From assembly GCA_001443005.1 (NCBI GenBank), contig LEKQ01000008.1, positions 1 through 64,000 of the forward strand: DNA of 64,000 bases. Reading direction: 5' to 3'. This DNA comes from a bacterium GBS-1. Lineage in GTDB: Bacteria; Synergistota; GBS-1. How positions within the stretch are numbered: position 1 is the stretch's first letter; every line of letters starts with the position of its first letter. The notes under the pieces are model-generated. The model worked only from the letters and a program-made list of their open reading frames with translations. It did not search any database and was not told the DNA's origin. The position numbers and the translations under genes are program-made. Positions 1 to 64,000 of this stretch are shown piece after piece.

Positions 1-452
1 CCAACGGATGTCGAGGGAACTATCCCCCCCTCCTCGGTTATGGCCACAGCCTCAACGATCGCTAGGTCTATATCCCCCAAAAACCCATACCTTATCTGCT
101 GGGGACATTGAGAGAGGTGAATATCTATATACTCTACCTCACCAGAGTTTATCTTCTCTCTCAAGGCGGAGTTAGATTGATAGGGCAATCTTCTTCCCAC
201 GCTCTCAACCGAGGCCAAAGCTCCATCGAGCTCAGGCCCAACAGAGGCACCCGTCCACAAGCTTATCCTAAGCTTTTCTCCAGACTTAACCCTCTCAGCA
301 AGTGCAAGGGAAACAGCCTTAGGATAACCAGCGTGAGTAAAACCGCTACAAGCTACGGTCATGCCATCCTTGATCAAAAGCGATGCCTCCTCACTCGAAA
401 TAACCTTAGAAAGTATGTCCTTCCTTCTTATCCTTCGGTCAAGATCCTTCAT
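1..452 (-). CDS. Acetyl-CoA hydrolase / CoA-transferase family protein, 3' end off the window
   Basis: Reverse-strand translation from the ATG at 452 stays open to the window edge, giving about 150 N-terminal residues. It begins MKDLDRRIRRKDILSKV and contains GMTVACSGFTHAGYP, LWTGASVGPELDG and RLPYQSN, the pattern of the succinyl-CoA:CoA-transferase / acetyl-CoA hydrolase (Cat1-type) family. The likely role is moving CoA between acetyl-CoA and another acyl group in fermentation; the acceptor cannot be told from this fragment. The catalytic glutamate lies further on, outside the window. It has its own promoter and follows the rpmF terminator. Seen: partial ORF and motifs. Family call: confident; substrate: unknown. 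Confidence 0.8.
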   Translation of the reverse strand, partial: MKDLDRRIRRKDILSKVISSEEASLLIKDGMTVACSGFTHAGYPKAVSLALAERVKSGEKLRISLWTGASVGPELDGALASVESVGRRLPYQSNSALREKINSGEVEYIDIHLSQCPQQIRYGFLGDIDLAIVEAVAITEEGGIVPSTSV

Positions 453-478
453 CGGTGACCACTCTACCTTTCTAAACC

Positions 479-507
479 ATTATAGCAAAAAAGGGGGTTC
501 CTCTCAA
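479..507 (-). promoter_or_regulatory. Sigma-70 promoter for the CoA-transferase gene
   Basis: On the minus strand TTGAGA (502-507) is followed after 17 bases by a perfect TATAAT (479-484), leaving about 20 bases of leader to the ATG at 452. The -35 hexamer lies inside the hairpin of the upstream rpmF terminator. Confidence 0.75.
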
Positions 508-535
508 CAACCTCATAAACGAGAGGAAACCCCCT
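487..535 (-). terminator. Rho-independent terminator of yceD-rpmF
   Basis: Inverted arms GGGGGTTTCCTCTC and GAGAGGAACCCCC (minus strand) are followed at once by six T (487-492), a few bases after the rpmF stop. Confidence 0.85.
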
Positions 536-540
536 TACGC

Positions 541-741
541 TTACTCCTTCTCTCCCTCTTCTTCTATTACCAAGACCTGCCTGCCCTTGTAATAACCGCA
601 CTCAGGACACACCCTATAAGCTGGTATGACCTCGGCACAGTGAGGACAAGTGGTCAAGCTGGGCGTATCAATGCTCCTAAGCCACTGAGCAAACCTCTTA
701 TCCCTCCGAGCCTTCGACGTCTTTCTCTTTGGAACCGCCAT
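541..741 (-). CDS. rpmF: 50S ribosomal protein L32
   Basis: A 66-residue protein starting MAVPKRKTSKARRDKR, the signature N terminus of bacterial L32, with a zinc-ribbon C-x2-C...C-x2-C (Cys32, 35, 45, 48). It is a component of the large ribosomal subunit. The start chosen is the ATG at 741, which sits 7 bases after AAGGAGGT; an in-frame GTG 9 bases upstream overlaps that ribosome-binding site and is unlikely. It overlaps the end of yceD by about 44 bases and ends directly before a terminator. The yceD-rpmF pairing is common in bacteria, although the usual plsX/fab genes do not follow here. Confidence 0.95.
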   Translation of the reverse strand: MAVPKRKTSKARRDKRFAQWLRSIDTPSLTTCPHCAEVIPAYRVCPECGYYKGRQVLVIEEEGEKE

Positions 742-1282
742 TACCCACACCTCCTTTCACTAGTTCTTTGAGAGCGTTCCACCTGGGGTCTTCTGCCTCG
801 CGTGAACATTTGCACTCCCCCTCATTGAGATTCTTACCGCAGATAGGACAAAGCCCTTTACAATCCTCCTTGCACAAGGGCTTCATGGGTATAGAGAGTA
901 TTATAAACTGCTTAACATCATCCTCTATATCTATGTTCTCTCCACTGAAATAGGATATCCTAAAATCATCCTCCTTTAGGGATCTCTCCTTCGAATGGGC
1001 CTCTTCAACACCCCTCCTATATTCTATCTCGAACTCCAACTCAAGCGGAAAATCAAATGAAGATAGGCATCTACTGCAGTGAAGCCTGAGAGTTGTAATT
1101 ATATCCCCCCAGACCATAAATCCATCCTTTACCCTGACCGCACCTCCCTTAACTAAAACATCTTCCGCAAACTCCACGCTTTCCCCTTTGTATTCAAAGG
1201 AGCCGAAGCTTTCCTCAAAGGTAAACTCCAACACCTTTCCAGGGTTCCTTTCGAGCTCCTCCGTCTCTATCACCATAGCCAT
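698..1282 (-). CDS. yceD: YceD / DUF177 family protein
   Basis: A 194-residue protein of the YceD family, which is linked to accumulation of 23S rRNA and large subunits and is commonly found next to rpmF. Visible marks are a Cys pair in the middle (HCSRC) and the family C-terminal cysteine cluster C-KEDC-KGLCPICGKNLN, which probably binds a metal. The ATG at 1282 is preceded by GGGGG. It is transcribed away from tmcAL across a 66-base gap. The exact biochemical activity of the family is not settled; the family call itself is secure. Confidence 0.88.
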   Translation of the reverse strand: MAMVIETEELERNPGKVLEFTFEESFGSFEYKGESVEFAEDVLVKGGAVRVKDGFMVWGDIITTLRLHCSRCLSSFDFPLELEFEIEYRRGVEEAHSKERSLKEDDFRISYFSGENIDIEDDVKQFIILSIPMKPLCKEDCKGLCPICGKNLNEGECKCSREAEDPRWNALKELVKGGVGNGGSKEKDVEGSEG

Positions 1283-1319
1283 TTGTTATCGCCCCCTTTA
1301 AAAAAATAAAAAAGCCAAA

Positions 1320-1325
1320 TACAAT
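1320..1325 (+). promoter_or_regulatory. Possible -10 element for tmcAL
   Basis: TACAAT lies 17 bases after a weak TTTAAA (1297-1302) in the AT-rich divergent gap between yceD and tmcAL. Only four of six -35 positions match. Confidence 0.3.
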
Positions 1326-1348
1326 AAATAAGGAAAGGGGGAATCACA

Positions 1349-2593
1349 ATGAGGATAGTTGGTCTCGTCACCGAATATAATCCCTTTCATACAGGTCATC
1401 TATATCATCTCCACAAGAGCATTGAGCTTACAAAGGCCGACTTCAGCATTGCCGTTATGAGCGGCTACTTCCTCCAGCGAGGAGAACCAGCCATCGTAGA
1501 TAAGTATAAGAGAGCTGAGATGGCACTCGCAGCTGGAATAGACATCGTTTTTGAGATACCCTTCCCCTTTGCTTCACACAATGCCGGTGTCTTCGCCTTC
1601 GGAGCCCTCTCCCTCCTTAACTCCCTTGGAGTAGTAACCCACCTCTGCTTCGGAAGCGAATCGGGAAACATAGAAGAGCTTCAAACCATCGCAAAAATTT
1701 TATACCATGAGTCGGAAAATTTCAAGGCAGATGTGGTGAGATTTTCCAAAGAAGGGTTGCCCTATCCCGAAGCGCGCCTTAAGGCCTTAAACAAAGCTCT
1801 TGAAAGAGAAGGGCTAAATCCCCAGATCCTTAAGGGATCTAACAACATACTCGGCATAGAGTATCTTATAAGCCTGCTTAAGCTTGATAGCAAAATTGAA
1901 CCCCTAACGATAAAGAGGGTTGGAAGTGCCTATCTCGATGGAGAAATTAAGGGGAAGTTCTCAAGCGCTACCGCTATAAGAAAGGTCATTTTAGAATCGG
2001 GCGTTTCAAGGGTTAAGGATATAGTCCCACCTATAACTTACAAGATACTCAAGGAATGCGAAGAAAGAGGAGAGATAGTATCGATGAAAAACTTTGAAAA
2101 AGAGATATTAATGCTCCTTAAACGCTTAGAAGTAGGCGAAATCAAGGAAATAGCGGAGGTTAAAGAAGGCCTCGAGAATAGAATAAAGAGAGCATCGCTT
2201 AAAGCTGTCACAATAGATGAGCTCCTTCAGGGTATAAAGACCAAGCGCTATACCTTAACCAGGATATCGAGGATCCTAATACACACGCTAGTGGGATTCA
2301 AAGAGAGAGAAAACAAGCTCTTTCAGAAAACAGGCGCGCTTTATGCCTTCCTCTTGGGATTCTCGTCTCGAGGAAAAGAGCTCCTCAAGGAGATTAAGAA
2401 AAGAGCTTCTATCCCTATCATAAGTGGGCCCACAGGATTAAGGGAACCCGCTTCCCTTATGCTCAAGCTGGACCTTAAGGCCACGCGCATCTACGAAGCA
2501 GCCTTAGGAAAACATCTTAGGCTCTTCGAACCAGTTCAAAGAGACCCCGATGAGGAAACCTTGAGCTTCTTGAAGAGCCTCTCTTCAACGTAA
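1349..2593 (+). CDS. tmcAL: tRNA(Met) cytidine acetate ligase
   Basis: A 414-residue TmcAL (YlbM/DUF795) protein. It activates acetate with ATP and transfers it to the wobble cytidine of elongator tRNA-Met (ac4C34). The N terminus MRIVGLVTEYNPFHTGH carries the nucleotidyltransferase HxGH motif (His14, His17), followed by SGYFLQRGEPAIVDK; FSSATAIRK near residue 207 is a family motif. Length fits the family. It is the only plus-strand gene in the window, with GGAAAGGGGG as ribosome-binding site. Its last 58 bases overlap the convergent coaD gene, so the two transcripts are antisense to each other at their 3' ends. Confidence 0.92.
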   Translation: MRIVGLVTEYNPFHTGHLYHLHKSIELTKADFSIAVMSGYFLQRGEPAIVDKYKRAEMALAAGIDIVFEIPFPFASHNAGVFAFGALSLLNSLGVVTHLCFGSESGNIEELQTIAKILYHESENFKADVVRFSKEGLPYPEARLKALNKALEREGLNPQILKGSNNILGIEYLISLLKLDSKIEPLTIKRVGSAYLDGEIKGKFSSATAIRKVILESGVSRVKDIVPPITYKILKECEERGEIVSMKNFEKEILMLLKRLEVGEIKEIAEVKEGLENRIKRASLKAVTIDELLQGIKTKRYTLTRISRILIHTLVGFKERENKLFQKTGALYAFLLGFSSRGKELLKEIKKRASIPIISGPTGLREPASLMLKLDLKATRIYEAALGKHLRLFEPVQRDPDEETLSFLKSLSST

Positions 2594-3033
2594 GGTGGAA
2601 CCATACCTCTTATACACCCTCCAAAGCTTGCTATCTCCTTAACCATCCTGGAGGTCAAATATAGATACTTCGAGTCAGATAGGAGGAAGACGATCTCAAC
2701 GTTCTTATTAAGCTTTCTATTGGTAAGAGCCATCTGAAACTCATAGTCAAAATCAGTTATGGCTCTCATGCCTCTTATGACAACCTCAATCTGCTTCCTC
2801 TTAAGGTAGTCCACCAAGAGACCATCGAAGCCATCTACCTCAACGTTCTTAAGATGGCCAACCGCCTCTCTTATCATATCCATCCTCTCCTCTATGGAAA
2901 AAAGGGGCTTTTTAGCAGGGTTTGTCACAACCGCGACAATGAGTTTGTCGAATATCTTAGCGGCTCTCTCTATTATATCTAAATGCCCGTAAGTTATTGG
3001 ATCAAAGCTACCAGGATAAACTGCAGATCTCAT
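2536..3033 (-). CDS. coaD: Phosphopantetheine adenylyltransferase
   Basis: A 165-residue CoaD. It catalyses the penultimate step of CoA synthesis, 4'-phosphopantetheine plus ATP to dephospho-CoA. The N terminus AVYPGSFDPITYGHLDII shows the (H/T)xGH nucleotide-binding motif as TYGH (residues 14-17), and RGMRAITDFDYEFQMA and YLTSRMVKEIASFGG are typical of the family. The start overlaps the rsmD stop by 4 bases (translational coupling), and the 3' end overlaps tmcAL. The rsmD-coaD pairing is standard in bacteria. Confidence 0.95.
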   Translation of the reverse strand: MRSAVYPGSFDPITYGHLDIIERAAKIFDKLIVAVVTNPAKKPLFSIEERMDMIREAVGHLKNVEVDGFDGLLVDYLKRKQIEVVIRGMRAITDFDYEFQMALTNRKLNKNVEIVFLLSDSKYLYLTSRMVKEIASFGGCIRGMVPPYVEERLFKKLKVSSSGSL

Positions 3034-3509
3034 ATCCCTCCCCTCCTTGCAAGATAACTTAAAACCGTGTCCCCATACCTCCGCTCCTTAACTAGAACCC
3101 AATCCCCGAGATCCAACCCCTCTCTGTGAGATCTCTCGATAACCAAAACCCCACCTTCATCAAGCAGGGGAAACTCCTCCAGCGCCCTTAAAACACCGTT
3201 TACGAAACCCAAATCGTAGGGGGGATCCGCAAAGATTATATCAAACTTTTTTCCATCGAGGTAGAGCCTTTTAATGCCTTTTTTATAATCCATCTTCAAA
3301 ATGTAATCATAAGGTGCTTTTTTAGAAATCTCGCGCGCCATACGAGGATCGGCTTCAACGAAATAAACTTCTTTAGCTCCTCTTCTTAAGGCTTCCTCCC
3401 CAACCCTTCCTGTACCTGCGAAAAGATCGAGAAAGCGTTTCCCCCTTACATCTCCAAGGGTATCAAAGAGAGCTTTCAAAACGAGCGAGGTTGTATGCCT
3501 AACTGACAC
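3030..3509 (-). CDS. rsmD: 16S rRNA (guanine966-N2)-methyltransferase, short form
   Basis: A 159-residue Rossmann-fold methyltransferase with the SAM-binding motif LDLFAGTGRVGEEALRRGA and the N6/N2-methylation motif DPPYD. It should methylate G966 of 16S rRNA using SAM. RsmD proteins are usually about 180-190 residues and begin with a basic RIIAGKxKGxKL-type segment, which is missing here: the GTG start at 3509 is preceded two codons upstream by an in-frame TGA, so the N terminus cannot be extended. The gene starts inside the last codons of recG. Activity is probably retained, because the catalytic core is complete. Confidence 0.88.
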   Translation of the reverse strand: MSVRHTTSLVLKALFDTLGDVRGKRFLDLFAGTGRVGEEALRRGAKEVYFVEADPRMAREISKKAPYDYILKMDYKKGIKRLYLDGKKFDIIFADPPYDLGFVNGVLRALEEFPLLDEGGVLVIERSHREGLDLGDWVLVKERRYGDTVLSYLARRGGI

Positions 3510-5568
3510 TAATCAACTCACCAGCCCCAGAGAACCTCCTTTTAACGAGAAGCTTAAGGAGAGGATTAGACTTGAGGTCAGGATCCCTCTCTATCAAAGA
3601 AAAGGCCTCATTTCTCGCAATGGTAAGAAGCTTATAGTCCCTTAAGACATCAGCCACCTTAAAATCTGTAACACCGTGCTGCCTAACTCCACAAAGCTCC
3701 CCTGGCCCCCTCATCTTCAGATCCTCTTCCGCTATTTTAAACCCATCGGTTGTGGAAACTATTATGGACAACCTTTTCCGAGCCTCCTCAGTTTTAGGAT
3801 CTGCTACCAACACACAGTAGGATTGTTTCTCCCCCCTCCCCACCCTTCCTCTAAGCTGGTGAAGTTGGGATAAGCCAAACCTATCTGCGCTCTCTATAAC
3901 CATAACGGTGGCGTTGGGAACATCTATTCCCACTTCTATCACGGGAGTGGCGACCAAAACCTGGATATTCCCGTTTTTAAATGCCCTCATAACTAATTCC
4001 TTCTCCTCCATCCTCATTCTTCCATGTATAAGACCTAGGCGCTCTTCCCTTAAAAGGGTTGACTTAAGCTCCTCATAAAGCCTGATCGCAGCCTCAGCCT
4101 CCAAAGCGTCAGACTCCTCTATGAGAGGGCATATCACATAGGCCTGCTCACCCTGGACTACCCTACTTCTAACGAACTCATAAACCCTATCCCTTTTCTT
4201 GCTGGTCACCCAATAGGTCATAACTGGTTTCCTCCCGGGGGGCATCTCATCTATAACCGATATATCGAGGTCCCCGTATATGGTAAGACTCAGGGTCCTA
4301 GGGATAGGTGTAGCCGTCATGACGAGGACGTGAGGCGAATCCCCCTTCCTAAGTAAAGCAGCCCTCTGAGCCACTCCAAACCTGTGCTGTTCATCAATGA
4401 CAACCAGAGCGAGATCCTTAAAGGCAACCCCTTCCTGAATCAAAGCGTGCGTTCCCACAACAACCTTTATCTCGCCCGATGAAAGATCATCAAGTATCCT
4501 TTTTTTCGTCCTATCCTTTAGGCTACCCGTCAACAGACCAATCCTTACCCCTAAAGGAGTGAGATATTGATCCAAAACCCAGAAGTGTTGCTCAGCTAAA
4601 ACCTCAGTTGGAGCCATCAATGCAGCCTGATAACCATTCTCAACGGCAAGCAACATGGCAGCAACAGCTATAACCGTCTTTCCTGAACCCACGTCACCCT
4701 GAAGAAGCCTATTCATGGGCTTGCCGCTTGATAGATCCTTACTGATCTCCATCCACGCCCTTTTCTGAGCGTTCGTCAAACTAAAGGGAAGCCTCTGCCA
4801 GAACTCCTTTAAGAGGTCCCCTTTTATCCTCAAGATGGGAGCCACATCAGACCTTCTATCTTTAACTCTCAAAGCTAGAAAGAGCTGGAGAAGAAAGAGC
4901 TCATCAAAAGCTAACCTATCTCGAGCCTTTAGGATAGAATCGGAAGATGAAGGAAAGTGAATCTCTCTAAGGGCTGTATGAAGGTCCAAAAAGGAGTTCC
5001 TCCTTAGAATCTCATCGGGGACGTAATCCGAAAGCTCAGGAGCTAAAACCTCAAGAGCTAGGCTAACCGCAGACCTCAAAACCTTCTGAGTTAGGCTTCC
5101 CGCAAGAGGGTAAACGGGAAGAATTTTACCCGCTCCTAGCTCATTAATATCCTCGAGAGGCTCAAACTCTGGATCCTGTATCTGGATCTCCCCGTATTTG
5201 TTAATAACCTTACCGTAAAACAGATACTCCTTCCCTATAGAAATAAGCTTCCTTATATACTCCTTATTAAACCAGACGGCGTATACCTTCCTTCTACTTC
5301 CATCAGAAAGAGGAGCCTTTAATATCTTTAGGTTCCCCCTGGCCGTTATCTCATCAATATTGAGAACCTTCGCCTTAACGAGGTTAAAATCACCGAAGAC
5401 TAAATCGCTTAAGGGGCGAATCTCTCTCTTATCCTCATACCTACGGGGAATAAGGTAAAGCAGATCTTCTAACGTCCTAACACCTAGCTTTTCTAAGTCA
5501 GACGCCCGCTTAGGACCGATGCCCTTAAGATACCTTATCTCCTGATCCAAGAGCTCCAAAAACTTCAT
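3499..5568 (-). CDS. recG: ATP-dependent DNA helicase RecG
   Basis: A 689-residue RecG, which remodels stalled replication forks and Holliday junctions. Order of domains: helix-hairpin-like start (LKGIGPKRASDLEKLGV), wedge/OB domain (about 60-160), then the two helicase lobes with GDVGSGKT (Walker A), DEQHRFG (Walker B), TATPIPRT (motif III), and the C-terminal motifs GLIHGRM and QLRGRVGRG. All are intact and the length is normal. It overlaps yggU at the start and rsmD at the end, consistent with a tightly packed operon. Confidence 0.96.
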   Translation of the reverse strand: MKFLELLDQEIRYLKGIGPKRASDLEKLGVRTLEDLLYLIPRRYEDKREIRPLSDLVFGDFNLVKAKVLNIDEITARGNLKILKAPLSDGSRRKVYAVWFNKEYIRKLISIGKEYLFYGKVINKYGEIQIQDPEFEPLEDINELGAGKILPVYPLAGSLTQKVLRSAVSLALEVLAPELSDYVPDEILRRNSFLDLHTALREIHFPSSSDSILKARDRLAFDELFLLQLFLALRVKDRRSDVAPILRIKGDLLKEFWQRLPFSLTNAQKRAWMEISKDLSSGKPMNRLLQGDVGSGKTVIAVAAMLLAVENGYQAALMAPTEVLAEQHFWVLDQYLTPLGVRIGLLTGSLKDRTKKRILDDLSSGEIKVVVGTHALIQEGVAFKDLALVVIDEQHRFGVAQRAALLRKGDSPHVLVMTATPIPRTLSLTIYGDLDISVIDEMPPGRKPVMTYWVTSKKRDRVYEFVRSRVVQGEQAYVICPLIEESDALEAEAAIRLYEELKSTLLREERLGLIHGRMRMEEKELVMRAFKNGNIQVLVATPVIEVGIDVPNATVMVIESADRFGLSQLHQLRGRVGRGEKQSYCVLVADPKTEEARKRLSIIVSTTDGFKIAEEDLKMRGPGELCGVRQHGVTDFKVADVLRDYKLLTIARNEAFSLIERDPDLKSNPLLKLLVKRRFSGAGELISVS

Positions 5569-5815
5569 CTTCCCCTAATCCCTCTATTTCTAACTCCTTG
5601 TTTCTTGAGGTCTCTCCCCTAACTATCCTTATCCTGCTTTTGGGTATGGACAGCCTTTTTGACAGGAGATCAATCAACCTCCCATTGGCTTTACCTTCAA
5701 TGGGAGGAGCAGAAACCTTAACCCATAGAATCCCTTCTCTGAAACCTAAGATCTCATCCTTCCTCGCGCCAGGCTGAACCCTCACCCTCAGCTTCAGCTT
5801 CCTTCTCCCTCCCAA
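5525..5815 (-). CDS. YggU / DUF167 family protein
   Basis: A 96-residue protein of the DUF167 family, with the characteristic VRVQPGARKDEI start and WVKVSAPPIEGKANGRLIDLLSKRL core. The family has a known structure but no agreed function. Its usual place beside yggS-sepF-divIVA holds here. The first 62 bases overlap the end of divIVA in another frame; starts further in are possible, so the first ten residues are uncertain. Confidence 0.82.
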   Translation of the reverse strand: MGGRRKLKLRVRVQPGARKDEILGFREGILWVKVSAPPIEGKANGRLIDLLSKRLSIPKSRIRIVRGETSRNKELEIEGLGEDEVFGALGSGDKVS

Positions 5816-6257
5816 GCTCCTTCTCGAGCAACCCCCAGAAGGTAGATATCAAGGCCTTCATTTCAAGAAGGAAACGCTCCTTCTCTTTCTTAAGCTCCCT
5901 TATCTTCCTCTCAATGTCCTGAACTTTAGACAGAGCCGAGTCTATTATCCTTTGTGCTTCTATTTGAGCCTCCTTAATTATTATCTCCGCTTCCCGTTCA
6001 GCGTTAAGCCTTCTTTCCTCTGCAGCTTTCTGGGCTAAGAGCAGAGCCTCTTGCATAGATGATTCCATCCTCTTATACTCGCTTATCCTGTCCTCCAGCT
6101 CCCTTATCTTATCCTTAAGCTCGGCGTTCTCCCTAAAAAGAGCTCCATAATCCTCAACTATAAGGTCGAGGAACTCATCCACCTCGTCCTCGTTATACCC
6201 CCTGAAGGATCTGCTAAACTCCTTATTCTGTATGTCCAGGGGAGTCAACCTCGCCAA
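5754..6257 (-). CDS. divIVA: DivIVA domain cell-division / polarity protein
   Basis: A 167-residue DivIVA protein. The N-terminal membrane-curvature domain is clear (LTPLDIQNKEFSRSFRGYNEDEVDEFLDLI), followed by coiled coil rich in Glu, Lys and Arg (about 40-140). In Gram-positive bacteria DivIVA marks poles and septa and recruits partners. A Synergistota-type diderm with both DivIVA and MinCDE (41-43 kb here) has two systems that could place the septum. The C terminus is short and acidic where it overlaps yggU. Confidence 0.9.
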   Translation of the reverse strand: MARLTPLDIQNKEFSRSFRGYNEDEVDEFLDLIVEDYGALFRENAELKDKIRELEDRISEYKRMESSMQEALLLAQKAAEERRLNAEREAEIIIKEAQIEAQRIIDSALSKVQDIERKIRELKKEKERFLLEMKALISTFWGLLEKELGREKEAEAEGEGSAWREEG

Positions 6258-6660
6258 GCCCTACACCTCCTCTCGGGAAGGGTTGCTCAAAGACCTCAAA
6301 CCCAGGTGGAGCAAGTAAAAAGACGCTATCGCTTATCGGCTTCATAACGCCATGCATAGCAAATATCACACCATAAACGAAGTGAATAACCTGCTTTGCA
6401 TCATCTCGATCCATCAAAGAAAGATCCATGATGACAAGCCATCCTTTCTTCAAAGCGTTGGCCATTTCTCTGGCATCGGTTCCGTTCCTCGGCGTCCATA
6501 TCTGAACTACTTTCTTGCTCCCAGAGGGAGTGGTTGATACCCTTCTTTCCCTGTCCTCCCAAGCAGGCAGCTTAGCTTGAACATCCTCCTTAACCCTTGA
6601 AGGCTCTTCATCCTCAACTAACCCGATGAAGCCCATAACCTTATCCCACAACCCCATCAC
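6223..6660 (-). CDS. sepF: Cell division protein SepF
   Basis: A 145-residue SepF. It has an N-terminal amphipathic segment (GLWDKVMGFIGLV), a short charged linker and the C-terminal SepF domain (KVVQIWTPRNGTDAREMANALKKGWLVIMDLSLMD...FVYGVIFAMHG). SepF bundles FtsZ and tethers it to the membrane. It overlaps divIVA and yggS by a few bases. Length is normal for the family. Confidence 0.92.
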   Translation of the reverse strand: MMGLWDKVMGFIGLVEDEEPSRVKEDVQAKLPAWEDRERRVSTTPSGSKKVVQIWTPRNGTDAREMANALKKGWLVIMDLSLMDRDDAKQVIHFVYGVIFAMHGVMKPISDSVFLLAPPGFEVFEQPFPRGGVGLGEVDSPGHTE

Positions 6661-7355
6661 CGATCACTCCTTGGACCGAAGATAGCCCTTCCGATCCTCA
6701 ACATATTGGAACCCTCTTCTATAGCGATTTCGAAATCATCAGTCATACCCATCGAAAGATAATCCAAGGAAAGATGCGCAAAGTTTCTCTTAGCCTCCTC
6801 ATAAAGCCTTCTCATCTTCATAAAAGCCTCTCTTATTCGCTTAAGGTCATCGGTTAAAGGACCCACCGTCATAAGCCCTCTCACATCTATGCGCTTGAAA
6901 GATTCTATGGATTCCAGAAATTCAAAGAGCCTATCCGGGGAAACCCCGTGCTTTGTGGGTTCCCCCGATATGTTAACCTCCACTAAAACTTTAACCTTCT
7001 TTATGCCCAGCTTTTCCGCCTCTCTATTTATCTCCTCAGCTAAAGATAACCTATCCAAAGATTGGATAAAGTCGAATATTTGTAAAGCTTTCTTGACCTT
7101 ATTCCTCTGAAGATAACCAACCATATGCCACTCTATGTCAAGGTCCCTCAAAGCCTCGCGCTTCAGTAAAGCCTCCTGAACTCTGTTCTCACCTATAGAC
7201 TTTATCCCCAAAAGCACAACCTCACGTATGGCTTCGGGGGGAAAAGTCTTACTGATAGCCACTAATTTTATCTCCGATGGAGATCTCCCTAATCTATCGC
7301 AAGTCTTTTCTATCCTCTCCCAAAGAAGGTTAAGCCGATCCTTTATGCTTACCAT
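6657..7355 (-). CDS. yggS: YggS family pyridoxal-phosphate homeostasis protein
   Basis: A 232-residue single-domain PLP-binding protein of the YggS/PLPBP family. The cofactor lysine is Lys36 in KLVAISKTFP, and family motifs IGENRVQE, WHMVGYLQRNKVK and LSMGMTDDFEIAIEEGSNMLRIGRAIFG are complete. It keeps free PLP and amino-acid pools in balance rather than catalysing a known reaction. Its place directly before sepF is widely conserved. It overlaps both neighbours by a few bases. Confidence 0.93.
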   Translation of the reverse strand: MVSIKDRLNLLWERIEKTCDRLGRSPSEIKLVAISKTFPPEAIREVVLLGIKSIGENRVQEALLKREALRDLDIEWHMVGYLQRNKVKKALQIFDFIQSLDRLSLAEEINREAEKLGIKKVKVLVEVNISGEPTKHGVSPDRLFEFLESIESFKRIDVRGLMTVGPLTDDLKRIREAFMKMRRLYEEAKRNFAHLSLDYLSMGMTDDFEIAIEEGSNMLRIGRAIFGPRSDR

Positions 7356-8233
7356 CTTATGAAGCTCCCCTCACTAACCCTATCGGGCTCAACCACTATT
7401 CTATCTCCCTCTTTAAGGTCTAAGGTCAGAGCTAAAGCTGAGCCCAACTCCCTAAACTTCAACTCTTTAAAGAAAACCCTTCCACCTCTGACCAAATATA
7501 CCCCGCTTTTACCCTCTTTAATTATTATAGCATTAATTGGGATGACAGCTCCCATCAACCTCCTCTTAACAAGCTTAACGTTTAAATACCTCAACCCAGA
7601 GAGCTCATCCCATCCAGTAAAAGACAAAAGCATCAGCAGGTCATTTCCAAGGGACTTTAATCTAAGCAGCTTTGCTTCCTTCTCCTTTCCAATAGAGGGA
7701 AAGATTAAAAGTACCCTCTTTTCATCATACCACTTGGGGTAAAAATCCTCTCTCTTAACCCTGACCAAAAGGTAAAAGAAAATATTATCGCTTATCCTTC
7801 CGATGAGAGCGCCAGGCTTAACCATTGCTCCATCTTCGATCTCTTTTGGTTTGCTAATGAAAAGGTCCATATCACCCTTCGCCCAAGCCTCCTCAAGACG
7901 CCAAAAACCGGTTACCTCATCCACGTTGTGAAGGAGGATACCTGCGCTCCCTGCATAGAGGACCCTATCGCCAACCTTAGCAACAGGAGAACCCTTCCTT
8001 ACCCTCTCACCGTGCTTCTTCAACCAGGTTAGCTTACCCGCTGAAGAGGCCACTAGACTACTCTCCTCATAAAACAAGAGGGCCCTTGTTTCCACTGACT
8101 CCTCTATCTTTGTGAGCTTAACACTAAGCGTTGCAACCCTCGGAGGTTGAGAAGCACTCTCAACGCGAGAGTAAAAAATATAACCACTTATTACAATAAT
8201 TATAAAAAACGCTATCCCTATGACCTTCTTCAA
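7349..8233 (-). CDS. Membrane-anchored HlyD-like periplasmic protein
   Basis: A 294-residue protein with one N-terminal transmembrane segment (about residues 4-21, VIGIAFFIIIVISGYIFY) and an extracytoplasmic part. The part has two lipoyl/barrel-sandwich-like stretches (SSAGKLTWLKKHGERVRKGSPVAKVG; GAMVKPGALIGRIS) and a C-terminal beta domain (GVYLVRGGRVFFKELKF). This resembles HlyD/membrane-fusion proteins but lacks the long coiled-coil hairpin, so a role as an efflux adaptor is doubtful. Proteins of this kind occur beside yggS-sepF in other bacteria, which suggests an envelope or division link. The start is TTG with no evident ribosome-binding site. Function unknown. Confidence 0.6.
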   Translation of the reverse strand: MKKVIGIAFFIIIVISGYIFYSRVESASQPPRVATLSVKLTKIEESVETRALLFYEESSLVASSAGKLTWLKKHGERVRKGSPVAKVGDRVLYAGSAGILLHNVDEVTGFWRLEEAWAKGDMDLFISKPKEIEDGAMVKPGALIGRISDNIFFYLLVRVKREDFYPKWYDEKRVLLIFPSIGKEKEAKLLRLKSLGNDLLMLLSFTGWDELSGLRYLNVKLVKRRLMGAVIPINAIIIKEGKSGVYLVRGGRVFFKELKFRELGSALALTLDLKEGDRIVVEPDRVSEGSFIRW

Positions 8234-8247
8234 AACGGTTGGGTGCT

Positions 8248-8277
8248 AAAAAATGAGGGGCAAAGAAGCGCTCCCTC
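8248..8277 (-). terminator. Probable terminator after frr
   Basis: On the minus strand GAGGG and CCCTC frame a 13-base loop, then ATTTTTT (8248-8254). The stem is only 5 bp, so strength is doubtful. Confidence 0.45.
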
Positions 8278-8279
8278 CT

Positions 8280-10161
<1,882 letters not shown>

Positions 10162-10163
10162 GA

Positions 10164-11012
10164 TTACATCTCCCCCTTACGACGACGTCTCTTTATATCC
10201 TCATCCTCGTCAAAATCTTCCTCCAACTCCTCAAAAACATCCCCATACTTCTCTAAGAGCTCCTCCTTCATGATTATCTCCTCTTCCTCCTGAGTTATGC
10301 TTTCCTCCTCAACAACCTCTCTCACTTGAACACCCTGCTTACCCTCGAGAACCGCATCGGCTATAATGCTAGTTATAAGCTTTATAGACCTTATGGCGTC
10401 GTCATTTCCTGGAATAGGATAGTCGATAGGATCGGGATCACAATTCGTATCAACTATAGCTACGACAGGTACCTCAAGCCTATTGGCCTCGGTCACAGCT
10501 ATCTTTTCCTTTCTTGGATCAACCACAAATAACACATCTGGAATGTCAGTCATATCCTTAATTCCGCCTAAGTACTTCTCCAGCTTGCTCTTCTCTCTCT
10601 CAAGCCTAACCACTTCTTTCTTGGGAAGGGCCTCGAACATCCCTTCCTTTTCCATCCTCTCCAACTCCTTAAGTCTCTCGATCCTCTTTCTAATGGTCTT
10701 GAAGTTGGTTAAAAGCCCACCAAGCCATCTCTGATTAACGTAGAACATCTCACATCTTTCAGCTTCACTCTTAACCACATCTTGAGCTTGACGCTTAGTC
10801 CCAACGAAAAGAACCGTCCCACCATTCATAACGCACTCCTTAACGAAGTTGTAAGCCTCTTCGATCTTCTTCAAGGTCTTCTGAAGGTCGATTATGTAGA
10901 TTCCATTCCTCTCCGTGAAGATATACTCCTTCATCTTGGGATTCCAACGCTTAGTTTGGTGTCCAAAGTGGACGCCCGCTTCAAGAAGTTGCTTCATACT
11001 AACTATCGCCAC
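10164..11012 (-). CDS. rpsB: 30S ribosomal protein S2
   Basis: A 282-residue S2, starting [26 protein letters not shown]. It is longer than the 230-260 residue norm because of a C-terminal acidic tail ([12 protein letters not shown]) that ends in a basic patch KRRRRK; such tails vary between species. The start is GTG, preceded by GGAGGGATGGATGA. First gene of the rpsB-tsf-pyrH-frr operon, behind a promoter and a structured leader. Confidence 0.97.
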
Positions 11013-11052
11013 TCATCCATCCCTCCTTAAAATCTTGGTTTTTTATCCCCTC

Positions 11053-11112
11053 CATGCCCTTCCTCGAAGGAAAGAACCTCATGCGAGGCACCGCCTCCCT
11101 CCTCCAGGCATG
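11053..11112 (-). ncRNA. Structured 5' leader of rpsB
   Basis: In the 120-base leader the mRNA segments CATGCC (11107-11112) and GGCATG (11053-11058) can close a stem around two hairpins: GAGGC-GGU-GCCUC (11085-11097) and UUCCU-UCG-AGGAA (11060-11072). The middle CCUC can pair instead with GAGG as CCUC-GCAU-GAGG (11077-11088). This is the kind of element by which S2 represses its own operon in some bacteria; that role here is inferred. Confidence 0.5.
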
Positions 11113-11134
11113 TGTGAAATTACAAACTTCTTGA

Positions 11135-11163
11135 AGTATACCATAAAGGTGAAAGAAAAGCAA
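11135..11163 (-). promoter_or_regulatory. Sigma-70 promoter of rpsB-tsf-pyrH-frr
   Basis: Minus-strand TTGCTT (11158-11163), 17-base spacer, TATACT (11135-11140). The predicted transcript has a leader of about 115 bases. Confidence 0.75.
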
Positions 11164-11175
11164 AACACAAGAATG

Positions 11176-12609
11176 CTATGAGCCATTCATTATCCTCCTT
11201 ATGAGAGAAGTGGTAGAATATCCCTTAAAAAGCGGAACTATGTGAACCTCACGGGCATACTCCTTCCCCACAACATCCTCAACCCTGTAATCTCCACCCT
11301 TAACCAGCACATCTGGTCTTATCAAGCTTAAAATCCTTTCAGGCGTATCCTCATCAAATATAATCACACAATCAACGAACTCCAAAGCCGCAAGCATCCT
11401 CGCCCTATCTCGCTGAGAGACTATGGGACGCCCTTCACCCTTGAGCCTTCGAACCGATGCATCGGAGTTCAACCCTACTATAAGTTTATCCCCTCTTTTT
11501 TTCGCTTCCTCAAGTGAATATATATGCCCCACGTGAAGGAGATCAAAGCAACCGTTGGTAAAGACTACCTTAAGTCCGTCCCTTTTCCACCTCCTAACTA
11601 TCTCCAATAACTCATCCAAACCCTTTATCTTAGACTCCACACTCATCGAAAACTTACTGTTTTTCAAAGCCTCCTCCAACTCAGATAGCGTTATGGGAGC
11701 AGTTCCAACCTTACCAACCACAACCCCAGCAGCGATATTGGCCATCTTAGCCGATTCGACTAACTCCATTCCCGTAGCTAAACAGGCCGATAGGGTGGCT
11801 ACTACCGTATCCCCCGCACCAGAAACATCAAAAACCTCCCTAGCTTTAGTAGGTATATGATGAACCTCCTCTCCCACGAAAAGGGTCATCCCCTTCTCAG
11901 AGCGGGTTACCAGTAGGTTCTTAAGCTTATACCTCCTTAAGACCTCCAAACCAGCCTTGACTATCTCATCATCCACGTTATTAACCGCTCTACCACAAGA
12001 TTCTCCAAGCTCCTTAACGTTCGGGGTGACGATAAACGCCTCGCTATACTTTCCCCAATCAGGGCCCTTAGGGTCTACAACCACCGGAACGCTCCGCCTC
12101 TTAGACTCCTCTATGATGAACCTGCACAATCCAACTGTGCAGAATCCCTTGGCGTAATCTGATAAGACCACACAATCCGAATCAGGTAGCTCTTTCAAAA
12201 ACCACTCTAAAACTTTCTCTTCCTCTTGCCGCGAGAGAGGAACGATCTCCTCGAAATCCACTCTGACAACCTGTTGCCTACCTCCGAGAACCCTGATCTT
12301 GGTTATTGTGGGATAGGGACGCTTTACCAGACCGGAGATATTTACACCCTTCTCAAGAAGTATCTTCCTTAAGGATTCCCCTGACTGATCCTCTCCAAGG
12401 GCACCAGCGATGTAGACGCTACACCCCAAGTTCACCAGATTCACGGCGACGTTTCCAGCCCCACCAGCCGAAAGCCTCTCCTCGCAAACCTTAACCACGG
12501 GAACAGGTGCCTCAGGAGATATTCTGCTAACATCACCATGGTAGTATTTGTCCAGCATGACATCTCCTAGAACGAGGATCTTGGCCCTAAAGGGGGAAAG
12601 ACTATCCAT
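11176..12609 (-). CDS. hldE: Bifunctional heptose-7-phosphate kinase / heptose-1-phosphate adenylyltransferase
   Basis: A 477-residue HldE. The N-terminal ribokinase-type domain (about 1-320) shows RISPEAPVPV, SAGGAGNVAVNL and the kinase signature DVSGAGDTVVATL; the C-terminal domain is a nucleotidyltransferase with TNGCFDLLHVGHI and VKGGDY. It makes ADP-heptose for the LPS inner core, evidence of a diderm envelope. The ATG at 12609 is preferred over an in-frame codon 24 bases upstream because family proteins start just before FRAKILVLGD. It overlaps the gmhA stop by 8 bases, so the two heptose genes are coupled. Confidence 0.93.
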   Translation of the reverse strand: MDSLSPFRAKILVLGDVMLDKYYHGDVSRISPEAPVPVVKVCEERLSAGGAGNVAVNLVNLGCSVYIAGALGEDQSGESLRKILLEKGVNISGLVKRPYPTITKIRVLGGRQQVVRVDFEEIVPLSRQEEEKVLEWFLKELPDSDCVVLSDYAKGFCTVGLCRFIIEESKRRSVPVVVDPKGPDWGKYSEAFIVTPNVKELGESCGRAVNNVDDEIVKAGLEVLRRYKLKNLLVTRSEKGMTLFVGEEVHHIPTKAREVFDVSGAGDTVVATLSACLATGMELVESAKMANIAAGVVVGKVGTAPITLSELEEALKNSKFSMSVESKIKGLDELLEIVRRWKRDGLKVVFTNGCFDLLHVGHIYSLEEAKKRGDKLIVGLNSDASVRRLKGEGRPIVSQRDRARMLAALEFVDCVIIFDEDTPERILSLIRPDVLVKGGDYRVEDVVGKEYAREVHIVPLFKGYSTTSLIRRIMNGS

Positions 12610-13159
12610 AAAGGGCTTTCTCCACCTCCTCACAGACCAAGTGTCCTATGAGGATGTGCACCTCCTGAATGCGAGGTGTGGAGCTTGAGGGGACAACTAT
12701 AACTACATCGCAGATATCCTTCAAGCGACCTCCACCTTTACCGGTCAAACCGACAACCTTAACCCCTATCTCCTTAGCCCTGAGGACCGCTTTCAAAACG
12801 TTAGGACTCTCTCCCGAAGTTGATATAGCAACCAAAAGATCCTCCTTCTTAAGCAGAGCCTCAACTTGCCTTGAAAACACTTCATCAAAACCATAATCGT
12901 TGCCTAAAGCGGTTAAAATCGATGTGTCTGTGGTCAGAGCTATCGCTGGAAGAGGGCTCCTATCCTTAGCGAACCTTCCGACAAGCTCAGCAGCAAGATG
13001 CTGACTATCTGCGGCGCTCCCTCCATTCCCAAGAAAAGCTATCTTACCTCCCCCTCTCAGGGTCTCTACAGCCAATCTAATAAAACTCTCTATTCCTGAA
13101 AGGCACTCCTCAAAGGTTTTTCTAACGACAGCTATGTGGTCCTCAACCTGCTCCTTCAT
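12602..13159 (-). CDS. gmhA: Sedoheptulose-7-phosphate isomerase
   Basis: A 185-residue SIS-domain protein with the GmhA signature LGNGGSAADSQHLAAELVGRF and SGESPNVLKA. It converts sedoheptulose 7-phosphate to D-glycero-manno-heptose 7-phosphate, the first step toward ADP-heptose. It is directly followed by hldE, so two consecutive activities of the pathway are co-transcribed; gmhB is not in the window. A sigma-70-type promoter precedes it. Confidence 0.94.
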   Translation of the reverse strand: MKEQVEDHIAVVRKTFEECLSGIESFIRLAVETLRGGGKIAFLGNGGSAADSQHLAAELVGRFAKDRSPLPAIALTTDTSILTALGNDYGFDEVFSRQVEALLKKEDLLVAISTSGESPNVLKAVLRAKEIGVKVVGLTGKGGGRLKDICDVVIVVPSSSTPRIQEVHILIGHLVCEEVEKALYG

Positions 13160-13176
13160 GCAGATATCACCCGTTC

Positions 13177-13205
13177 TTTATATAATTCTACCACAGCATC
13201 TTCAA
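13177..13205 (-). promoter_or_regulatory. Sigma-70 promoter of gmhA-hldE
   Basis: Minus-strand TTGAAG (13200-13205), 17-base spacer, TATAAA (13177-13182), starting just past the stop of the upstream gene. Confidence 0.65.
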
Positions 13206-13209
13206 AACC

Positions 13210-13791
13210 CTATTTCCTTTTGGACATCAAAAGCCTTTTCAAGGACCCTATCAAGTCTTGATTACTCCTACCGAGCGAACCTTGATACTTCTTAGCCTCC
13301 CTAACATCCTCGACGGTATAAAAAGCCTGGGGAGAATACTTCTGCACTAACTCTAAAAAGCGCTGAACCTCTTTTCTGCTAACCACGGCAAATATTATAA
13401 CTATAGGGCCATCCCTTCCCTCAGCGTTAACCGTCGTTATAATGAAACCCTCCTCTCTCAAAGCTTTCGTCAAAGCCTCGGGCTCCTGTCTAGTGAAGAC
13501 CCTGATTATGGCTTTACCCAAAGCTATCCTACTCTCTAAGATTAGCCCTACGTAATTCCCAAAAGCGAAACCACCAGCAAAGGCAACATAAAAAATGGGA
13601 TTAGTCAGATTCCTTATTATAGAAGCAGTGACAACTATCCAAATCAGAGACTCGAAGAAACCAATGAGGCTTGCCTCCAAGCGATGTCCTCTAGCAAGCA
13701 AAACTATCCTAATTGTTCCAAGGCTCACATCGCATATTCTCGCTAAGAATATAAGAACTGCACCCTCTAGTAAGCCCAAGCTCTCTATCAT
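13210..13791 (-). CDS. UPF0316 membrane protein (DUF5698-DUF2179)
   Basis: A membrane protein of about 193 residues. N-terminal part has three likely transmembrane helices (GAVLIFLARICDVSLGTIRIV; SLIWIVVTASIIRNL; NPIFYVAFAGGFAFGNYVGLIL), then a soluble DUF2179 domain (TKALREEGFIITTVNAEGRDGPIVIIFAVVSRKEV split here) ending in a basic tail. The molecular role of the family is not known. The open frame extends to 13845, but those codons lie in the terminator of the upstream gene; family proteins begin at IESLGLLEG, so the ATG at 13791 is chosen. No clear ribosome-binding site precedes it and it sits in a palindrome. Confidence 0.75.
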   Translation of the reverse strand: MIESLGLLEGAVLIFLARICDVSLGTIRIVLLARGHRLEASLIGFFESLIWIVVTASIIRNLTNPIFYVAFAGGFAFGNYVGLILESRIALGKAIIRVFTRQEPEALTKALREEGFIITTVNAEGRDGPIVIIFAVVSRKEVQRFLELVQKYSPQAFYTVEDVREAKKYQGSLGRSNQDLIGSLKRLLMSKRK

Positions 13792-13807
13792 GACGGGCGT
13801 CATGATA
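13786..13807. promoter_or_regulatory. Perfect 10-bp-arm palindrome at promoter and start codon
   Basis: Arms TATCATGACG and CGTCATGATA are separated by 2 bases. The palindrome covers the predicted -10 (TATCAT) and the ATG of the UPF0316 gene, so it looks like an operator or an RNA hairpin masking the start. Which regulator would bind is unknown. Confidence 0.55.
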
Positions 13808-13830
13808 ACACAAAATAAAGATAAAATCAA
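13802..13830 (-). promoter_or_regulatory. Candidate promoter of the UPF0316 gene
   Basis: Minus-strand TTGATT (13825-13830), 17-base spacer, TATCAT (13802-13807). The -35 overlaps the descending arm of the upstream terminator. Confidence 0.5.
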
Positions 13831-13867
13831 TGGGGGAAACTCCAAAGATTAGGCTTTCCCCCATTGA
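13811..13867 (-). terminator. Rho-independent terminator after the peptidase remnant
   Basis: Perfect 13-bp arms, TCAATGGGGGAAA and TTTCCCCCATTGA (13827-13839 and 13855-13867), followed on the minus strand by the T-rich TTTTATCTTTATTTTG. Confidence 0.85.
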
Positions 13868-13877
13868 CTCATTTTAC

Positions 13878-15072
13878 TTACTTTCTCCTAAGGAAAGTTA
13901 AAGCAAGCGGAAGAAGGAGAAGAAGACCTGCGATCGACCCCTCACCCGAGGAGCATCCTCCACCTCCGCCGGAAGGAGGTGGCATAGTGTAGGAGCTCAC
14001 CAAAGCCTTAAGAGAGAAGTTGCCGTACCCATAACTACTATAGTAGTTATAAAGGTCCTCCCACATTGCCCCATCAGGGCTTACGAAGCTTTCACCCGGT
14101 AAGATCGTAACGTTGCTTGAAACACCGGGAATCCGATATTCTATTCCCAGGGGGTAGGCACCAGGACCGCTGGGCCTAAGCTCAGCCACAATGACGAAGC
14201 TCTCACCCGCACTTAAACTCACAGGAGAATCAAACGGTAAGGTATAGTACCCCATGCTTGATACACGGGTACTAAGGGTATAAGAGGGTGGGTCCACACC
14301 TACCCTCGGAGGAGTAGACCTGTTTTTGTAGACCCTTATCGTGCAATCCACATAGCCTCCCCCCACGTCACCGATAGAAATAACAACCCCTTCAAGATAT
14401 CCCCTTTCGCTTGTCTGAAAGACGTTAGCTCCGTAGATCTTACTACTCCCAGAGAACCTCAATCCCGTATACATCCCTAAAGGATCGTGGTAAAGAACCC
14501 TAAAGTCTCCGTAATTTATATCATCATCGTCAATGAAGTAAGCTACGTAATCAGAAGCCACGTACAGGTCATCATAGGCTTTCAAGTATAGGCCCATCTC
14601 CTTTTGAAAGATAGGCCATGACCTTAAGGACATTACCTCCTTTATTCCAAGGGTCATCATAACCACACCTGTTAATCAGGTTCCTCTCAGAAAAATCATA
14701 ATAGCTTCCGCTAAAGCGCAAGATGTGAGACTCAAGGGATCCAAGCGAGGCAAAGGCCCAGCAAGTTCCATAGTCACCTTGGTCCTTAACTGAAGTGACA
14801 TAACCATAGGTCCTTAGGTCATACCTTGACGGAAGAGATACCTTAGCCTTAAAACCCTCCTTCTTGTGCTTTCCAATATCGATGGGAAGGGGCATAAAAC
14901 CATAGCTCTTTTCGCCAGATTTAATCTTAATCAAATACTCTACAAAATCGGGGTTAAGCGGGGCGCTTTCAAGCTTCACCTCCCCAAAGGAGGGCGAAAC
15001 AACAAGGCTCAATAGCAAAACTGCCACCACAAACCCAATAAACCTTCTCAAAGGAAAGACCCCCTTTCTCAT
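13878..15072 (-). pseudogene. Papain-like (C1) cysteine peptidase with Synerg-CTERM anchor, broken
   Basis: Two overlapping frames together make one interrupted gene. The first (14572-15072) has a signal peptide, LPSRYDLRTYGYVTSVKDQG and the catalytic-Cys motif YGTCWAFASLGSLE, then stops after GDGPILES. The second frame resumes at YDDLYVASDYVAYF, which is the end of a C1 domain, and runs through a beta-rich lectin-like domain (YDPLG, GANVF) to a C terminus GGGGGCSSGEGS plus hydrophobic stretch and LRRK. The catalytic His (NHAV-type) and Asn (NSWG-type) segments, roughly 130-150 residues, are absent. I read this as an internal deletion with frameshift near 14575. The C-terminal signal is typical of Synergistota sorting tags. 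Intact homologues would be secreted surface proteases. Confidence 0.72.
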
Positions 15073-15485
15073 TTCACCCGAAGGGTGAGGTGAAAGACCC
15101 TGTCTGGAGGCTTAAAGCTCTCCCAGGGTCTACGATAAACGAGCTTAACCTTAGCTTTACCTGAAGCAACGGCTCTGAGGAAAAAGACGCGAAGGTTTTC
15201 TCCACCCAGCATACCAGGAGGAGAAAGTTTTACACTTTCACTACTTAAAAAGAGGAGCCTATCAAGATCCAGCTCCACTACCTCCCAAAGGTATCCCGCA
15301 GTCTCAACCTCCCGCAAGAGTATCACAACAACATCTCCCTTGGCCACTTCCACCTCCCTTCCAGAATCGGACTCCACAAAGGCCAAAACGTTAAACTCAG
15401 AAAAAGCCCAGGAGAAAGAACCAGGGAAAAGAAACCTCACAAACAATAGCAGCAAAGCAAATAAACATACAAAAATTTTTCGCAT
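15069..15485 (-). CDS. Chagasin-family (I42) cysteine peptidase inhibitor, secreted
   Basis: A 138-residue protein with a signal peptide (hydrophobic about residues 5-28), then the chagasin/ICP fold: loop 2 as ETAGYLWEV (family NPTTGxxW), the GGENLRVFFLRAVASGKAKVKL strand region and the final RRPWES motif (family RPWE). Such inhibitors block papain-like peptidases. It overlaps the peptidase remnant by 4 bases, so inhibitor and protease were translationally coupled before the protease decayed. It has an extended -10 promoter after the flagellin terminator. Family call is from the three loops; the target is inferred from context. Confidence 0.82.
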   Translation of the reverse strand: MRKIFVCLFALLLLFVRFLFPGSFSWAFSEFNVLAFVESDSGREVEVAKGDVVVILLREVETAGYLWEVVELDLDRLLFLSSESVKLSPPGMLGGENLRVFFLRAVASGKAKVKLVYRRPWESFKPPDRVFHLTLRVK

Positions 15486-15515
15486 TTTATCAACTCCTCT
15501 GAAGCTTATAGAAAA

Positions 15516-15524
15516 ATTATATCA
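15516..15524 (-). promoter_or_regulatory. Extended -10 promoter of the chagasin gene
   Basis: TGATATAAT on the minus strand (TGn plus TATAAT), directly after the T-run of the flagellin terminator; no good -35. Confidence 0.55.
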
Positions 15525-15573
15525 CAAAAAAATAAAAGGGGAAACCATCCTGAAAATGGCTCCCCTTTTTTTG
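15525..15573 (-). terminator. Rho-independent terminator of the flagellin gene
   Basis: Arms AAAAGGGG-GCCAT and ATGGT-CCCCTTTT (minus strand) followed by ATTTTTTT, about 20 bases after the flagellin stop. The hairpin also ends in a T-run in the other direction. Confidence 0.85.
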
Positions 15574-15595
15574 AATCCGAGTGAAAAAGCTATAA

Positions 15596-18115
15596 CTATC
15601 TTAGAAGCTGAAGAACAGACTGGGGAAGTTGATTCGCCTGAGCGAGCATAGCCGTACCTGACTGGTGAAGAATCTGAAGCCTGACAAATTCCATCATCTC
15701 TTGAGCTATGTCAGCGTCCCTTATCCTGGACTCCGCCGCTTGAACGTTAACCTCCATTATGTTCAGGTTTTTAATGGTATGCTCCAAGCGATTCTGAAAG
15801 GCACCAAGCTTGGAGCGAGCAGTTGAAACCTGCTCTAAAGCCTTAGTAACCTTTTCTATGGCTAATTCGGCATTTTCCCTAGTTAACACAGTTAGATCTG
15901 ATATCCCAAGTCCATCAGTATTAAGGGAATCTATATCTATTCTCATAAGCTCGTTCTCGTTAGGACCTATGTGGAGGAAAAGGGTTCCCGATGCATCAAC
16001 CCTTATATCAGCTTCATCCCACCTTTTACCATCCATATCAAAGGCAAGGCCAAGTGGCATAAGAGTGTAGTTAACGTTGGTTGGAGTATAATACTTATAA
16101 TCCTTTATCTTCTTCTCAAGAACCACATGGGCTCCTCTTCCTTCTATTATCAAGGTATCTGGACTGTCTATGCCATAGGAGTTTCCGTTCTCGTCCTTGG
16201 ATGGAACCCTAACCTTAACGTTGGTTCCAGAAGATGCTATCGTTCCATCCTCTATACCCTCGGTCGGATCGCTTAACCCTAACCAGTTTAATATATCTGC
16301 GTTCCCCTCAACTATTATCTTACTCGAGGGATCTCCAGAAGCCTGAATCAAGAAGATATAGCTATCAGGACTACCCGTCCCCTCATCCCTATTGTAAGCC
16401 TTAACGTTAGTGTAAGCTGAAAGATTATTTATCTTCCTTATGACAGCTGATAGGGTATCCGATGCATCCACATCGATCCTAACACCGTTTATGTATATAG
16501 CACCAGTAAGAGGGGCAGTACCCGAAACCGGGCTTGACCCCATTACCCATCTTCTTGGGTCATACCTCGTGTCATCATGAGCCCAGTGGGTCTTAAAGCC
16601 TATGGCCTCAAGGAAAGTGCTATTCGATCCCCCCACAAGATCCCTATCCTCAAGCTCTATCTTACCCCCAGGACTTGAGGTCAAAACTATATAAGCTCTA
16701 TAGTCTCCGCCACCGGCATCATAAGTTACGAGATTGGCAGTAACCCCGGTCTCAGAGGACTTAGCGTTTATGGCGTTAATTACATCGTTTAGATCAATAT
16801 CATCCGCATTCCCATCGCTATCGAGATCTCTAGTCGTAACGTTTATCTCAACGCCGTTAACGTAAAAGGCGTAGGTAGTCCCAGTAGTACCAGTGGTGTT
16901 ATCAAAACCCAAAAGATAGGAAGTATTCGTATCATCCACATCTAAATCGAATCCCTGCATATTCATTTGGGTAGAACTTACTCTGGTGGTGTTAAAGCCT
17001 ATCGCCTGGAGATCTAAACCGTACCTAGTTAATCCCCCTATAGTCTCGGCATCCTCCTCTATCACAACGTTTCTCTCGGCTCCCTGGGCTGTTATTCGAA
17101 TATACTGGCGCCCTCCGATGTTAAGGAGCTCCGCCCAAACCTGACCTCCCATCTGAAGGTTTATCCTATCAACCACATCCTGCCACGTTGTAGAACCGCT
17201 TAAATCGACGGTCGTTCCGTTTATCTTTATACGCATATCGCTTAAAGACGCGAAAGTTGGACCTGTCCCAGCAAGCTCGTTGCTTAAGACCGTGGGAACC
17301 GAACCGAAACCAAGGTCTTGAAGGAGAGCCTGGCTCCCAGAGAGAACTATCCTCTTCTCAGAACCGGCCTCGGTCTGAACGAGCCTTAAGTGGCCGTTAG
17401 CCCTTTCAGCCTTAACCCCCGTATTATGCGCCTTTTCGTTTATCTTGTCTATAACATACTGAAGCTTGTCTAAAGCAGCTGAGAACTCGGTTGAGTCAAG
17501 GTGAACTGCCACACCGTTTATCACTATCTCACCGGTATGGATCCTATCGAGGATAGATATGTTAGTTACACCTGAAAGCTCGGCTCTGCTCGCCTCTTGG
17601 TATATTTTAACCTTATAGGTACCGGGTTGAGTTGAGGGCGACGCAGTCATGTTATAAACATAGGCGTTCCCCCCAACCTGATTGATTATGAAGGAAAGTT
17701 CTCCCGTTAGAAGCTTCCTCGTGTTAAACTGGGTGCTTTCACCTATCCTGTCTATCTCAGCTTTTAGCTGATCTATCTCCTTTTGGATCTGCTCTCTATC
17801 GTAAGAGGTACAAGTATCGTTTGCAGCCTGAATAGCCAACTCCCTTATCCTGTGAAGTATAGCTTGAACCTCATCAAGCGCCCCCTCAGCAGTCTGAATC
17901 AGAGAAATGCCATCCTGTGCATTCCTCGCCGCCTGATGTATGCTCCTTATCTGAGAGCGCATTTTCTCAGAGATCGCTAAACCTGCGGCATCATCGGCTG
18001 CGCGGTTTATCCTTAAACCAGAGGAGAGCCTTTCGAGGCTCGTCTGTAGCTGACCCGAGGTAATGGTCAGCTGCCTGTAGGCTTCCATTGCCGCTATATT
18101 GTGGTTTATCCTCAT
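15596..18115 (-). CDS. Flagellin, large form with four flagellin-IN repeats
   Basis: An 839-residue flagellin, well above the usual 270-500. Conserved D0/D1 ends are present: residues 1-140 (MRINHNIAAMEAYRQL, SSGLRINRAADDAAGLAISE) and the last 90 (ESRIRDADIAQEMMEFVRLQIL ending SVLQLLR). Between them four repeats of the flagellin-IN (PF07196) type lie at about 196-260, 294-355, 415-490 and 538-604, each with an INGxxV strand, a helix DxINxK and a final (L/A)(L/I)GF. Repeat 3 contains an EF-hand-like loop, Asp430-432-434, Gly435, Asp438, Asp441. The product forms the filament; the repeats should project as outer domains. A sigma-28 promoter and a complex leader precede it. Confidence 0.95.
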   Translation of the reverse strand: MRINHNIAAMEAYRQLTITSGQLQTSLERLSSGLRINRAADDAAGLAISEKMRSQIRSIHQAARNAQDGISLIQTAEGALDEVQAILHRIRELAIQAANDTCTSYDREQIQKEIDQLKAEIDRIGESTQFNTRKLLTGELSFIINQVGGNAYVYNMTASPSTQPGTYKVKIYQEASRAELSGVTNISILDRIHTGEIVINGVAVHLDSTEFSAALDKLQYVIDKINEKAHNTGVKAERANGHLRLVQTEAGSEKRIVLSGSQALLQDLGFGSVPTVLSNELAGTGPTFASLSDMRIKINGTTVDLSGSTTWQDVVDRINLQMGGQVWAELLNIGGRQYIRITAQGAERNVVIEEDAETIGGLTRYGLDLQAIGFNTTRVSSTQMNMQGFDLDVDDTNTSYLLGFDNTTGTTGTTYAFYVNGVEINVTTRDLDSDGNADDIDLNDVINAINAKSSETGVTANLVTYDAGGGDYRAYIVLTSSPGGKIELEDRDLVGGSNSTFLEAIGFKTHWAHDDTRYDPRRWVMGSSPVSGTAPLTGAIYINGVRIDVDASDTLSAVIRKINNLSAYTNVKAYNRDEGTGSPDSYIFLIQASGDPSSKIIVEGNADILNWLGLSDPTEGIEDGTIASSGTNVKVRVPSKDENGNSYGIDSPDTLIIEGRGAHVVLEKKIKDYKYYTPTNVNYTLMPLGLAFDMDGKRWDEADIRVDASGTLFLHIGPNENELMRIDIDSLNTDGLGISDLTVLTRENAELAIEKVTKALEQVSTARSKLGAFQNRLEHTIKNLNIMEVNVQAAESRIRDADIAQEMMEFVRLQILHQSGTAMLAQANQLPQSVLQLLR

Positions 18116-18174
18116 AAGTCCTCACCCCATCCGTGTAGTCTACCGCATCCTTGCGCTTCTTGATTTATCCTCAT
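18112..18174 (-). CDS. 20-codon upstream ORF in the flagellin leader
   Basis: An ATG at 18174 opens a 20-residue frame beginning MRIN (same first four residues as flagellin, with the DNA ATGAGGATAAA repeated) and ending in TGA that overlaps the flagellin ATG as ATGA. It contains both hairpins and the flagellin ribosome-binding site. No strong ribosome-binding site precedes it, so it may be a coupled leader peptide or a chance frame. Confidence 0.35.
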   Translation of the reverse strand: MRINQEAQGCGRLHGWGEDL

Positions 18175-18195
18175 CCGTGAGGACTTCTCTTCACT
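18116..18195 (-). promoter_or_regulatory. Flagellin mRNA leader with CsrA-like GGA hairpins and anti-SD
   Basis: In the predicted transcript, AAGUCCUCAC (18177-18186) is perfectly complementary over 10 bases to GUGAGGACUU (18116-18125), which contains the flagellin Shine-Dalgarno. The same CCUCA also forms hairpin CCUCA-CGGA-UGAGG (18169-18182). A second hairpin CGCA-AGGA-UGCG lies at 18144-18155, and a third GGAUG at 18130-18134 runs into the Shine-Dalgarno. GGA in a small loop is the CsrA recognition element, and csrA and fliW are the two upstream genes. Confidence 0.7.
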
Positions 18196-18200
18196 TATCT

Positions 18201-18228
18201 TTATCGGCAAGGGCGAGGACTTACTTTA
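18201..18228 (-). promoter_or_regulatory. Sigma-28 (FliA) promoter of flagellin
   Basis: TAAAGTAA (18221-18228), 12 bases, GCCGATAA (18201-18208) on the minus strand; the consensus is TAAAGTTT-N11-GCCGATAA. The spacing is one base longer than consensus, as in the flgM promoter of this window. Confidence 0.8.
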
Positions 18229-18234
18229 GATAAA

Positions 18235-18492
18235 TTAATCCTTTTTCTTCTTAAGCCTCTGAAGTTCCTTCACAACGCTCTCCTCAATCTTCTCCTCGAC
18301 TTGGGCTGCCATCTGAGCGGCAAGAATGTTCTCCCTAACTATAGCCTCATAAACTTCCTTCCTGTGAACGGGGACCTTCTTAGGAGCTTCTATGCCTATC
18401 CTGACCTGATCCCCTCTTATCTCGAGGATCTTTATCTCTATATCATCGCCTATCATTATGCTCTGATTGACCTTCCTGCTTAAGACGAGCAC
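18235..18492 (-). CDS. csrA: Carbon storage regulator CsrA
   Basis: An 85-residue CsrA, an RNA-binding dimer that recognises GGA in hairpin loops. The start [24 protein letters not shown] is standard, as is [21 protein letters not shown]; the C-terminal extension rich in Glu and Lys (to KKKKD) is longer than in E. coli CsrA but common in fliW-containing bacteria. It lies between fliW and flagellin, the arrangement of the B. subtilis CsrA-FliW-Hag circuit: free flagellin titrates FliW, which releases CsrA to repress flagellin translation. The start is GTG. Confidence 0.96.
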
Positions 18493-18494
18493 GA

Positions 18495-18932
18495 TTAAGT
18501 TCCTCCTTCCGAGGGAAAGAGGGGATAGCGAACAGGATAATCCTCATTTAAAGCTATAACCTGCTTGGCCTTCCTATTCTTGGCGTTAACAACTATAGGC
18601 GCCTTCATGTTCACCGTTGCCCCTCTTGGGTTCGTCCTGGGGATCACCATCACGAGAAAGATCACGGCATCAACCGGATCCCTAAGCTCTATATCCTCAA
18701 GGTCGGAATCGCTTATATCAACGCTAAAATTAGGGAAAAGTTCGAAAGGATTGATTATAGGCAAGGCTACCTGAGGCTCATCTATGGACTGAAACCACCT
18801 TATAAGCTGACCTTCTTCTCCTACTATGAAGAACCTTTTCAGCTCGGGAAAGCCTATCAAACCATGAGGCATATATATTATCTTATCCTCGGAAACCTCT
18901 ATCTCCCCAAACCTAAGGGTGTTTATCTTCAA
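18495..18932 (-). CDS. fliW: Flagellar assembly factor FliW
   Basis: A 145-residue FliW with the family pattern [47 protein letters not shown] and [23 protein letters not shown]. FliW binds both flagellin and CsrA and relieves CsrA repression when flagellin has been exported. It ends 2 bases before csrA, so the two are coupled. Length is normal. Confidence 0.95.
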
Positions 18933-18953
18933 AATCCATTCCTCCCTTGCAAG

Positions 18954-20162
18954 CTACTCGAGGAAATCAAGCAAGCTCGTCTGAATGATCCGCGCACCTG
19001 CCCTTAAAGCTGATTGGTAGATTGCTTGTTGATTGCTCAGGTTCATAACCACTTCAGCGATGTCAACATCCTCTATCTTAGAAAGAAGGGATGTAAGCTG
19101 AACCTTATTATCCTCAAACCTACTCTTTGTAGCCTCTAACCTGTTGACCTTGGCCCCAACTCTAGCCCTGACCCTTAAAAGATGGTCAAGGTATTCGTCA
19201 AGCTCACTGAGCCTCTCTCCCGAAAGCGATGAGCTTCTATTGTAACGTAAATCCTCACTTATCTTTTGCAATATATCAAATATGTCAAGGTCTCCAACGT
19301 AAACCATCTCCTCTCTCTTGTTAAGCATCCCAAGATCTTTAAGAACGGTTCCAACGGAGTCAGAGAGGCTCAACCGCTCATTTCCTTTGCTCTGTATAAC
19401 AAGCTTAACTCCTATACCATCAGGAACAACATACGCCCGGAGGGACCCACCTGCCCTCAAGTTTATCCTATCAGCTATTATAGAGACGTTAGCTCCCGCT
19501 GGCACATCTACGCTGTAAACTCTGTTACCCACCCTTATGGTAAAAATACCGGGACCGAATATAGAAGCTGAGGAGTGCATATCGCTTTCAAGCCTATACT
19601 CTATCCTTTGGGTTGCAAAAACCTGATTACCAGGAACATTAACTACTATGGTTTCCCCACTCTCTATTTCCCAGGCCATCTCCCCCTCATCACCCTGATA
19701 AATCGCAACGCTAGCCTGACCCAAGGCATAGGGTTTGCTTTGGGTCTTAAAACCGCTAAATATATACCTTCCCCCAAGCGAGGTATTGGCTATCTGTAAA
19801 AGCTCCTCTCTGAGCTTATCTATCTGATCGGCTATGGCCTCTCTATCAACCTGAGCTAAAGTATCGTTTGCTCCCTGAATTACCCTTTCCCTGACGATGT
19901 GAATTATGGAGGTTGCCTGATCAAGCGCCGACTCCGTAGCGCTCAACCAAGCTATCGCCTCGTCCATATTTTTTGAGAACTGTCCATTCTCATTAAGCAC
20001 CCTGTTTAACCTCATGCTCCTAACGGAACCGACAGGGTCCTCCTCAGGAAGGTCGAACTTCTTACCCGTAGACGCCTGATGCTGAAGCTTAAGGAGCCTA
20101 TCCCTATTACCCATAAGATCTGTCAAAAAGACGCTCGTGAAGACCTTATCGCTAACTCTCAT
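18954..20162 (-). CDS. flgL: Flagellar hook-associated protein 3
   Basis: A protein of about 402 residues, FlgL (HAP3), forming the lower part of the hook-filament junction. The N-terminal flagellin-like helix (SVFLTDLMGNRDRLLKLQHQAS, then GKKFDLPEEDP) and C-terminal helix (IEDVDIAEVVMNLSNQQAIYQSALRAGARI, written in part) are the family marks. The ATG at 20162 has AGGTGA 8 bases upstream and is preferred over the GTG 12 bases earlier. It overlaps the flgK stop region. Confidence 0.93.
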   Translation of the reverse strand: MRVSDKVFTSVFLTDLMGNRDRLLKLQHQASTGKKFDLPEEDPVGSVRSMRLNRVLNENGQFSKNMDEAIAWLSATESALDQATSIIHIVRERVIQGANDTLAQVDREAIADQIDKLREELLQIANTSLGGRYIFSGFKTQSKPYALGQASVAIYQGDEGEMAWEIESGETIVVNVPGNQVFATQRIEYRLESDMHSSASIFGPGIFTIRVGNRVYSVDVPAGANVSIIADRINLRAGGSLRAYVVPDGIGVKLVIQSKGNERLSLSDSVGTVLKDLGMLNKREEMVYVGDLDIFDILQKISEDLRYNRSSSLSGERLSELDEYLDHLLRVRARVGAKVNRLEATKSRFEDNKVQLTSLLSKIEDVDIAEVVMNLSNQQAIYQSALRAGARIIQTSLLDFLE

Positions 20163-20170
20163 ACCAAAAA

Positions 20171-22267
20171 TCACCTACCAACCAAACCGAGATTGTTAAC
20201 TATCCTTTCATAGACCTGATCCATAGCGTTTATGAATCTAGCGGCCGCTGAAAAGGCATGCTGATACTTTATTAGCTCAGTCATCTCCTCATCCAAAGAA
20301 ACACCCATGACCTCTTGACGCCTGTTATCTATCTGCTTAACCAAAAGCTCCTGATTAGAGCTCATCCTGCTCGCTTCCTGAGACTCGACTCCTAATCTCG
20401 CTATGACGGCTTCAAGAAACTGGTTTAGGTTAACCGTCCCGCTTCTCATTACCCTTCTATACCTAACGGAAGAAAGCTTGTATGCTATTGAACCATCGCC
20501 AGGCCCCGCATTTTCCCCATCTATATCTCCAGCAGTAGCTATTAACTCAGGAAACCTATCTATAGCGCTTGATAGAGAAAGAAGCTTAGATGCTCCCTCA
20601 ACCTTGTAAATCTCATCGAAGAAGTTAAAACCGTTCTTGACCTGATTCAAGCCATAACCAGCCCTATGCTGAGCGTTAAACTCCTTCACAAGGACATAAG
20701 AGAGCTCATCAAGCCATTTTAAATAGTCAACCAATATGCCGTCCCTCGCCTCAAGATATCCTAAAAGCTCTCCATTCTGTGCTGGAAAGTAGGGCCTGAA
20801 GGTCGTATTTCCCAACCCCTTAAGCTCAAAAAGCATGCCATCGACGACGGTTCCATATTCACCAGTGGAAACCCTCTTAGCATCTCTAAAGCGATTGGTC
20901 CAACTCCTATAGAGCTCACCATTTACGCTAAATATGGCATCCTGAGGAGCCCATATATCATTCGTGGAACTTCCATCCCAAAGACCGAGACGTTGAGCGA
21001 TGCTCGCCATATCTCCAAGGATCGTTATCTTATAATCCTCACCCAGATGATTGCTTCTAAGGACTAAGTAAAATCTTCCCGCATCATTTCTCGCTATCGA
21101 TGCAGTGAGCCAGTGCTCGTGAACGGTCGGGTAGGAAGAAAATCTCTCATTATAGAAGGCCGCGTTAATCTTATTCATAATCGTTCTTAAGGAATCTTCG
21201 CCATCTATATGTATGCTAACTGCCGGTCCACTATCAACCCTGATACATATATCTCCCCTCTCATTCCTATCAAGCCAACCCAAAGTATAGAACGTTATGT
21301 CCTCGCTTACCACGGAGGCAGTAGGGCTCCCTATCATATGAGGGAGCTCATTTGCAAGTTGAACAACGCTCACCATGTAGCTCGTATTCCCAACTATCGG
21401 AGAAGCGTAACCTATAGCCACATCCGAGTTTGAGGAGAAGCTTAGAGGCTCAAAATCCCATCTTACATCATACATGCCATTATTAGCCGGGTTAGGAATG
21501 AGCACAAGGTGATGCCTTATACCCCCCCTGACCACATCAACACCGTTCACTACCAAGATAACTCCACCGCTGGGGTCCTCAAAAACATCCACATCTATCA
21601 TCTTGGAAAGCTTCTCTATGAGTAAATCCTGCTTATCCAAAAGATCGTTGGGGTTATCTTTAACCCCTTTAACCATCTGAATCTGGCGATTGAGATCAGC
21701 TATCTGATCTATATAGGAGTTGATCTCCGAGACTTTCATCGCTACCTCTTCGTTCAAGTCAGCCCTATAGGCACTCAACTGATTTGAGATGTATCTAACT
21801 AGACGAGTGAAGGTTAACGCCTTCTCTCTAACGCTCTCCCTGAAGGCTGGGTCTTCTGGGTTCACGTGAAGGGACTGCAAGGCCTCCCAGAACTCATCGA
21901 AAGCTTGTCTTATGCTTGAATCAGATGGCTCATTGAAAAACTCCTCAATGCGCTTAAAGGTTATGCTCCTAACATCCCACCTGCCCCAGGTCTGAAGCTC
22001 CTCTCTATACTGAAGGTCGAGGAATCTATCCCTCAACCGAGCTATCTGCTCTATCGTAACGCCCGTTCCGAGCTGCCCAGGCGTGGCGGGTCTATTTAAG
22101 GCAGGGTCGGTATAAGGATACATGGTGGTTAATTCTACCCTCTGCCGGGAGTATCCTTCCGTCCCGGCGTTAGAGACGTTGTGGCCCGTCACCTCAAGCC
22201 CACGCTTCTGAGCGAATATAGCTCTCTTTCCAAGCTCTATTCCAAAGAAGCTGCCCGGGTCCCCCAC
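20171..22267 (-). CDS. flgK: Flagellar hook-associated protein 1
   Basis: A 698-residue FlgK (HAP1), longer than the 550-residue norm through insertions in the central domain. N-terminal rod-type motif FFGIELGKRAIFAQKRGLEVTGHNVSNAGTEGYSRQ is clear in pieces, and the C-terminal YQHAFSAAARFINAMDQVYERI helix is standard. It joins the hook to FlgL. The start is GTG after GGGAGG. It lies in the usual order flgN-flgK-flgL. Confidence 0.94.
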   Translation of the reverse strand: MGDPGSFFGIELGKRAIFAQKRGLEVTGHNVSNAGTEGYSRQRVELTTMYPYTDPALNRPATPGQLGTGVTIEQIARLRDRFLDLQYREELQTWGRWDVRSITFKRIEEFFNEPSDSSIRQAFDEFWEALQSLHVNPEDPAFRESVREKALTFTRLVRYISNQLSAYRADLNEEVAMKVSEINSYIDQIADLNRQIQMVKGVKDNPNDLLDKQDLLIEKLSKMIDVDVFEDPSGGVILVVNGVDVVRGGIRHHLVLIPNPANNGMYDVRWDFEPLSFSSNSDVAIGYASPIVGNTSYMVSVVQLANELPHMIGSPTASVVSEDITFYTLGWLDRNERGDICIRVDSGPAVSIHIDGEDSLRTIMNKINAAFYNERFSSYPTVHEHWLTASIARNDAGRFYLVLRSNHLGEDYKITILGDMASIAQRLGLWDGSSTNDIWAPQDAIFSVNGELYRSWTNRFRDAKRVSTGEYGTVVDGMLFELKGLGNTTFRPYFPAQNGELLGYLEARDGILVDYLKWLDELSYVLVKEFNAQHRAGYGLNQVKNGFNFFDEIYKVEGASKLLSLSSAIDRFPELIATAGDIDGENAGPGDGSIAYKLSSVRYRRVMRSGTVNLNQFLEAVIARLGVESQEASRMSSNQELLVKQIDNRRQEVMGVSLDEEMTELIKYQHAFSAAARFINAMDQVYERIVNNLGLVGR

Positions 22268-22271
22268 TTTC

Positions 22272-22769
22272 TCATACCTCCCTCTGAAAGAGAGAAAAAG
22301 AGGGAGAGAGCTTACCCTTACCGTAAGTCGTCTTAGATAGGGAATTCATAAGAGCATCTATAAGGTAGGAGATATACTTTAGCGTTGATTCCACAAGATA
22401 ACGATTAGTTTCATTGATCTCCTTAAGCTTCTCTAAAACAGCTTTAAGGTCTCGAGCTTTCTCCTCAAGCGGACGAAACTCCTCTTCACTAAAAAAGGCC
22501 TTAAGGTCACTTAACTTAAGGTCGCTTTCCTTCAATCCGACCATCTGGGCTATCTTCGCGACCTCGGCTAACCTCTTCGACTCCAGCCTTTCAGCCTCAA
22601 CTATAAGAGGTCTTTCCTCCCCTATTATTCGAGCCAAAAGATCGGTGTTATTCTTTAAAACCGCTTCTTTCTTCTCCAATGAAAGGTTACAAAGCTTAGT
22701 ATAAAGGGAAAGCTCCTCCTCTAAAAGAGAGGTTAACGCTCCTAAACTTATTCTATTTTCTCCACTCAT
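22272..22769 (-). CDS. flgN: FlgN-like flagellar export chaperone
   Basis: A protein of about 165 residues, predicted all-helical, of the FlgN type: LTSLLEEELSLYTKLCNLSLEKKEAVLKNN at the start and a long helix to LVESTLKYISYLIDALM. FlgN proteins bind the C-terminal helices of FlgK and FlgL before export. Sequence similarity within the family is low, so the call leans on its position between flgM and flgK. The ATG at 22769, 6 bases after GGGTGAG, is preferred over the GTG at 22775. Confidence 0.8.
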   Translation of the reverse strand: MSGENRISLGALTSLLEEELSLYTKLCNLSLEKKEAVLKNNTDLLARIIGEERPLIVEAERLESKRLAEVAKIAQMVGLKESDLKLSDLKAFFSEEEFRPLEEKARDLKAVLEKLKEINETNRYLVESTLKYISYLIDALMNSLSKTTYGKGKLSPSFSLFQREV

Positions 22770-22771
22770 CT

Positions 22772-23074
22772 TCACTCACCCGAGGGGAAATAGATATCCT
22801 CCAAGAGCTTGCGAGCCACCTGCTTTAAATCTGGCGAGTACTTTCCCTCCTCAAGGAGCCTCTTGATCTCCTCGACCTTTTCCCTCCTTATTTCTGGCGC
22901 AGAGCTTAAGCTTTCCATAGCCACCTTTACCTCGAAAGCTTTAGAAGATAACTCCACCTTATCGCTTAAAGAAGCGACTCCTTCCTTCCCCTCGCTCTTA
23001 ACCTTCCTCTTTACAGGCTTTATTCCCTCAAGATATGCCTTAAATACTTCGCCTACCTTCTTCCCGTAATCCAC
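22772..23074 (-). CDS. flgM: Anti-sigma-28 factor FlgM
   Basis: A 100-residue protein with a variable, basic N-terminal half and a FlgM C-terminal domain: LSDKVELSSKAFEVKVAMESL and REEKVEEIKRLLEEGKYSPDLKQVARKLLE (first residues differ slightly). FlgM holds sigma-28 inactive until it is exported through the finished hook. It has its own sigma-28 promoter, giving the classic feedback loop. GTG start after GGGGGGTGA. Confidence 0.9.
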   Translation of the reverse strand: MDYGKKVGEVFKAYLEGIKPVKRKVKSEGKEGVASLSDKVELSSKAFEVKVAMESLSSAPEIRREKVEEIKRLLEEGKYSPDLKQVARKLLEDIYFPSGE

Positions 23075-23097
23075 AGAGGTTCACCCCCCTCAATTCT

Positions 23098-23125
23098 ATT
23101 TCGGCAAGAGAGGGGGAAGTCTTTA
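23098..23125 (-). promoter_or_regulatory. Sigma-28 promoter of flgM
   Basis: TAAAGACT (23118-23125), 12 bases, GCCGAAAT (23098-23105) on the minus strand. The -35 overlaps the stop of the upstream yvyF-like gene. Confidence 0.75.
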
Positions 23126-23557
23126 TTCCTTTTTTTCCTTTTTCTTAAAGACATCGATTATATACATCTTAGCCCTATCCTCTTTCTCGGTTTCCTTTTC
23201 CAAATCCGCCTGAAGCTTGGTAAGAGAAGCTTGAAGCTCCTTAAGGCACTTGGGACAATACTCACCAGAGCTTATCGGCTCACCACACCTCTTACACCTA
23301 AGCCTTCCCGCAATATCTGTGAACTTAAGTTGGATTCTCCCCTGCCTTATGAACTCAAGTATCTCGTCCTCTTCAACCTCCGTAGCCTCGCTTATCTCCT
23401 TAATTGTAGCCCGAGGGTGATCTCTCAAATAATTGTAAACCTTTTCAAAATCCCGCTCTTCCTCCTCAAGACATTGGGGGCAAACCTTCCTTCCACCGGT
23501 CCAGATGAAGGCGCGCCCACACTTTATGCAGTTAGCCAAACCTGTCAACTCACTCAC
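23123..23557 (-). CDS. YvyF-like flagellar operon zinc-ribbon protein
   Basis: A 144-residue protein of the YvyF flagellar-operon family (TIGR03826). It has two zinc ribbons, CIKCGRAF...CPQC at the start and CKRCGEPI...CPKC near residue 105, around a winged-helix-like segment (VYNYLRDHPRATIKEISEATEVEEDEILEFI, shown in part). The fold suggests DNA or RNA binding; the function is not settled. It stands just before flgM, as in Bacillus and Clostridium. Confidence 0.82.
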   Translation of the reverse strand: MSELTGLANCIKCGRAFIWTGGRKVCPQCLEEEERDFEKVYNYLRDHPRATIKEISEATEVEEDEILEFIRQGRIQLKFTDIAGRLRCKRCGEPISSGEYCPKCLKELQASLTKLQADLEKETEKEDRAKMYIIDVFKKKEKKE

Positions 23558-23565
23558 CTCCTTCT

Positions 23566-24156
23566 TTATGGGTTAACAGCAACAACAAGTCGCTGGACCT
23601 CTAAAGCTCCGGATTCAAGCAAGACCCTTGAGCACTCCTCCAAGGTCGTCCCTGTTGTGGAAACATCATCAACCAGAAGAACCCTTCTCCCTTCAAGAGA
23701 CTCCTTCGCGCTAAAAGCCCCCCTCAAGTTGTTCTCCCGATCACTCTTCCCTAAGCCAACCTGAGGGGGGGTGCTTCTCACCTTATACAATGAAACAGAT
23801 ACACCCAAATCAAGAACCAAGCCCAAGAGCTTAGCGAAATAAAGTACATGATTAAATATGCGTCTCCTTGAAGGATCCTCAGGCACAGGAACTATAAGAT
23901 CTACCTTACTTTTGATCCCCTCTATGTCAGATCTAAAGGCTAAAACTAACTCCTTCAAGGGCTCAGCATAACCCAAATACTTCGCAGAGTGGACAAGCTC
24001 CTTTAAAACCCCCTCGTAAAGCCCGAAGGCAAACATGTCTTTGTAAAGCTTGAACCCCTCTATCTTGGACAAGCATCTATCGCAGAGGGCTCTCCCCCAG
24101 ACCCCACAACCTATACATTTACTAGGATAGAGGAGATCCTTTATATTTGAAAGCAT
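23566..24156 (-). CDS. comF: ComF family phosphoribosyltransferase-like protein
   Basis: A 196-residue ComF protein. The N terminus has a zinc finger (CIGCGVWGRALCDRC), and the C-terminal PRPP motif is VLLVDDVSTTGTTLEECS. In naturally competent bacteria ComF helps turn imported DNA into recombination substrate. Position before yvyF-flgM matches Bacillus. With comEA and comEC at 53-55 kb it hints at a DNA-uptake apparatus. Confidence 0.88.
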   Translation of the reverse strand: MLSNIKDLLYPSKCIGCGVWGRALCDRCLSKIEGFKLYKDMFAFGLYEGVLKELVHSAKYLGYAEPLKELVLAFRSDIEGIKSKVDLIVPVPEDPSRRRIFNHVLYFAKLLGLVLDLGVSVSLYKVRSTPPQVGLGKSDRENNLRGAFSAKESLEGRRVLLVDDVSTTGTTLEECSRVLLESGALEVQRLVVAVNP

Positions 24157-24160
24157 CGCC

Positions 24161-25357
24161 TTACAGGTTTTCGGCCGCTTTCCTCAAGGCCTCGGCTTTA
24201 TCCGTTCTCTCCCAAGGAACATCAAGGTCATCTCTTCCAAAGTGCCCGTAAGCAGCCACCTGCTTGTATATCGGTCTTCGCAAGTTTAGATCCCTTATTA
24301 TAGCCGCGGGACGAAAGTCGAAGAACTCCTTAACGAGCTTCTCTATCTTCTCGTCAGCTATCTTACCGGTTCCGAAGGTATCAACCGAGATAGCCACCGG
24401 ACGAGCAACGCCTATAGCGTAGGCTATCTGAATTTCGCACTTATCGGCCAAACCGGCCGCAACTACGTTCTTAGCAGCATATCTCGCCATATAGGCGCCA
24501 GACCTATCAACCTTAGTTGGATCCTTCCCGGAGAAACAACCACCGCCGTGTCTAACAGCTCCACCATAGGTATCAACCATTATCTTCCTTCCGGTCAAAC
24601 CCGTATCGGCCAAGGGACCGCCGAGAACGAATCTACCAGTAGGATTGATAAGGTATCTGACATCCTTGGCTAAAAGCTCTGGAGGTATAACCGGCTTTAT
24701 AACGTGCTCTATTATATCACCCCTAAGCTGATCAAGCTCAACCGCAGGATGATGCTGAGCTGAAACGATAACGGTCGTTACCCTAGCTGGCTTACCATCC
24801 TCATACTCCACGGTAACCTGAGTCTTACCATCGGGCCTAAGATATGGAAGTATCTTCTCTTTCCTGACGTAAGCAAGCCTCCTCGCAAGCTTGTGAGCAA
24901 GCATTATAGGAAGAGGCATGAGCTCGGGAGTCTCATTGCAGGCATATCCTATCATTATCCCCTGATCTCCAGCACCGATCTTATCTATCTCTTCATCGTT
25001 CGCCAAGCCCTCTCTAAGCTCAAGAGCCCGATTAACGCCCTGAGCTATATCGGGAGACTGCTCATCGATCGCGGTAACCACCGCACAGGTGTCACCATCG
25101 AAACCGTACTTAGCCCTCGTATAACCTATCTCCTTAACCGTCTCCCTCGCTAACTTCGGAATGTCAACGTAGCAATCGGTGGTTATCTCCCCCGCTACCA
25201 CAACCAACCCAGTAGTTACGAGGACCTCACACGCGACCCTACCCATAGGGTCTTTCTCTAAAATGGCATCCAACACCGCATCCGAAATTTGATCAGCTAT
25301 CTTGTCAGGATGTCCCTCGGTAACGGACTCCGATGTCAGCAGATACCTTCTTGGCAT
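24161..25357 (-). CDS. metK: S-adenosylmethionine synthase
   Basis: A 398-residue MetK, which makes SAM from methionine and ATP. Motifs: [34 protein letters not shown], and [22 protein letters not shown] in pieces; the family is highly conserved and all are intact. The ATG at 25357 ([11 protein letters not shown]) follows AAAGGAGG by 7 bases; a GTG 18 bases upstream lies in that ribosome-binding site and is rejected. Confidence 0.97.
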
Positions 25358-25371
25358 CTCTCTTCCTCCTT

Positions 25372-26430
25372 TCACTTCTGTCTTTTTATCTCATCCTTAA
25401 GCTTACTTATTATATTAACAGGAGTTGGATCAACTCCATTAAGATAGGCTAAGTATAAACTCACGAAGTCTCCAAAGTAAATCAAGCTGTAAAGGAGAGA
25501 CGTCTCACCCTTTCCCCGACCTTCTACTTCCCTCCAACCGCCCACCTTATCGGAGATTAAATCCCTCGTCACAGAATACCTCAACGACGTTCTCCTGTTT
25601 TCTGAAGAGTGCCTTAAGGCGATCACCTTGAAGACCCCCTTAAACCTATCGGTAGTCCAACCCACTATTTCGTTATGATCGAGCTCGGGAAAGAGGCAAG
25701 CATAAGCAGGCTGTTTACTGTTCTCGTTTATTTGTGTCTTCCACCTATAAGCCGCTACACCTCCTATCCCCTCATCTCCATATATCACAGGCACGCTCCC
25801 GTAAAGCCACAAAGCTAGATCCTTAGCAGGGTTAGATGGTGAAGGGACCTCTGGAGAGAGCTCCTCGACCATCTCCCCAAGGATAGAAAGGGTTTCCTCA
25901 AGCTCCCTTTGAAAGCTAGCTATCCCCAACCTTTCCATGAAGACCAAAAGAGGAACGGAAAGATAGGCCAAAGCTGCCCTCGGCTGAAAGCCCGAGGGAA
26001 GCTTAAAATGGGGGATTCCCTTAGAAAGAGCCATCTCCTCAAGCTTTCCACCGCTGCTTAAAAGAAGAGCTTTAGAGCTCCTCTTTAAGCCCTCCTCACA
26101 GGAGTGTAAGGTCTCCTCAGTATCTCCAGAGTAGCTTATGCCTATTATTAAGGTATCCTCCCCAACCCAAGCGGGAAGCTCATACCCCCTTAGAACCTCA
26201 ACGAAAAGACTGCTTCTCCTCTTTAGAAGAGCCTTTAATATATCTCCTCCAACAGCAGACCCTCCCATACCTATGATGAGAACGCTGCCAAATCTCATCA
26301 TTGGTAGGTCAAAAACAAAGGCCCTATTCATAGCCTCGTCGAACTGTTTTGGAAAATCCAAAACCGACTTCATGCTACCCCCACGATCACAAACGCTTAA
26401 ATCCAACGAATCCAAGTTTACCACACTCAT
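25372..26430 (-). CDS. Bifunctional phosphoglucose/phosphomannose isomerase
   Basis: A 352-residue SIS-domain protein of the bifunctional PGI/PMI family. It has [17 protein letters not shown] and [15 protein letters not shown] in the first SIS domain, and [31 protein letters not shown] (in part) with the catalytic Glu/His region. It interconverts glucose-, mannose- and fructose-6-phosphates, feeding glycolysis and sugar-nucleotide synthesis. It ends 14 bases before the metK start. Confidence 0.88.
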
Positions 26431-26447
26431 CCTCCTCCCTTTAAACC

Positions 26448-27170
26448 CTAAAGGACGAACTTCTCCCCCAAATAGAGCTTTCTCGCCACTTTGCTTCTCG
26501 ATATAGTCCCTGGCGTCCCCTCCACCAGGACCTTACCCTGATGGATCAGATAGGCTCTATCAGTTATAGACAGAGCTTCCCTGACATTGTGATCCGTGAG
26601 AAGTATGCCTATCCCCATCTCCTTGAGAGAAACTATCATCCTCTGAATATCATAAACCGTGATGGGATCTATACCGGAAAATGGCTCATCAAGAAGCAGA
26701 AAGAGAGGAGCCCCAACCATTGCCCTCGCTATCTCTACCTTTCTCCTCTCTCCTCCCGAAAGGGAAACTCCCTTCAAGTTAGCTATCTCCTCAAGGCCAA
26801 ACTCCTCAAGAATCCTCCTAAGAAGCTTACCTCTCTTATTAAGTGGGACACCTATACCTTCCATCGCAAGTAGGAGGTTTTCCTTAACGGTTAACTCCCT
26901 GAACACCGATGGCTCTTGAGGAAGATAAGCTATGCCCGCTCTTGCTCTTTTATACATCGGCATACCGGTTATGTCAATATCATCTAGAAAAACTTTTCCT
27001 CTGTCGGGTTTAATCAGACCAACTATCATATAAAAAGTGGTGGTTTTACCCGCACCATTCGGCCCGAGTAAACCCACTATCTCCCCTTCTTTTACCGATA
27101 TGGAAACTTCCTTAACTACCTCTCTCCCCCCATAAAGCTTAACTAAGGACTCTCCCCTTAAAACCGCCAT
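26448..27170 (-). CDS. lptB: LPS export ABC transporter ATPase
   Basis: A 240-residue ABC ATPase with GPNGAGKTTTFYMIVGLI (Walker A), YLPQEPSVFRELTVKENL (Q loop), LSGGERRKVEIARA (signature) and LLLDEPFSGID (Walker B). The pattern is LptB: it powers the LptB2FG pump that extracts LPS from the inner membrane. It directly follows the lptA-like gene. Further support for an LPS-bearing outer membrane. Confidence 0.94.
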   Translation of the reverse strand: MAVLRGESLVKLYGGREVVKEVSISVKEGEIVGLLGPNGAGKTTTFYMIVGLIKPDRGKVFLDDIDITGMPMYKRARAGIAYLPQEPSVFRELTVKENLLLAMEGIGVPLNKRGKLLRRILEEFGLEEIANLKGVSLSGGERRKVEIARAMVGAPLFLLLDEPFSGIDPITVYDIQRMIVSLKEMGIGILLTDHNVREALSITDRAYLIHQGKVLVEGTPGTISRSKVARKLYLGEKFVL

Positions 27171-27174
27171 CTCA

Positions 27175-27960
27175 TCACCGCAATATCATTTTGGTCTCAC
27201 CAACCGCCCTCATAACGCCAGTAGAAACCTCATATATTATCTCGTCAGCTCTAAGCTCGGTTCTATCCTTAGCTGCTATAGCATTTCCCCTTATCCTTAT
27301 GATCCCTGAGGAAATATCATAGGAAGCTTCATCACCCTTGGCACTGAAAAGGCTCTTCCCTCTGACATGCTTAACCATTAATCCCCCAACAGCTTTAACG
27401 CTTTTAAGCTCCCCTTCTTTTCCAAAGTTCAGATTAGCCTTTAGGGCGCTTATACTTAAAGCCTTAGCCCTATCCTCATAGTCCGGAGAATCCACCTCAG
27501 CCTCGGAACCTTTTAAACTTATCTCCTTCGCCCTAAGGACAGAGTCCTTAAACTTAACGATCGGTGATTCAACAATCCTGTATAACCCGCCTTCGTAAGC
27601 CTCAAGCTTACCGCACTCAACCTTTAGGCCCTCCTTGGTAATGAGGGTTACGTTACCCTCAGCCACGATTAGTCTCTTATCGGAAAAGAACCTAACCTTC
27701 AAGGCGCTCAAGCTATTACCCTTCTCATCCTCCACGAAGACGTTGCCCTCAAGAGCGGCATCGTTTGTCTTAAAATCAACCCAACCTTTATCGGCCTTAG
27801 CCTTTTTCTCTCCCCAGAGTAGCTTAACGTTCCCAAAGGCTTCCATGGAATCCTTCTCAGGATAGTAAAGAACACGATCGGCGGATATCCTAATCTCCAA
27901 AGCCCAGGAAAGCGAGCATAAAAAAAATAATAGGGTGATTAAAGAGAGTAGAGCCCTCAT
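27175..27960 (-). CDS. LptA/LptC-like OstA-domain periplasmic protein
   Basis: A 261-residue protein with a signal peptide (RALLSLITLLFFLCSLSWA) and repeated beta-jellyroll OstA strands (ADRVLYYPEKDSMEAFGNVKL, VIAEGNVTL-like, LRADEIIYEVSTGVMRAVGET). Such proteins form the periplasmic bridge for LPS between LptB2FG and LptD. Length fits either LptA or a fused LptC-LptA; I cannot tell which. The ATG overlaps the prfB stop as ATGA, giving translational coupling. Confidence 0.82.
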   Translation of the reverse strand: MRALLSLITLLFFLCSLSWALEIRISADRVLYYPEKDSMEAFGNVKLLWGEKKAKADKGWVDFKTNDAALEGNVFVEDEKGNSLSALKVRFFSDKRLIVAEGNVTLITKEGLKVECGKLEAYEGGLYRIVESPIVKFKDSVLRAKEISLKGSEAEVDSPDYEDRAKALSISALKANLNFGKEGELKSVKAVGGLMVKHVRGKSLFSAKGDEASYDISSGIIRIRGNAIAAKDRTELRADEIIYEVSTGVMRAVGETKMILR

Positions 27961-29082
27961 TGAGCCGCCCTCCTCTCCCTTAAGGCGAGCCATCTAAGAT
28001 AAGCATCGATGAAGGGGTCTATATCCCCATCTATAACCTCAAGGGCATTGGTAATCTCAAAGCCTGTCCTGTGATCCTTAACTAAAGTGTAGGGGTGAAA
28101 AACGTAAGACCTTATCTGACTTCCCCAAGCTATTTCCATCTTCTCACCCCTGAGCTTCTCTATCTCCTCCATTTTCTTTCTTCTTTCTAACTCGTAAAGC
28201 CTGCTCTTTAATATCCTTAAGGCGGTCATCCTGTTCTGGTATTGCGATCTCTCATTCTGGCAAGAAACGACTATCCCCGTAGGGATGTGGGTTATCCTGA
28301 CAGCGCTATCGGTAGTATTAACGTACTGCCCACCCCTGCCGCTCGACCTGAAAGTCTCTATCTTAAGGTCCTCCTCTTTAATCTCTATCTCTACATCCTC
28401 AGAGACCTCAGGTATCACCTCAACAGAAGCGAAGGAGGTATGTCTCCTTCTTGAGGCATCAAAAGGTGAAATCCTCACCAGTCGGTGAACGCCACTCTCC
28501 CCCTTAAGAAGGCCGTAAGCGTATTCACCCTCCACCAATATGGTAACGCTCTTTATCCCAGCATCCTCGGCCTCCTGATATTCAAGCACCTTAACTCCAA
28601 ACCCCTTATCTTCAGCCCATCTCATATACATCCTTAAGAGCATATAGGCCCAATCCTGAGATTCGGTTCCTCCCGCCCCTGGATGAATTGAAAGTATGGC
28701 GTTAGATCTATCGAACTCATCGGACAGAAAGACCCGCCTTTCCCAGAGGGCTATATTCCTATCGAGGTCCTCCAATCTATCCTTAAGCTCCAAGGCCAAA
28801 GACTCATCATACTCCTCATTTAAGAGTTCCACCAGAACCTTTATATCTTCGATCTTCTTCTCCGTCTCCTCTAAAGCACAAAGCGTCTTCTCAAGCTCCT
28901 TAAGTCTCTTCGTTACCCTCTGGGCCTCCTCGACGTCCCTCCAGAAGTCTGGAGATGACAGCTTACCTTCTAGTGAACCCTTCTCCTCTCTTATGGCTGG
29001 GAGGTCAAAAACAGCTCTGGAGGCGTCCCCATCGCCCCAAAAGTTCCTCCCACCGCAGGATCAACTCATCGAGCTTCAACAC
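27957..29082 (-). CDS. prfB: Peptide chain release factor 2, made by +1 frameshift
   Basis: RF2 terminates at UGA and UAA. The main frame has GGTESQDWAYMLLRMY, the GGQ motif RSSGRGGQYVN and the anticodon-like SPF (residues in RISPFDASR). It is open only from 28832, but a 25-codon zero frame starting GTG at 29082 (LKLDELILRWEELLGRWGRL) ends at UUU UGA (29005-29010). A +1 shift there joins it to DLPAIREEKGSLEGKLSSPDFW and gives 374 residues, the normal RF2 length. AGGAGG lies 10 bases before the GTG. This is the classic RF2 autoregulation. Confidence 0.93.
29004..29013 (-). other. prfB: Programmed +1 frameshift site in prfB
   Basis: mRNA UGU UUU UGA C. The tRNA on UUU can slip +1 onto another UUU. 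The common site is CUU UGA C with a Shine-Dalgarno-like AGGGGG 3 bases upstream; here that element is replaced by CUCCAGAGCUG, so the stimulator is weak or different. Confidence 0.88.
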
Positions 29083-29087
29083 GCTTA

Positions 29088-29738
29088 TCAAACCTCCTTT
29101 TTCCTATATTGCATAACTACCACCTTAGTCTCCTTCGGGAGGAGGTAAGGATCAAGCTCAATCCAATTTTTATTCAGGAACTCCACGTTCTTCAAACCCG
29201 CCAAAAAGCTCTCAACCCCATCTATAGGAAAATTCAAGGCTGGCGTCTTAAAGTGCATAGGAATAACTATCTTGGGATTAAGCTCCGAAACTATCTTGCG
29301 AGCATCAACCCCATCTACAGTGTAAAATCCCCCCACGGGAATGAAGAGAACATCAACTCTGCCAAACTTAGAAAGCTGAACAGGTGTGGGAACGTGCCCC
29401 ACATCCCCAAGGTGAACCAGTCTCAACCCATCGCTATCTATCATGAATGCAATGGTCTTACCCCTTTCCCTTCCCCCTGCCTTATCGTGAAAGAGCTCAA
29501 TTCCAGAAATAGTAACTCCCTTAACGTTTCTCAGCTCAGGAGTAGTTATCACAAAGGGGCTCCCTTTAACCCCTTCAACGTAGTTATGGTCAAAGTGATC
29601 GTGGCTAACTAAGACTATGTCTACCTCATCGGAAATGGGAACGTATCCAAGGGATGGGTCATAGGGATCAATCATGATCCTAATCCTATCCTTATTTTCT
29701 ATCAAAAAGCAGGCATGTCCAAGCCATTCTATCCTCAA
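29088..29738 (-). CDS. Metal-dependent hydrolase, UPF0173 metallo-beta-lactamase fold
   Basis: A 216-residue MBL-fold protein starting MRIEWLGHACFLIE, with SHDHFDHNYVEG (HxHxDH metal ligands), LVHLGDVGH and IPMHFKT. It belongs to the UlaG/UPF0173-like group of hydrolases whose substrates vary. Its final codons contain the ribosome-binding site of prfB. The specific substrate cannot be inferred. Confidence 0.82.
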   Translation of the reverse strand: MRIEWLGHACFLIENKDRIRIMIDPYDPSLGYVPISDEVDIVLVSHDHFDHNYVEGVKGSPFVITTPELRNVKGVTISGIELFHDKAGGRERGKTIAFMIDSDGLRLVHLGDVGHVPTPVQLSKFGRVDVLFIPVGGFYTVDGVDARKIVSELNPKIVIPMHFKTPALNFPIDGVESFLAGLKNVEFLNKNWIELDPYLLPKETKVVVMQYRKKEV

Positions 29739-29751
29739 GATATCACCCCCA

Positions 29752-31644
29752 TCAGGAGAAAAACTCTTTAAGGCTTGGGATCGAATTTCGAGGCTGATGG
29801 GAGTCTTCCCTCGTAGCCCAAGGCGTCATCGGAAACCTAATCGTCATCGGAACCCTTAAGAAGGGCTGATCCACTATCAATTCCCCCTGTAATAAGGTGG
29901 AAGCCTTTTCCCTCTGAGCCCCAATGAGATGAGCATATTCATCTTTTTTAAGCTCTGCCACTTTCTGATGTCCAACCACCACGGTTGAGGCTTGGGTTAT
30001 TACTCTATAATCGACCTCCGATGCAGTCTGCTCAGCCCCTATCATTATTATCTTAAATGACCTACCGCGCTCGGCTATATCCCTGAATATGGCTCCCAAC
30101 GGTCCTCCACCCATCCTCGGAGCATACTTATTAAGCTCATCAAGAAATATAAAAACCGGCTCCGGCCTTAAAGCGCTCTCCTTGGAGTGAAGGACCTCCT
30201 TAAGAACCGCTCCAACAACGAAGGTCTGAGCCCTATATCTCAGCTTAGCTATATCTATAACAGTAATCATTCCGCAACCATCCTCGCTATTATCCCAATT
30301 TAATCTATACTCTGGAGGTTTGTATTCATTAAGCACTCCAAAGCAAGAAAGATCCAACCTCTTCCATACCCTGTCTATATCGAGCTTGCGAGCGGCTCTC
30401 AACCTCCTTGCCATAGCCTTTATCGTCTTATCCTCAAGCTCCTCCTCCGCAGACAACCTCGCCCTGAACTCCTCATCCCTCAGTAGGGAAATTAAATCCT
30501 CAAAGGTTGGAGGGATACCCTTCTCCCTCAAAAGGTCAGAGGGTTCCCTGCCCGAGACCATAAGGTAAAGTCTAATTTTGTCATCATCCCTTAAGGATTC
30601 CATGTCAAAATCATATCTGCCCTCGTCCCTTAACCTCGGGAGCTCCTCTTCTGCTTCATCGAGGAGACTCTTGTAATTATTCCAAAGCGTATCAGATAGG
30701 GCCGAAACAGCAAGCTGAATATTAACGTTCTTCGAGAGTTCCTCAGGATCAAACATTAGCTCAAGGAGATCCAACCTTATTATATCAAGTATATCCCACC
30801 CAAAGATCTTAACACCGTACGTTCTATAATAGACATCAGGTTTTTTCTCATCCCCCTTCATCGAAGGTACATAATAGGATACCTTCTCGAAGGGCTTAGC
30901 TTCAAGCCCCATCTTCTCGAACATACTCTTCCATTCTTTCACTCTTTCGGTTTTCTCGTTATTCTTCCACTCGGTATTCCACTCGTCCAGAAAGAGTAGC
31001 CCCTCGCCCTTAACGTTGAAGATGATGGCCCTTGAATTAGCAAGGCTCCTTAGGCTCGCATCCTCACGCGATAGCTTCTTTCCCGTCTCAAGCAAGGAAT
31101 AAAGCAAGAAGGTAGCGTAAGAGGTCTTAGCAGCGACCCCCGAAACACCAGATATGTTTATGTGAGCACCATTATCCCCGAGGATGTAAGCTAAGTCGAG
31201 ATAGGCCACACCACCATTAAGAAGGATCCCAACAGGCAGGGCCCTCTTCTTCTCCTTTAAGGGACCAAACCCATAGACCTCATCTGTCTCATTCTCCTCC
31301 ACCAAATAAACCGGAGTCCCAACGGGTGGAGGAACTGAAATGAAAGGCTCCAATCTAGTTACGATGACCTTAGCAAGGTATATAGGGAGAGCGAAGCTCT
31401 TATTCGACGTAACCAGAGCCTCCTCAAACCCACGCATACCTTCACGGTCCCAGCAAGTTTCTATCTCAACAACAACACCATAAGCTTTTATCTCCTTAAA
31501 CCTCTCATAATTGAAAGAGAGCTTAACCATATCATCTATCTGGATCATCCTGCGGGGAAGACGAGACTCTTCCTCGATCTCAACCCTCACCCAGAACTCA
31601 TAGGGAGTAACCGGTTTAAGACCGCTCACATTACCTATCCTCAT
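29752..31644 (-). CDS. herA: HerA-like ATPase / DNA translocase
   Basis: A 630-residue HerA-type (DUF87) ATPase. It has an N-terminal HAS-barrel-like domain (about 1-130), a variant P-loop GVSGVAAKTS (residues 166-175, Lys173) instead of GxxGSGKS, Walker B VFIFLDELNKYAP, and IIMIGAEQTASEVDYRVI in the C-terminal lobe. HerA rings pump DNA for the NurA nuclease during end resection. The ATG at 31644, 6 bases after AAAGGAGGAG, is chosen over an upstream in-frame start. Last gene of the sbcD-sbcC-nurA-herA operon. Confidence 0.85.
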   Translation of the reverse strand: MRIGNVSGLKPVTPYEFWVRVEIEEESRLPRRMIQIDDMVKLSFNYERFKEIKAYGVVVEIETCWDREGMRGFEEALVTSNKSFALPIYLAKVIVTRLEPFISVPPPVGTPVYLVEENETDEVYGFGPLKEKKRALPVGILLNGGVAYLDLAYILGDNGAHINISGVSGVAAKTSYATFLLYSLLETGKKLSREDASLRSLANSRAIIFNVKGEGLLFLDEWNTEWKNNEKTERVKEWKSMFEKMGLEAKPFEKVSYYVPSMKGDEKKPDVYYRTYGVKIFGWDILDIIRLDLLELMFDPEELSKNVNIQLAVSALSDTLWNNYKSLLDEAEEELPRLRDEGRYDFDMESLRDDDKIRLYLMVSGREPSDLLREKGIPPTFEDLISLLRDEEFRARLSAEEELEDKTIKAMARRLRAARKLDIDRVWKRLDLSCFGVLNEYKPPEYRLNWDNSEDGCGMITVIDIAKLRYRAQTFVVGAVLKEVLHSKESALRPEPVFIFLDELNKYAPRMGGGPLGAIFRDIAERGRSFKIIMIGAEQTASEVDYRVITQASTVVVGHQKVAELKKDEYAHLIGAQREKASTLLQGELIVDQPFLRVPMTIRFPMTPWATREDSHQPRNSIPSLKEFFS

Positions 31645-31645
31645 T

Positions 31646-32701
31646 TCACACTCCTCCTTTGAGAAAAGCATTCAAACAATCGGTAGGCAAAAAGAAAGAA
31701 GAAAGCCATTTTTCCAAGGAAAAGACGATAGGAAGGTTCTCGGGAGTTCTCGGAAGATCGCATCCTTTAATAGTCATCGATGAGGCAAACCCCGCAACCA
31801 TGTCAAAGGCCATGGATATCTCTTTCTTTAATCTATCCCTTTCCTCATCGGATTCGAAGTCCACCCTCTTAACCAGAGTCTCTAAGCGAACCACTCCCAT
31901 CATAGGGCTACCGAAGGGATCAGGATCCATAATCCTAAGATAGCACATAACCCTCAAAATATCCTCTTTCTCTCTAACGTAAGCTACATAAAAAGGAGTT
32001 CTAGCTCCCTTAGGCAGCTTAATCACAAGGGAGAGCAAATCCTCAGGCAAGTGCTCCCTCAAAACCCTCTTGACTAATCCGATAGGTCCGTGAAGATGGC
32101 CCGCAAAAGATGGAAACCCAGGATGCATGGTCCCATCCTTAAGAATGAAAGCCTCACCCTTCAGGAAGAGCTTCTTAAGGTATTCCCCTTCCTCAGCCAA
32201 GAGAAGATTATCAACAGTCTTCGAAATGCTATCCTCTCCCCCAGACTCAAGTTCCACTATATCAAACTTAAAACCCATAGGAGATGGGAAATAAGCTTCT
32301 ATATCCTTAAGCTTAGGCATCCTAAAGGTAGGCAAAACCAGCACTCTGCGTATCTGAGGATTAAGGCAAGGGATCACACCTTTCTCACTCCAAAGCATAT
32401 GGCCAACCACTATCTCCGCTATGCACCCTGCAGCGGAGCCATACTCATCACAGAGCCTTCTATGTATCCTCCTAACACCATCCATTAGGATTACTCTCTC
32501 GGGTTTAGCCCACCCCCTAGACTCCCTTACCCAGCTCTCCCAATAAGAAGGATCTAAGCTAACCTCATGAAATCTGTCATCATCCACAAGTCGAGACTCC
32601 TTCTCTATCCTACCATGATAGAAACGAGGATCCTCGGGGTCATGCCAATGATCGAGGTAAAAACCATACTCTCTAAATATCTGAGGGATGCTCACACCCA
32701 A
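31646..32701 (-). CDS. nurA: NurA-domain 5'-3' nuclease
   Basis: A 351-residue protein that I assign to NurA from a central acidic motif VILMDGVRRIHRR (Asp74), LKDGTMHPG, TPFYVAYVRE and the C-terminal LPIVFSLEKWLSSFF, and from its position directly upstream of herA. NurA with HerA digests the 5' strand at DNA breaks after Mre11-Rad50 processing. Similarity between NurA families is low, so the call depends partly on context. The start is TTG inside the sbcC stop; the stop overlaps the herA ribosome-binding site. Confidence 0.75.
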   Translation of the reverse strand: MGVSIPQIFREYGFYLDHWHDPEDPRFYHGRIEKESRLVDDDRFHEVSLDPSYWESWVRESRGWAKPERVILMDGVRRIHRRLCDEYGSAAGCIAEIVVGHMLWSEKGVIPCLNPQIRRVLVLPTFRMPKLKDIEAYFPSPMGFKFDIVELESGGEDSISKTVDNLLLAEEGEYLKKLFLKGEAFILKDGTMHPGFPSFAGHLHGPIGLVKRVLREHLPEDLLSLVIKLPKGARTPFYVAYVREKEDILRVMCYLRIMDPDPFGSPMMGVVRLETLVKRVDFESDEERDRLKKEISMAFDMVAGFASSMTIKGCDLPRTPENLPIVFSLEKWLSSFFLPTDCLNAFLKGGV

Positions 32702-35007
32702 GACGCTCTACCCCCCTCAACCTTTAGCTTGACGGGGAAGTAATCGGCAAAGAGTGGATCATGGGTTATTATGCCGATGAGCTTCCCCTTCCCCTCAAGT
32801 CCAAGAAGCTCATGAGCGACTATTCCCAGGTTCTCCCTGTCAAGGGGTGAAAAACCCTCATCTATGAAAAAGGCCTCAAGCCCACCCGCCAAGACCTCAG
32901 CTATCCCTAAAGCTAAAGCGAAGGATATAAGAACCTTTTCCCCTCCTGAGAGCTCCTTTATATCTCTTTCCTCCTTAGCCAGATCATTATCAAGAACGCG
33001 AAGATCGAAGTCCACAGTAGCCTCTATCGAATATCTACTCCTACTCAGCTTAGGTAGATAATAATCATTGGCTATCCTCGCAGCATCCATGAGATACTGG
33101 GATAGCAAAAACTTAGGAAAGTTGCTATCGTAAAGGGTCTCGTTAAGCTTGCTAAGAAGTGATACCTCATCGGTTAGTTCCCTTATCTTCCTCTCCAAAA
33201 TGGCGTGATTCTCTATCTTCTCATCCACAAATTTAAGTCTTTCTTTGCTTACCGAAAGTTCCTCACCTATACTTCTCTCAAATGCTCTAAGCCTTTCCAA
33301 CTCCTTCTCCTTTAACTCTATCTGCCTATTAACCTCATCAAGACTTAAACCGATACCCTCCCTAAGCTCCATTTCGCTAATCTTGTCTCTCCTTAACTTG
33401 ACCTCCTCCTCCAATCTTCCAAGCTCCAAGCTTATCCTCTCCCTTTCCCTAATCTTGCTTTTTCTTGATTCCTCCAGGCGGCTAAGGCTCTGCTTGAGTT
33501 CACTAACCTTCTCCCTTATATTTTTAACTTTAGTATCCTGCTCAGATAATGCCCTATCAATCTCCTCCTCTTTGAGGCCAAAAAGCTCAAGGAGCTCAGA
33601 TATCTTCTTCTCCTTCTCCTTTATGCTCCTCTCCTTATCCTCTATCTCAGAAAGGAGCTCATCCCTTTGTCGCTCTTTTTCCTCCCTTTCTTTATCCTTA
33701 GAGGAAATAAGACCGCGCTTTTTCTCAAGCTCCTTCCGAATACGATCCCTAGCCTCCCTGAGACTGGAAAGCTCAGCCAAGCTAGATTCAATAGCGCCAT
33801 GGTTTACCTTTACAACTATGGAACCACAAATGGGACAAACATCTCCAACCTTAAGCCTCTTTTTAAGCTCAACCACCATATATCCGGTCCTCTTCCTCTC
33901 ATAATCGTTTTCAACCTCTTCCAATTCCCTTTCCAGAGATTCATACTCCTTCCTAAGTTTAGCTACTTCACTCCCAATCCTATCTATATCTACCTTAAAA
34001 TGATTAACCTTCTCGCGCTTAGCCTTAATATCCTTCTCCAAAGATCTTATCTCTGCCCTAAGGGGAGAGACCTCCAATGAGATGCTTCTAAATCTGTTAA
34101 GCAGCTTTTCTTCCCTAATGAGCACCTCTTCCGCGACTTTAAGGTCCGACTCTAAACCCCTAATCTTCGCCCCATCCTCCTTCAAAGCCTCATCTAACTC
34201 ATGGAGCTCCCTAAAAAGCTCAGCTTTTCTTGACTCAGCCTTATTTAATAGCTCCTTCTCCAATGCGAGATCCCGAAGCAGTCGCTCCCTCTCCCTATCC
34301 CTTCTAAGCTCCTCACTAAGGGAATTTATCCTTTCAACGATCTTTGAGAGCTCAATTTCCAAGTCACTTATCTTTCGCACTAGGGATTCTTTTTCCTTAC
34401 GAAGGCCCTCTAGATCGATCGCTCCAATTTGAGCCTTCAGGGCGTTAAGATTCCCCTCCATCTCCCTAAGGTCAAACTTAACAAGCTCAGCTATACGATA
34501 TACCTTTTCTCCTCCCAAGAGATCCTTAAGCACCCTCATCCTCTCAGTTGAGGAAAGCTCAAGAAAAGATGTTATTTTCCCCTGAGGGAGCAGAACTGTG
34601 GTCTTAAAGGTATCGTCGGTGAACCCCAAGATCTTGCTTATCCTCTTTGAAACCTCACTATTACCCTGTACTTTCTCTCCATCATCGAGACACTCCAAAT
34701 AAGCCGCTCCGGTATCCTTACTCCTAAGTATCTCCCTCTTTACTCTCCACCTTTTACCCTGGTGAGAAAACTCAAGCTCCACTAAGGCCCTGCCAATCGA
34801 AGATGCCTTATTGACCACTTCCTCACGCTTATACTTCCCACCATGCCTAAGCGTTTTACCAAAAAGAGCGAAGTAAATCGCCTCAAGCAAGCTACTCTTC
34901 CCGGAGCCGTTAGGACCCTGAATAACGAAGAGCTCCTTATCTTCGAAGGATATATTTACATTACTCAAACCTATAAAGTTTTCAATCCTTATCCTGATGG
35001 GTCTCAT
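32692..35007 (-). CDS. sbcC: SbcC / Rad50-type ATPase
   Basis: A 771-residue SMC-like ATPase: Walker A GPNGSGKSSLLEAIYF at the N terminus, two long coiled coils, a zinc hook CPICG in the middle, and ABC signature LSGGEKVLISFALALGI with Walker B FFIDEGFSPLD at the end. With SbcD/Mre11 it tethers and processes DNA ends. It is shorter than E. coli SbcC (1,048) and close to archaeal Rad50 (about 850-880). The ATG at 35007 (MRPIRIRIENF) is preferred over codons upstream. Confidence 0.92.
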   Translation of the reverse strand: MRPIRIRIENFIGLSNVNISFEDKELFVIQGPNGSGKSSLLEAIYFALFGKTLRHGGKYKREEVVNKASSIGRALVELEFSHQGKRWRVKREILRSKDTGAAYLECLDDGEKVQGNSEVSKRISKILGFTDDTFKTTVLLPQGKITSFLELSSTERMRVLKDLLGGEKVYRIAELVKFDLREMEGNLNALKAQIGAIDLEGLRKEKESLVRKISDLEIELSKIVERINSLSEELRRDRERERLLRDLALEKELLNKAESRKAELFRELHELDEALKEDGAKIRGLESDLKVAEEVLIREEKLLNRFRSISLEVSPLRAEIRSLEKDIKAKREKVNHFKVDIDRIGSEVAKLRKEYESLERELEEVENDYERKRTGYMVVELKKRLKVGDVCPICGSIVVKVNHGAIESSLAELSSLREARDRIRKELEKKRGLISSKDKEREEKERQRDELLSEIEDKERSIKEKEKKISELLELFGLKEEEIDRALSEQDTKVKNIREKVSELKQSLSRLEESRKSKIRERERISLELGRLEEEVKLRRDKISEMELREGIGLSLDEVNRQIELKEKELERLRAFERSIGEELSVSKERLKFVDEKIENHAILERKIRELTDEVSLLSKLNETLYDSNFPKFLLSQYLMDAARIANDYYLPKLSRSRYSIEATVDFDLRVLDNDLAKEERDIKELSGGEKVLISFALALGIAEVLAGGLEAFFIDEGFSPLDRENLGIVAHELLGLEGKGKLIGIITHDPLFADYFPVKLKVEGGRASWV

Positions 35008-36172
35008 CCTCTTTCTCCACCTTCTCAAGATAGCTTTTGAACTTCTCCACTAAAACCTCGTTATTTATGCCGCGAACCTTAAGGTATTCTTTAAACATCT
35101 CAACTAATCCCTTACCTCTACTGATTATAGGGAGGGACTCCTCAACCTCATCTTTCCTTATCTCTACCTTAACTATCCTCTCATCTAAAGATAAAATCTC
35201 ACTTCTACAACGAACCGGAGAATAAATCGTCCCCTTAGAGAGTTTCAGGATAACCCTTACATAGCAATCCTCGTTATCCAAGCCAGCCAAGAGCTCCTTC
35301 AAGCGATCCAGATCGAACTCATCCAGCAAGAAAGTCTTTAGCTTCTTAGAAGATTTAAGCCGTATCGGCTTAACCTTAGGCCCCTCTCCCTCGGATAACT
35401 CGACCCAAAGGGCTCCCACATCGTTATCCTCCTCGCCAAAACCAAGCCTGATTAAGCTTCCACAATACCAGGATTGAGCTGAGGCACCTTGAACCCGGCG
35501 CTGGGAGTGAATATGCCCCAAGGCTACATAATCGAAAAGCTCACTACTTAAGAAGTCTTTAGGAACAAAGAGCTCAGAGGTAATGGTGTAATCGTTCTGG
35601 TAGGGCACACCATCCACAGCGAAATGCCCCAGGAGGACGTTCCATCTATCGTTTTTGGTTAATTTCTTAAGCTCATTCTTATAACTTACAAGGCTCTCTC
35701 TTGCTTTATCCTGCAGCTCTTCCAAGTTATAAATCTTAAGCATATTCCTTATGGAAAAGTAGGGAAAGCAGAAAATCCGAAGCCCCTCTATATCCTCAAT
35801 TGGCTTATCATCGTCACTAGAGGACAATTTAGATATCATGCGAATGCCGATGTGAGAAGAGAAGGGATCATAAGTTGAAAGCCCCTTCCAATCGTGGTTA
35901 CCTAAAACTAAAACAACTGGTGCTATTTTAGAGAACTCTATAACCAAAGATAGGACTTTCTTAGCGTCGCTTTCGGATGGTGCGGTGGGATAGTTGAACA
36001 CATCCCCACCAACAAGAATGCAATCTGGCTTGTTCAAATAGGCATAGTCAAGAAGCTCCTTTAAAGCAGATTCTATTTCGGGATTCCTATCTATCGAACG
36101 GGAAGAGTCTCGCCACGACTTAGCTCCCCAGTGCCAATCCGCCGTATGAAGCAGCTTCACCCTTCCTCGCAA
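34982..36172 (-). CDS. sbcD: SbcD / Mre11-type nuclease
   Basis: A 396-residue calcineurin-like phosphoesterase with all Mre11 motifs: LHTADWHWG, VGGDVFN, LGNHDW, GHFAVDG and ALGHIHSQ. It is the Mn-dependent nuclease subunit partnered with the next gene, which it overlaps by 26 bases. First gene of the end-resection operon; a 40-base gap separates it from rng upstream, and no promoter is evident there. Confidence 0.93.
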   Translation of the reverse strand: MRGRVKLLHTADWHWGAKSWRDSSRSIDRNPEIESALKELLDYAYLNKPDCILVGGDVFNYPTAPSESDAKKVLSLVIEFSKIAPVVLVLGNHDWKGLSTYDPFSSHIGIRMISKLSSSDDDKPIEDIEGLRIFCFPYFSIRNMLKIYNLEELQDKARESLVSYKNELKKLTKNDRWNVLLGHFAVDGVPYQNDYTITSELFVPKDFLSSELFDYVALGHIHSQRRVQGASAQSWYCGSLIRLGFGEEDNDVGALWVELSEGEGPKVKPIRLKSSKKLKTFLLDEFDLDRLKELLAGLDNEDCYVRVILKLSKGTIYSPVRCRSEILSLDERIVKVEIRKDEVEESLPIISRGKGLVEMFKEYLKVRGINNEVLVEKFKSYLEKVEKEDETHQDKD

Positions 36173-36212
36173 CTTAATACACCCCCAGTGGGATTATAGC
36201 ACAAACTTACCT

Positions 36213-37613
36213 TTAAGCTCTTCCCCTTAACCTGAAATCCTCAAAGGGGAGGTCAGCATCCTCAAGAACGACGATCTTCCTTCCATAGCTTCGCTCCCAA
36301 TCCTCCTTAACTTTCTCCAAGGGTTCCTTCATCTTCGGGCTCACAATTATCTCTATGATCTCAAAGGAATTAGATGCGATAAATTTCTTAAACCTCCTTT
36401 TGATATCCATCATCAATGTCTCCTCGCTTAAAACCCAACCCTTCCCACGACAGTAAGGGCAGGTCATCCCCAACCTATCCACTAAATCGGGGCCCTCTCG
36501 CTCCCGCGTGAGCTCAAGCAAACCTAAGGGGCTAAAGGAGTGAACCTCTACCTCCCTCCTATCTTTCTCAAGCTCTGAGTAAAGCTCCTTAAGGACCAGC
36601 TCCTTGTTCCTTTCGCTTTTCATATCGATAAAGTCTATTATAACTATGCCACCTATCCCTCTTAATCTTAACTGCCTCCCTATTTCTCGCGCGGCCTCGA
36701 GGTTCGTTCTAAGAGCCGTCCTCTCAAAGCTCCCTTCCCCAACGAAGCTCGAGGTATTAACATCTATGACGGTTAAGGCTTCCGTCCTATCTATAACTAT
36801 CTCCCCACCGCAGAGAAGGCTAACCTTTCTCGATAGAAGCTGTCTAAGTTCATCCTCAACCCCATAGGCCTCAAAGAGAGATACGCCAGGCACATTATGA
36901 TAAAGGAGCTTAATTCTAGATAGGTCTTCTCCCCACCTACTTAAGACCTCCTCAACCTCTTTCAAGACCTCTTTACTGTCGGAACATATCTCCTTAACTT
37001 CAGGAGAAAACCAATCCCTTAAAACCCTCCTGACCAGTGAAGGTTCAGAATAAAGAAGAGAGGGGGTGGGAACGGAATTAAAGTTCTCCAGGATGCTAGC
37101 CCATAGGGATAAAAGTTCTCCCAGCTCCTCTAATATTCCATCATCTGTGGCATACTTAGCAGCAGTCCTAACCACAGCTCCAAACCCCTCAGGCAGAGAG
37201 CCACTTATTAGCTCCTTCAATCTCTTTCTCTCTGATGGCCTATCTATCCTCCTTGAGATCCCAACCCTATCAGAGCCCGGAAGAAGAAGGATGTAACGTC
37301 CCGGAAGCCCCACCTTCATAGTCAACCTCGGTCCCTTTAAATCCTTTCCTTCTCGAGAAACCTGCACTATAATCTCCTCTCCTACACCTATGCTCCTATT
37401 CACATCCTTAAGTGGGAGAAAACCGTTCTTCCCTAAGCCTATATCCACGAAAGCAGCTCCCATGCCGTGAAGTATTCTCTCAACCCTTCCTTTGTATATA
37501 TCTCCAACTATATCCTTAACATGCGGCCTTTCTATAAAATATTCTATTAGGAAACCATCCTCAAGAAGAGCTATCCTGGTTTCCTCATCCACGCTTATCA
37601 ATATACTTATCAA
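36213..37613 (-). CDS. rng: Ribonuclease G/E family
   Basis: A protein of about 466 residues with an S1 domain (VGDIYKGRVERILHGMGAAFVDIG), the catalytic aspartates in ALTVIDVNTSSF and GIVIIDFIDM, and the Zn-link CPYCRGKG. It cleaves AU-rich single-stranded RNA, acting in rRNA maturation and mRNA decay. It lacks the long C-terminal scaffold of RNase E, so RNase G-like. All candidate starts are TTG; the one at 37613, 9 bases after GGGGAGG, is chosen. It overlaps the DUF2344 gene. Confidence 0.9.
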   Translation of the reverse strand: MISILISVDEETRIALLEDGFLIEYFIERPHVKDIVGDIYKGRVERILHGMGAAFVDIGLGKNGFLPLKDVNRSIGVGEEIIVQVSREGKDLKGPRLTMKVGLPGRYILLLPGSDRVGISRRIDRPSERKRLKELISGSLPEGFGAVVRTAAKYATDDGILEELGELLSLWASILENFNSVPTPSLLYSEPSLVRRVLRDWFSPEVKEICSDSKEVLKEVEEVLSRWGEDLSRIKLLYHNVPGVSLFEAYGVEDELRQLLSRKVSLLCGGEIVIDRTEALTVIDVNTSSFVGEGSFERTALRTNLEAAREIGRQLRLRGIGGIVIIDFIDMKSERNKELVLKELYSELEKDRREVEVHSFSPLGLLELTREREGPDLVDRLGMTCPYCRGKGWVLSEETLMMDIKRRFKKFIASNSFEIIEIIVSPKMKEPLEKVKEDWERSYGRKIVVLEDADLPFEDFRLRGRA

Positions 37614-38196
37614 GATCCTCAACCTCCCCAAAGGGGTTTAATATCTTTCCATCTTCAAAACGCCATATCCCCAGTCTCCTGATCAAAAAGATATCCTGCC
37701 ACGAAAGCCCCGAAGAGAAAAGAAGCTTAACTATCCCTGAAGCTCCCGGCGTAAGAAAAAGGAAAAGCCTATAAACCTTCGGATAAAGCTTAATAATCTT
37801 GTATAAAGCACCTTTAACCCCGTCCAGCTTCAGTTCACACTCGCTTGAAAGAAAGACATCGTAAATTGAAAAGTTCACGAACTTCACTATATCGAAATCG
37901 GGAGAGCTCTCACACCTTAAAAACCAAAGCTCCGGAGGAAGCTCCTCATTCAGCTTATGTACTACATCCAAGGGCACCCTAACCTCAGTTAGCTCCAGAT
38001 CAACGTATTCCCGTAACCCCTCAACACCCACAGGTAAAGGAGGGCCCAAGCTTATCTTCATCTGAGGCGAGAAGCCACCGCTATAGCCGATCGGTATGGA
38101 AGCCCTTCTTAAAGCCCGCTTTAGGGCATTTAGCCAATCAAGATGAGATATAAATCTAAAGGAACCAAGCTTTCTATACTCGAGACGCAATCTCAT
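37585..38196 (-). CDS. TIGR03936 / DUF2344 radical-SAM-linked protein
   Basis: A protein of about 203 residues with the family start RLRLEYRKLGSFRFISHLDWLNALKRALRRA and GYSGGFSPQMKISLGPPLPVG. It is nearly always paired with a B12-binding radical SAM protein and rng, as here; in some bacteria the two are fused. Its function is unknown, perhaps binding or presenting the substrate of the radical SAM enzyme. The ATG at 38196 is chosen because conserved sequence begins there. Confidence 0.85.
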   Translation of the reverse strand: MRLRLEYRKLGSFRFISHLDWLNALKRALRRASIPIGYSGGFSPQMKISLGPPLPVGVEGLREYVDLELTEVRVPLDVVHKLNEELPPELWFLRCESSPDFDIVKFVNFSIYDVFLSSECELKLDGVKGALYKIIKLYPKVYRLFLFLTPGASGIVKLLFSSGLSWQDIFLIRRLGIWRFEDGKILNPFGEVEDLDKYIDKRG

Positions 38197-39958
38197 TCCT
38201 AACACTGTATTTTTGACAGACCCCACATCTCAAACAAGAATCCCAACGACAATCACCCGACGCTCTACCTAAAAGCGCACTCCTATGTTCCAATATAAGG
38301 AAATCCTTATCTACTCCTGAATCTAAGAAATCCCAAGGAAGCTTTTCATCGTAGGATATCTTCCTCTGAGCATAGTAATAAGGATCAATTCCCTCCTCGG
38401 AGAATGCGGAAATCCAAGTCCTCATGTTAAGCTGCTCATCCCATCCGTCAAATCTGGCTCCCTTTCTCCAAGCTCTCTCTATAACCGAAGCCAAATTATG
38501 ATCTCCCCGAGCGAAAACCGCCTCTAAAAAGCTCAGGTCCACATCATGATAGTGAACCTCAATATCCTTACCTTTAAGCGAGGACTTTATGAACCTCATC
38601 CTCTCCCTGAGAACATCCTGAGGAAGCTGCCCCTCCCACTGAAAAGGGGTATGAGCCTTGGGAACGAAGGAAGCTAAGCTCACAGATAGGGAAAACCTCC
38701 TATTAAACCTCTTACCTAAGCGGTGTATACCCTTGACGAGGGATACCAAACCTGATATATCCTCATCACCCTCCGTTGGCAAGCCAACCATAAAGTAAAG
38801 CTTAACCCTGTTCCATCCCCTCTTAGCGAGCTCCTCTACGGTCTTAAAGATATCATCGTCGGTTATGTTCTTATTTATGACATCCCTGAGCCTCTGAGTG
38901 CCAGCCTCCGGAGCGAAGGTGAGGGTTGTTTTCCTTCCATCGCTCATAATCTCCTCGGCCAAGTCAATTGAAAATGTATCCATTCTTAAGGATGGTAAGG
39001 ACAGGGATAATCTTAAACCGAGCCTTTGAAACTCCGACCTCAAGCTAATCAAAGCCTCTTTAATCATGGAATAGTCACAGGAAGCTAATGAAGTAAGGGA
39101 TAGCTCCTCATATCCGGTGGATAAAACCAAGTTCTTAGCGATCTCAACCACCTTATCTAAGCTCCTCTCCCTAACGGGCCTGTAGACCATTCCTGCTTGA
39201 CAAAACCTACAGCCTCGGGTGCAACCCCTGAAAACCTCGACGGAAACCCTATCATGAACTATCTCAGTCCATGGAACTAAATCAACCTTAGGGTAAAAAC
39301 CCTCATCTAGGCTTGGGATAATGCTCCTTCGTACTAGCTTACTCCTCCCATGAGCGAGAGGAACCCATAACCATGGAAAGTGATCTCCAGCCTCAGCTAA
39401 GAAATCTCTCCTTTTACCCCCAGCTCTTCTCCAATCTCTATAAGCCCTCAACAGCTCAAGAAAAGCTTCCTCTCCATCACCGAGAAGAAAGCAATCGAAG
39501 AAGGGGGCATAAACTTGAGCAGTGAAAGCTCCCGGTCCTCCACCTATCACTATAGGATGATCATCATCCCTATCCTCAGCTCTTATCGGTATCCCTCCGA
39601 GATCAAGCAGGGTCAATATGTTAGTTGCATTCATCTCATATTGTAAGGTTACACCGAGGAAGTCGAAATCTTTAAGGGGGGTGCTGCTCTCTAGAGACCT
39701 CAAAAACTCACCCCTACTTCTAAGAAGCATCTCCGCATCTATCCAGGGAGTGAAAGCCCTCTCTGCAGATAGCCACTCAAAGCCGTTTAATAGCCAATAA
39801 AGTATCTTATAGCCTAAATAAGACATTCCTATCTCATAGGTGTCAGGATAGGCGAGGCAAACCCTCACCTCCGATCTTTTCCACTCCTTAGCAGGGATAT
39901 TCCACTCTCTCCCTATATATCTTGAAGGGCGTGAAACCAAAGATAACCAGTCTCTCAT
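38174..39958 (-). CDS. TIGR03960 family B12-binding radical SAM protein
   Basis: A 594-residue radical SAM protein. N-terminal cobalamin-binding-like region (VRVCLAYPDTYEIGMSYLG), then the [4Fe-4S] motif in VFRGCTRGCRFCQAGMVYRP (CxxxCxxC), and a C-terminal cysteine cluster DSCLRCGVCQ-type that may hold a second cluster. The reaction is not known; the link with rng suggests RNA modification, but that is only inference. It overlaps its DUF2344 partner by 23 bases and rodA by 4. Confidence 0.88.
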   Translation of the reverse strand: MRDWLSLVSRPSRYIGREWNIPAKEWKRSEVRVCLAYPDTYEIGMSYLGYKILYWLLNGFEWLSAERAFTPWIDAEMLLRSRGEFLRSLESSTPLKDFDFLGVTLQYEMNATNILTLLDLGGIPIRAEDRDDDHPIVIGGGPGAFTAQVYAPFFDCFLLGDGEEAFLELLRAYRDWRRAGGKRRDFLAEAGDHFPWLWVPLAHGRSKLVRRSIIPSLDEGFYPKVDLVPWTEIVHDRVSVEVFRGCTRGCRFCQAGMVYRPVRERSLDKVVEIAKNLVLSTGYEELSLTSLASCDYSMIKEALISLRSEFQRLGLRLSLSLPSLRMDTFSIDLAEEIMSDGRKTTLTFAPEAGTQRLRDVINKNITDDDIFKTVEELAKRGWNRVKLYFMVGLPTEGDEDISGLVSLVKGIHRLGKRFNRRFSLSVSLASFVPKAHTPFQWEGQLPQDVLRERMRFIKSSLKGKDIEVHYHDVDLSFLEAVFARGDHNLASVIERAWRKGARFDGWDEQLNMRTWISAFSEEGIDPYYYAQRKISYDEKLPWDFLDSGVDKDFLILEHRSALLGRASGDCRWDSCLRCGVCQKYSVRNEIASRV

Positions 39959-41031
39959 GACTCTCTTAAAAATCTATGCCTATACACGCTCAGCACCATA
40001 CCTAAGGAGGCCATAAAGGATAGGGAGACACTACCACCATAACTGAAAAAGGGTAGAGGAAGACCCTTAACGGGTATTAAGCCTAACGTCATCGCAACGT
40101 TCACAAATATATGAAGGAAAAATATGGAAAGAACCCCAGAAACTAGGTAAAACCCCTCCTTATCCTTAGAAAGGAGAGCGATATGATACATTCTCCATAA
40201 AAGCAGGGAATAAAGCAGAAGAAGAAGGGAAGTGCCTAAGAAACCGAACTCCTCTCCCCAAACGCAAAAAACGAAATCAGTATGGTGCTCAGGCAGAAAT
40301 CTGAGTCTATGCTGAAGTCCCCTTAAAAAGCCAGCTCCAAAGATTCCCCCTGCCCCTAAGGATATCTTCGCTTGAAGGAGATTATAACCAGCTCCCAAAG
40401 GGTCATACTCCGGGTCAAGAAAGACTAAAAGCCTCCTTTTCTGATAATCCTTTAGGAACTCCCAGAAGATAGGGATAGAACCCAAAGAAGCAAGAAGGGA
40501 TAAAAAGAAATGCCTAAGGTGAGAAACTGATAGAAATAGATAAAGGAAAAATATAAATAAGATTACGGCAGATGTCCCTAAATCGGGTTGCTTAGCTATG
40601 ACCAAAGCAGGTATAAGCGAGTATAGTGATAGCTCAAGAACATCCTTCCACCCATCGATGGAGCCTTTAACTGAAAGGAGCCTAGAGTAAAGCAGTATTA
40701 AAGCGGGCTTCATGAATTCAGAGGGCTGAAAGGAAATCCCAAAGAGCGTAATCCATCTCTTTGCTCCTCCCGCCCCTCTCTCCAAAACGAGCGTAAAAAG
40801 AAGCAAAAGCAAAACGAAAGCATAGATAAACTTGCTACCCTTAACCAATCGATGGTAGTCGTAGAAGGAGAGGGAAAAGCAAAAAATCAAACCCATGACG
40901 TTCCATATAAGCTGCCTATAAAAGTAAACCTCCTTTTCCCCTTGGGTAGCGCTATATAAATTCAACATCCCAAGAAGCAACAGTAATAGCACGAGTCCAA
41001 CCAAAAATTGGTCCAATCCTCTTAACCTCAA
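39955..41031 (-). CDS. rodA: Peptidoglycan polymerase RodA
   Basis: A 358-residue SEDS membrane protein with about ten transmembrane helices, the catalytic region GGAKRWITLFGISFQPSEFMKPA in part, and PLGAGYNLLQAKISLGAGGIFG and LPFFSYGGSVSLS. It polymerises lipid II for the lateral wall together with PBP2 (mrdA, 43 kb). It overlaps the radical SAM gene by 4 bases. Confidence 0.93.
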   Translation of the reverse strand: MRLRGLDQFLVGLVLLLLLLGMLNLYSATQGEKEVYFYRQLIWNVMGLIFCFSLSFYDYHRLVKGSKFIYAFVLLLLLFTLVLERGAGGAKRWITLFGISFQPSEFMKPALILLYSRLLSVKGSIDGWKDVLELSLYSLIPALVIAKQPDLGTSAVILFIFFLYLFLSVSHLRHFFLSLLASLGSIPIFWEFLKDYQKRRLLVFLDPEYDPLGAGYNLLQAKISLGAGGIFGAGFLRGLQHRLRFLPEHHTDFVFCVWGEEFGFLGTSLLLLLYSLLLWRMYHIALLSKDKEGFYLVSGVLSIFFLHIFVNVAMTLGLIPVKGLPLPFFSYGGSVSLSFMASLGMVLSVYRHRFLRES

Positions 41032-41035
41032 GCGA

Positions 41036-41317
41036 CTATCTCTCCCAATCCCTCGACGCAGGTCTTCCTATAACAGGAACGCTAATGAACAGGAAAGTTT
41101 CTCCGTTCTCCCTCTTAACCTTCATCTGAACCCTATCCTTATCATAGTTCACATAATCCTTAAGCACCATCAATATCCTATCCATCATCTCAAGCATATC
41201 ATCCTTCGTCAGCTCCATCCTATCATGCTTAAGCATTATCTCCAGCCTGCTTTTCGCTATCTGAGAAGACGACTCTTTTTTCTTAAATAGCTTAAACAGA
41301 GAAAGCAACTTTATCAC
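41036..41317 (-). CDS. minE: Cell division topological specificity factor MinE
   Basis: A 93-residue MinE: an N-terminal amphipathic and MinD-binding stretch (SSQIAKSRLEIMLKHDR) and a C-terminal dimer domain ending in short beta strands (FLFISVPVIG). It drives MinCD oscillation so that the FtsZ ring forms at mid-cell. Overlaps minD by 4 bases. Somewhat divergent, but the gene order minC-minD-minE is decisive. Confidence 0.9.
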   Translation of the reverse strand: MIKLLSLFKLFKKKESSSQIAKSRLEIMLKHDRMELTKDDMLEMMDRILMVLKDYVNYDKDRVQMKVKRENGETFLFISVPVIGRPASRDWER

Positions 41318-42114
41318 CTTCCACCGAAAAGTTGCCTAAGCTTACTCCAAAATCCTGTGTTCTTTCTGGGAGAAAGCTCTATAATAGGCACATCCTCTCC
41401 CTGAAGCCTCGCAACGATATTCTTAAAGGCCCTTGAGGCATCACTATCATCCCTGAATATAACCGGCTCTCCTTTATTTGTGGCGACTATAACCTCCTCA
41501 TCGTCAGGGATTATGCCCAACAAAGGAACCGCTAGTATGTCGAGAACATCTCTGACGCTAAGCATATCCCCCTTTTCCACCATATCTAACCTTATCCTGT
41601 TAATTATAAGCTGGGGAACCCCCTTCCCCATCGCCTCAAGCAACCCTATTATCCTATCGGCATCCCTTACTGCGGAAACCTCGGGAGTGGTAACCACTAT
41701 TGCCTTATCAGCCCCTATAGCTGCGTTTCTAAACCCCGTCTCTATACCAGCAGGACTATCTATCAGCACATAGTCGAATATCTTCCTCAACTTAGAGCAA
41801 ACCTCTAACATCTGCTCGGAGGTTATAGCTTCTTTGGTCCTCGTCTGAGCAGCCGGAAGGAGAAATAGGTTCTCCAACCTCTTATCCCTCACGAGAGCCT
41901 GCTCTAGCCTACAGCTTCCCTCCACAACATCAACGATGTTAAAGACTATCCTATTTTCAAGACCTAAAACCACATCGAGGTTTCTTAAACCTATATCAGC
42001 ATCAACCGTAACAACCTTCGCCCCCCGAAGAGCCAAACCAACACCGAGATTAGCTGTAACCGTAGTCTTACCAACCCCTCCTTTCCCGGAGGTTATAACG
42101 TATACTTCTCCCAT
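41314..42114 (-). CDS. minD: Septum site-determining ATPase MinD
   Basis: A 266-residue MinD with deviant Walker A SGKGGVGKTTVTANLG, DADIGLRNLDVVLGLENR, VLIDSPAGIE and a C-terminal membrane-targeting helix (TGFWSKLRQLFGG). It dimerises on ATP, binds the membrane and carries MinC. Starts 4 bases after the minC stop. Confidence 0.96.
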   Translation of the reverse strand: MGEVYVITSGKGGVGKTTVTANLGVGLALRGAKVVTVDADIGLRNLDVVLGLENRIVFNIVDVVEGSCRLEQALVRDKRLENLFLLPAAQTRTKEAITSEQMLEVCSKLRKIFDYVLIDSPAGIETGFRNAAIGADKAIVVTTPEVSAVRDADRIIGLLEAMGKGVPQLIINRIRLDMVEKGDMLSVRDVLDILAVPLLGIIPDDEEVIVATNKGEPVIFRDDSDASRAFKNIVARLQGEDVPIIELSPRKNTGFWSKLRQLFGGR

Positions 42115-42118
42115 AAGA

Positions 42119-42745
42119 TCACCCTCCTCGAATCGGATGAAAATCCACCTTATCCCTTGAAAAGGTCACCATGAAGGGTCTATCTCCTGAAAGGCTCGAA
42201 GGCAAAGATACAACCTTGTTCTTGATCACAAGGATAGATGGAGATAACTTAAGGGCTACAACAAAAACCTCATCTCCAGAGTTTATTCCAACGTAGGCAC
42301 TTCCCCTCAGAGCACCAAAAACGGCAAGATTTCCCCCAACGTAAACCTCAGCTCCAGGATTGACATCCCCTATGATCACAAGATCCCCCTCATGCTCTAA
42401 GGAGACCCCAGACCTAAGGGTTCCAAAGTGAAAGAGAGAGTTTCTAGAGGGCACCTGAGGTAAAACCTGGGGGAGAAAATCCCTAACCACCGCCCTCGTC
42501 GATGGATCAAAGGCCTCCACCCCTATAAGCTTTAGAAAGGGCTTTCTGGAAAGCAATTCATCTACAAGCTTATAATCCTCTCTAGTAAGCTTTCTCCTTC
42601 CCAAATCTATAAAGATCTTGCCCTCATTGAAAAAGGACGACCCTAGCTTTTCCCTAAGCTCATCTATAACTTTTTCCCAGGAAGCCTCCTCATCTATAAC
42701 TACCCTTATTCCTCCCTTCATCCCCTTAAGCTTTACCGCTTCCAT
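42119..42745 (-). CDS. minC: Septum site-determining protein MinC
   Basis: A protein of about 208 residues. N-terminal FtsZ-inhibitor domain (about 1-100) and C-terminal beta-helix (FHFGTLRSGVSLEHEGDLVIIGDVNPGAEVYVGGNLAVFGALRG, in part), the conserved MinD-binding surface. ATG at 42745 follows AGGAGGT by 7 bases and is preferred to the ATG two codons earlier. It overlaps the mrdA stop. Confidence 0.92.
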   Translation of the reverse strand: MEAVKLKGMKGGIRVVIDEEASWEKVIDELREKLGSSFFNEGKIFIDLGRRKLTREDYKLVDELLSRKPFLKLIGVEAFDPSTRAVVRDFLPQVLPQVPSRNSLFHFGTLRSGVSLEHEGDLVIIGDVNPGAEVYVGGNLAVFGALRGSAYVGINSGDEVFVVALKLSPSILVIKNKVVSLPSSLSGDRPFMVTFSRDKVDFHPIRGG

Positions 42746-44492
42746 AACCATACCTCCTGAAGAAGAAGTCCAAAATCTTTTTAGCTATGGGAACGGCTAC
42801 TCCTCCACCCATTCCCCCCTCTTCAACCAAAACTACTATTGTCACCTTAGGATCATCGTAGGGGGCAAACCCCATAAACCAAGCGTGTTCCTTACCCCTT
42901 GGGTTTTGAGCACTTCCAGTCTTGCCTGCAGCCTTAAACTCGCCAGATAGTGCGCGAGCTGTTCCATCAGAGACCGCAAGCCGCATCCCCTTCCTAACTT
43001 CATCTATTACAGATTTTGGCAAGGAGAGCTCCCAATAAACTTCAGGGTTAAACCTCTCTATGATGTTTCCATCCTCATCCTGCAAAAGTTGGGCCACCTT
43101 AGGTCTATAAAAGGTCCCACCATTAGCGATAGCTGAAACCAAAGAAGCGAGCTGAATCGGTGTAACAAGGAGATAACTTTGGCCTATAGAAAAGTTTATT
43201 GTGTCCCCAGGATACCAGGGCTCACCTATCTTCTTCTTCTTCCACTCCGCCGTTGGTATGAACCCCTCTGCCTCGGAATCTAAATCCACACCTGTTTTAA
43301 TACCTAATCCACATCTCTTAGCATAGCTTGATATCTTACCCACTCCCAACTCCCTACCTACAGTATAAAAGTATATATTACAAGATTGAGCTATCGCTTG
43401 ATAAAGGTCAACCACCCCATGCCCCCCTTCTCTCCAACACTTGAACTCCCTATTACCAACCGTTAGGGAACCGGTGCACAAAACTCTCCTTGAAGGAGAA
43501 ACTACCCCCTCAGAGAGCGCACCTAAAGCAACAACTACCTTAAATAAGGAGCCGGGCGGAAGCTCAGCCTGTACAGCCCTATTGAACATGGGGCGATCAG
43601 GATTGCCAACCAAATCCCTCCACTCCCAGGAATCTATTCCCCAAACGAACGTGTTCGGATCAAAGGAAGGTTTTGAAACCAGCGCCAGAACAGAACCATC
43701 CTTGGGATCCATAACCACAACGCAGCCTCTATTTTCTCCTAAAGCGTCATAGGCAACTTTCTGAAGGTGCCTATCTATATTTAAAACCAAGCTAAAACCA
43801 TTTACAGGGGGAGACTCCTTTAAGACCGAAACCTCCCTACCCAAAGCATCAACCTCTATCTCCCTATAACCATCAAGCCCCTTAAGATAATCCTCATAAA
43901 CTCTCTCCACACCTAACTTTCCTATCTGATCCCCACCCCTGTATCCCCTATTACCGTAAAGCTTCAGCTCTCTCTCAGATATCTCAGCGGTGTAACCCAA
44001 AATGTGGGCGAATAGATCTCCCCATGGATAGAACCTCCTACTATCAACCTCAAGACTTAAAAAGGGCTTAGAAGACAACCAGTTCCTTAAGTCCACGACC
44101 TGCACAAGGGTGAGGTTGTCTAAAATCATAACGGGCCAATAGTTAGAGTAAAACCTTCTTTTATAATTCCTGCAAACCTCATCATAAGGAATGGAAACCT
44201 CCATAGATAGCTCCCTCAAAAAATCCTCAACGGAAGGATAACCATTCCTCAATAAAGATGCTGGAACGAAGGACAGACCAAAGGTAGGAAGGTTTATAGC
44301 CAAAGGAGAACCCCCTCTATCATATATAAAGCCTCGTGCAGCCTTAACCCTGTGAATGCGAATCCTGTTTTCCTGAGCCGCTACTTTATACCGCTCTTCC
44401 ATAAAAACTTGAATATACCAGAGCCTTCCGAGAAGGATAACAAACAGCAGAGCATAAGCTATCATAAGCATCGAAAGCCTATTGACCCTCAA
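42726..44492 (-). CDS. mrdA: Penicillin-binding protein 2
   Basis: A 588-residue class B PBP: one N-terminal transmembrane helix, a PBP dimerisation domain and a transpeptidase domain with SLFK (SxxK, in ELPPGSLFKVV), SCN (AQSCNIYFYTVG) and KTGS (AGKTGSAQNP). It crosslinks peptidoglycan in the elongasome with RodA. It lies between mreD and minC, the normal order of this cluster. Confidence 0.95.
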   Translation of the reverse strand: MRVNRLSMLMIAYALLFVILLGRLWYIQVFMEERYKVAAQENRIRIHRVKAARGFIYDRGGSPLAINLPTFGLSFVPASLLRNGYPSVEDFLRELSMEVSIPYDEVCRNYKRRFYSNYWPVMILDNLTLVQVVDLRNWLSSKPFLSLEVDSRRFYPWGDLFAHILGYTAEISERELKLYGNRGYRGGDQIGKLGVERVYEDYLKGLDGYREIEVDALGREVSVLKESPPVNGFSLVLNIDRHLQKVAYDALGENRGCVVVMDPKDGSVLALVSKPSFDPNTFVWGIDSWEWRDLVGNPDRPMFNRAVQAELPPGSLFKVVVALGALSEGVVSPSRRVLCTGSLTVGNREFKCWREGGHGVVDLYQAIAQSCNIYFYTVGRELGVGKISSYAKRCGLGIKTGVDLDSEAEGFIPTAEWKKKKIGEPWYPGDTINFSIGQSYLLVTPIQLASLVSAIANGGTFYRPKVAQLLQDEDGNIIERFNPEVYWELSLPKSVIDEVRKGMRLAVSDGTARALSGEFKAAGKTGSAQNPRGKEHAWFMGFAPYDDPKVTIVVLVEEGGMGGGVAVPIAKKILDFFFRRYGYGSGKA

Positions 44493-44941
44493 GCTGTCAC
44501 ACCACCGCTCTTCCTACTGATGAAGATAAAGCCTATCAGGAAGATAAAAACATCCACTATTACCCTTCCCGTGAGGATCAGATAGCTTACCTCATATTCT
44601 ATCCCTAAGATATGATAAAAAGCCATCTTAAAAACCTGAAAGAAGGAGAAAACCATTATACAAGCAAATAAATTTGTAAGATAGTTAAGCCTTCTTCTAT
44701 AAAACTGGACCATTAAAGAAAAGATATAATACGACAAAATAAAATAAATAGAGCTTAACCCTATGATAGGCTCCCAACGCAGGTCCACTAGTAAACCGCT
44801 TAAAAACGCTAAGAAAATCCCCTTCGCTTCACTCAAATAAAAGGCCGAAAGGATGATAATCACCAAAACGAGGTCTGGAGTCAGGGCTCCCAAAGTTAAG
44901 GAAAAAGCTCCTTCTAAACAAAGAGATAAAATTATGAGCAA
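44489..44941 (-). CDS. mreD: Rod shape-determining protein MreD
   Basis: A 150-residue membrane protein with four to five transmembrane helices (for example VLVIIILSAFYL, GIFLAFLSGLLVDLRWE, VIVDVFIFLIGFIFI). MreD sequences are poorly conserved; the call rests on topology, the FLSGLLxDL motif and its place between mreC and mrdA. The start is probably TTG, with a distant Shine-Dalgarno-like AAGG, so the first residues are uncertain. Confidence 0.85.
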   Translation of the reverse strand: MLIILSLCLEGAFSLTLGALTPDLVLVIIILSAFYLSEAKGIFLAFLSGLLVDLRWEPIIGLSSIYFILSYYIFSLMVQFYRRRLNYLTNLFACIMVFSFFQVFKMAFYHILGIEYEVSYLILTGRVIVDVFIFLIGFIFISRKSGGVTA

Positions 44942-44960
44942 AAACCAAACTATGCAGCCA

Positions 44961-45731
44961 TCACCTTCCCTTTAACACCCAAAGATTATCAAGTTTACTT
45001 AAGTCCTCAAAGGGCTTCACATGTACCTCCACGAACTCCCCTCTTTTTTTAACATAAACGACTTTCCCAATTCTTATTCCTCCTGGGATGTTTCCTCCCA
45101 TCCCAGCAGCTACAACTTCATCATCAATGGAGACATCCCCTTCTTCAAATATGTAAAGCAACTCACAGTAAGCTCCACCGGTCCCCCTTAAAACGCCAAA
45201 ACTTCTCGATCTTGACACCAACGCCCCTATTATGGAGTTACGAGAGGTGATAAGCCTTACACGGGACATCTTTGAGCTAACCTCAACAACCTCTCCAACC
45301 AAACCATTCTCCCCTAAAACAACCATACCAACGCTTATACCAGAATCCTTACCCTTATTAATAACCACCTCGCTGAACCATCTATCTGGAAATCTATAAA
45401 CTACCTTACAAGGGATATAACCTTCCTTAAGACTATCCTCCTTAAAACCGTTAACCCTTACCATGGAGAGACTATGCCTTAAGAGAGCTAACTCTCTTCT
45501 AAGGTCGGCGTTTTCCCTAAGAAGATCCCTATGAAGCCGGAAAAAGGATATAAGATCCGATAGCTTCCGTAACGGTAGAGAGAAAACTTCCTCTACGGGG
45601 AATATAAAAGAAGCATAACCCTTACGCATCAACTCTATCCCAGGCCAACTTTTGAGGCTTAAGGAAGAGAGAACCAAGGATAGAAAGATGAAAAAGCCTA
45701 CTAAAAACCAACCTTTCTTAAGCCCCTCCAA
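44961..45731 (-). CDS. mreC: Rod shape-determining protein MreC
   Basis: A 256-residue MreC: an N-terminal transmembrane helix (WFLVGFFIFLSLVLSSL), a coiled coil (LLRENADLRRELALLRH) and a periplasmic beta domain with VVINKGKDSGISVGMVVLGENGLVGEV. It organises PBP2, RodA and MreB. It begins one base before the mreB stop ends, so mreB-mreC are coupled. Confidence 0.93.
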   Translation of the reverse strand: MEGLKKGWFLVGFFIFLSLVLSSLSLKSWPGIELMRKGYASFIFPVEEVFSLPLRKLSDLISFFRLHRDLLRENADLRRELALLRHSLSMVRVNGFKEDSLKEGYIPCKVVYRFPDRWFSEVVINKGKDSGISVGMVVLGENGLVGEVVEVSSKMSRVRLITSRNSIIGALVSRSRSFGVLRGTGGAYCELLYIFEEGDVSIDDEVVAAGMGGNIPGGIRIGKVVYVKKRGEFVEVHVKPFEDLSKLDNLWVLKGR

Positions 45732-46772
45732 TCACTCCTCTCCCCTTTTGATACTCAACAGAACCCTCCTTAAGGCATCTAGTTCCTCTAAAACCTTTCC
45801 AGCTCCAAGGGCAACGCAGTACATCGGGTCATCGCTAAGGTAAGCCGGAACCCCAACTTCCCTACTTATCATCTTATCCAAACCCTTAAGTAGGGATGTT
45901 CCACCAGTCATGACTATACCTCTGTCTATAATATCCGCGGAAAGCTCAGCAGGCGTTTGCTCAAGCACAGTTTTAACCGCATCGACTATCTTCTGGGCCA
46001 CGGGTTTTAAAACCTCGCGTATTTCTGATGAGTTTATCTCCTTTACCCTCGGAACCCCTTCTCTCAAATCTCTTCCCTTAACCTCCATAAATACCTCTTC
46101 CATCTCATCATCCACATTACCTATCGTCTTCTTTATGTTCTCCGCCATCTGCTCACCAATTACAAGCTCGTGAACCTTGCTCATATACTCCACTATCGCA
46201 CTATCCATCTCATCCCCAGCCACTTTTATGGATTCCCTGACAACTATACCACCTAAAGATATAACTGCAACCTCGGTCCTTCCCCCTCCTATATCAAGAA
46301 TCATATTACCCCGGGGCTCATGAATCGGCAATCCAGCACCTATCGCAGCAGCAAGGGGTTCCTCTATGAGATAGGCCTCCCTCGCCCCCGCCTGAAGAGT
46401 AGCATCCACCACAGCCCTCCGCTCCACCTCAGTAATACCTGAGGGGACGCAAACTATCACCCTCGGCTTAAACAGCCACCTCCTACCGTGAACCTTGCTC
46501 ATGAAATACCTGAGCATCATCTTAGTAACGTCGAAATCAGCTATGACGCCGTTTTTCATGGGCTTTATTGCTTCTATATCCTGTGGCGTCTTTCCTATCA
46601 TCTTTTTCGCCTCTTCCCCAACAGCTATTATCTCTTTGCTCGCCTTCTGTATAGCAACGACCGAGGGCTCGGAAATAGCTATTCCCTTACCCTTAACGTA
46701 AACCACAGTGTAAGCCGTTCCCAGATCTATGCCTATGTCCTTGGAGAATAAACCTGAAATAAAATCAAACAC
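45732..46772 (-). CDS. mreB: Rod shape-determining actin-like protein MreB
   Basis: A 346-residue actin homologue: phosphate-1 IGIDLGTAYTVVYVKGKGI, VPSGITEVERRAVVDA, LDIGGGRTEVAVISLGG and GIVMTGGTSLLKGLD. It forms membrane filaments that guide lateral wall growth. N-terminal FDFISGLFSKD is an amphipathic membrane anchor. It begins 4 bases after radC. Confidence 0.97.
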   Translation of the reverse strand: MFDFISGLFSKDIGIDLGTAYTVVYVKGKGIAISEPSVVAIQKASKEIIAVGEEAKKMIGKTPQDIEAIKPMKNGVIADFDVTKMMLRYFMSKVHGRRWLFKPRVIVCVPSGITEVERRAVVDATLQAGAREAYLIEEPLAAAIGAGLPIHEPRGNMILDIGGGRTEVAVISLGGIVVRESIKVAGDEMDSAIVEYMSKVHELVIGEQMAENIKKTIGNVDDEMEEVFMEVKGRDLREGVPRVKEINSSEIREVLKPVAQKIVDAVKTVLEQTPAELSADIIDRGIVMTGGTSLLKGLDKMISREVGVPAYLSDDPMYCVALGAGKVLEELDALRRVLLSIKRGEE

Positions 46773-46776
46773 AATA

Positions 46777-47469
46777 TTATCCCTCCTCTAAAATCGCCTT
46801 CCGCGCGAAGCTATAAAATCTATTCTTACCGACTATTATATGATCATCAAAGATCGCCCCTAACTCTGAAACCAACCTCCTTATCTTCTCCGTAACGGCG
46901 ATATCTTCAGGGCTTGGGGTGGGGTCTCCAGAGAGATGATTATGGGAAAGCACAACACGCGAGGCATTGGCCTTAACTAAAGCACTTATTACCTCTCTTG
47001 GATAAAAGGGGCTCTCAGTTAAAGTCCCTTGACTCACCTTCCTCACTCCCAAAAGCCCACACTTAGCATCAAGGAGCAAAACATAAACTTCTTCCCGTTC
47101 CACGGGGAAAACGCTCTTTAGAAACCTATAAGCCTCAAAGGGGTTGGAAATCCTAACATTAACGGAAAAATCACTTCTCTGCACCCTCCTTAATATCTCG
47201 GAGATCGCTTTAATCTGGCAGGCCTTGGCGAAACCAACACCATTCACCCTCTCTAGCTCATCCAAAGGAGCGTCCAAGATGCCCTTTATACCACCAAAGT
47301 GATTAAGCAGTCTCTCAGAAAGCTCCAAGACGCTAACCCCTGCAGAACCGGTCCTAAGTATTATAGCTAAAAGCTCAGCTTCGGACAAAGAAACCTCACC
47401 ATATAGCTTCATCTTTTCCCGAGGCTTTTCCCCATCAGGCCTAAACCTAAACGAGGAACGGGTTCCCAT
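46777..47469 (-). CDS. radC: RadC family (JAB/MPN-domain) protein
   Basis: A 230-residue RadC. An N-terminal helix-hairpin-helix part (LLAIILRTGSAGVSVLELSERLL) is followed by a JAMM domain with VVLSHNHLSGDPTPSPEDI, whose His-x-His...Asp binds zinc. Its cellular role is unclear despite the name, and it commonly precedes mreB. It overlaps the MBL gene by 23 bases. Confidence 0.92.
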   Translation of the reverse strand: MGTRSSFRFRPDGEKPREKMKLYGEVSLSEAELLAIILRTGSAGVSVLELSERLLNHFGGIKGILDAPLDELERVNGVGFAKACQIKAISEILRRVQRSDFSVNVRISNPFEAYRFLKSVFPVEREEVYVLLLDAKCGLLGVRKVSQGTLTESPFYPREVISALVKANASRVVLSHNHLSGDPTPSPEDIAVTEKIRRLVSELGAIFDDHIIVGKNRFYSFARKAILEEG

Positions 47470-48076
47470 AGATCTCTTCCTCTATAGTTGTCTCTTCTCC
47501 ATGACCAGGATAAACCTTCGTCAGCCTCGGTAGCTTAAATAGCCTATTTTTTATGGAGTCTATCAAGGATTCCCAAGAGCTGCCAGGGAAATCTGTCCTT
47601 CCAACGGATCTGCAAAATAGGGTATCGCCCGAAAAAAGCAGATAAGCCTCACGAACGTAAAAACAAACGCTACCAGGAGTATGCCCCGGCGTATGAATGA
47701 CCTCTATCTTAAGGTTACCTAACTCGATCAAATCTCCATTATTCAGATAGACATCAGCTTTGGGTGATATGATGACGCTCCCTAACCACACGGAGAGATT
47801 TAAAGCTGGGGAAGTGAGCATAGGCGCATCCTCTCTATGAATCAATATCTTGGCTCCCTCATATCTCCTCTTAATAGCAGCGTTCCCAGCTATGTGATCA
47901 GCATGCCCATGCGTGTTCAGTATGTACTTCAAGTTGAACTTGTTCCTTTCAATGAAGTCTATTATAGGACTCGGATCACCGCCAGGGTCAACTACCAGCG
48001 CAACCCTGCTATCCTCGTCGGCTAAAAGATAAGCATTTGAGGCGAGCTCCCCCAACACCCATCTCTTCAGGATCAT
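47447..48076 (-). CDS. Metallo-beta-lactamase fold hydrolase, glyoxalase II-like
   Basis: A 209-residue MBL hydrolase with [12 protein letters not shown] (HxHxDH), [28 protein letters not shown] and YPGHGEETT: the YcbL/glyoxalase II-like group. A thiol ester hydrolase activity is likely by family, but the true substrate is unknown. Four-base overlap with dtd. Confidence 0.85.
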
Positions 48077-48537
48077 CCTCCCCGAGGCCTCCTCCTATCC
48101 TCGCTATCAAGCATGATGGTGACAGGACCATCGTTATAAATCTTAACTAACATCATGGCACCGAACTCACCCGTCTCAACCCTTACCCCCCTATCTCTTA
48201 GCTTATTTATGAAAAGCTCATACATCTCTTTACCCTTCTCTGGAGGGGCAGCATCGGTAAAGCTAGGCCTCCTTCCCTTCCTGCAATCGGCATAGAGCGT
48301 GAACTGAGATACAACCAGAACCTCACCTCCAACATCAAGCAGAGATAGGTTCATCTTTCCCTCCTCATCTGGGAAAACTCTCAGATTAACCACCTTATCC
48401 ACCAGGTAATCCAAATCCTCAATAGTATCGCTCTGCCCCACACCTAAAAGCAATACGAAACCTTTGCCTATTTTACCAACCTCTTTCCCCTCTATGTAAA
48501 CTGCGCCCTCCTTAACGCGCTGTATTAAGGCTCTCAA
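48073..48537 (-). CDS. dtd: D-aminoacyl-tRNA deacylase
   Basis: A 154-residue DTD with [23 protein letters not shown] (the catalytic SQFTLY and the Gly-cisPro-type GxxP region near the C terminus). It removes D-amino acids and glycine from mischarged tRNAs. Normal length; it starts 6 bases after the rel gene ends, a common pairing. Confidence 0.96.
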
Positions 48538-48543
48538 GCTACC

Positions 48544-50766
48544 TCATCCCTCCCGCTGAACGCTTACCACACTGTTTATCTCCCTCATCTTCCCCAGAAG
48601 ATTATATAGGAAGTTAAGGCTCTTTACCCTTATAACCATGGCTATATCAGCCATACCACTTGAACGAACTTTAACAACCATGGAATCTATGTTTATGCCA
48701 AATGAAGCTACCTCCCTCGAGATATCCGCAACTAAACCAGGTCGATCAAAGGCCTCTATTCTTATCCTCACAGGGAAGGTCTCCTCGATAAACCTACCCC
48801 ACCAGACGTCAACGAACCTCTTAGGGTCAAGACTCTTAATAGACCTACAATCTTTTCTATGAACGGTTATACCCCTTCCTTTAGTCACATAACCTATAAC
48901 TTCATCACCGGGCACCGGAGTACAGCACTTGGCGAGGTTAACCTGAATCCCATCCACACCTTCAACCACTATGCCGAGAGGTGTGGAGATCTTCCTTCTT
49001 TCAGGCTCCCTCCTCTCCTCAGCTACTTTAAAGCCAAGAAGTTTCTGAAGAACGCTGCTTACCGAAAGGGTACCTTCCCCTATGCCGAGAAGAAGGTCCT
49101 CCTCACTAAGAAACCCAAACTCTTTAGCCAACTCGTTAAGCTTAGACGACGTTAAGACCTTCTGATCGTCAACACCTCTCTGTCTTATGTCCTTAGCAAG
49201 TATCTCCCTACCCTTCTTTATCAAGAGCTCCTTTTCCCTTATTTCCCTCTTTCTAAACCACTGCCTTATCTTCGTCCTAGCTTTCGATGTCTTAACGAAG
49301 TTCAACCAATCTCTGCTTGGAGCACCGTGAGATGAGGTTAATATCCTAACGATATCTCCATGCTGAAGCTCGTAATCGAGGGGAACGATTCTGTTATTAA
49401 CTATCGCACCGACACAGCTATTCCCAACATCAGTATGAATGGCATAGGCGAAATCCACCGGCGTTGACCCCTTAGGAAGGGCCAAGATATCACCCTTGGG
49501 GGTAAAAACATAAACCTCCTCTACCTCGGACAGCTCCGTCTCAAGCCCTTCACTAAACTCATCAAGGCTTATAACATCCCTCTGCCACTCCAACAACCTT
49601 CTAAACCAAGATATCTTTTCCTCAACACTATCTATCTTCCTTTTACCTTCCTTGTATCTCCAATGAGCAGCTATACCATACTCGGCAACGCGGTGCATCT
49701 CCCACGTTCTTATCTGAACCTCAAGGGGCTCCCCCCCAGGTCCAACGACCGTAGTATGAAGAGATTGATACATGTTAGACTTAGGCATGGCTATGTAATC
49801 ATCGAAATGCCCTGGGATGGGCCTCCATAAGCTGTGGACTACTCCCAAAACCGTATAACATTCATTAACGGTATTCACTATAACTCTAACGGCGTGCAAA
49901 TCCATAACTTCGTTTAAGCTAAGGTTCTTCTTCTTCATCTTCTGATATATGCTGTAAAAATGCTTGGGCCTCCCCTGAACGAAGGCGTTAATGCCTATCT
50001 TATCAAGCTCAGCACTGAGGATCTTCTTAACCTCCTCTATATAGGCCTCTCTCTCCTTTCTCGTCTTCGTAACGTAGTTCGAGATCGTCTCATACATCTC
50101 GGGGTTAAGAACCTTAAAGGAGAGGTCCTCAAGCTCCCACTTAAGCTTATATATCCCCAAGCGATGGGCCAAGGGAGCGTATATCTGCAAGGTTTCCTTA
50201 GCTATCCTCTCCCTCTTCTCAGGCGGAAGATAATCTACGGTGCGCATATTATGAAGCCTATCAGCCAGCTTTATGATAACAACCCTTATGTCATGAGCCA
50301 TAACGAGGAACATTTTTCTTAAGTTCTCTATCTGATAGGAGTGCTCGTCCTTAAACGGAATAGAACTCAGCTTGGTCACACCCTCAACCAGGCGAATAAC
50401 AGTTTGTCCAAACTCCCGCTCTAACTCCTCTCGAGAGCAGGAGGTATCCTCCAAGACGTCATGAAGAAGCGAAGCCGCTATGGTTTCCTCATCCATCCCA
50501 ATCTCAACAAGGATCTTCGCTACCGCAAGAGGATGAGTCATATAGGGCTCTCCCGAGAGCCTTTTTTGCTCAGCATGGAATTTCTTAGCAAAAGAAAAAG
50601 CCCTATCTATTAAGTTTAAGTCTACCTTATCCTCCTTTTTCTCCAAAAGGTTTCTAAGCTCTTCATAAGCTTTATCTACATCCTCAGAACTGGATAACGC
50701 TATGGACTTCGTATCCTTCCAAAGCCTTTCTTCCGTTGAGATCTCTGAGCTCGATGAGGAATGCAA
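48544..50766 (-). CDS. RelA/SpoT bifunctional (p)ppGpp synthetase/hydrolase
   Basis: A 740-residue Rel: hydrolase HD domain (HPLAVAKILVEIGMDEETIA, SLLHDVLEDTS), synthetase (RPKHFYSIYQKM...VRVIV...YIAMPKSNMYQSLHTTVVGP), TGS (VYVFTPKGDILALPKGSTPVDFAY), zinc-finger-like (NLAKCCTPVPGDEVIGY) and ACT (PVRIRIEAFDRPGLVADISRE). The HD motif is intact, so a long bifunctional Rel controlling the stringent response. The first 82 bases overlap apt and the first 25 residues look non-conserved, so the true start may lie further in. Confidence 0.94.
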   Translation of the reverse strand: MHSSSSSEISTEERLWKDTKSIALSSSEDVDKAYEELRNLLEKKEDKVDLNLIDRAFSFAKKFHAEQKRLSGEPYMTHPLAVAKILVEIGMDEETIAASLLHDVLEDTSCSREELEREFGQTVIRLVEGVTKLSSIPFKDEHSYQIENLRKMFLVMAHDIRVVIIKLADRLHNMRTVDYLPPEKRERIAKETLQIYAPLAHRLGIYKLKWELEDLSFKVLNPEMYETISNYVTKTRKEREAYIEEVKKILSAELDKIGINAFVQGRPKHFYSIYQKMKKKNLSLNEVMDLHAVRVIVNTVNECYTVLGVVHSLWRPIPGHFDDYIAMPKSNMYQSLHTTVVGPGGEPLEVQIRTWEMHRVAEYGIAAHWRYKEGKRKIDSVEEKISWFRRLLEWQRDVISLDEFSEGLETELSEVEEVYVFTPKGDILALPKGSTPVDFAYAIHTDVGNSCVGAIVNNRIVPLDYELQHGDIVRILTSSHGAPSRDWLNFVKTSKARTKIRQWFRKREIREKELLIKKGREILAKDIRQRGVDDQKVLTSSKLNELAKEFGFLSEEDLLLGIGEGTLSVSSVLQKLLGFKVAEERREPERRKISTPLGIVVEGVDGIQVNLAKCCTPVPGDEVIGYVTKGRGITVHRKDCRSIKSLDPKRFVDVWWGRFIEETFPVRIRIEAFDRPGLVADISREVASFGINIDSMVVKVRSSGMADIAMVIRVKSLNFLYNLLGKMREINSVVSVQREG

Positions 50767-51199
50767 AGGCTACCACCTCCCCCCCAAGCCGCTCTATAAG
50801 CCTCTTAGATGCAAGGACAGTTCCGCCCGTAGCAAGGAGATCATCAACTATCAACACTTTCTCCCCCTTAGATACGGCATCAATATGAATCTCAAGGCGC
50901 TCCTCACCATACTCAAGGGTACAGGTCTCAAATATCTTATCCCAGGGAAGCTTGCCAGACTTCCTTATCGGAACGAAGCCGGCTCCGAGCATGTAAGCCA
51001 ATGGTGCACCGAAGATAAAACCCCTCGCTTCTATGGCAGCCACCTTATCTATCGCCTTATCTCTAAAGGGCTCGGCTAAAAGCTCCAAAGCACGCTTAAA
51101 GGCTTCCTCGTCCTTTATCAAGGTCGTTATGTCCCTGAAAAGTATACCCTTCTTGGGAAAGTCAGGTATCGACCTTATCCTCTCCTTAAGATCTATCAA
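50684..51199 (-). CDS. apt: Adenine phosphoribosyltransferase
   Basis: A 171-residue APRT: IPDFPKKGILFRDITTLI, AIEARGFIFGAPLAYMLGAGFVPIRK, and the PRPP motif VLIVDDLLATGGTV. It salvages adenine to AMP. It sits between recJ and rel, as in many Firmicutes. The gene order recJ-apt-rel is a conserved string. Confidence 0.96.
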   Translation of the reverse strand: MIDLKERIRSIPDFPKKGILFRDITTLIKDEEAFKRALELLAEPFRDKAIDKVAAIEARGFIFGAPLAYMLGAGFVPIRKSGKLPWDKIFETCTLEYGEERLEIHIDAVSKGEKVLIVDDLLATGGTVLASKRLIERLGGEVVAFAFLIELRDLNGRKALEGYEVHSVIQF

Positions 51200-52839
51200 G
51201 CCAGATCACCCCCATTAAGTAATGCTTCCACCCTGAAACAGGGCATTCCGGTGAAGCTATCCACCCCCCAAAAACCAAGAAGAGAGACTCTGCCTCCATC
51301 TTTGAGCGAGAGCTCCCCATCTAAGGAAAAAACGTCAAATAGGAAACCATCCTTCATAGCTTTAAAGACACGATCGCTGCCAGAATTCACCTTTTGAATT
51401 ATAACATCCTCTAAAAGCAAAACAGGGCGAGGATTACCCTTACCCCAAGGGTAGAGCGAAGAGAGCTCAAAGGCCAATTTATTCGTTAGATCCCCAACCT
51501 CAAGCCTATCATCTATCCACAGAGTCTCCTCCAAAGAAGGCGCCTTGCCTTGAACGAACTCTAAGAGCTTCTCCCTAAACTTAAAAAGGTTCTCCTCCCT
51601 TAGGGAAAAGCCACCTGCCATCTCATGGCCACCATAGGCCTCAAGGAACTCAGAGCAGTAAGATAGGGCTTCGCTCACGTTAAACCCTTCAACCCCTCGC
51701 GCCGACCCCTTAACTTTTCCATCCTTCCTACACATTAAAAAGGTTGGCCTACCATGCTTTTCAACGAGCTTAGAGGCAACTATCCCCAAAACGCCGATGT
51801 GCCAACCCTCCTCACACAGAAAAACCAATGGTAAATCTCTAATATGGCCCTCAGCTTCACTCAATATCCTTCCCTCAACGCTCTTTCTCCTTGAGTTAAG
51901 GAGATTAAGCCTCCTTGAGAGTTCCTTAGCTCTTGAGGGAGATTGAGTTAAAAGCAGGCTAACGCTTAAGTCAGCTATGTCCATCCTACCAGCAGCGTTG
52001 AGCCTTGGAGCCAGTATGAAGGAGATAACCCACTCATCGATTCTCCTTGAAAGTCTTACCCCAGACTCCTTAAGAAGCTCCCTTATGCCCAGCCTAATCG
52101 GTGGGTTTAAGAGCTTCAATCCCTCCCTAACAAGTATCCTATTTTCGCCCCTTAAGGGAACTATGTCGGCTATCGTCCCTAAGGCGACCAGGTCAAGTAG
52201 CTCAATCAGAGGTCTCCCTACGAAGGCAGAGGCGAGCTTCCAAGCCAAACCAACGCCAGAGAGCTCCTTAAAGGGGTAGTTACAACCCCGCTGTTTAGGA
52301 TTGATTATTATCGCCCCATCGGGCAAGCGCTCCCCAGGTATGTGATGATCCGTTATGATGAAGTCAAGCCCAAGCCTTTTCCCCTCCTCAACAACATCTA
52401 TGCTGCTTATACCGCAATCAATCGTCACTATGAGAGAAAAGCCTTTGTCGCGAGCGTATCTTACTATGTCAGAGTGAAGGCCATATCCTTCCTTAACTCT
52501 ATGGGGGATAAAGTAGCTTATCCTATCCCCAAAGGCCTCTTTAAAGGCCAAAAGAAACAAAGCCGTTCCTGTAACGCCATCTACATCATAATCGCCGTAA
52601 ACCAAAACCTTCTCCCCTCTAAGAGAGGCCAGGCGTAGCCTCTCCACCCCTTCAGAGACACCCTTCATCATATAGGGGTCGTGGAGCTTGTCAAGCGTCG
52701 GAAAGAGGAAGGACTCTACATCATTTTCCTCCTCAATCCCACGATTTATAAGCACTGAAGCGGTTATAGGAGATATACCATACTTAAGGCTAAGCAGGCT
52801 CTTCTTAACGGGATCTACACTCCTTAACACCCAGGGCAT
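51196..52839 (-). CDS. recJ: Single-stranded-DNA-specific exonuclease RecJ
   Basis: A 547-residue DHH-family nuclease: VYGDYDVDGVTGTALFLLA, VTIDCGISSIDVV, IITDHHIPGERLPDGA and GGHEMAGGFSLR (DHHA1), then an OB domain. It digests single-stranded DNA 5' to 3' in RecF-type repair. Length matches the core RecJ (E. coli 577). Confidence 0.95.
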   Translation of the reverse strand: MPWVLRSVDPVKKSLLSLKYGISPITASVLINRGIEEENDVESFLFPTLDKLHDPYMMKGVSEGVERLRLASLRGEKVLVYGDYDVDGVTGTALFLLAFKEAFGDRISYFIPHRVKEGYGLHSDIVRYARDKGFSLIVTIDCGISSIDVVEEGKRLGLDFIITDHHIPGERLPDGAIIINPKQRGCNYPFKELSGVGLAWKLASAFVGRPLIELLDLVALGTIADIVPLRGENRILVREGLKLLNPPIRLGIRELLKESGVRLSRRIDEWVISFILAPRLNAAGRMDIADLSVSLLLTQSPSRAKELSRRLNLLNSRRKSVEGRILSEAEGHIRDLPLVFLCEEGWHIGVLGIVASKLVEKHGRPTFLMCRKDGKVKGSARGVEGFNVSEALSYCSEFLEAYGGHEMAGGFSLREENLFKFREKLLEFVQGKAPSLEETLWIDDRLEVGDLTNKLAFELSSLYPWGKGNPRPVLLLEDVIIQKVNSGSDRVFKAMKDGFLFDVFSLDGELSLKDGGRVSLLGFWGVDSFTGMPCFRVEALLNGGDLA

Positions 52840-52865
52840 TAAGATTCACCTCAAAAAAGATTATA

Positions 52866-54029
52866 TCAGAGTTTCAATGAAGGTAATAGCTTAATAGAAA
52901 GCATAGATATAAAAAATATGATCTCGATCATAAGCTTCACCAAAGGGGCGATGAACTCACCCAAAATGGGGACGAAGGATAGGAAGGCAAAGGGGAGAGC
53001 CAAGGAGAATATGGGGATAGCTATCAAGTTAGACAGAAAGGAAGCCAAGGGGATATAGTTAAAGTGAATGGCAAGCAGTGGGAAAGTAGCAATTTGAGGA
53101 GCGATATAAAGGAAGATCGGAGAAAGACGAAGCTCTATAGCCAAGGCTATCGAGAGAAAAACGGCAAAGGAGAGCTCAAATCCCACATCCCATAAAACGA
53201 AGGGGTTCCAGAACTCAAGCAGGAGACCTGCAGCTCCAACGAGATTTAGCGAACTCGTCCTTAACCCAAGAAGCTTACCCAAAACCATAAGTAAAAATAA
53301 TATATATGCCCTTAAGGCCGATGGCTGAAAGCCTATCATATAGGTATAAGCCGTTAAAAGGACAGATGAAAGAATAAGGCCCAACCTTGGGTGAATACCC
53401 AAAGCCTTAAGGGAAAGCAAGGTAAGGCCAGCTAACAACCCCACGTGAAGACCCGAAACTGCAAGGAGATGGCCTAAGCCCGAGCGATAGACAACCTCTT
53501 TAATCGAAGGGAGCATACCTCTTTTATCCCCAAAAAGGGCACCATAGATAAAGGATGCTACATCCTCAGGGTAAAGCTCCTTCAATCGCTTGAGGAAAGG
53601 GTCCTCTCGAAGAGAAACGAGATTAAAGGACTCCACCTCTATCATTCTGTAATACCCCCTGCTCCAGAGATAGCCCCTCTTTTCAGAGGGTACAAATGCC
53701 AAGCACCCCTTTATCTTATAAATCCCATCCTTAAGGTACTTAGACAGAAAGAACTTCTCTTCTCGACTAAGGTGAGCCAAGTTTCCCTTAACCTCAAAAA
53801 CCCCCTCTACTTCAGCCTTGGGAAAATCTACGGAAGGGAAACGAAGCTCAGAGTATAAAATGCCCAATATACAAAAGGTAAAAATTAAAAAATAACTACA
53901 CTTAAAAGAGAGAATGACAAGGAAAATTAAGATCACAAGGAGAAAGAAAGGGCTAAAGCGATAAAACCACGTGATTCCAACTCCCAAGCTAAAGCTTAAG
54001 AAGACAAGAAGCAGGGGGTATCCCATCAA
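52866..54029 (-). CDS. ComEC/Rec2-like channel without hydrolase domain
   Basis: A 387-residue membrane protein with the competence domain core GALFGDKRGMLPSIKEVVYRSGLGHLLAVSGLHVGL and FQPSALRAYILFLLMVLG, many transmembrane helices and an N-terminal DUF4131 portion. Typical ComEC is about 700-800 residues and ends with a metallo-beta-lactamase domain that is missing here; the stop is followed 26 bases later by recJ. Such short forms occur in several bacteria. It overlaps comEA by 4 bases. Role in DNA import is inferred. Confidence 0.85.
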   Translation of the reverse strand: MMGYPLLLVFLSFSLGVGITWFYRFSPFFLLVILIFLVILSFKCSYFLIFTFCILGILYSELRFPSVDFPKAEVEGVFEVKGNLAHLSREEKFFLSKYLKDGIYKIKGCLAFVPSEKRGYLWSRGYYRMIEVESFNLVSLREDPFLKRLKELYPEDVASFIYGALFGDKRGMLPSIKEVVYRSGLGHLLAVSGLHVGLLAGLTLLSLKALGIHPRLGLILSSVLLTAYTYMIGFQPSALRAYILFLLMVLGKLLGLRTSSLNLVGAAGLLLEFWNPFVLWDVGFELSFAVFLSIALAIELRLSPIFLYIAPQIATFPLLAIHFNYIPLASFLSNLIAIPIFSLALPFAFLSFVPILGEFIAPLVKLMIEIIFFISMLSIKLLPSLKL

Positions 54030-54604
54030 AAGGTTATCAAACCTTTTATCTTCTCTAACTTCTTCTCACCGATGCCCTTAACCTTTAGGAGGTCCGACGG
54101 GCTCTTAAAGGGACCGTTCTTTTCTCTATAATTCACTATCCTCTGAGCTATGGTTTTACCTATGCCGGGAAGTTTCTCAAGCTCCTCAACCGATGCCTTG
54201 TTAACGTTTATTAACTTCTCTCTTCTACCAGCCTGGGCTTCCTCACCAACCGAAGGTGTCTGAACCTTGGTACCCTCAATGGTCGGAACGGATATATTCT
54301 CCCCATCCTCAACGACCCGAGCGAGATTTATGCTCCTTACATCAGCGCTTGGGGAAAGCCCTCCAGCCAACTCGATAACCTCAAAGACCCTCGACCCCTT
54401 GTAAACCTTGTAAACGCCTGGATTTTTCACAGCACCATGCACGTAAACGTAGATCTCCTTCAGTGACGGTTTTTCATCCTCTGATTTAACTATCACACCA
54501 GAAGGTGGTGGAGAAAGCCTGTCATACAGATGAAAACCAAAGGCAGCAACTATAATAAACACAACTATCCAAATTAGCCCAGATCTCTGCTTATCAGAAA
54601 ACAT
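54026..54604 (-). CDS. comEA: ComEA-like DNA-binding protein (SLBB plus helix-hairpin-helix)
   Basis: A 192-residue protein: a transmembrane helix (LIWIVVFIIVAAFGFHLY), an SLBB domain (VYVHGAVKNPGVYKVYKGSRVFEVIELAGGL) and two helix-hairpin-helix motifs (KLPGIGKTIAQRIVNYRE, KVKGIGEKKLEKIKG). ComEA binds incoming double-stranded DNA at the outer side of the inner membrane and hands it to ComEC, which follows in the operon. Confidence 0.93.
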   Translation of the reverse strand: MFSDKQRSGLIWIVVFIIVAAFGFHLYDRLSPPPSGVIVKSEDEKPSLKEIYVYVHGAVKNPGVYKVYKGSRVFEVIELAGGLSPSADVRSINLARVVEDGENISVPTIEGTKVQTPSVGEEAQAGRREKLINVNKASVEELEKLPGIGKTIAQRIVNYREKNGPFKSPSDLLKVKGIGEKKLEKIKGLITF

Positions 54605-55375
54605 CTACCTTCCCTTCCAGTTCGGCTTTCTTTTCTCGAGAAAGGCCCTTATACCCTCCTTAGCATCCTCAGTCTGAGCTAAAAAGGTGAAAAGCTCGCT
54701 GGCGTAATCTAAAGCCTCGTGATAGGGAAGATCCTCGGAGGCATAGATCCCCCTTTTAGCGAGTTCTATCGCCAAGGGGTTCTTTTCAGCCAACATTAAG
54801 GCGAAGCTTTTCGTCTCCTCCTCCAAACTATCATCTGGAACGACCCTGTTAACTAAACCTAGCCTATAGGCCTCATGAGCATCGATCCACTCTCCCAACA
54901 GGACCATCTCAAGGGCCTTTTTCCGCCCCACACATCTTGCGGCTACCACGCCAGGCCCTATGCAGGCTAATCCAACCCTTATTGCTGTAGTTCCTATCTT
55001 GGCGTTTTCTGAGGCAATGGCGAAATCGCTCGCCATCATCAGACCCGCGCCGTTAGCGAGAACATAACCTCTAACCGAAGCTATAACAGGCTTCTTCATC
55101 CTAGCTATAGTGTGGTTGTGAAGCTCCATAAGTTTCACGAAATCCCTTAAATCCTCGCCTTCTCTCCTGAGAAACTCATTTAAATCTATACCGGCGGAAA
55201 AGTTATAACCTTGAGCCTTAATGACCACAACCTTGACCTGAGGATCATCGTCGAACTCCAAGAGCGATTGATTAAGCTGGGTCGCTAAAGCAACGTTAAA
55301 CGTATTCATAAACTCTGGGCGATTGAGAGAGACAAAACCTATAGGAGCCTCTTTTTCCTTAACTATCTCCGCCAT
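54605..55375 (-). CDS. Enoyl-CoA hydratase/isomerase (crotonase) family protein
   Basis: A 256-residue crotonase: YNFSAGIDLNEFL and ANGAGLMMASDFAIAS build the oxyanion hole. Of the two catalytic glutamates of true hydratases, Glu156 (KKALEMVLLG) is present but the other position (PE in the family) reads TA with Ala131, so simple 2-enoyl-CoA hydration is doubtful; other crotonase reactions such as isomerisation are possible. It has an extended -10 promoter of its own and leads into comEA. Physiological substrate unknown. Confidence 0.8.
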   Translation of the reverse strand: MAEIVKEKEAPIGFVSLNRPEFMNTFNVALATQLNQSLLEFDDDPQVKVVVIKAQGYNFSAGIDLNEFLRREGEDLRDFVKLMELHNHTIARMKKPVIASVRGYVLANGAGLMMASDFAIASENAKIGTTAIRVGLACIGPGVVAARCVGRKKALEMVLLGEWIDAHEAYRLGLVNRVVPDDSLEEETKSFALMLAEKNPLAIELAKRGIYASEDLPYHEALDYASELFTFLAQTEDAKEGIRAFLEKRKPNWKGR

Positions 55376-55401
55376 TAAGTTTCCCCCTTTATTATAAAAA
55401 A

Positions 55402-55410
55402 ATTATAACA
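55402..55410 (-). promoter_or_regulatory. Extended -10 promoter before the crotonase gene
   Basis: TGTTATAAT on the minus strand in the 38-base gap after larC; no clear -35. Confidence 0.5.
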
Positions 55411-55413
55411 CAC

Positions 55414-56505
55414 CTAAATCAACTTCTTTAAGTCCTCAAACTCAAGCTTAAGCTTCCTTATATCCTTAAAGGAGCTAACCTTAACTCTAATCTCAGGGTT
55501 TTCCTGAAGAATTTTAACATCCCTGTCCATCTCTACCTTCTCAAGAGGAATCATCCTTAACCCTATCGTCGATGTCCACCTGAATATGGCTTCTATAACC
55601 CTATCTAAAACGTCGCTGGATACTATCGCACCAAGTTTGTAGGCTGGTCTCCCCTTCTTCATGTAAATTGGCGTAAAGTAAACATCAACGGCACCGCTTT
55701 CCATCACCTTCTCCAGTGCAAGAGCCATCTCTTCACCGGTCATGTCATCCACGTTAGCGAATATCTCAAACCACTCTCTCTTGGGCTTCACCCCCTCTCC
55801 AATTATTGCCCTCAAGATGTTCGGGATAGGAAGGTCCTTGCTTCCAGAAGCATAACCTACGCTCCTTATCTCCATATAGGGCATCGCGGTAAACCCTTTA
55901 GCCACCGCTGCAGCTACTCCGATACCCGTAGGCGTGATAAGCTCCTCCTCCAAATCTATGGTACCAATGGGTATCCTATTTAACCTCGCTATCTCCAGAA
56001 CCGCAGGAGCTGGAACAGGGATAACCCCATGCATAGACCTCGTGAAGCCTCTCCCGTCGAAGAGGGGCGAAAAGTATATCTCATCTGGCCTCAGATAATC
56101 TAAGCACAGAGAAAAGGAAACTATGTCAACTATGGAATCGTCAGCACCTATCTCATGAAATTCCACATTCTCAAGATCAACCCCATGGACCTTAGCCTCA
56201 GCCTGGGCTATCCTTTCAAAAATCCTCATCGACAGATCCTTAACTCCGTTACTTAAGCCACTCGACATTATAAGATCCTTTATATCTTTGAAAGATCTAT
56301 GATGGTGATGACCCTTTCCCTCCTTAACTATGAACCTCTTAGACCTTATACCGTTCACGTACTTCTCCTTAAGGTCAAGCTCAACATCAAGGCCAAGCTT
56401 TTTCACATTCGAGACTATATAATCGAAGTCAACGCCAGCATCTATAAGAGATGCAACGAGCATGTCACCAGCTATCCCAGATTTAGCATCAAAATATATT
56501 ATCAC
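55414..56505 (-). CDS. larC: Nickel-pincer cofactor biosynthesis protein LarC
   Basis: A 363-residue LarC, which inserts nickel into the pyridinium bisthiocarboxylate nucleotide to complete the nickel-pincer cofactor of lactate racemase-like enzymes, using CTP. It begins YFDAKSGIAGDMLVASLIDAG, has a His-rich metal-binding stretch GKGHHHHRSF (about residues 79-87), VEFHEIGADDSIVDIV and ANVDDMTGEEMALALE. One continuous gene, unlike the split larC of Lactiplantibacillus. Slightly shorter than the usual 390-420. It is 16 bases after larB. Confidence 0.93.
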   Translation of the reverse strand: MIIYFDAKSGIAGDMLVASLIDAGVDFDYIVSNVKKLGLDVELDLKEKYVNGIRSKRFIVKEGKGHHHHRSFKDIKDLIMSSGLSNGVKDLSMRIFERIAQAEAKVHGVDLENVEFHEIGADDSIVDIVSFSLCLDYLRPDEIYFSPLFDGRGFTRSMHGVIPVPAPAVLEIARLNRIPIGTIDLEEELITPTGIGVAAAVAKGFTAMPYMEIRSVGYASGSKDLPIPNILRAIIGEGVKPKREWFEIFANVDDMTGEEMALALEKVMESGAVDVYFTPIYMKKGRPAYKLGAIVSSDVLDRVIEAIFRWTSTIGLRMIPLEKVEMDRDVKILQENPEIRVKVSSFKDIRKLKLEFEDLKKLI

Positions 56506-56521
56506 CTTTTAACCTCACCCC

Positions 56522-57283
56522 TTAAAGGTTTCCGTTTACTAGGGAGTTAATCATGTGAGCGAAAACAGCGGCACCAAAACCGTTATCTATGTTGACCACG
56601 GCGACCCCGCTAGAACAGGAATTAAGCATGGTCAATAAAGCTGATACGCCCTTAAAATTAGCCCCATATCCCACAGAGGTAGGAACGGCTATAACCGGCT
56701 TAGATACCAACCCAGCGACCACCGAAGGTAGGGCTCCTTCCATACCCGCCACGGCAACTATAACGTTGGCAGATTGAATCTCATCTAGGTAGTGAAAGAG
56801 CCTGTGAATCCCGGCAACTCCAACGTCGTATATCCTCTTAACGTTATTACCCAATATCTCTAAAACGACGGCTGCCTCCTCAGCAACCCTAAAATCGGCA
56901 GTGCCAGCGGAAATCACCGCAACGTAACCCCTCTCGTTTTTTCTAAGCTCCCTCCTCTTCAGACAAAGGACCTGAGCCTCCTCATAATATACTAAATCCT
57001 CACCGAACTTCTCTTTAAGATACTCATAGAGATCCCTACTTGCCTTCGTCCCAATTATGTTGATCCCATCCATCCCAAGCATGCGCTCAAATATCCCCAA
57101 AACCTGCTCCTTGGTCTTTCCCTCACAAAACACCACCTCAGACATTCCTCGACGCAGCCTCCTATGATGATCTATCTTAGCGAAATCTATATCCTCAAAG
57201 GGCAACTTACTTAAAATCCTTAAAGCCTCATCTACGGATAGCCTATTGCTTTTAACATCCTCCAGGATTCTTCTAACGTCCAC
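56522..57283 (-). CDS. larB: Nickel-pincer cofactor biosynthesis protein LarB
   Basis: A 253-residue LarB: N-terminal helical part, then an AIR-carboxylase-like domain (GTADFRVAEEAAVVLEILG, GMEGALPSVVAGLVSKPVIAVPTSVGYG). It carboxylates and hydrolyses nicotinic acid adenine dinucleotide to the biscarboxylic precursor of the cofactor. GTG start immediately after an in-frame stop. Followed by larC; larE, the sulfur donor, is not in the window. Confidence 0.93.
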   Translation of the reverse strand: MDVRRILEDVKSNRLSVDEALRILSKLPFEDIDFAKIDHHRRLRRGMSEVVFCEGKTKEQVLGIFERMLGMDGINIIGTKASRDLYEYLKEKFGEDLVYYEEAQVLCLKRRELRKNERGYVAVISAGTADFRVAEEAAVVLEILGNNVKRIYDVGVAGIHRLFHYLDEIQSANVIVAVAGMEGALPSVVAGLVSKPVIAVPTSVGYGANFKGVSALLTMLNSCSSGVAVVNIDNGFGAAVFAHMINSLVNGNL

Positions 57284-57372
57284 CTAGTCTCAGCACTCCT
57301 TTCCACAGGTCTATAAATATATCAGCAGCCGTAAAGCGATTAACTGGGTGCAAGAATAAATCAATCACAGCC

Positions 57373-57972
57373 CTAACGACGGCGCAAGCTCATGGTAGCG
57401 TAAGCTACCTCTGCTACTCGCAACCCAAGCCTTTTCGCTCGCTCTATGGCAAAATCATCTTTGTCTGACGGCACTTGAGCGCATGAACCATGATGCCCAG
57501 CATCAGCATCCCTATAACCATCACCAACTATTATCATCCCCTGAATTATCATCATATCAAATAAAGCCTTAATGGTGGTCTCCTGCCCACCAAACCGAGC
57601 CGCACCAACCGTTAAAGCCCCTCCAACAACGTTAAACAAAGCCTTCTCCCTCCGAAGAATTCTTGTCCTATCCCAAAAGGCCTTAAGCTGGGCTGAAACC
57701 GTACCAAAATAAACCGGGCTACCCAACAAGATCCCATCTGCCCTCCTTAGGATATCGAAGGCTTCCCCCAAAGCATTACCTTTAGAACATCTTCCCTCGC
57801 ATGGGTTACTACAAACCACACAGAAGGGATTCTCCTGACCTGAAAGAGCATCAACCGCATGTATAAGAACGGTTTCAGCACCAAGGCTTTTAGCGGCTTC
57901 AAGAGCAAGATTTAGAAGAAAGGCCGTATTCCCATCCTTTCTTGGGCTTCCATTAACACCAACCACAAGCAT
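57373..57972 (-). CDS. NADPH-dependent FMN reductase / flavodoxin-like protein
   Basis: A protein of about 199 residues starting LVVGVNGSPRKDGNTAFLL, the phosphate-binding loop of iron-sulfur-flavin or FMN reductases, with LLGSPVYFGTVSAQLKAFWDR and a Cys group CVVCSNPCEGRCSKG (about 52-66) that resembles the cysteine cluster of iron-sulfur flavoproteins. It could supply electrons by flavin. The ATG at 57972 follows GGGGTGATC and is preferred over a start 18 bases upstream. It precedes larB, with an 89-base gap that holds only a short open frame. Confidence 0.82.
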   Translation of the reverse strand: MLVVGVNGSPRKDGNTAFLLNLALEAAKSLGAETVLIHAVDALSGQENPFCVVCSNPCEGRCSKGNALGEAFDILRRADGILLGSPVYFGTVSAQLKAFWDRTRILRREKALFNVVGGALTVGAARFGGQETTIKALFDMMIIQGMIIVGDGYRDADAGHHGSCAQVPSDKDDFAIERAKRLGLRVAEVAYATMSLRRR

Positions 57973-58002
57973 CCCGAGATCACCCCTCATATAGATATAG
58001 CA

Positions 58003-58046
58003 TATAAAATTATGGGAGGAAAGCTACAAAACCTTCCTCCCATAAT
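58003..58046 (-). terminator. Terminator of the hydratase-aldolase-benE operon
   Basis: Perfect 13-bp arms ATTATGGGAGGAA and TTCCTCCCATAAT (58034-58046 and 58009-58021) around a 12-base loop, followed by TTTATATG on the minus strand. It separates the operon from the reductase-larB-larC group. Confidence 0.75.
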
Positions 58047-58050
58047 ATAA

Positions 58051-59328
58051 CTACCTGTTCTGATTCTTAAAGTCCTGAGGCTCAAGTATCATAGAAGCTA
58101 AAACGCCCCCTACAAGCGACCAAAAAGGCGCGCTGATCTTGAATATAACTATACCAGACATAGCGATCAATAAAGCGAAGAAGGCTCCATATCTGAACCT
58201 CTTAGCTGAAAATGCCCTCTCAAACGCATTTAAAAGAACTCCTATCATAGACAAACCAGCAAGCAGACTCACCAGCTCCCCAGGAAGAGCCCTGACGAAG
58301 GGAACCACCAAGCTTGCAAAGAGTCCAAAGGAACCGAATAGAACGCCATTAACTACTGTGGCAGCATATCGCCCCGATTTATCTGGGCCAGCTGCATCGG
58401 AGCTACATATAGCCGTCATAGGACCAGCTATATTAGCGCTATGCCCCCCAAATAAAGAAGTAATCATACCACCTATGCCACTTATGACGGTCATAGCATT
58501 TATAGGAGCCCTATAACCCTCGGCTGTTAAGACACCATAAGCTTGTGCGTTCTCAGCGCCTATTACAAGGATAGCCAGGGGAATAGCTATAGCGAAAAGC
58601 GCTCCCGTGGAGAAAGAGGGAGCAAATATTTTAGGACTAACCCAGCCTACGTGAGTCCCAGCCAGCTTAACCCCACCAGTCAAAAAAGCTACTGCGATAC
58701 CAACGATCAAAGCCCATAGCACAGGAGATATCCTCTTACTAAACCTATAGCCTCCAAAGTAGGCTACCAAAACAGCAAAACCTATCAAAGGTGCCTTTTG
58801 AGTCGATGTAATTATACCTAAGCCAAATCGAAGCATAGCACCAGCTATCATAGCCATAACGATCGGAAGGGGTATCCATCGCATAGCCTTACCTATCAAG
58901 CCCGAGACCCCAAGGAAAAGTACTATCACTCCAGCGATGAAATAGGCTCCAACCACCTGATCGAAGGGAAAAAGGGGAAGAGCCGTAGCGAGCATCACCG
59001 CTCCAGGTATAGACCAAGCTCCATTTATCGGCATCTTATAATACAAAGCCAAGATGATACTTATTAGACCACCGAAGAAGTAAACTGAAAATAACCATGA
59101 AATAGTCTGAATATCGGTAAGTTTTCCATTTTGGGCAGCGTTCATTATTATAAGTGCTGGTCCGGTGCATCCGAAAATAGCAGCTACAACACCAGCTGTT
59201 ATAGTATTAGCGTTCAGCTTGCTTCTAAGCTCCCTTAAACTTTCAGCGAAGCCAGGACCCTTCTCCCAAATGGTAAAATTACCCTTAGAAGGAGCTCCTA
59301 CACCTACATCTGATTTGATCCCCGACAT
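58051..59328 (-). CDS. BenE-family (benzoate/H+ symporter) transporter
   Basis: A 425-residue integral membrane protein with about 11-12 helices. The family marks are GCTGPALIIMNAAQ, PIVMAMIAGAMLRFGLG and the conserved GGHSANIAGPMTAICS region. BenE carriers import benzoate-type acids by proton symport; the substrate here is not fixed and may be the acid used by the upstream genes. An open frame runs to 59442, but the ATG at 59328 follows GGGGGTGAAAAAG and is the likely start; a GC-rich hairpin lies before it. Confidence 0.85.
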   Translation of the reverse strand: MSGIKSDVGVGAPSKGNFTIWEKGPGFAESLRELRSKLNANTITAGVVAAIFGCTGPALIIMNAAQNGKLTDIQTISWLFSVYFFGGLISIILALYYKMPINGAWSIPGAVMLATALPLFPFDQVVGAYFIAGVIVLFLGVSGLIGKAMRWIPLPIVMAMIAGAMLRFGLGIITSTQKAPLIGFAVLVAYFGGYRFSKRISPVLWALIVGIAVAFLTGGVKLAGTHVGWVSPKIFAPSFSTGALFAIAIPLAILVIGAENAQAYGVLTAEGYRAPINAMTVISGIGGMITSLFGGHSANIAGPMTAICSSDAAGPDKSGRYAATVVNGVLFGSFGLFASLVVPFVRALPGELVSLLAGLSMIGVLLNAFERAFSAKRFRYGAFFALLIAMSGIVIFKISAPFWSLVGGVLASMILEPQDFKNQNR

Positions 59329-59360
59329 CTTTTTCACCCCCGCACTTTTTAAGGTAAACG

Positions 59361-59385
59361 CCCCCCGAGCTCGCCCCTCGGGGGG
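59361..59385 (-). other. GC-rich hairpin between the LarA-like gene and benE
   Basis: Perfect 9-bp arms CCCCCCGAG and CTCGGGGGG with a 7-base loop, not followed by a T-run. It may stabilise or trim the upstream mRNA, or pause transcription. Confidence 0.6.
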
Positions 59386-59404
59386 TATAATGCTTAATGT
59401 GTTA

Positions 59405-60871
59405 CTATCCTCTAACAGCGTATTTCTTACGAACATCCTCACCTATCCTTAGATCCACTCCCCTTTGCCTTAACCACTTAGGCAAAAGCTCATTTTCAAC
59501 CCTCTCGTTAACTTCAGGAGCCTTCTTCAAGAGATACTCTGCCAAAGGCTCGCTGACGTTTATCCCACCGATGGCCCCATCGAATATTAACACCTTTCTC
59601 GTGCCAGTGACCTTATAAGCGAACTCCATTGCTGTCTCGAGGTCATCCGCTATTAAGGCATGCTTCATATAGTTTAAGTTCTGAGGATCGCGATTAAAGA
59701 GATCGGCTTGCTCTCTACCAACAACTATCGTAGGAATATGCTCACTAAAGAAAACGCTCGGATAGCCTACCCAAGCGTAATTATGAACACACATCTTTAT
59801 CGCTGGATTAACTGGAGGTATGTCGCTTAGAAGTGGCTTTCCTTTCTTACCGTAAAACGCCTCCGTATACCATGTATAGCTGGGCAAGGGAACATCATCA
59901 AGATCGTAAAGGTCAGTGTTAGCTCCTGCGAAATTGGCGTATATCACACCACCAGCAAAAACATAAACTACAGGGCATGGGAAATCTAAGGCTACTATGC
60001 ACTCATCTATGGACCCTAAAAGGGTCATCATCTTACCGTAATAACGACACCCAATGAACGTTATGCGATCGTTCAGGGAATAAAGGTCATTATCAGCATC
60101 CACACCAATAATTCCGTTAGGTGCAACCGTTAAGAAACAAGCAAAGGCAAACTTTTTCTGAACGAAAGGAGAATCAAAAATAGCTCTTGCCACAAAGTTA
60201 GCCGCTCTCGGTCCCATGTTCTGGTGATAGGTAGATCTCGTCTCGATACGAGCATAGGACATACCAAAGGGTTTAACCGCTCGGTCAACCTGCCTGTGGA
60301 AGTGAACTTCACGCACGTCAGAGTTATGAGCGTGAACTATCCAATCCGCATCATAAGCTTTCTTTATCCCATAGAGTGTACCTATCTCCGTCTCAATCGG
60401 TATACCTTCGTCAATAGGGGCTATGCCTACGGCCTTACCATTAAAGTGCTTATCTAAACCGTAGCGCTTAATATATTCCTCAGTCTCTCTAAACCTTAAC
60501 CCAACACCAGCCCTCAGTCTTATATCTTTGCATCCGGTTCTCGCCTGAATTACATCCCTTAGTGTCTTAAGCATCTCAGCGTAAGGTTCACCCCCCAAGA
60601 GGGTAAAACCGTGATGAGATGCCAGGATATTAACCGAATGCTCAGGCTTTATCATGCTCATATCAACGTTCTTAAGCGCCTCCTCTGTAGCTTTACGAAT
60701 GGTTTCGATTCCTCTATCACTGGGATAGATGACATCAGGCATATCGGGGAATAGCTCCTTTATTAGCACAGAGGTCATGCCTGGAAGCTCACAAACCCTT
60801 TTCTTGACTAAGGATGGGTCAATACCGTATTGAGATTTACGCGGGGGTATGGGCGGTATAGGGGCACGCAT
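59405..60871 (-). CDS. Divergent LarA-like (nickel-pincer) protein
   Basis: A 488-residue soluble protein that I could not place by eye in a well-known close family. The order of motifs follows lactate racemase (LarA): RLRAGVGLRFRETEEYIKRYGL, GTLYGIKKAYDADWIVHAHNSD, then His190, Lys200 and His216. Their spacing (10 and 16) equals that of LarA His174, Lys184 (which holds the cofactor) and His200 (nickel ligand). The LarA position His108 seems to be Arg126 here, so the chemistry may differ. The cofactor genes larB-larC lie 2 kb downstream and the ribosome-binding site is a near-perfect GGAGGTGA. LarA-type racemases or epimerases act on 2-hydroxy acids. Inference, moderate confidence. Confidence 0.55.
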   Translation of the reverse strand: MRAPIPPIPPRKSQYGIDPSLVKKRVCELPGMTSVLIKELFPDMPDVIYPSDRGIETIRKATEEALKNVDMSMIKPEHSVNILASHHGFTLLGGEPYAEMLKTLRDVIQARTGCKDIRLRAGVGLRFRETEEYIKRYGLDKHFNGKAVGIAPIDEGIPIETEIGTLYGIKKAYDADWIVHAHNSDVREVHFHRQVDRAVKPFGMSYARIETRSTYHQNMGPRAANFVARAIFDSPFVQKKFAFACFLTVAPNGIIGVDADNDLYSLNDRITFIGCRYYGKMMTLLGSIDECIVALDFPCPVVYVFAGGVIYANFAGANTDLYDLDDVPLPSYTWYTEAFYGKKGKPLLSDIPPVNPAIKMCVHNYAWVGYPSVFFSEHIPTIVVGREQADLFNRDPQNLNYMKHALIADDLETAMEFAYKVTGTRKVLIFDGAIGGINVSEPLAEYLLKKAPEVNERVENELLPKWLRQRGVDLRIGEDVRKKYAVRG

Positions 60872-60878
60872 AACAAAA

Positions 60879-61493
60879 TCACCTCCTTCCCTGCAAAGGT
60901 GCCTCTTTAACCCTATTTAACAGCTTCTCATCCTCATCAAAGTAGAAACCCCTTGAGGAGTGTTTCCTCCTAACCCCCTCAGGGATCTCCCAAACGGTAA
61001 CGGTTCTACCATACCATTGCCACCCTCCCTTTGGAGGAACAGACTTAATGTCAGCAGCCTCAAGAAGCCTCAGTATAGGTTGAATGCACTCCACCTTACA
61101 TCCGGTCCTCGCACCCGTCATGAAAGAAACATCTTCTGGAGACTTAGCTCCCATAAGTATCGCAGCGGCTATCTCTTCAGCCCTTGTCCCAGTGCAAAAA
61201 CAGATCACCTGCTCAGGATTAAGCTTAGCCTTGCCACAGAGCTCGATCACCTTACCGTAATCAACAGAATCAACATCCACTCCAACTAAAATGGGCTCCT
61301 TACGCTTTTCCATCCTTATCGCATAAACTGGGCATCTCTGTTCACAAGCTGCACAGCCTCTGCACCTTTCAGTGTCAACCTGAGACTTACCATCCACAAC
61401 CTTAATAGCTAAAACAGGGCAAACCCTCTCACAAGTCTTACAACCTATGCACTTCTCCAGATCCACAACCGCTACCAGATTAACCAGCTTCAC
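60879..61493 (-). CDS. Ferredoxin fused to a BFD-like [2Fe-2S] domain
   Basis: A 204-residue protein. Residues 10-60 hold two [4Fe-4S] motifs, Cys15-18-21-25 and Cys44-47-50-54. Residues about 70-150 resemble bacterioferritin-associated ferredoxin: Cys98-x-Cys100 and Cys132-x3-Cys136 (VICFC, TGCKVEC-like). The C-terminal 50 residues are unassigned. It should transfer electrons, possibly to the LarA-like protein or its cofactor, which lies immediately downstream, with the stop inside the next ribosome-binding site. I do not know a characterised homologue. Confidence 0.78.
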   Translation of the reverse strand: MKLVNLVAVVDLEKCIGCKTCERVCPVLAIKVVDGKSQVDTERCRGCAACEQRCPVYAIRMEKRKEPILVGVDVDSVDYGKVIELCGKAKLNPEQVICFCTGTRAEEIAAAILMGAKSPEDVSFMTGARTGCKVECIQPILRLLEAADIKSVPPKGGWQWYGRTVTVWEIPEGVRRKHSSRGFYFDEDEKLLNRVKEAPLQGRR

Positions 61494-62535
61494 CTAAACT
61501 CACCCCCTCCTTAAGAGCTTTCCTCTGAGAAAGCTGATAGGCCACATCGATTATCATATCCTCTTGTCCTCCTACCATCTTTCTCCTTCCAAGCTCGACT
61601 AAGATATCTCGTGGGTCCAAGCCAAACTTCTCGGCTGCCCTATAGGTATGAAGAAGGAAGCTCGAATACACACCTGCATAGCCAAGCATGAGGGAAGCGT
61701 TTCTTATGACTTGAGGCCTTTGCATTATCGGCTCAACCAGCTCCTCCGCTACGTCCATTATCTTGTAAAAGTTTATTCCAGTTTCATACCCTGCCTTATC
61801 CAAAACACCAACTAAGACTTCCGTCTGAGCGTTCCCAGCGCCTGCTCCCAAACCCCTACATGTAGCGTCCAAAAAGGTGGCACCTGCCTCTAAAGCAGCT
61901 AAGCTATTGGCGATGGCTAAACCCAAGTTGTTGTGCGCATGAAAACCAACGGGAAGTTTAACCCTTTTAACAACCGCTTCAATGCAAGCTTTAACATCAC
62001 TAGGAAGCATAGCGCCAGCTGAATCGGCCACGTAAACGCAATCAGCCCCATAAGATTCAAACAGTAGAGCCTGCTCCGCAACCTTTTCGGGTGGAACCAT
62101 GTGGACCATCATCAAGAAGCCAAAGGCTTCCATACCCATCTCCTTAGCCATGCGTATATGCTGCTCACCGATATCCGCTTCCGTAACGTGAGTGGCAACT
62201 CTCACAGCCTTAGCCCCACAATCCGCTGCAAGTTCAAGCTCTCTGTGAGTCCCAATACCGGGCAGAAGTAAAACCGTTAGCTTCCCCCTCTTTATAACCT
62301 CACCAGCCGCTTTTAGCATCTCCTCATCGGTAAGGGCAGAAAAACCGTAATTGTAAGATGATCCACCTAAGCCATCACCGTGAGAAACCTCAATATATTC
62401 AACGCCTGCATCGTCCAAACCCTTAGCTATCGTTTTAATATGCTCCTCTGTAAACTGGTGAGCCACAGCATGGCTTCCATCACGCAATGTGGTGTCTACT
62501 ATATGAATGAACTTTTTCTCCCTCACGCTCAACAC
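61480..62535 (-). CDS. dmpG: 4-hydroxy-2-oxovalerate aldolase
   Basis: A 351-residue aldolase of the DmpG/BphI type, cleaving 4-hydroxy-2-oxopentanoate to pyruvate and acetaldehyde. Catalytic Arg18, Asp19 and His22 appear in [15 protein letters not shown], the metal-binding HAHNNLG is in the middle, and the length is normal. In the known enzymes acetaldehyde is channelled to the dehydrogenase; that gene overlaps this one by 56 bases, which fits a complex. A deduced dmp/mhp lower pathway, here without an aromatic upper pathway in view. Confidence 0.93.
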
Positions 62536-63400
62536 CCCCCTTCAACATCCTCGCCGCTATCCTCTCAGCCACAGCAACTGCAGCCGCAGTTATAATATCG
62601 AAATTACCAGCATACTTGGGAAGGAAGTCCCCAGCACCCTCGACCTCAATTATCGTCGTCACCTTATTGCCATCCAGTATAGGAGGAACCCTAAGACGAT
62701 ATCCCGGAACATACTCTTGAACCCTCCTAATCATATCAAACACAGCCCCTTTTATCTTTTCCTCGTCTGGCTCATCAACCTCCACGTATATGGTATTCGT
62801 CATTATCAAAGGTGGCTCTGCAGGATTAAGGATTATTATCGCCTTACCCCTCTTAGCTCCCCCAAGCTCACAGAGGGCTTGCGCAGTGGTTATTGTGAAT
62901 TCATCTATATTTTGGCGTGTTCCCGGACCGGCACTCTTACTTGATATGGCCGAAACGATCTCAGCATACTTAGCGCCCGCAACTTGAGCTATAGCGTAAA
63001 CTATCGGAACGGTAGCCTGCCCACCGCAGGTAACCATGTTCAGGTTGGGTTCATCATAAAGCTTTTCCAGATTAACGACAGGTATTACATAGGGACCAAC
63101 CGCCGCAGGAGTTAGGTCTATGGCAATCTTACCAGCCTCTTTAAGAAGAGGAGCGTGTTTAATGTGAGCCTTAGCCGTCGTGGCATCGAAGACTATCTTT
63201 ATATCATCATCCTCCAAAACCGCATCTATACCCCTTGTACTCGTCTTTATTCCCATAGACTGAGCTCTCTTTAACCCTTCAGATTCTACTATACCAACCA
63301 TCATTCCCATTTCAAGGTAAGGACTCCTAAGAATCTTAAACATAAGGTCTGTCCCAATGTTTCCAGGACCTATCACAGCCACTTTCACCCTTTCCTCCAA
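62480..63400 (-). CDS. dmpF: Acetaldehyde dehydrogenase (acylating)
   Basis: A 306-residue DmpF/BphJ/MhpF enzyme turning acetaldehyde, CoA and NAD+ into acetyl-CoA. It has the Rossmann motif [14 protein letters not shown] and the catalytic Cys125 in [12 protein letters not shown]. Length is normal. It overlaps dmpG, its usual partner in a substrate-channelling complex. The start follows the hydratase gene after 27 bases. Confidence 0.94.
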
Positions 63401-63427
63401 TCCATTCGCCCCCTTTCTAACTGAAGA

Positions 63428-64000
63428 TCACTCAAAATAAATACTTACGGACCCAAGCTCGTAAAAGTGTGCCGTAAAAACATCCCCCTTATCAGCGTCC
63501 AGTGCAGCGGTTATAGCTCCAGAAAGGATTATCTCCCCAGCTTCCAAAGCTATACCAAATTCCGCAAGTTTATTTGCTAACCATGCCACAGCTGAAGCAG
63601 GATGCCCCCAAACGGCAGCCCCAGCTCCTGTGCCAACTATCCTACCATTCTTTTCAAAAACCATACCTATTAACCTTAGGTCCAGATTCTTAACAGATAC
63701 AGCCTTGCTCCCTAAAACGAACCTTGCACTGGAACCATTATCCGCTATTGTATCCTCAAGCTTTATCTTCCAGTCACGGATTCGACTATCCACTATCTCT
63801 AGGGCTGGAATAACGAACTCCGTCGATCTTAAAACATCGCAAACCGTTACGCCCGGCCCCTTCAGGGTCTCTTTAAGGACAAAGGCGATTTCCCCCTCCA
63901 CCTTAGGTTGAATAAGTTCATCTCTTTTACAAGCTTGCCCAGGCAAAACAAGCATATCATCTAAAAGATGACCATAATCAGGCTCTCTAACGCCAAAGAG
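63428..64000 (-). CDS. dmpE: 2-oxopent-4-enoate hydratase (DmpE/MhpD family), 5' end off the window
   Basis: The frame is open to the window edge; an internal Met at 63955 is not the start. Visible are FGVREPDYGHLLDDMLVLPG, the active-site QPKVEGEIAFVL and AVWGHPASAVAWLANKLAE, the family core. It hydrates 2-hydroxypenta-2,4-dienoate to 4-hydroxy-2-oxopentanoate, the substrate of dmpG. First 60-90 residues are missing. Related decarboxylases (DmpH-type) share the fold, but the context with dmpF-dmpG favours the hydratase. Confidence 0.85.
   Translation of the reverse strand, partial: LFGVREPDYGHLLDDMLVLPGQACKRDELIQPKVEGEIAFVLKETLKGPGVTVCDVLRSTEFVIPALEIVDSRIRDWKIKLEDTIADNGSSARFVLGSKAVSVKNLDLRLIGMVFEKNGRIVGTGAGAAVWGHPASAVAWLANKLAEFGIALEAGEIILSGAITAALDADKGDVFTAHFYELGSVSIYFE

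Follow-up and report, generated by a model that had tools for sequence, protein, structure and literature searches.

In the intergenic region that separates csrA from a flagellin gene of a Synergistota bacterium, we identified a segment complementary to the flagellin Shine-Dalgarno (SD) sequence, located between the -35 and -10 elements of a sigma-28 promoter. According to our analyses, the translation of flagellin probably depends on where its mRNA starts: RNA reading through from the upstream genes would be silenced by this distal anti-SD, whereas RNA initiated at the sigma-28 promoter would escape. The stretch of DNA analysed (hereafter, the window) comprises the first 64,000 nucleotides of contig LEKQ01000008.1 and belongs to a draft genome of 1.8 Mb (G000; completeness, 98.5%), which was compared with three others, namely G001, G002 and G003 (the public MAG 'bacterium 42_11', LGFB01000106), the four of them representing one family and three genera.

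On the minus strand of the window, the genes are arranged in the order comF-like, yvyF, flgM, flgN, flgK, flgL, fliW, csrA and flagellin, an order also known from the surroundings of hag in Bacillus subtilis. The flagellin gene (15596..18115) encodes a protein of 839 aa with matches to PF00669 (1.1e-46) and PF00700 (1.1e-29), and its ATG is located at 18115-18113. Upstream of it are csrA (18235..18492; PF02599, 1.5e-27; TIGR00202), the sole CsrA gene of this genome, whose 85-aa product displays a long C-terminal tail; fliW (18495..18932; PF02623, 2e-38); and flgL, flgK, flgN, flgM and yvyF (18954..23557), the source of the presumed read-through RNA. The csrA stop codon and the flagellin ATG are separated by 119 nt, and no terminator-like site was found on the minus strand of this gap. 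A scan of the window with Rfam 15 yielded no family above the gathering score, ruling out a known RNA family for the leader. On the other side of the flagellin gene, positions 13878-15485 of the same strand harbor an inhibitor gene of the chagasin type (Inhibitor_I42) and, 3' of it, an ORF for a papain-like peptidase, whose profile match ends at position 81 of 220; a lectin-like domain is encoded by an overlapping ORF in another frame, and the peptidase reads as frame-broken.

The promoter, a consensus sigma-28 promoter directly 3' of csrA, was recognized by pattern matching on the minus strand, with a -35 element TAAAG (18224..18228) located 6 nt after the csrA stop codon and identical in the four genomes, and a -10 element GCCGATAA (18201..18208); the usual spacing would place the transcription start around 18193-18195. 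The promoter is kept in all four genomes. The generic TAAA-N-CCGATA pattern displayed no excess over its reversed control in these genomes, so the pattern was dropped as proof of sigma-28 dependence, and the promoter call rests on its position, its conservation and the flagellin gene downstream. Regarding the ribosome binding site, the best match to the 16S anti-SD is GGGGUGA (18122..18128, minus strand), 6 nt 5' of the ATG; the assembly contains no 16S gene and a standard 16S 3' end was assumed. In many flagellin leaders of the phylum (L131, L134, L135, L139, L143, L146, L147, L156, L158 and L166), a strong SD-like GGAGGTG is found soon after the predicted sigma-28 start, approximately 60-150 nt 5' of the real ATG and with no evident gene behind it; the window leader has no such sequence. 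These upstream elements are reminiscent of the 5' stabilising SDs present on Bacillus mRNAs.

The distal anti-SD, UAAGUCCUCGCCC (18211..18223, minus strand), was recognized within the promoter spacer by folding, duplex energy and the alignment of the four genomes. Its partner, GGGUGAGGACUUA (18115..18127, minus strand), covers the SD and the first base of the start codon, forming a helix of 13 bp that is lengthened to 15 bp in the minimum free energy (MFE) fold. The leader is predicted to be unusually stable, with an MFE of -51.1 kcal/mol compared with a mean of -29.9 for shuffled sequences (z -5.78; none of 200 shuffles equally stable), and the distal anti-SD:SD helix is the dominant one, spanning a loop of about 83 nt that contains the CsrA-type hairpins described below, with the first of them (hairpin 1) intact inside. 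In this fold of the read-through RNA, the GG of a GGA adjacent to the SD pairs with the CC of the -10 element. In addition, UUUAUCU on the csrA stop side (18228-18234) pairs with GGAUAAA in flagellin codons 2-4 (18105-18111), an extension of the long helix of which the relatives retain parts only. The predicted spacer:SD duplex reaches -25.3 kcal/mol in the window, a value matched by none of 2000 shuffles, and the four genomes display -25.3, -24.5, -20.9 and -22.0 kcal/mol. In three of the four, 0 to 1 of 2000 shuffled spacers paired as well as the real one; G001, lacking two outer pairs, is a weak case, as its shuffled C-rich spacer paired equally well in 110 of 2000.

Since the distal anti-SD sits between the -35 and -10 elements, only read-through RNA carries it, and the two RNAs are predicted to expose the SD very differently. 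When the fold of the read-through RNA was started at -150 relative to the ATG, the predicted probabilities of the distal helix were 1.00, 1.00, 0.58 and 1.00 at 37 C (window, G002, G001 and G003, respectively), and the SD was unpaired with probabilities of 0.002, 0.027, 0.137 and 0.005, compared with 0.22-0.57 in the sigma-28 RNA of the four genomes at the same temperature. Masking persisted at 65-75 C, and an RNA thermometer was ruled out, the SD of the long RNA being just 4-12% unpaired at 75 C. When the spacers of 12 other flagellin promoters were introduced in silico into the four leaders, the SD was freed in all 48 combinations. In every one of the four genomes, moreover, the modelled SD is masked by a helix with its 5' strand encoded upstream of the late start site, the arrangement characteristic of phage T4 gene e.

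All four genomes have the promoter and the spacer complementarity at an equivalent position. Across their alignment, 48 of 52 cells of the distal pairing are paired, the four unpaired cells being all outer, and within a nine-base spacer core all 36 cells are paired although four of the nine columns vary. A single two-sided change was observed, an outer pair turned from A-U into G-C in G002, and a covariation shuffle test on these four related sequences was not significant (253/500). Identity, on the other hand, was 0.28-0.62 at fourfold-degenerate sites of the neighbouring genes and 0.27-0.73 in the unpaired linker, compared with 0.78-0.89 in the spacer core. Under the divergence measured, the simulated chance of retaining all 27 core cells was 2e-5 to 2e-4, and it reached at most 8e-3 when a much lower divergence was set.

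Among the leaders of the phylum that were compared, the complementarity was specific to this family. In 36 other flagellin leaders, which include those of paralogous (second) flagellins from the family genomes, spacer:SD energies ranged from -1.5 to -11.2 kcal/mol, compared with -20.9 to -25.3 in the family, with one exception (-16.3) in a leader whose promoter call is itself poor. The paralogous flagellin is also located closely 3' of a same-strand gene, yet it has no distal device. A covariance model of the leader searched against 188 genomes of the phylum recovered the four family members only, the next matches having E values of 0.2-1. Among Csr/hag neighbourhoods of other phyla (L063-L100), flagellin was found beside fliW in L064 (Armatimonadetes) only, where the sigma-28-like spacer, judged by eye, is not complementary to the SD. 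As a separate observation, the second flagellin leaders (L131, L132, L134 and L135) harbor a CsrA-type hairpin of 10-11 bp, e.g., GCGCCTTAGGC ACGGAT GCTTAAGGCGT, and in three of these four the CTTAAGG of one hairpin arm occurs again in the sigma-28 spacer.

A conserved spacer could also be explained at the DNA level, and the sequence TCCTCACCC, conserved between the -35 and -10 elements, would be well placed as an operator for a repressor or an activator, its complementarity to the SD being accidental. We regard this explanation as improbable, given that the changes observed in the spacer obey RNA pairing rules (G-U, A-U and G-C), one of them being matched on the SD side, and that an accidental SD complement of 12-13 bp is very unlikely by the shuffling results (0 to 1 of 2000 in three of four genomes). 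Still less credible, to the point of being a marginal candidate, is a role of the long helix as a processing site of the RNase III type that splits the csrA and flagellin messages: the 13-15 bp of the helix plus seven more pairs in the window would provide a substrate, but the conservation of those extra pairs is uneven, and for this enzyme a 13-bp helix is short.

The leader also contains the elements of a CsrA-controlled message. A survey of ANGGAN hairpins identified hairpin 2 (18144..18155, minus strand; CGC AAGGAU GCG, GGA at 18148-18150), and 18 nt separate its GGA from a third one (ACGGAU, 18130..18132, minus strand) located just 5' of the SD, which is kept with the same ungapped spacing in the four genomes. 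Of the 40 leaders surveyed across the phylum, 31 displayed an ANGGAN hairpin no more than 100 nt away from the flagellin ATG, compared with 0.4 expected from shuffles. Most of these hairpins are located around positions -35 to -49, and they suggest a general CsrA control of flagellin in the phylum. Hairpin 2 is likely the counterpart of the upstream site of hag. Of the features of hag-type repression, csrA and fliW are present and linked to flagellin, and a GGA hairpin loop upstream is combined with a GGA at the SD in the four genomes. Beside this hag-like pair, hairpin 1 (18167..18184, minus strand; GGA at 18174-18176, loop ACGGAU, stem of 6-7 bp, -7.7 kcal/mol alone), invariant in the four genomes, is an additional candidate CsrA site.

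The original prediction had described two exclusive structures in this leader, an anti-SD pairing and a CsrA hairpin, and both elements are present where it placed them. On the minus strand, the proximal anti-SD AAGUCCUCAC (18186-18177) forms ten perfect pairs with GUGAGGACUU (18125-18116), a pairing that stops one base short of the flagellin ATG, and the GGA-loop hairpin CCUCACGGAUGAGG occupies 18182-18169. In the window, none of 2000 shuffles of the 11-nt proximal arm paired equally well with the SD region; in the three relatives, the figure was 0-4 of 2000. Part of this match is nevertheless built in, since the hairpin 3' arm UGAGGA resembles the SD GUGAGGA. What the description missed is the second, stronger anti-SD at 18211-18223, which is predicted to dominate the fold of any RNA carrying it. 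The two structures are genuine alternatives to each other on the sigma-28 RNA, differing by no more than about 4.5 kcal/mol; on the read-through RNA no such competition is predicted, as the distal anti-SD occupies the SD while hairpin 1 persists (0.99-1.00 in the four genomes). The energy of the proximal pairing minus that of hairpin 1 on the sigma-28 RNA ranged from -4.5 to +3.7 kcal/mol when the four genomes were modelled at two temperatures with several choices of start and end point, its sign varying among genomes. In the window, G002, G001 and G003, the proximal state accounted for 96, 27, 1 and 3% at 37 C and for 97, 92, 60 and 76% at 65 C. SD masking without CsrA, of the type known in ymdA and phz2, would thus predominate in the window and be nearly absent from G001 and G003 at 37 C, becoming more even at 65 C. 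The covariation across relatives that had been proposed as a check is uninformative and cannot be counted as passed, since the proximal pairing is held in 39 of 40 cells with G-U changes only, no two-sided change occurs and hairpin 1 never varies. The exclusive structures are, therefore, credible in these models on one of the two RNA isoforms only, with an uncertain balance.

These elements could be read in other ways. In the switch originally proposed, CsrA bound to hairpin 1 would block the proximal anti-SD pairing and free the SD, and at a higher occupancy would repress at the SD-proximal GGA. We regard this switch as a less likely candidate: the mutual exclusion of the two structures and the retained pairing speak for it, as do the N of the ANGGA, always C in hairpin 1, as pairing requires, and variable in the other two sites, and the analogues ymdA and phz2. 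On the other side, the pairing displays no two-sided change, the predicted balance flips from one genome to another (proximal state from 96 down to 1% at 37 C), the read-through RNA has no such competition, and the CsrA-type site conserved in the phylum is hairpin 2 (-37) and not hairpin 1 (-63); moreover, since hairpin 1 is invariant, CsrA binding alone accounts for its 5' arm. Somewhat less probable is that the whole leader is a case of hag-type repression, with CsrA bridging hairpin 2 (or hairpin 1) and the SD-proximal GGA, FliW relieving the repression, and the complementarities having no function of their own. The adjacent csrA and fliW, the occurrence of such hairpins in 31 of 40 leaders and the 18-nt spacing are all consistent with it, but it leaves unexplained a spacer:SD complementarity of 9-13 nt maintained in four genomes whose silent sites are close to saturation, as well as the want of complementarity in other flagellin spacers. 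A combined three-state leader is likewise rather unlikely: the spacer anti-SD would tie translation to the promoter, the nearly isoenergetic hairpin and anti-SD on the sigma-28 RNA would let CsrA free or block the SD, and the read-through RNA, untranslated and carrying csrA plus two exposed CsrA hairpins, could buffer free CsrA.

Dependence on the mRNA start is the reading we prefer. In RNA arriving from flgMN-flgKL-fliW-csrA, the distal anti-SD would pair with the SD and the start codon; the SD-proximal GGA would be concealed as well, the CsrA hairpins would remain intact, and with the SD locked this RNA would be silent for flagellin. The sigma-28 RNA would escape the lock, since transcription from this promoter would start beyond the spacer; it would then come under the CsrA-FliW circuit through hairpin 2 and the SD-proximal GGA, as in hag, and perhaps also under a slower competition between hairpin 1 and the proximal anti-SD. 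Flagellin, which among the late products is the most abundant, would consequently be made from sigma-28 RNA only, that is, after the release of FlgM, despite its gene ending an earlier operon, and the presumed benefit would be that no flagellin is produced before FlgM export.

A closely related arrangement is known from phage T4, in which long upstream transcripts of gene e (lysozyme), and also of soc, 49 and I-TevI, bury the SD in a helix, and the late promoter of gene e lies within the DNA encoding the 5' strand of that helix (PMC3014915). The late transcripts are translated because they lack the inhibitory 5' strand; the structure reduces lysozyme synthesis about 100-fold (PMC3014915). The masking of the SD in the long RNA and the promoter inside the 5'-strand DNA are common to both systems, being proven in T4 and predicted here. 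Our case differs in concerning a cellular flagellin gene with a sigma-28 promoter, in the location of the anti-SD exactly in the spacer, and in a long-range helix that encloses about 83 nt with CsrA-type hairpins. With the B. subtilis hag leader, controlled by CsrA and FliW (Yakhnin 2007; Oshiro 2019; reviewed in PMC7652899 and PMC6529632), the family shares fliW and csrA beside the flagellin gene, the GGA hairpin and the GGA at the SD; unlike hag, it displays three conserved ANGGAU sites, not two, plus two anti-SD segments. Activation by SD unmasking has been reported for CsrA/RsmA in ymdA (PMC7492729) and in phz2 and moaA (PMC7652899), and thus the activation originally proposed is not new in kind. 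As in those messages, an SD-masking structure would exclude, or be opened by, the CsrA-bound conformation; unlike them, here it is predicted, involves one RNA isoform only and is combined with an additional repressing site at the SD. The proposed activation rests on near-equal predicted energies and on bases that are conserved and do not covary. In the open-access literature the same device was not found in bacterial flagellin leaders, the trick being described for phage T4 only.

In our models, the promoter-embedded anti-SD is the more important feature of this leader, found so far in this four-genome family only. Flagellin must wait for a finished hook, and many genomes place its gene after flgM-flgK-flgL-fliW-csrA with no terminator in between. 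An anti-SD located between the -35 and -10 elements of a late promoter would offer a simple solution to this problem, as the use of the promoter removes the lock and no extra factor is required. If true, this arrangement would call for caution when leader structures are interpreted without a known start site, and it would mean that bacteria can encode 'which promoter made me' in translation.
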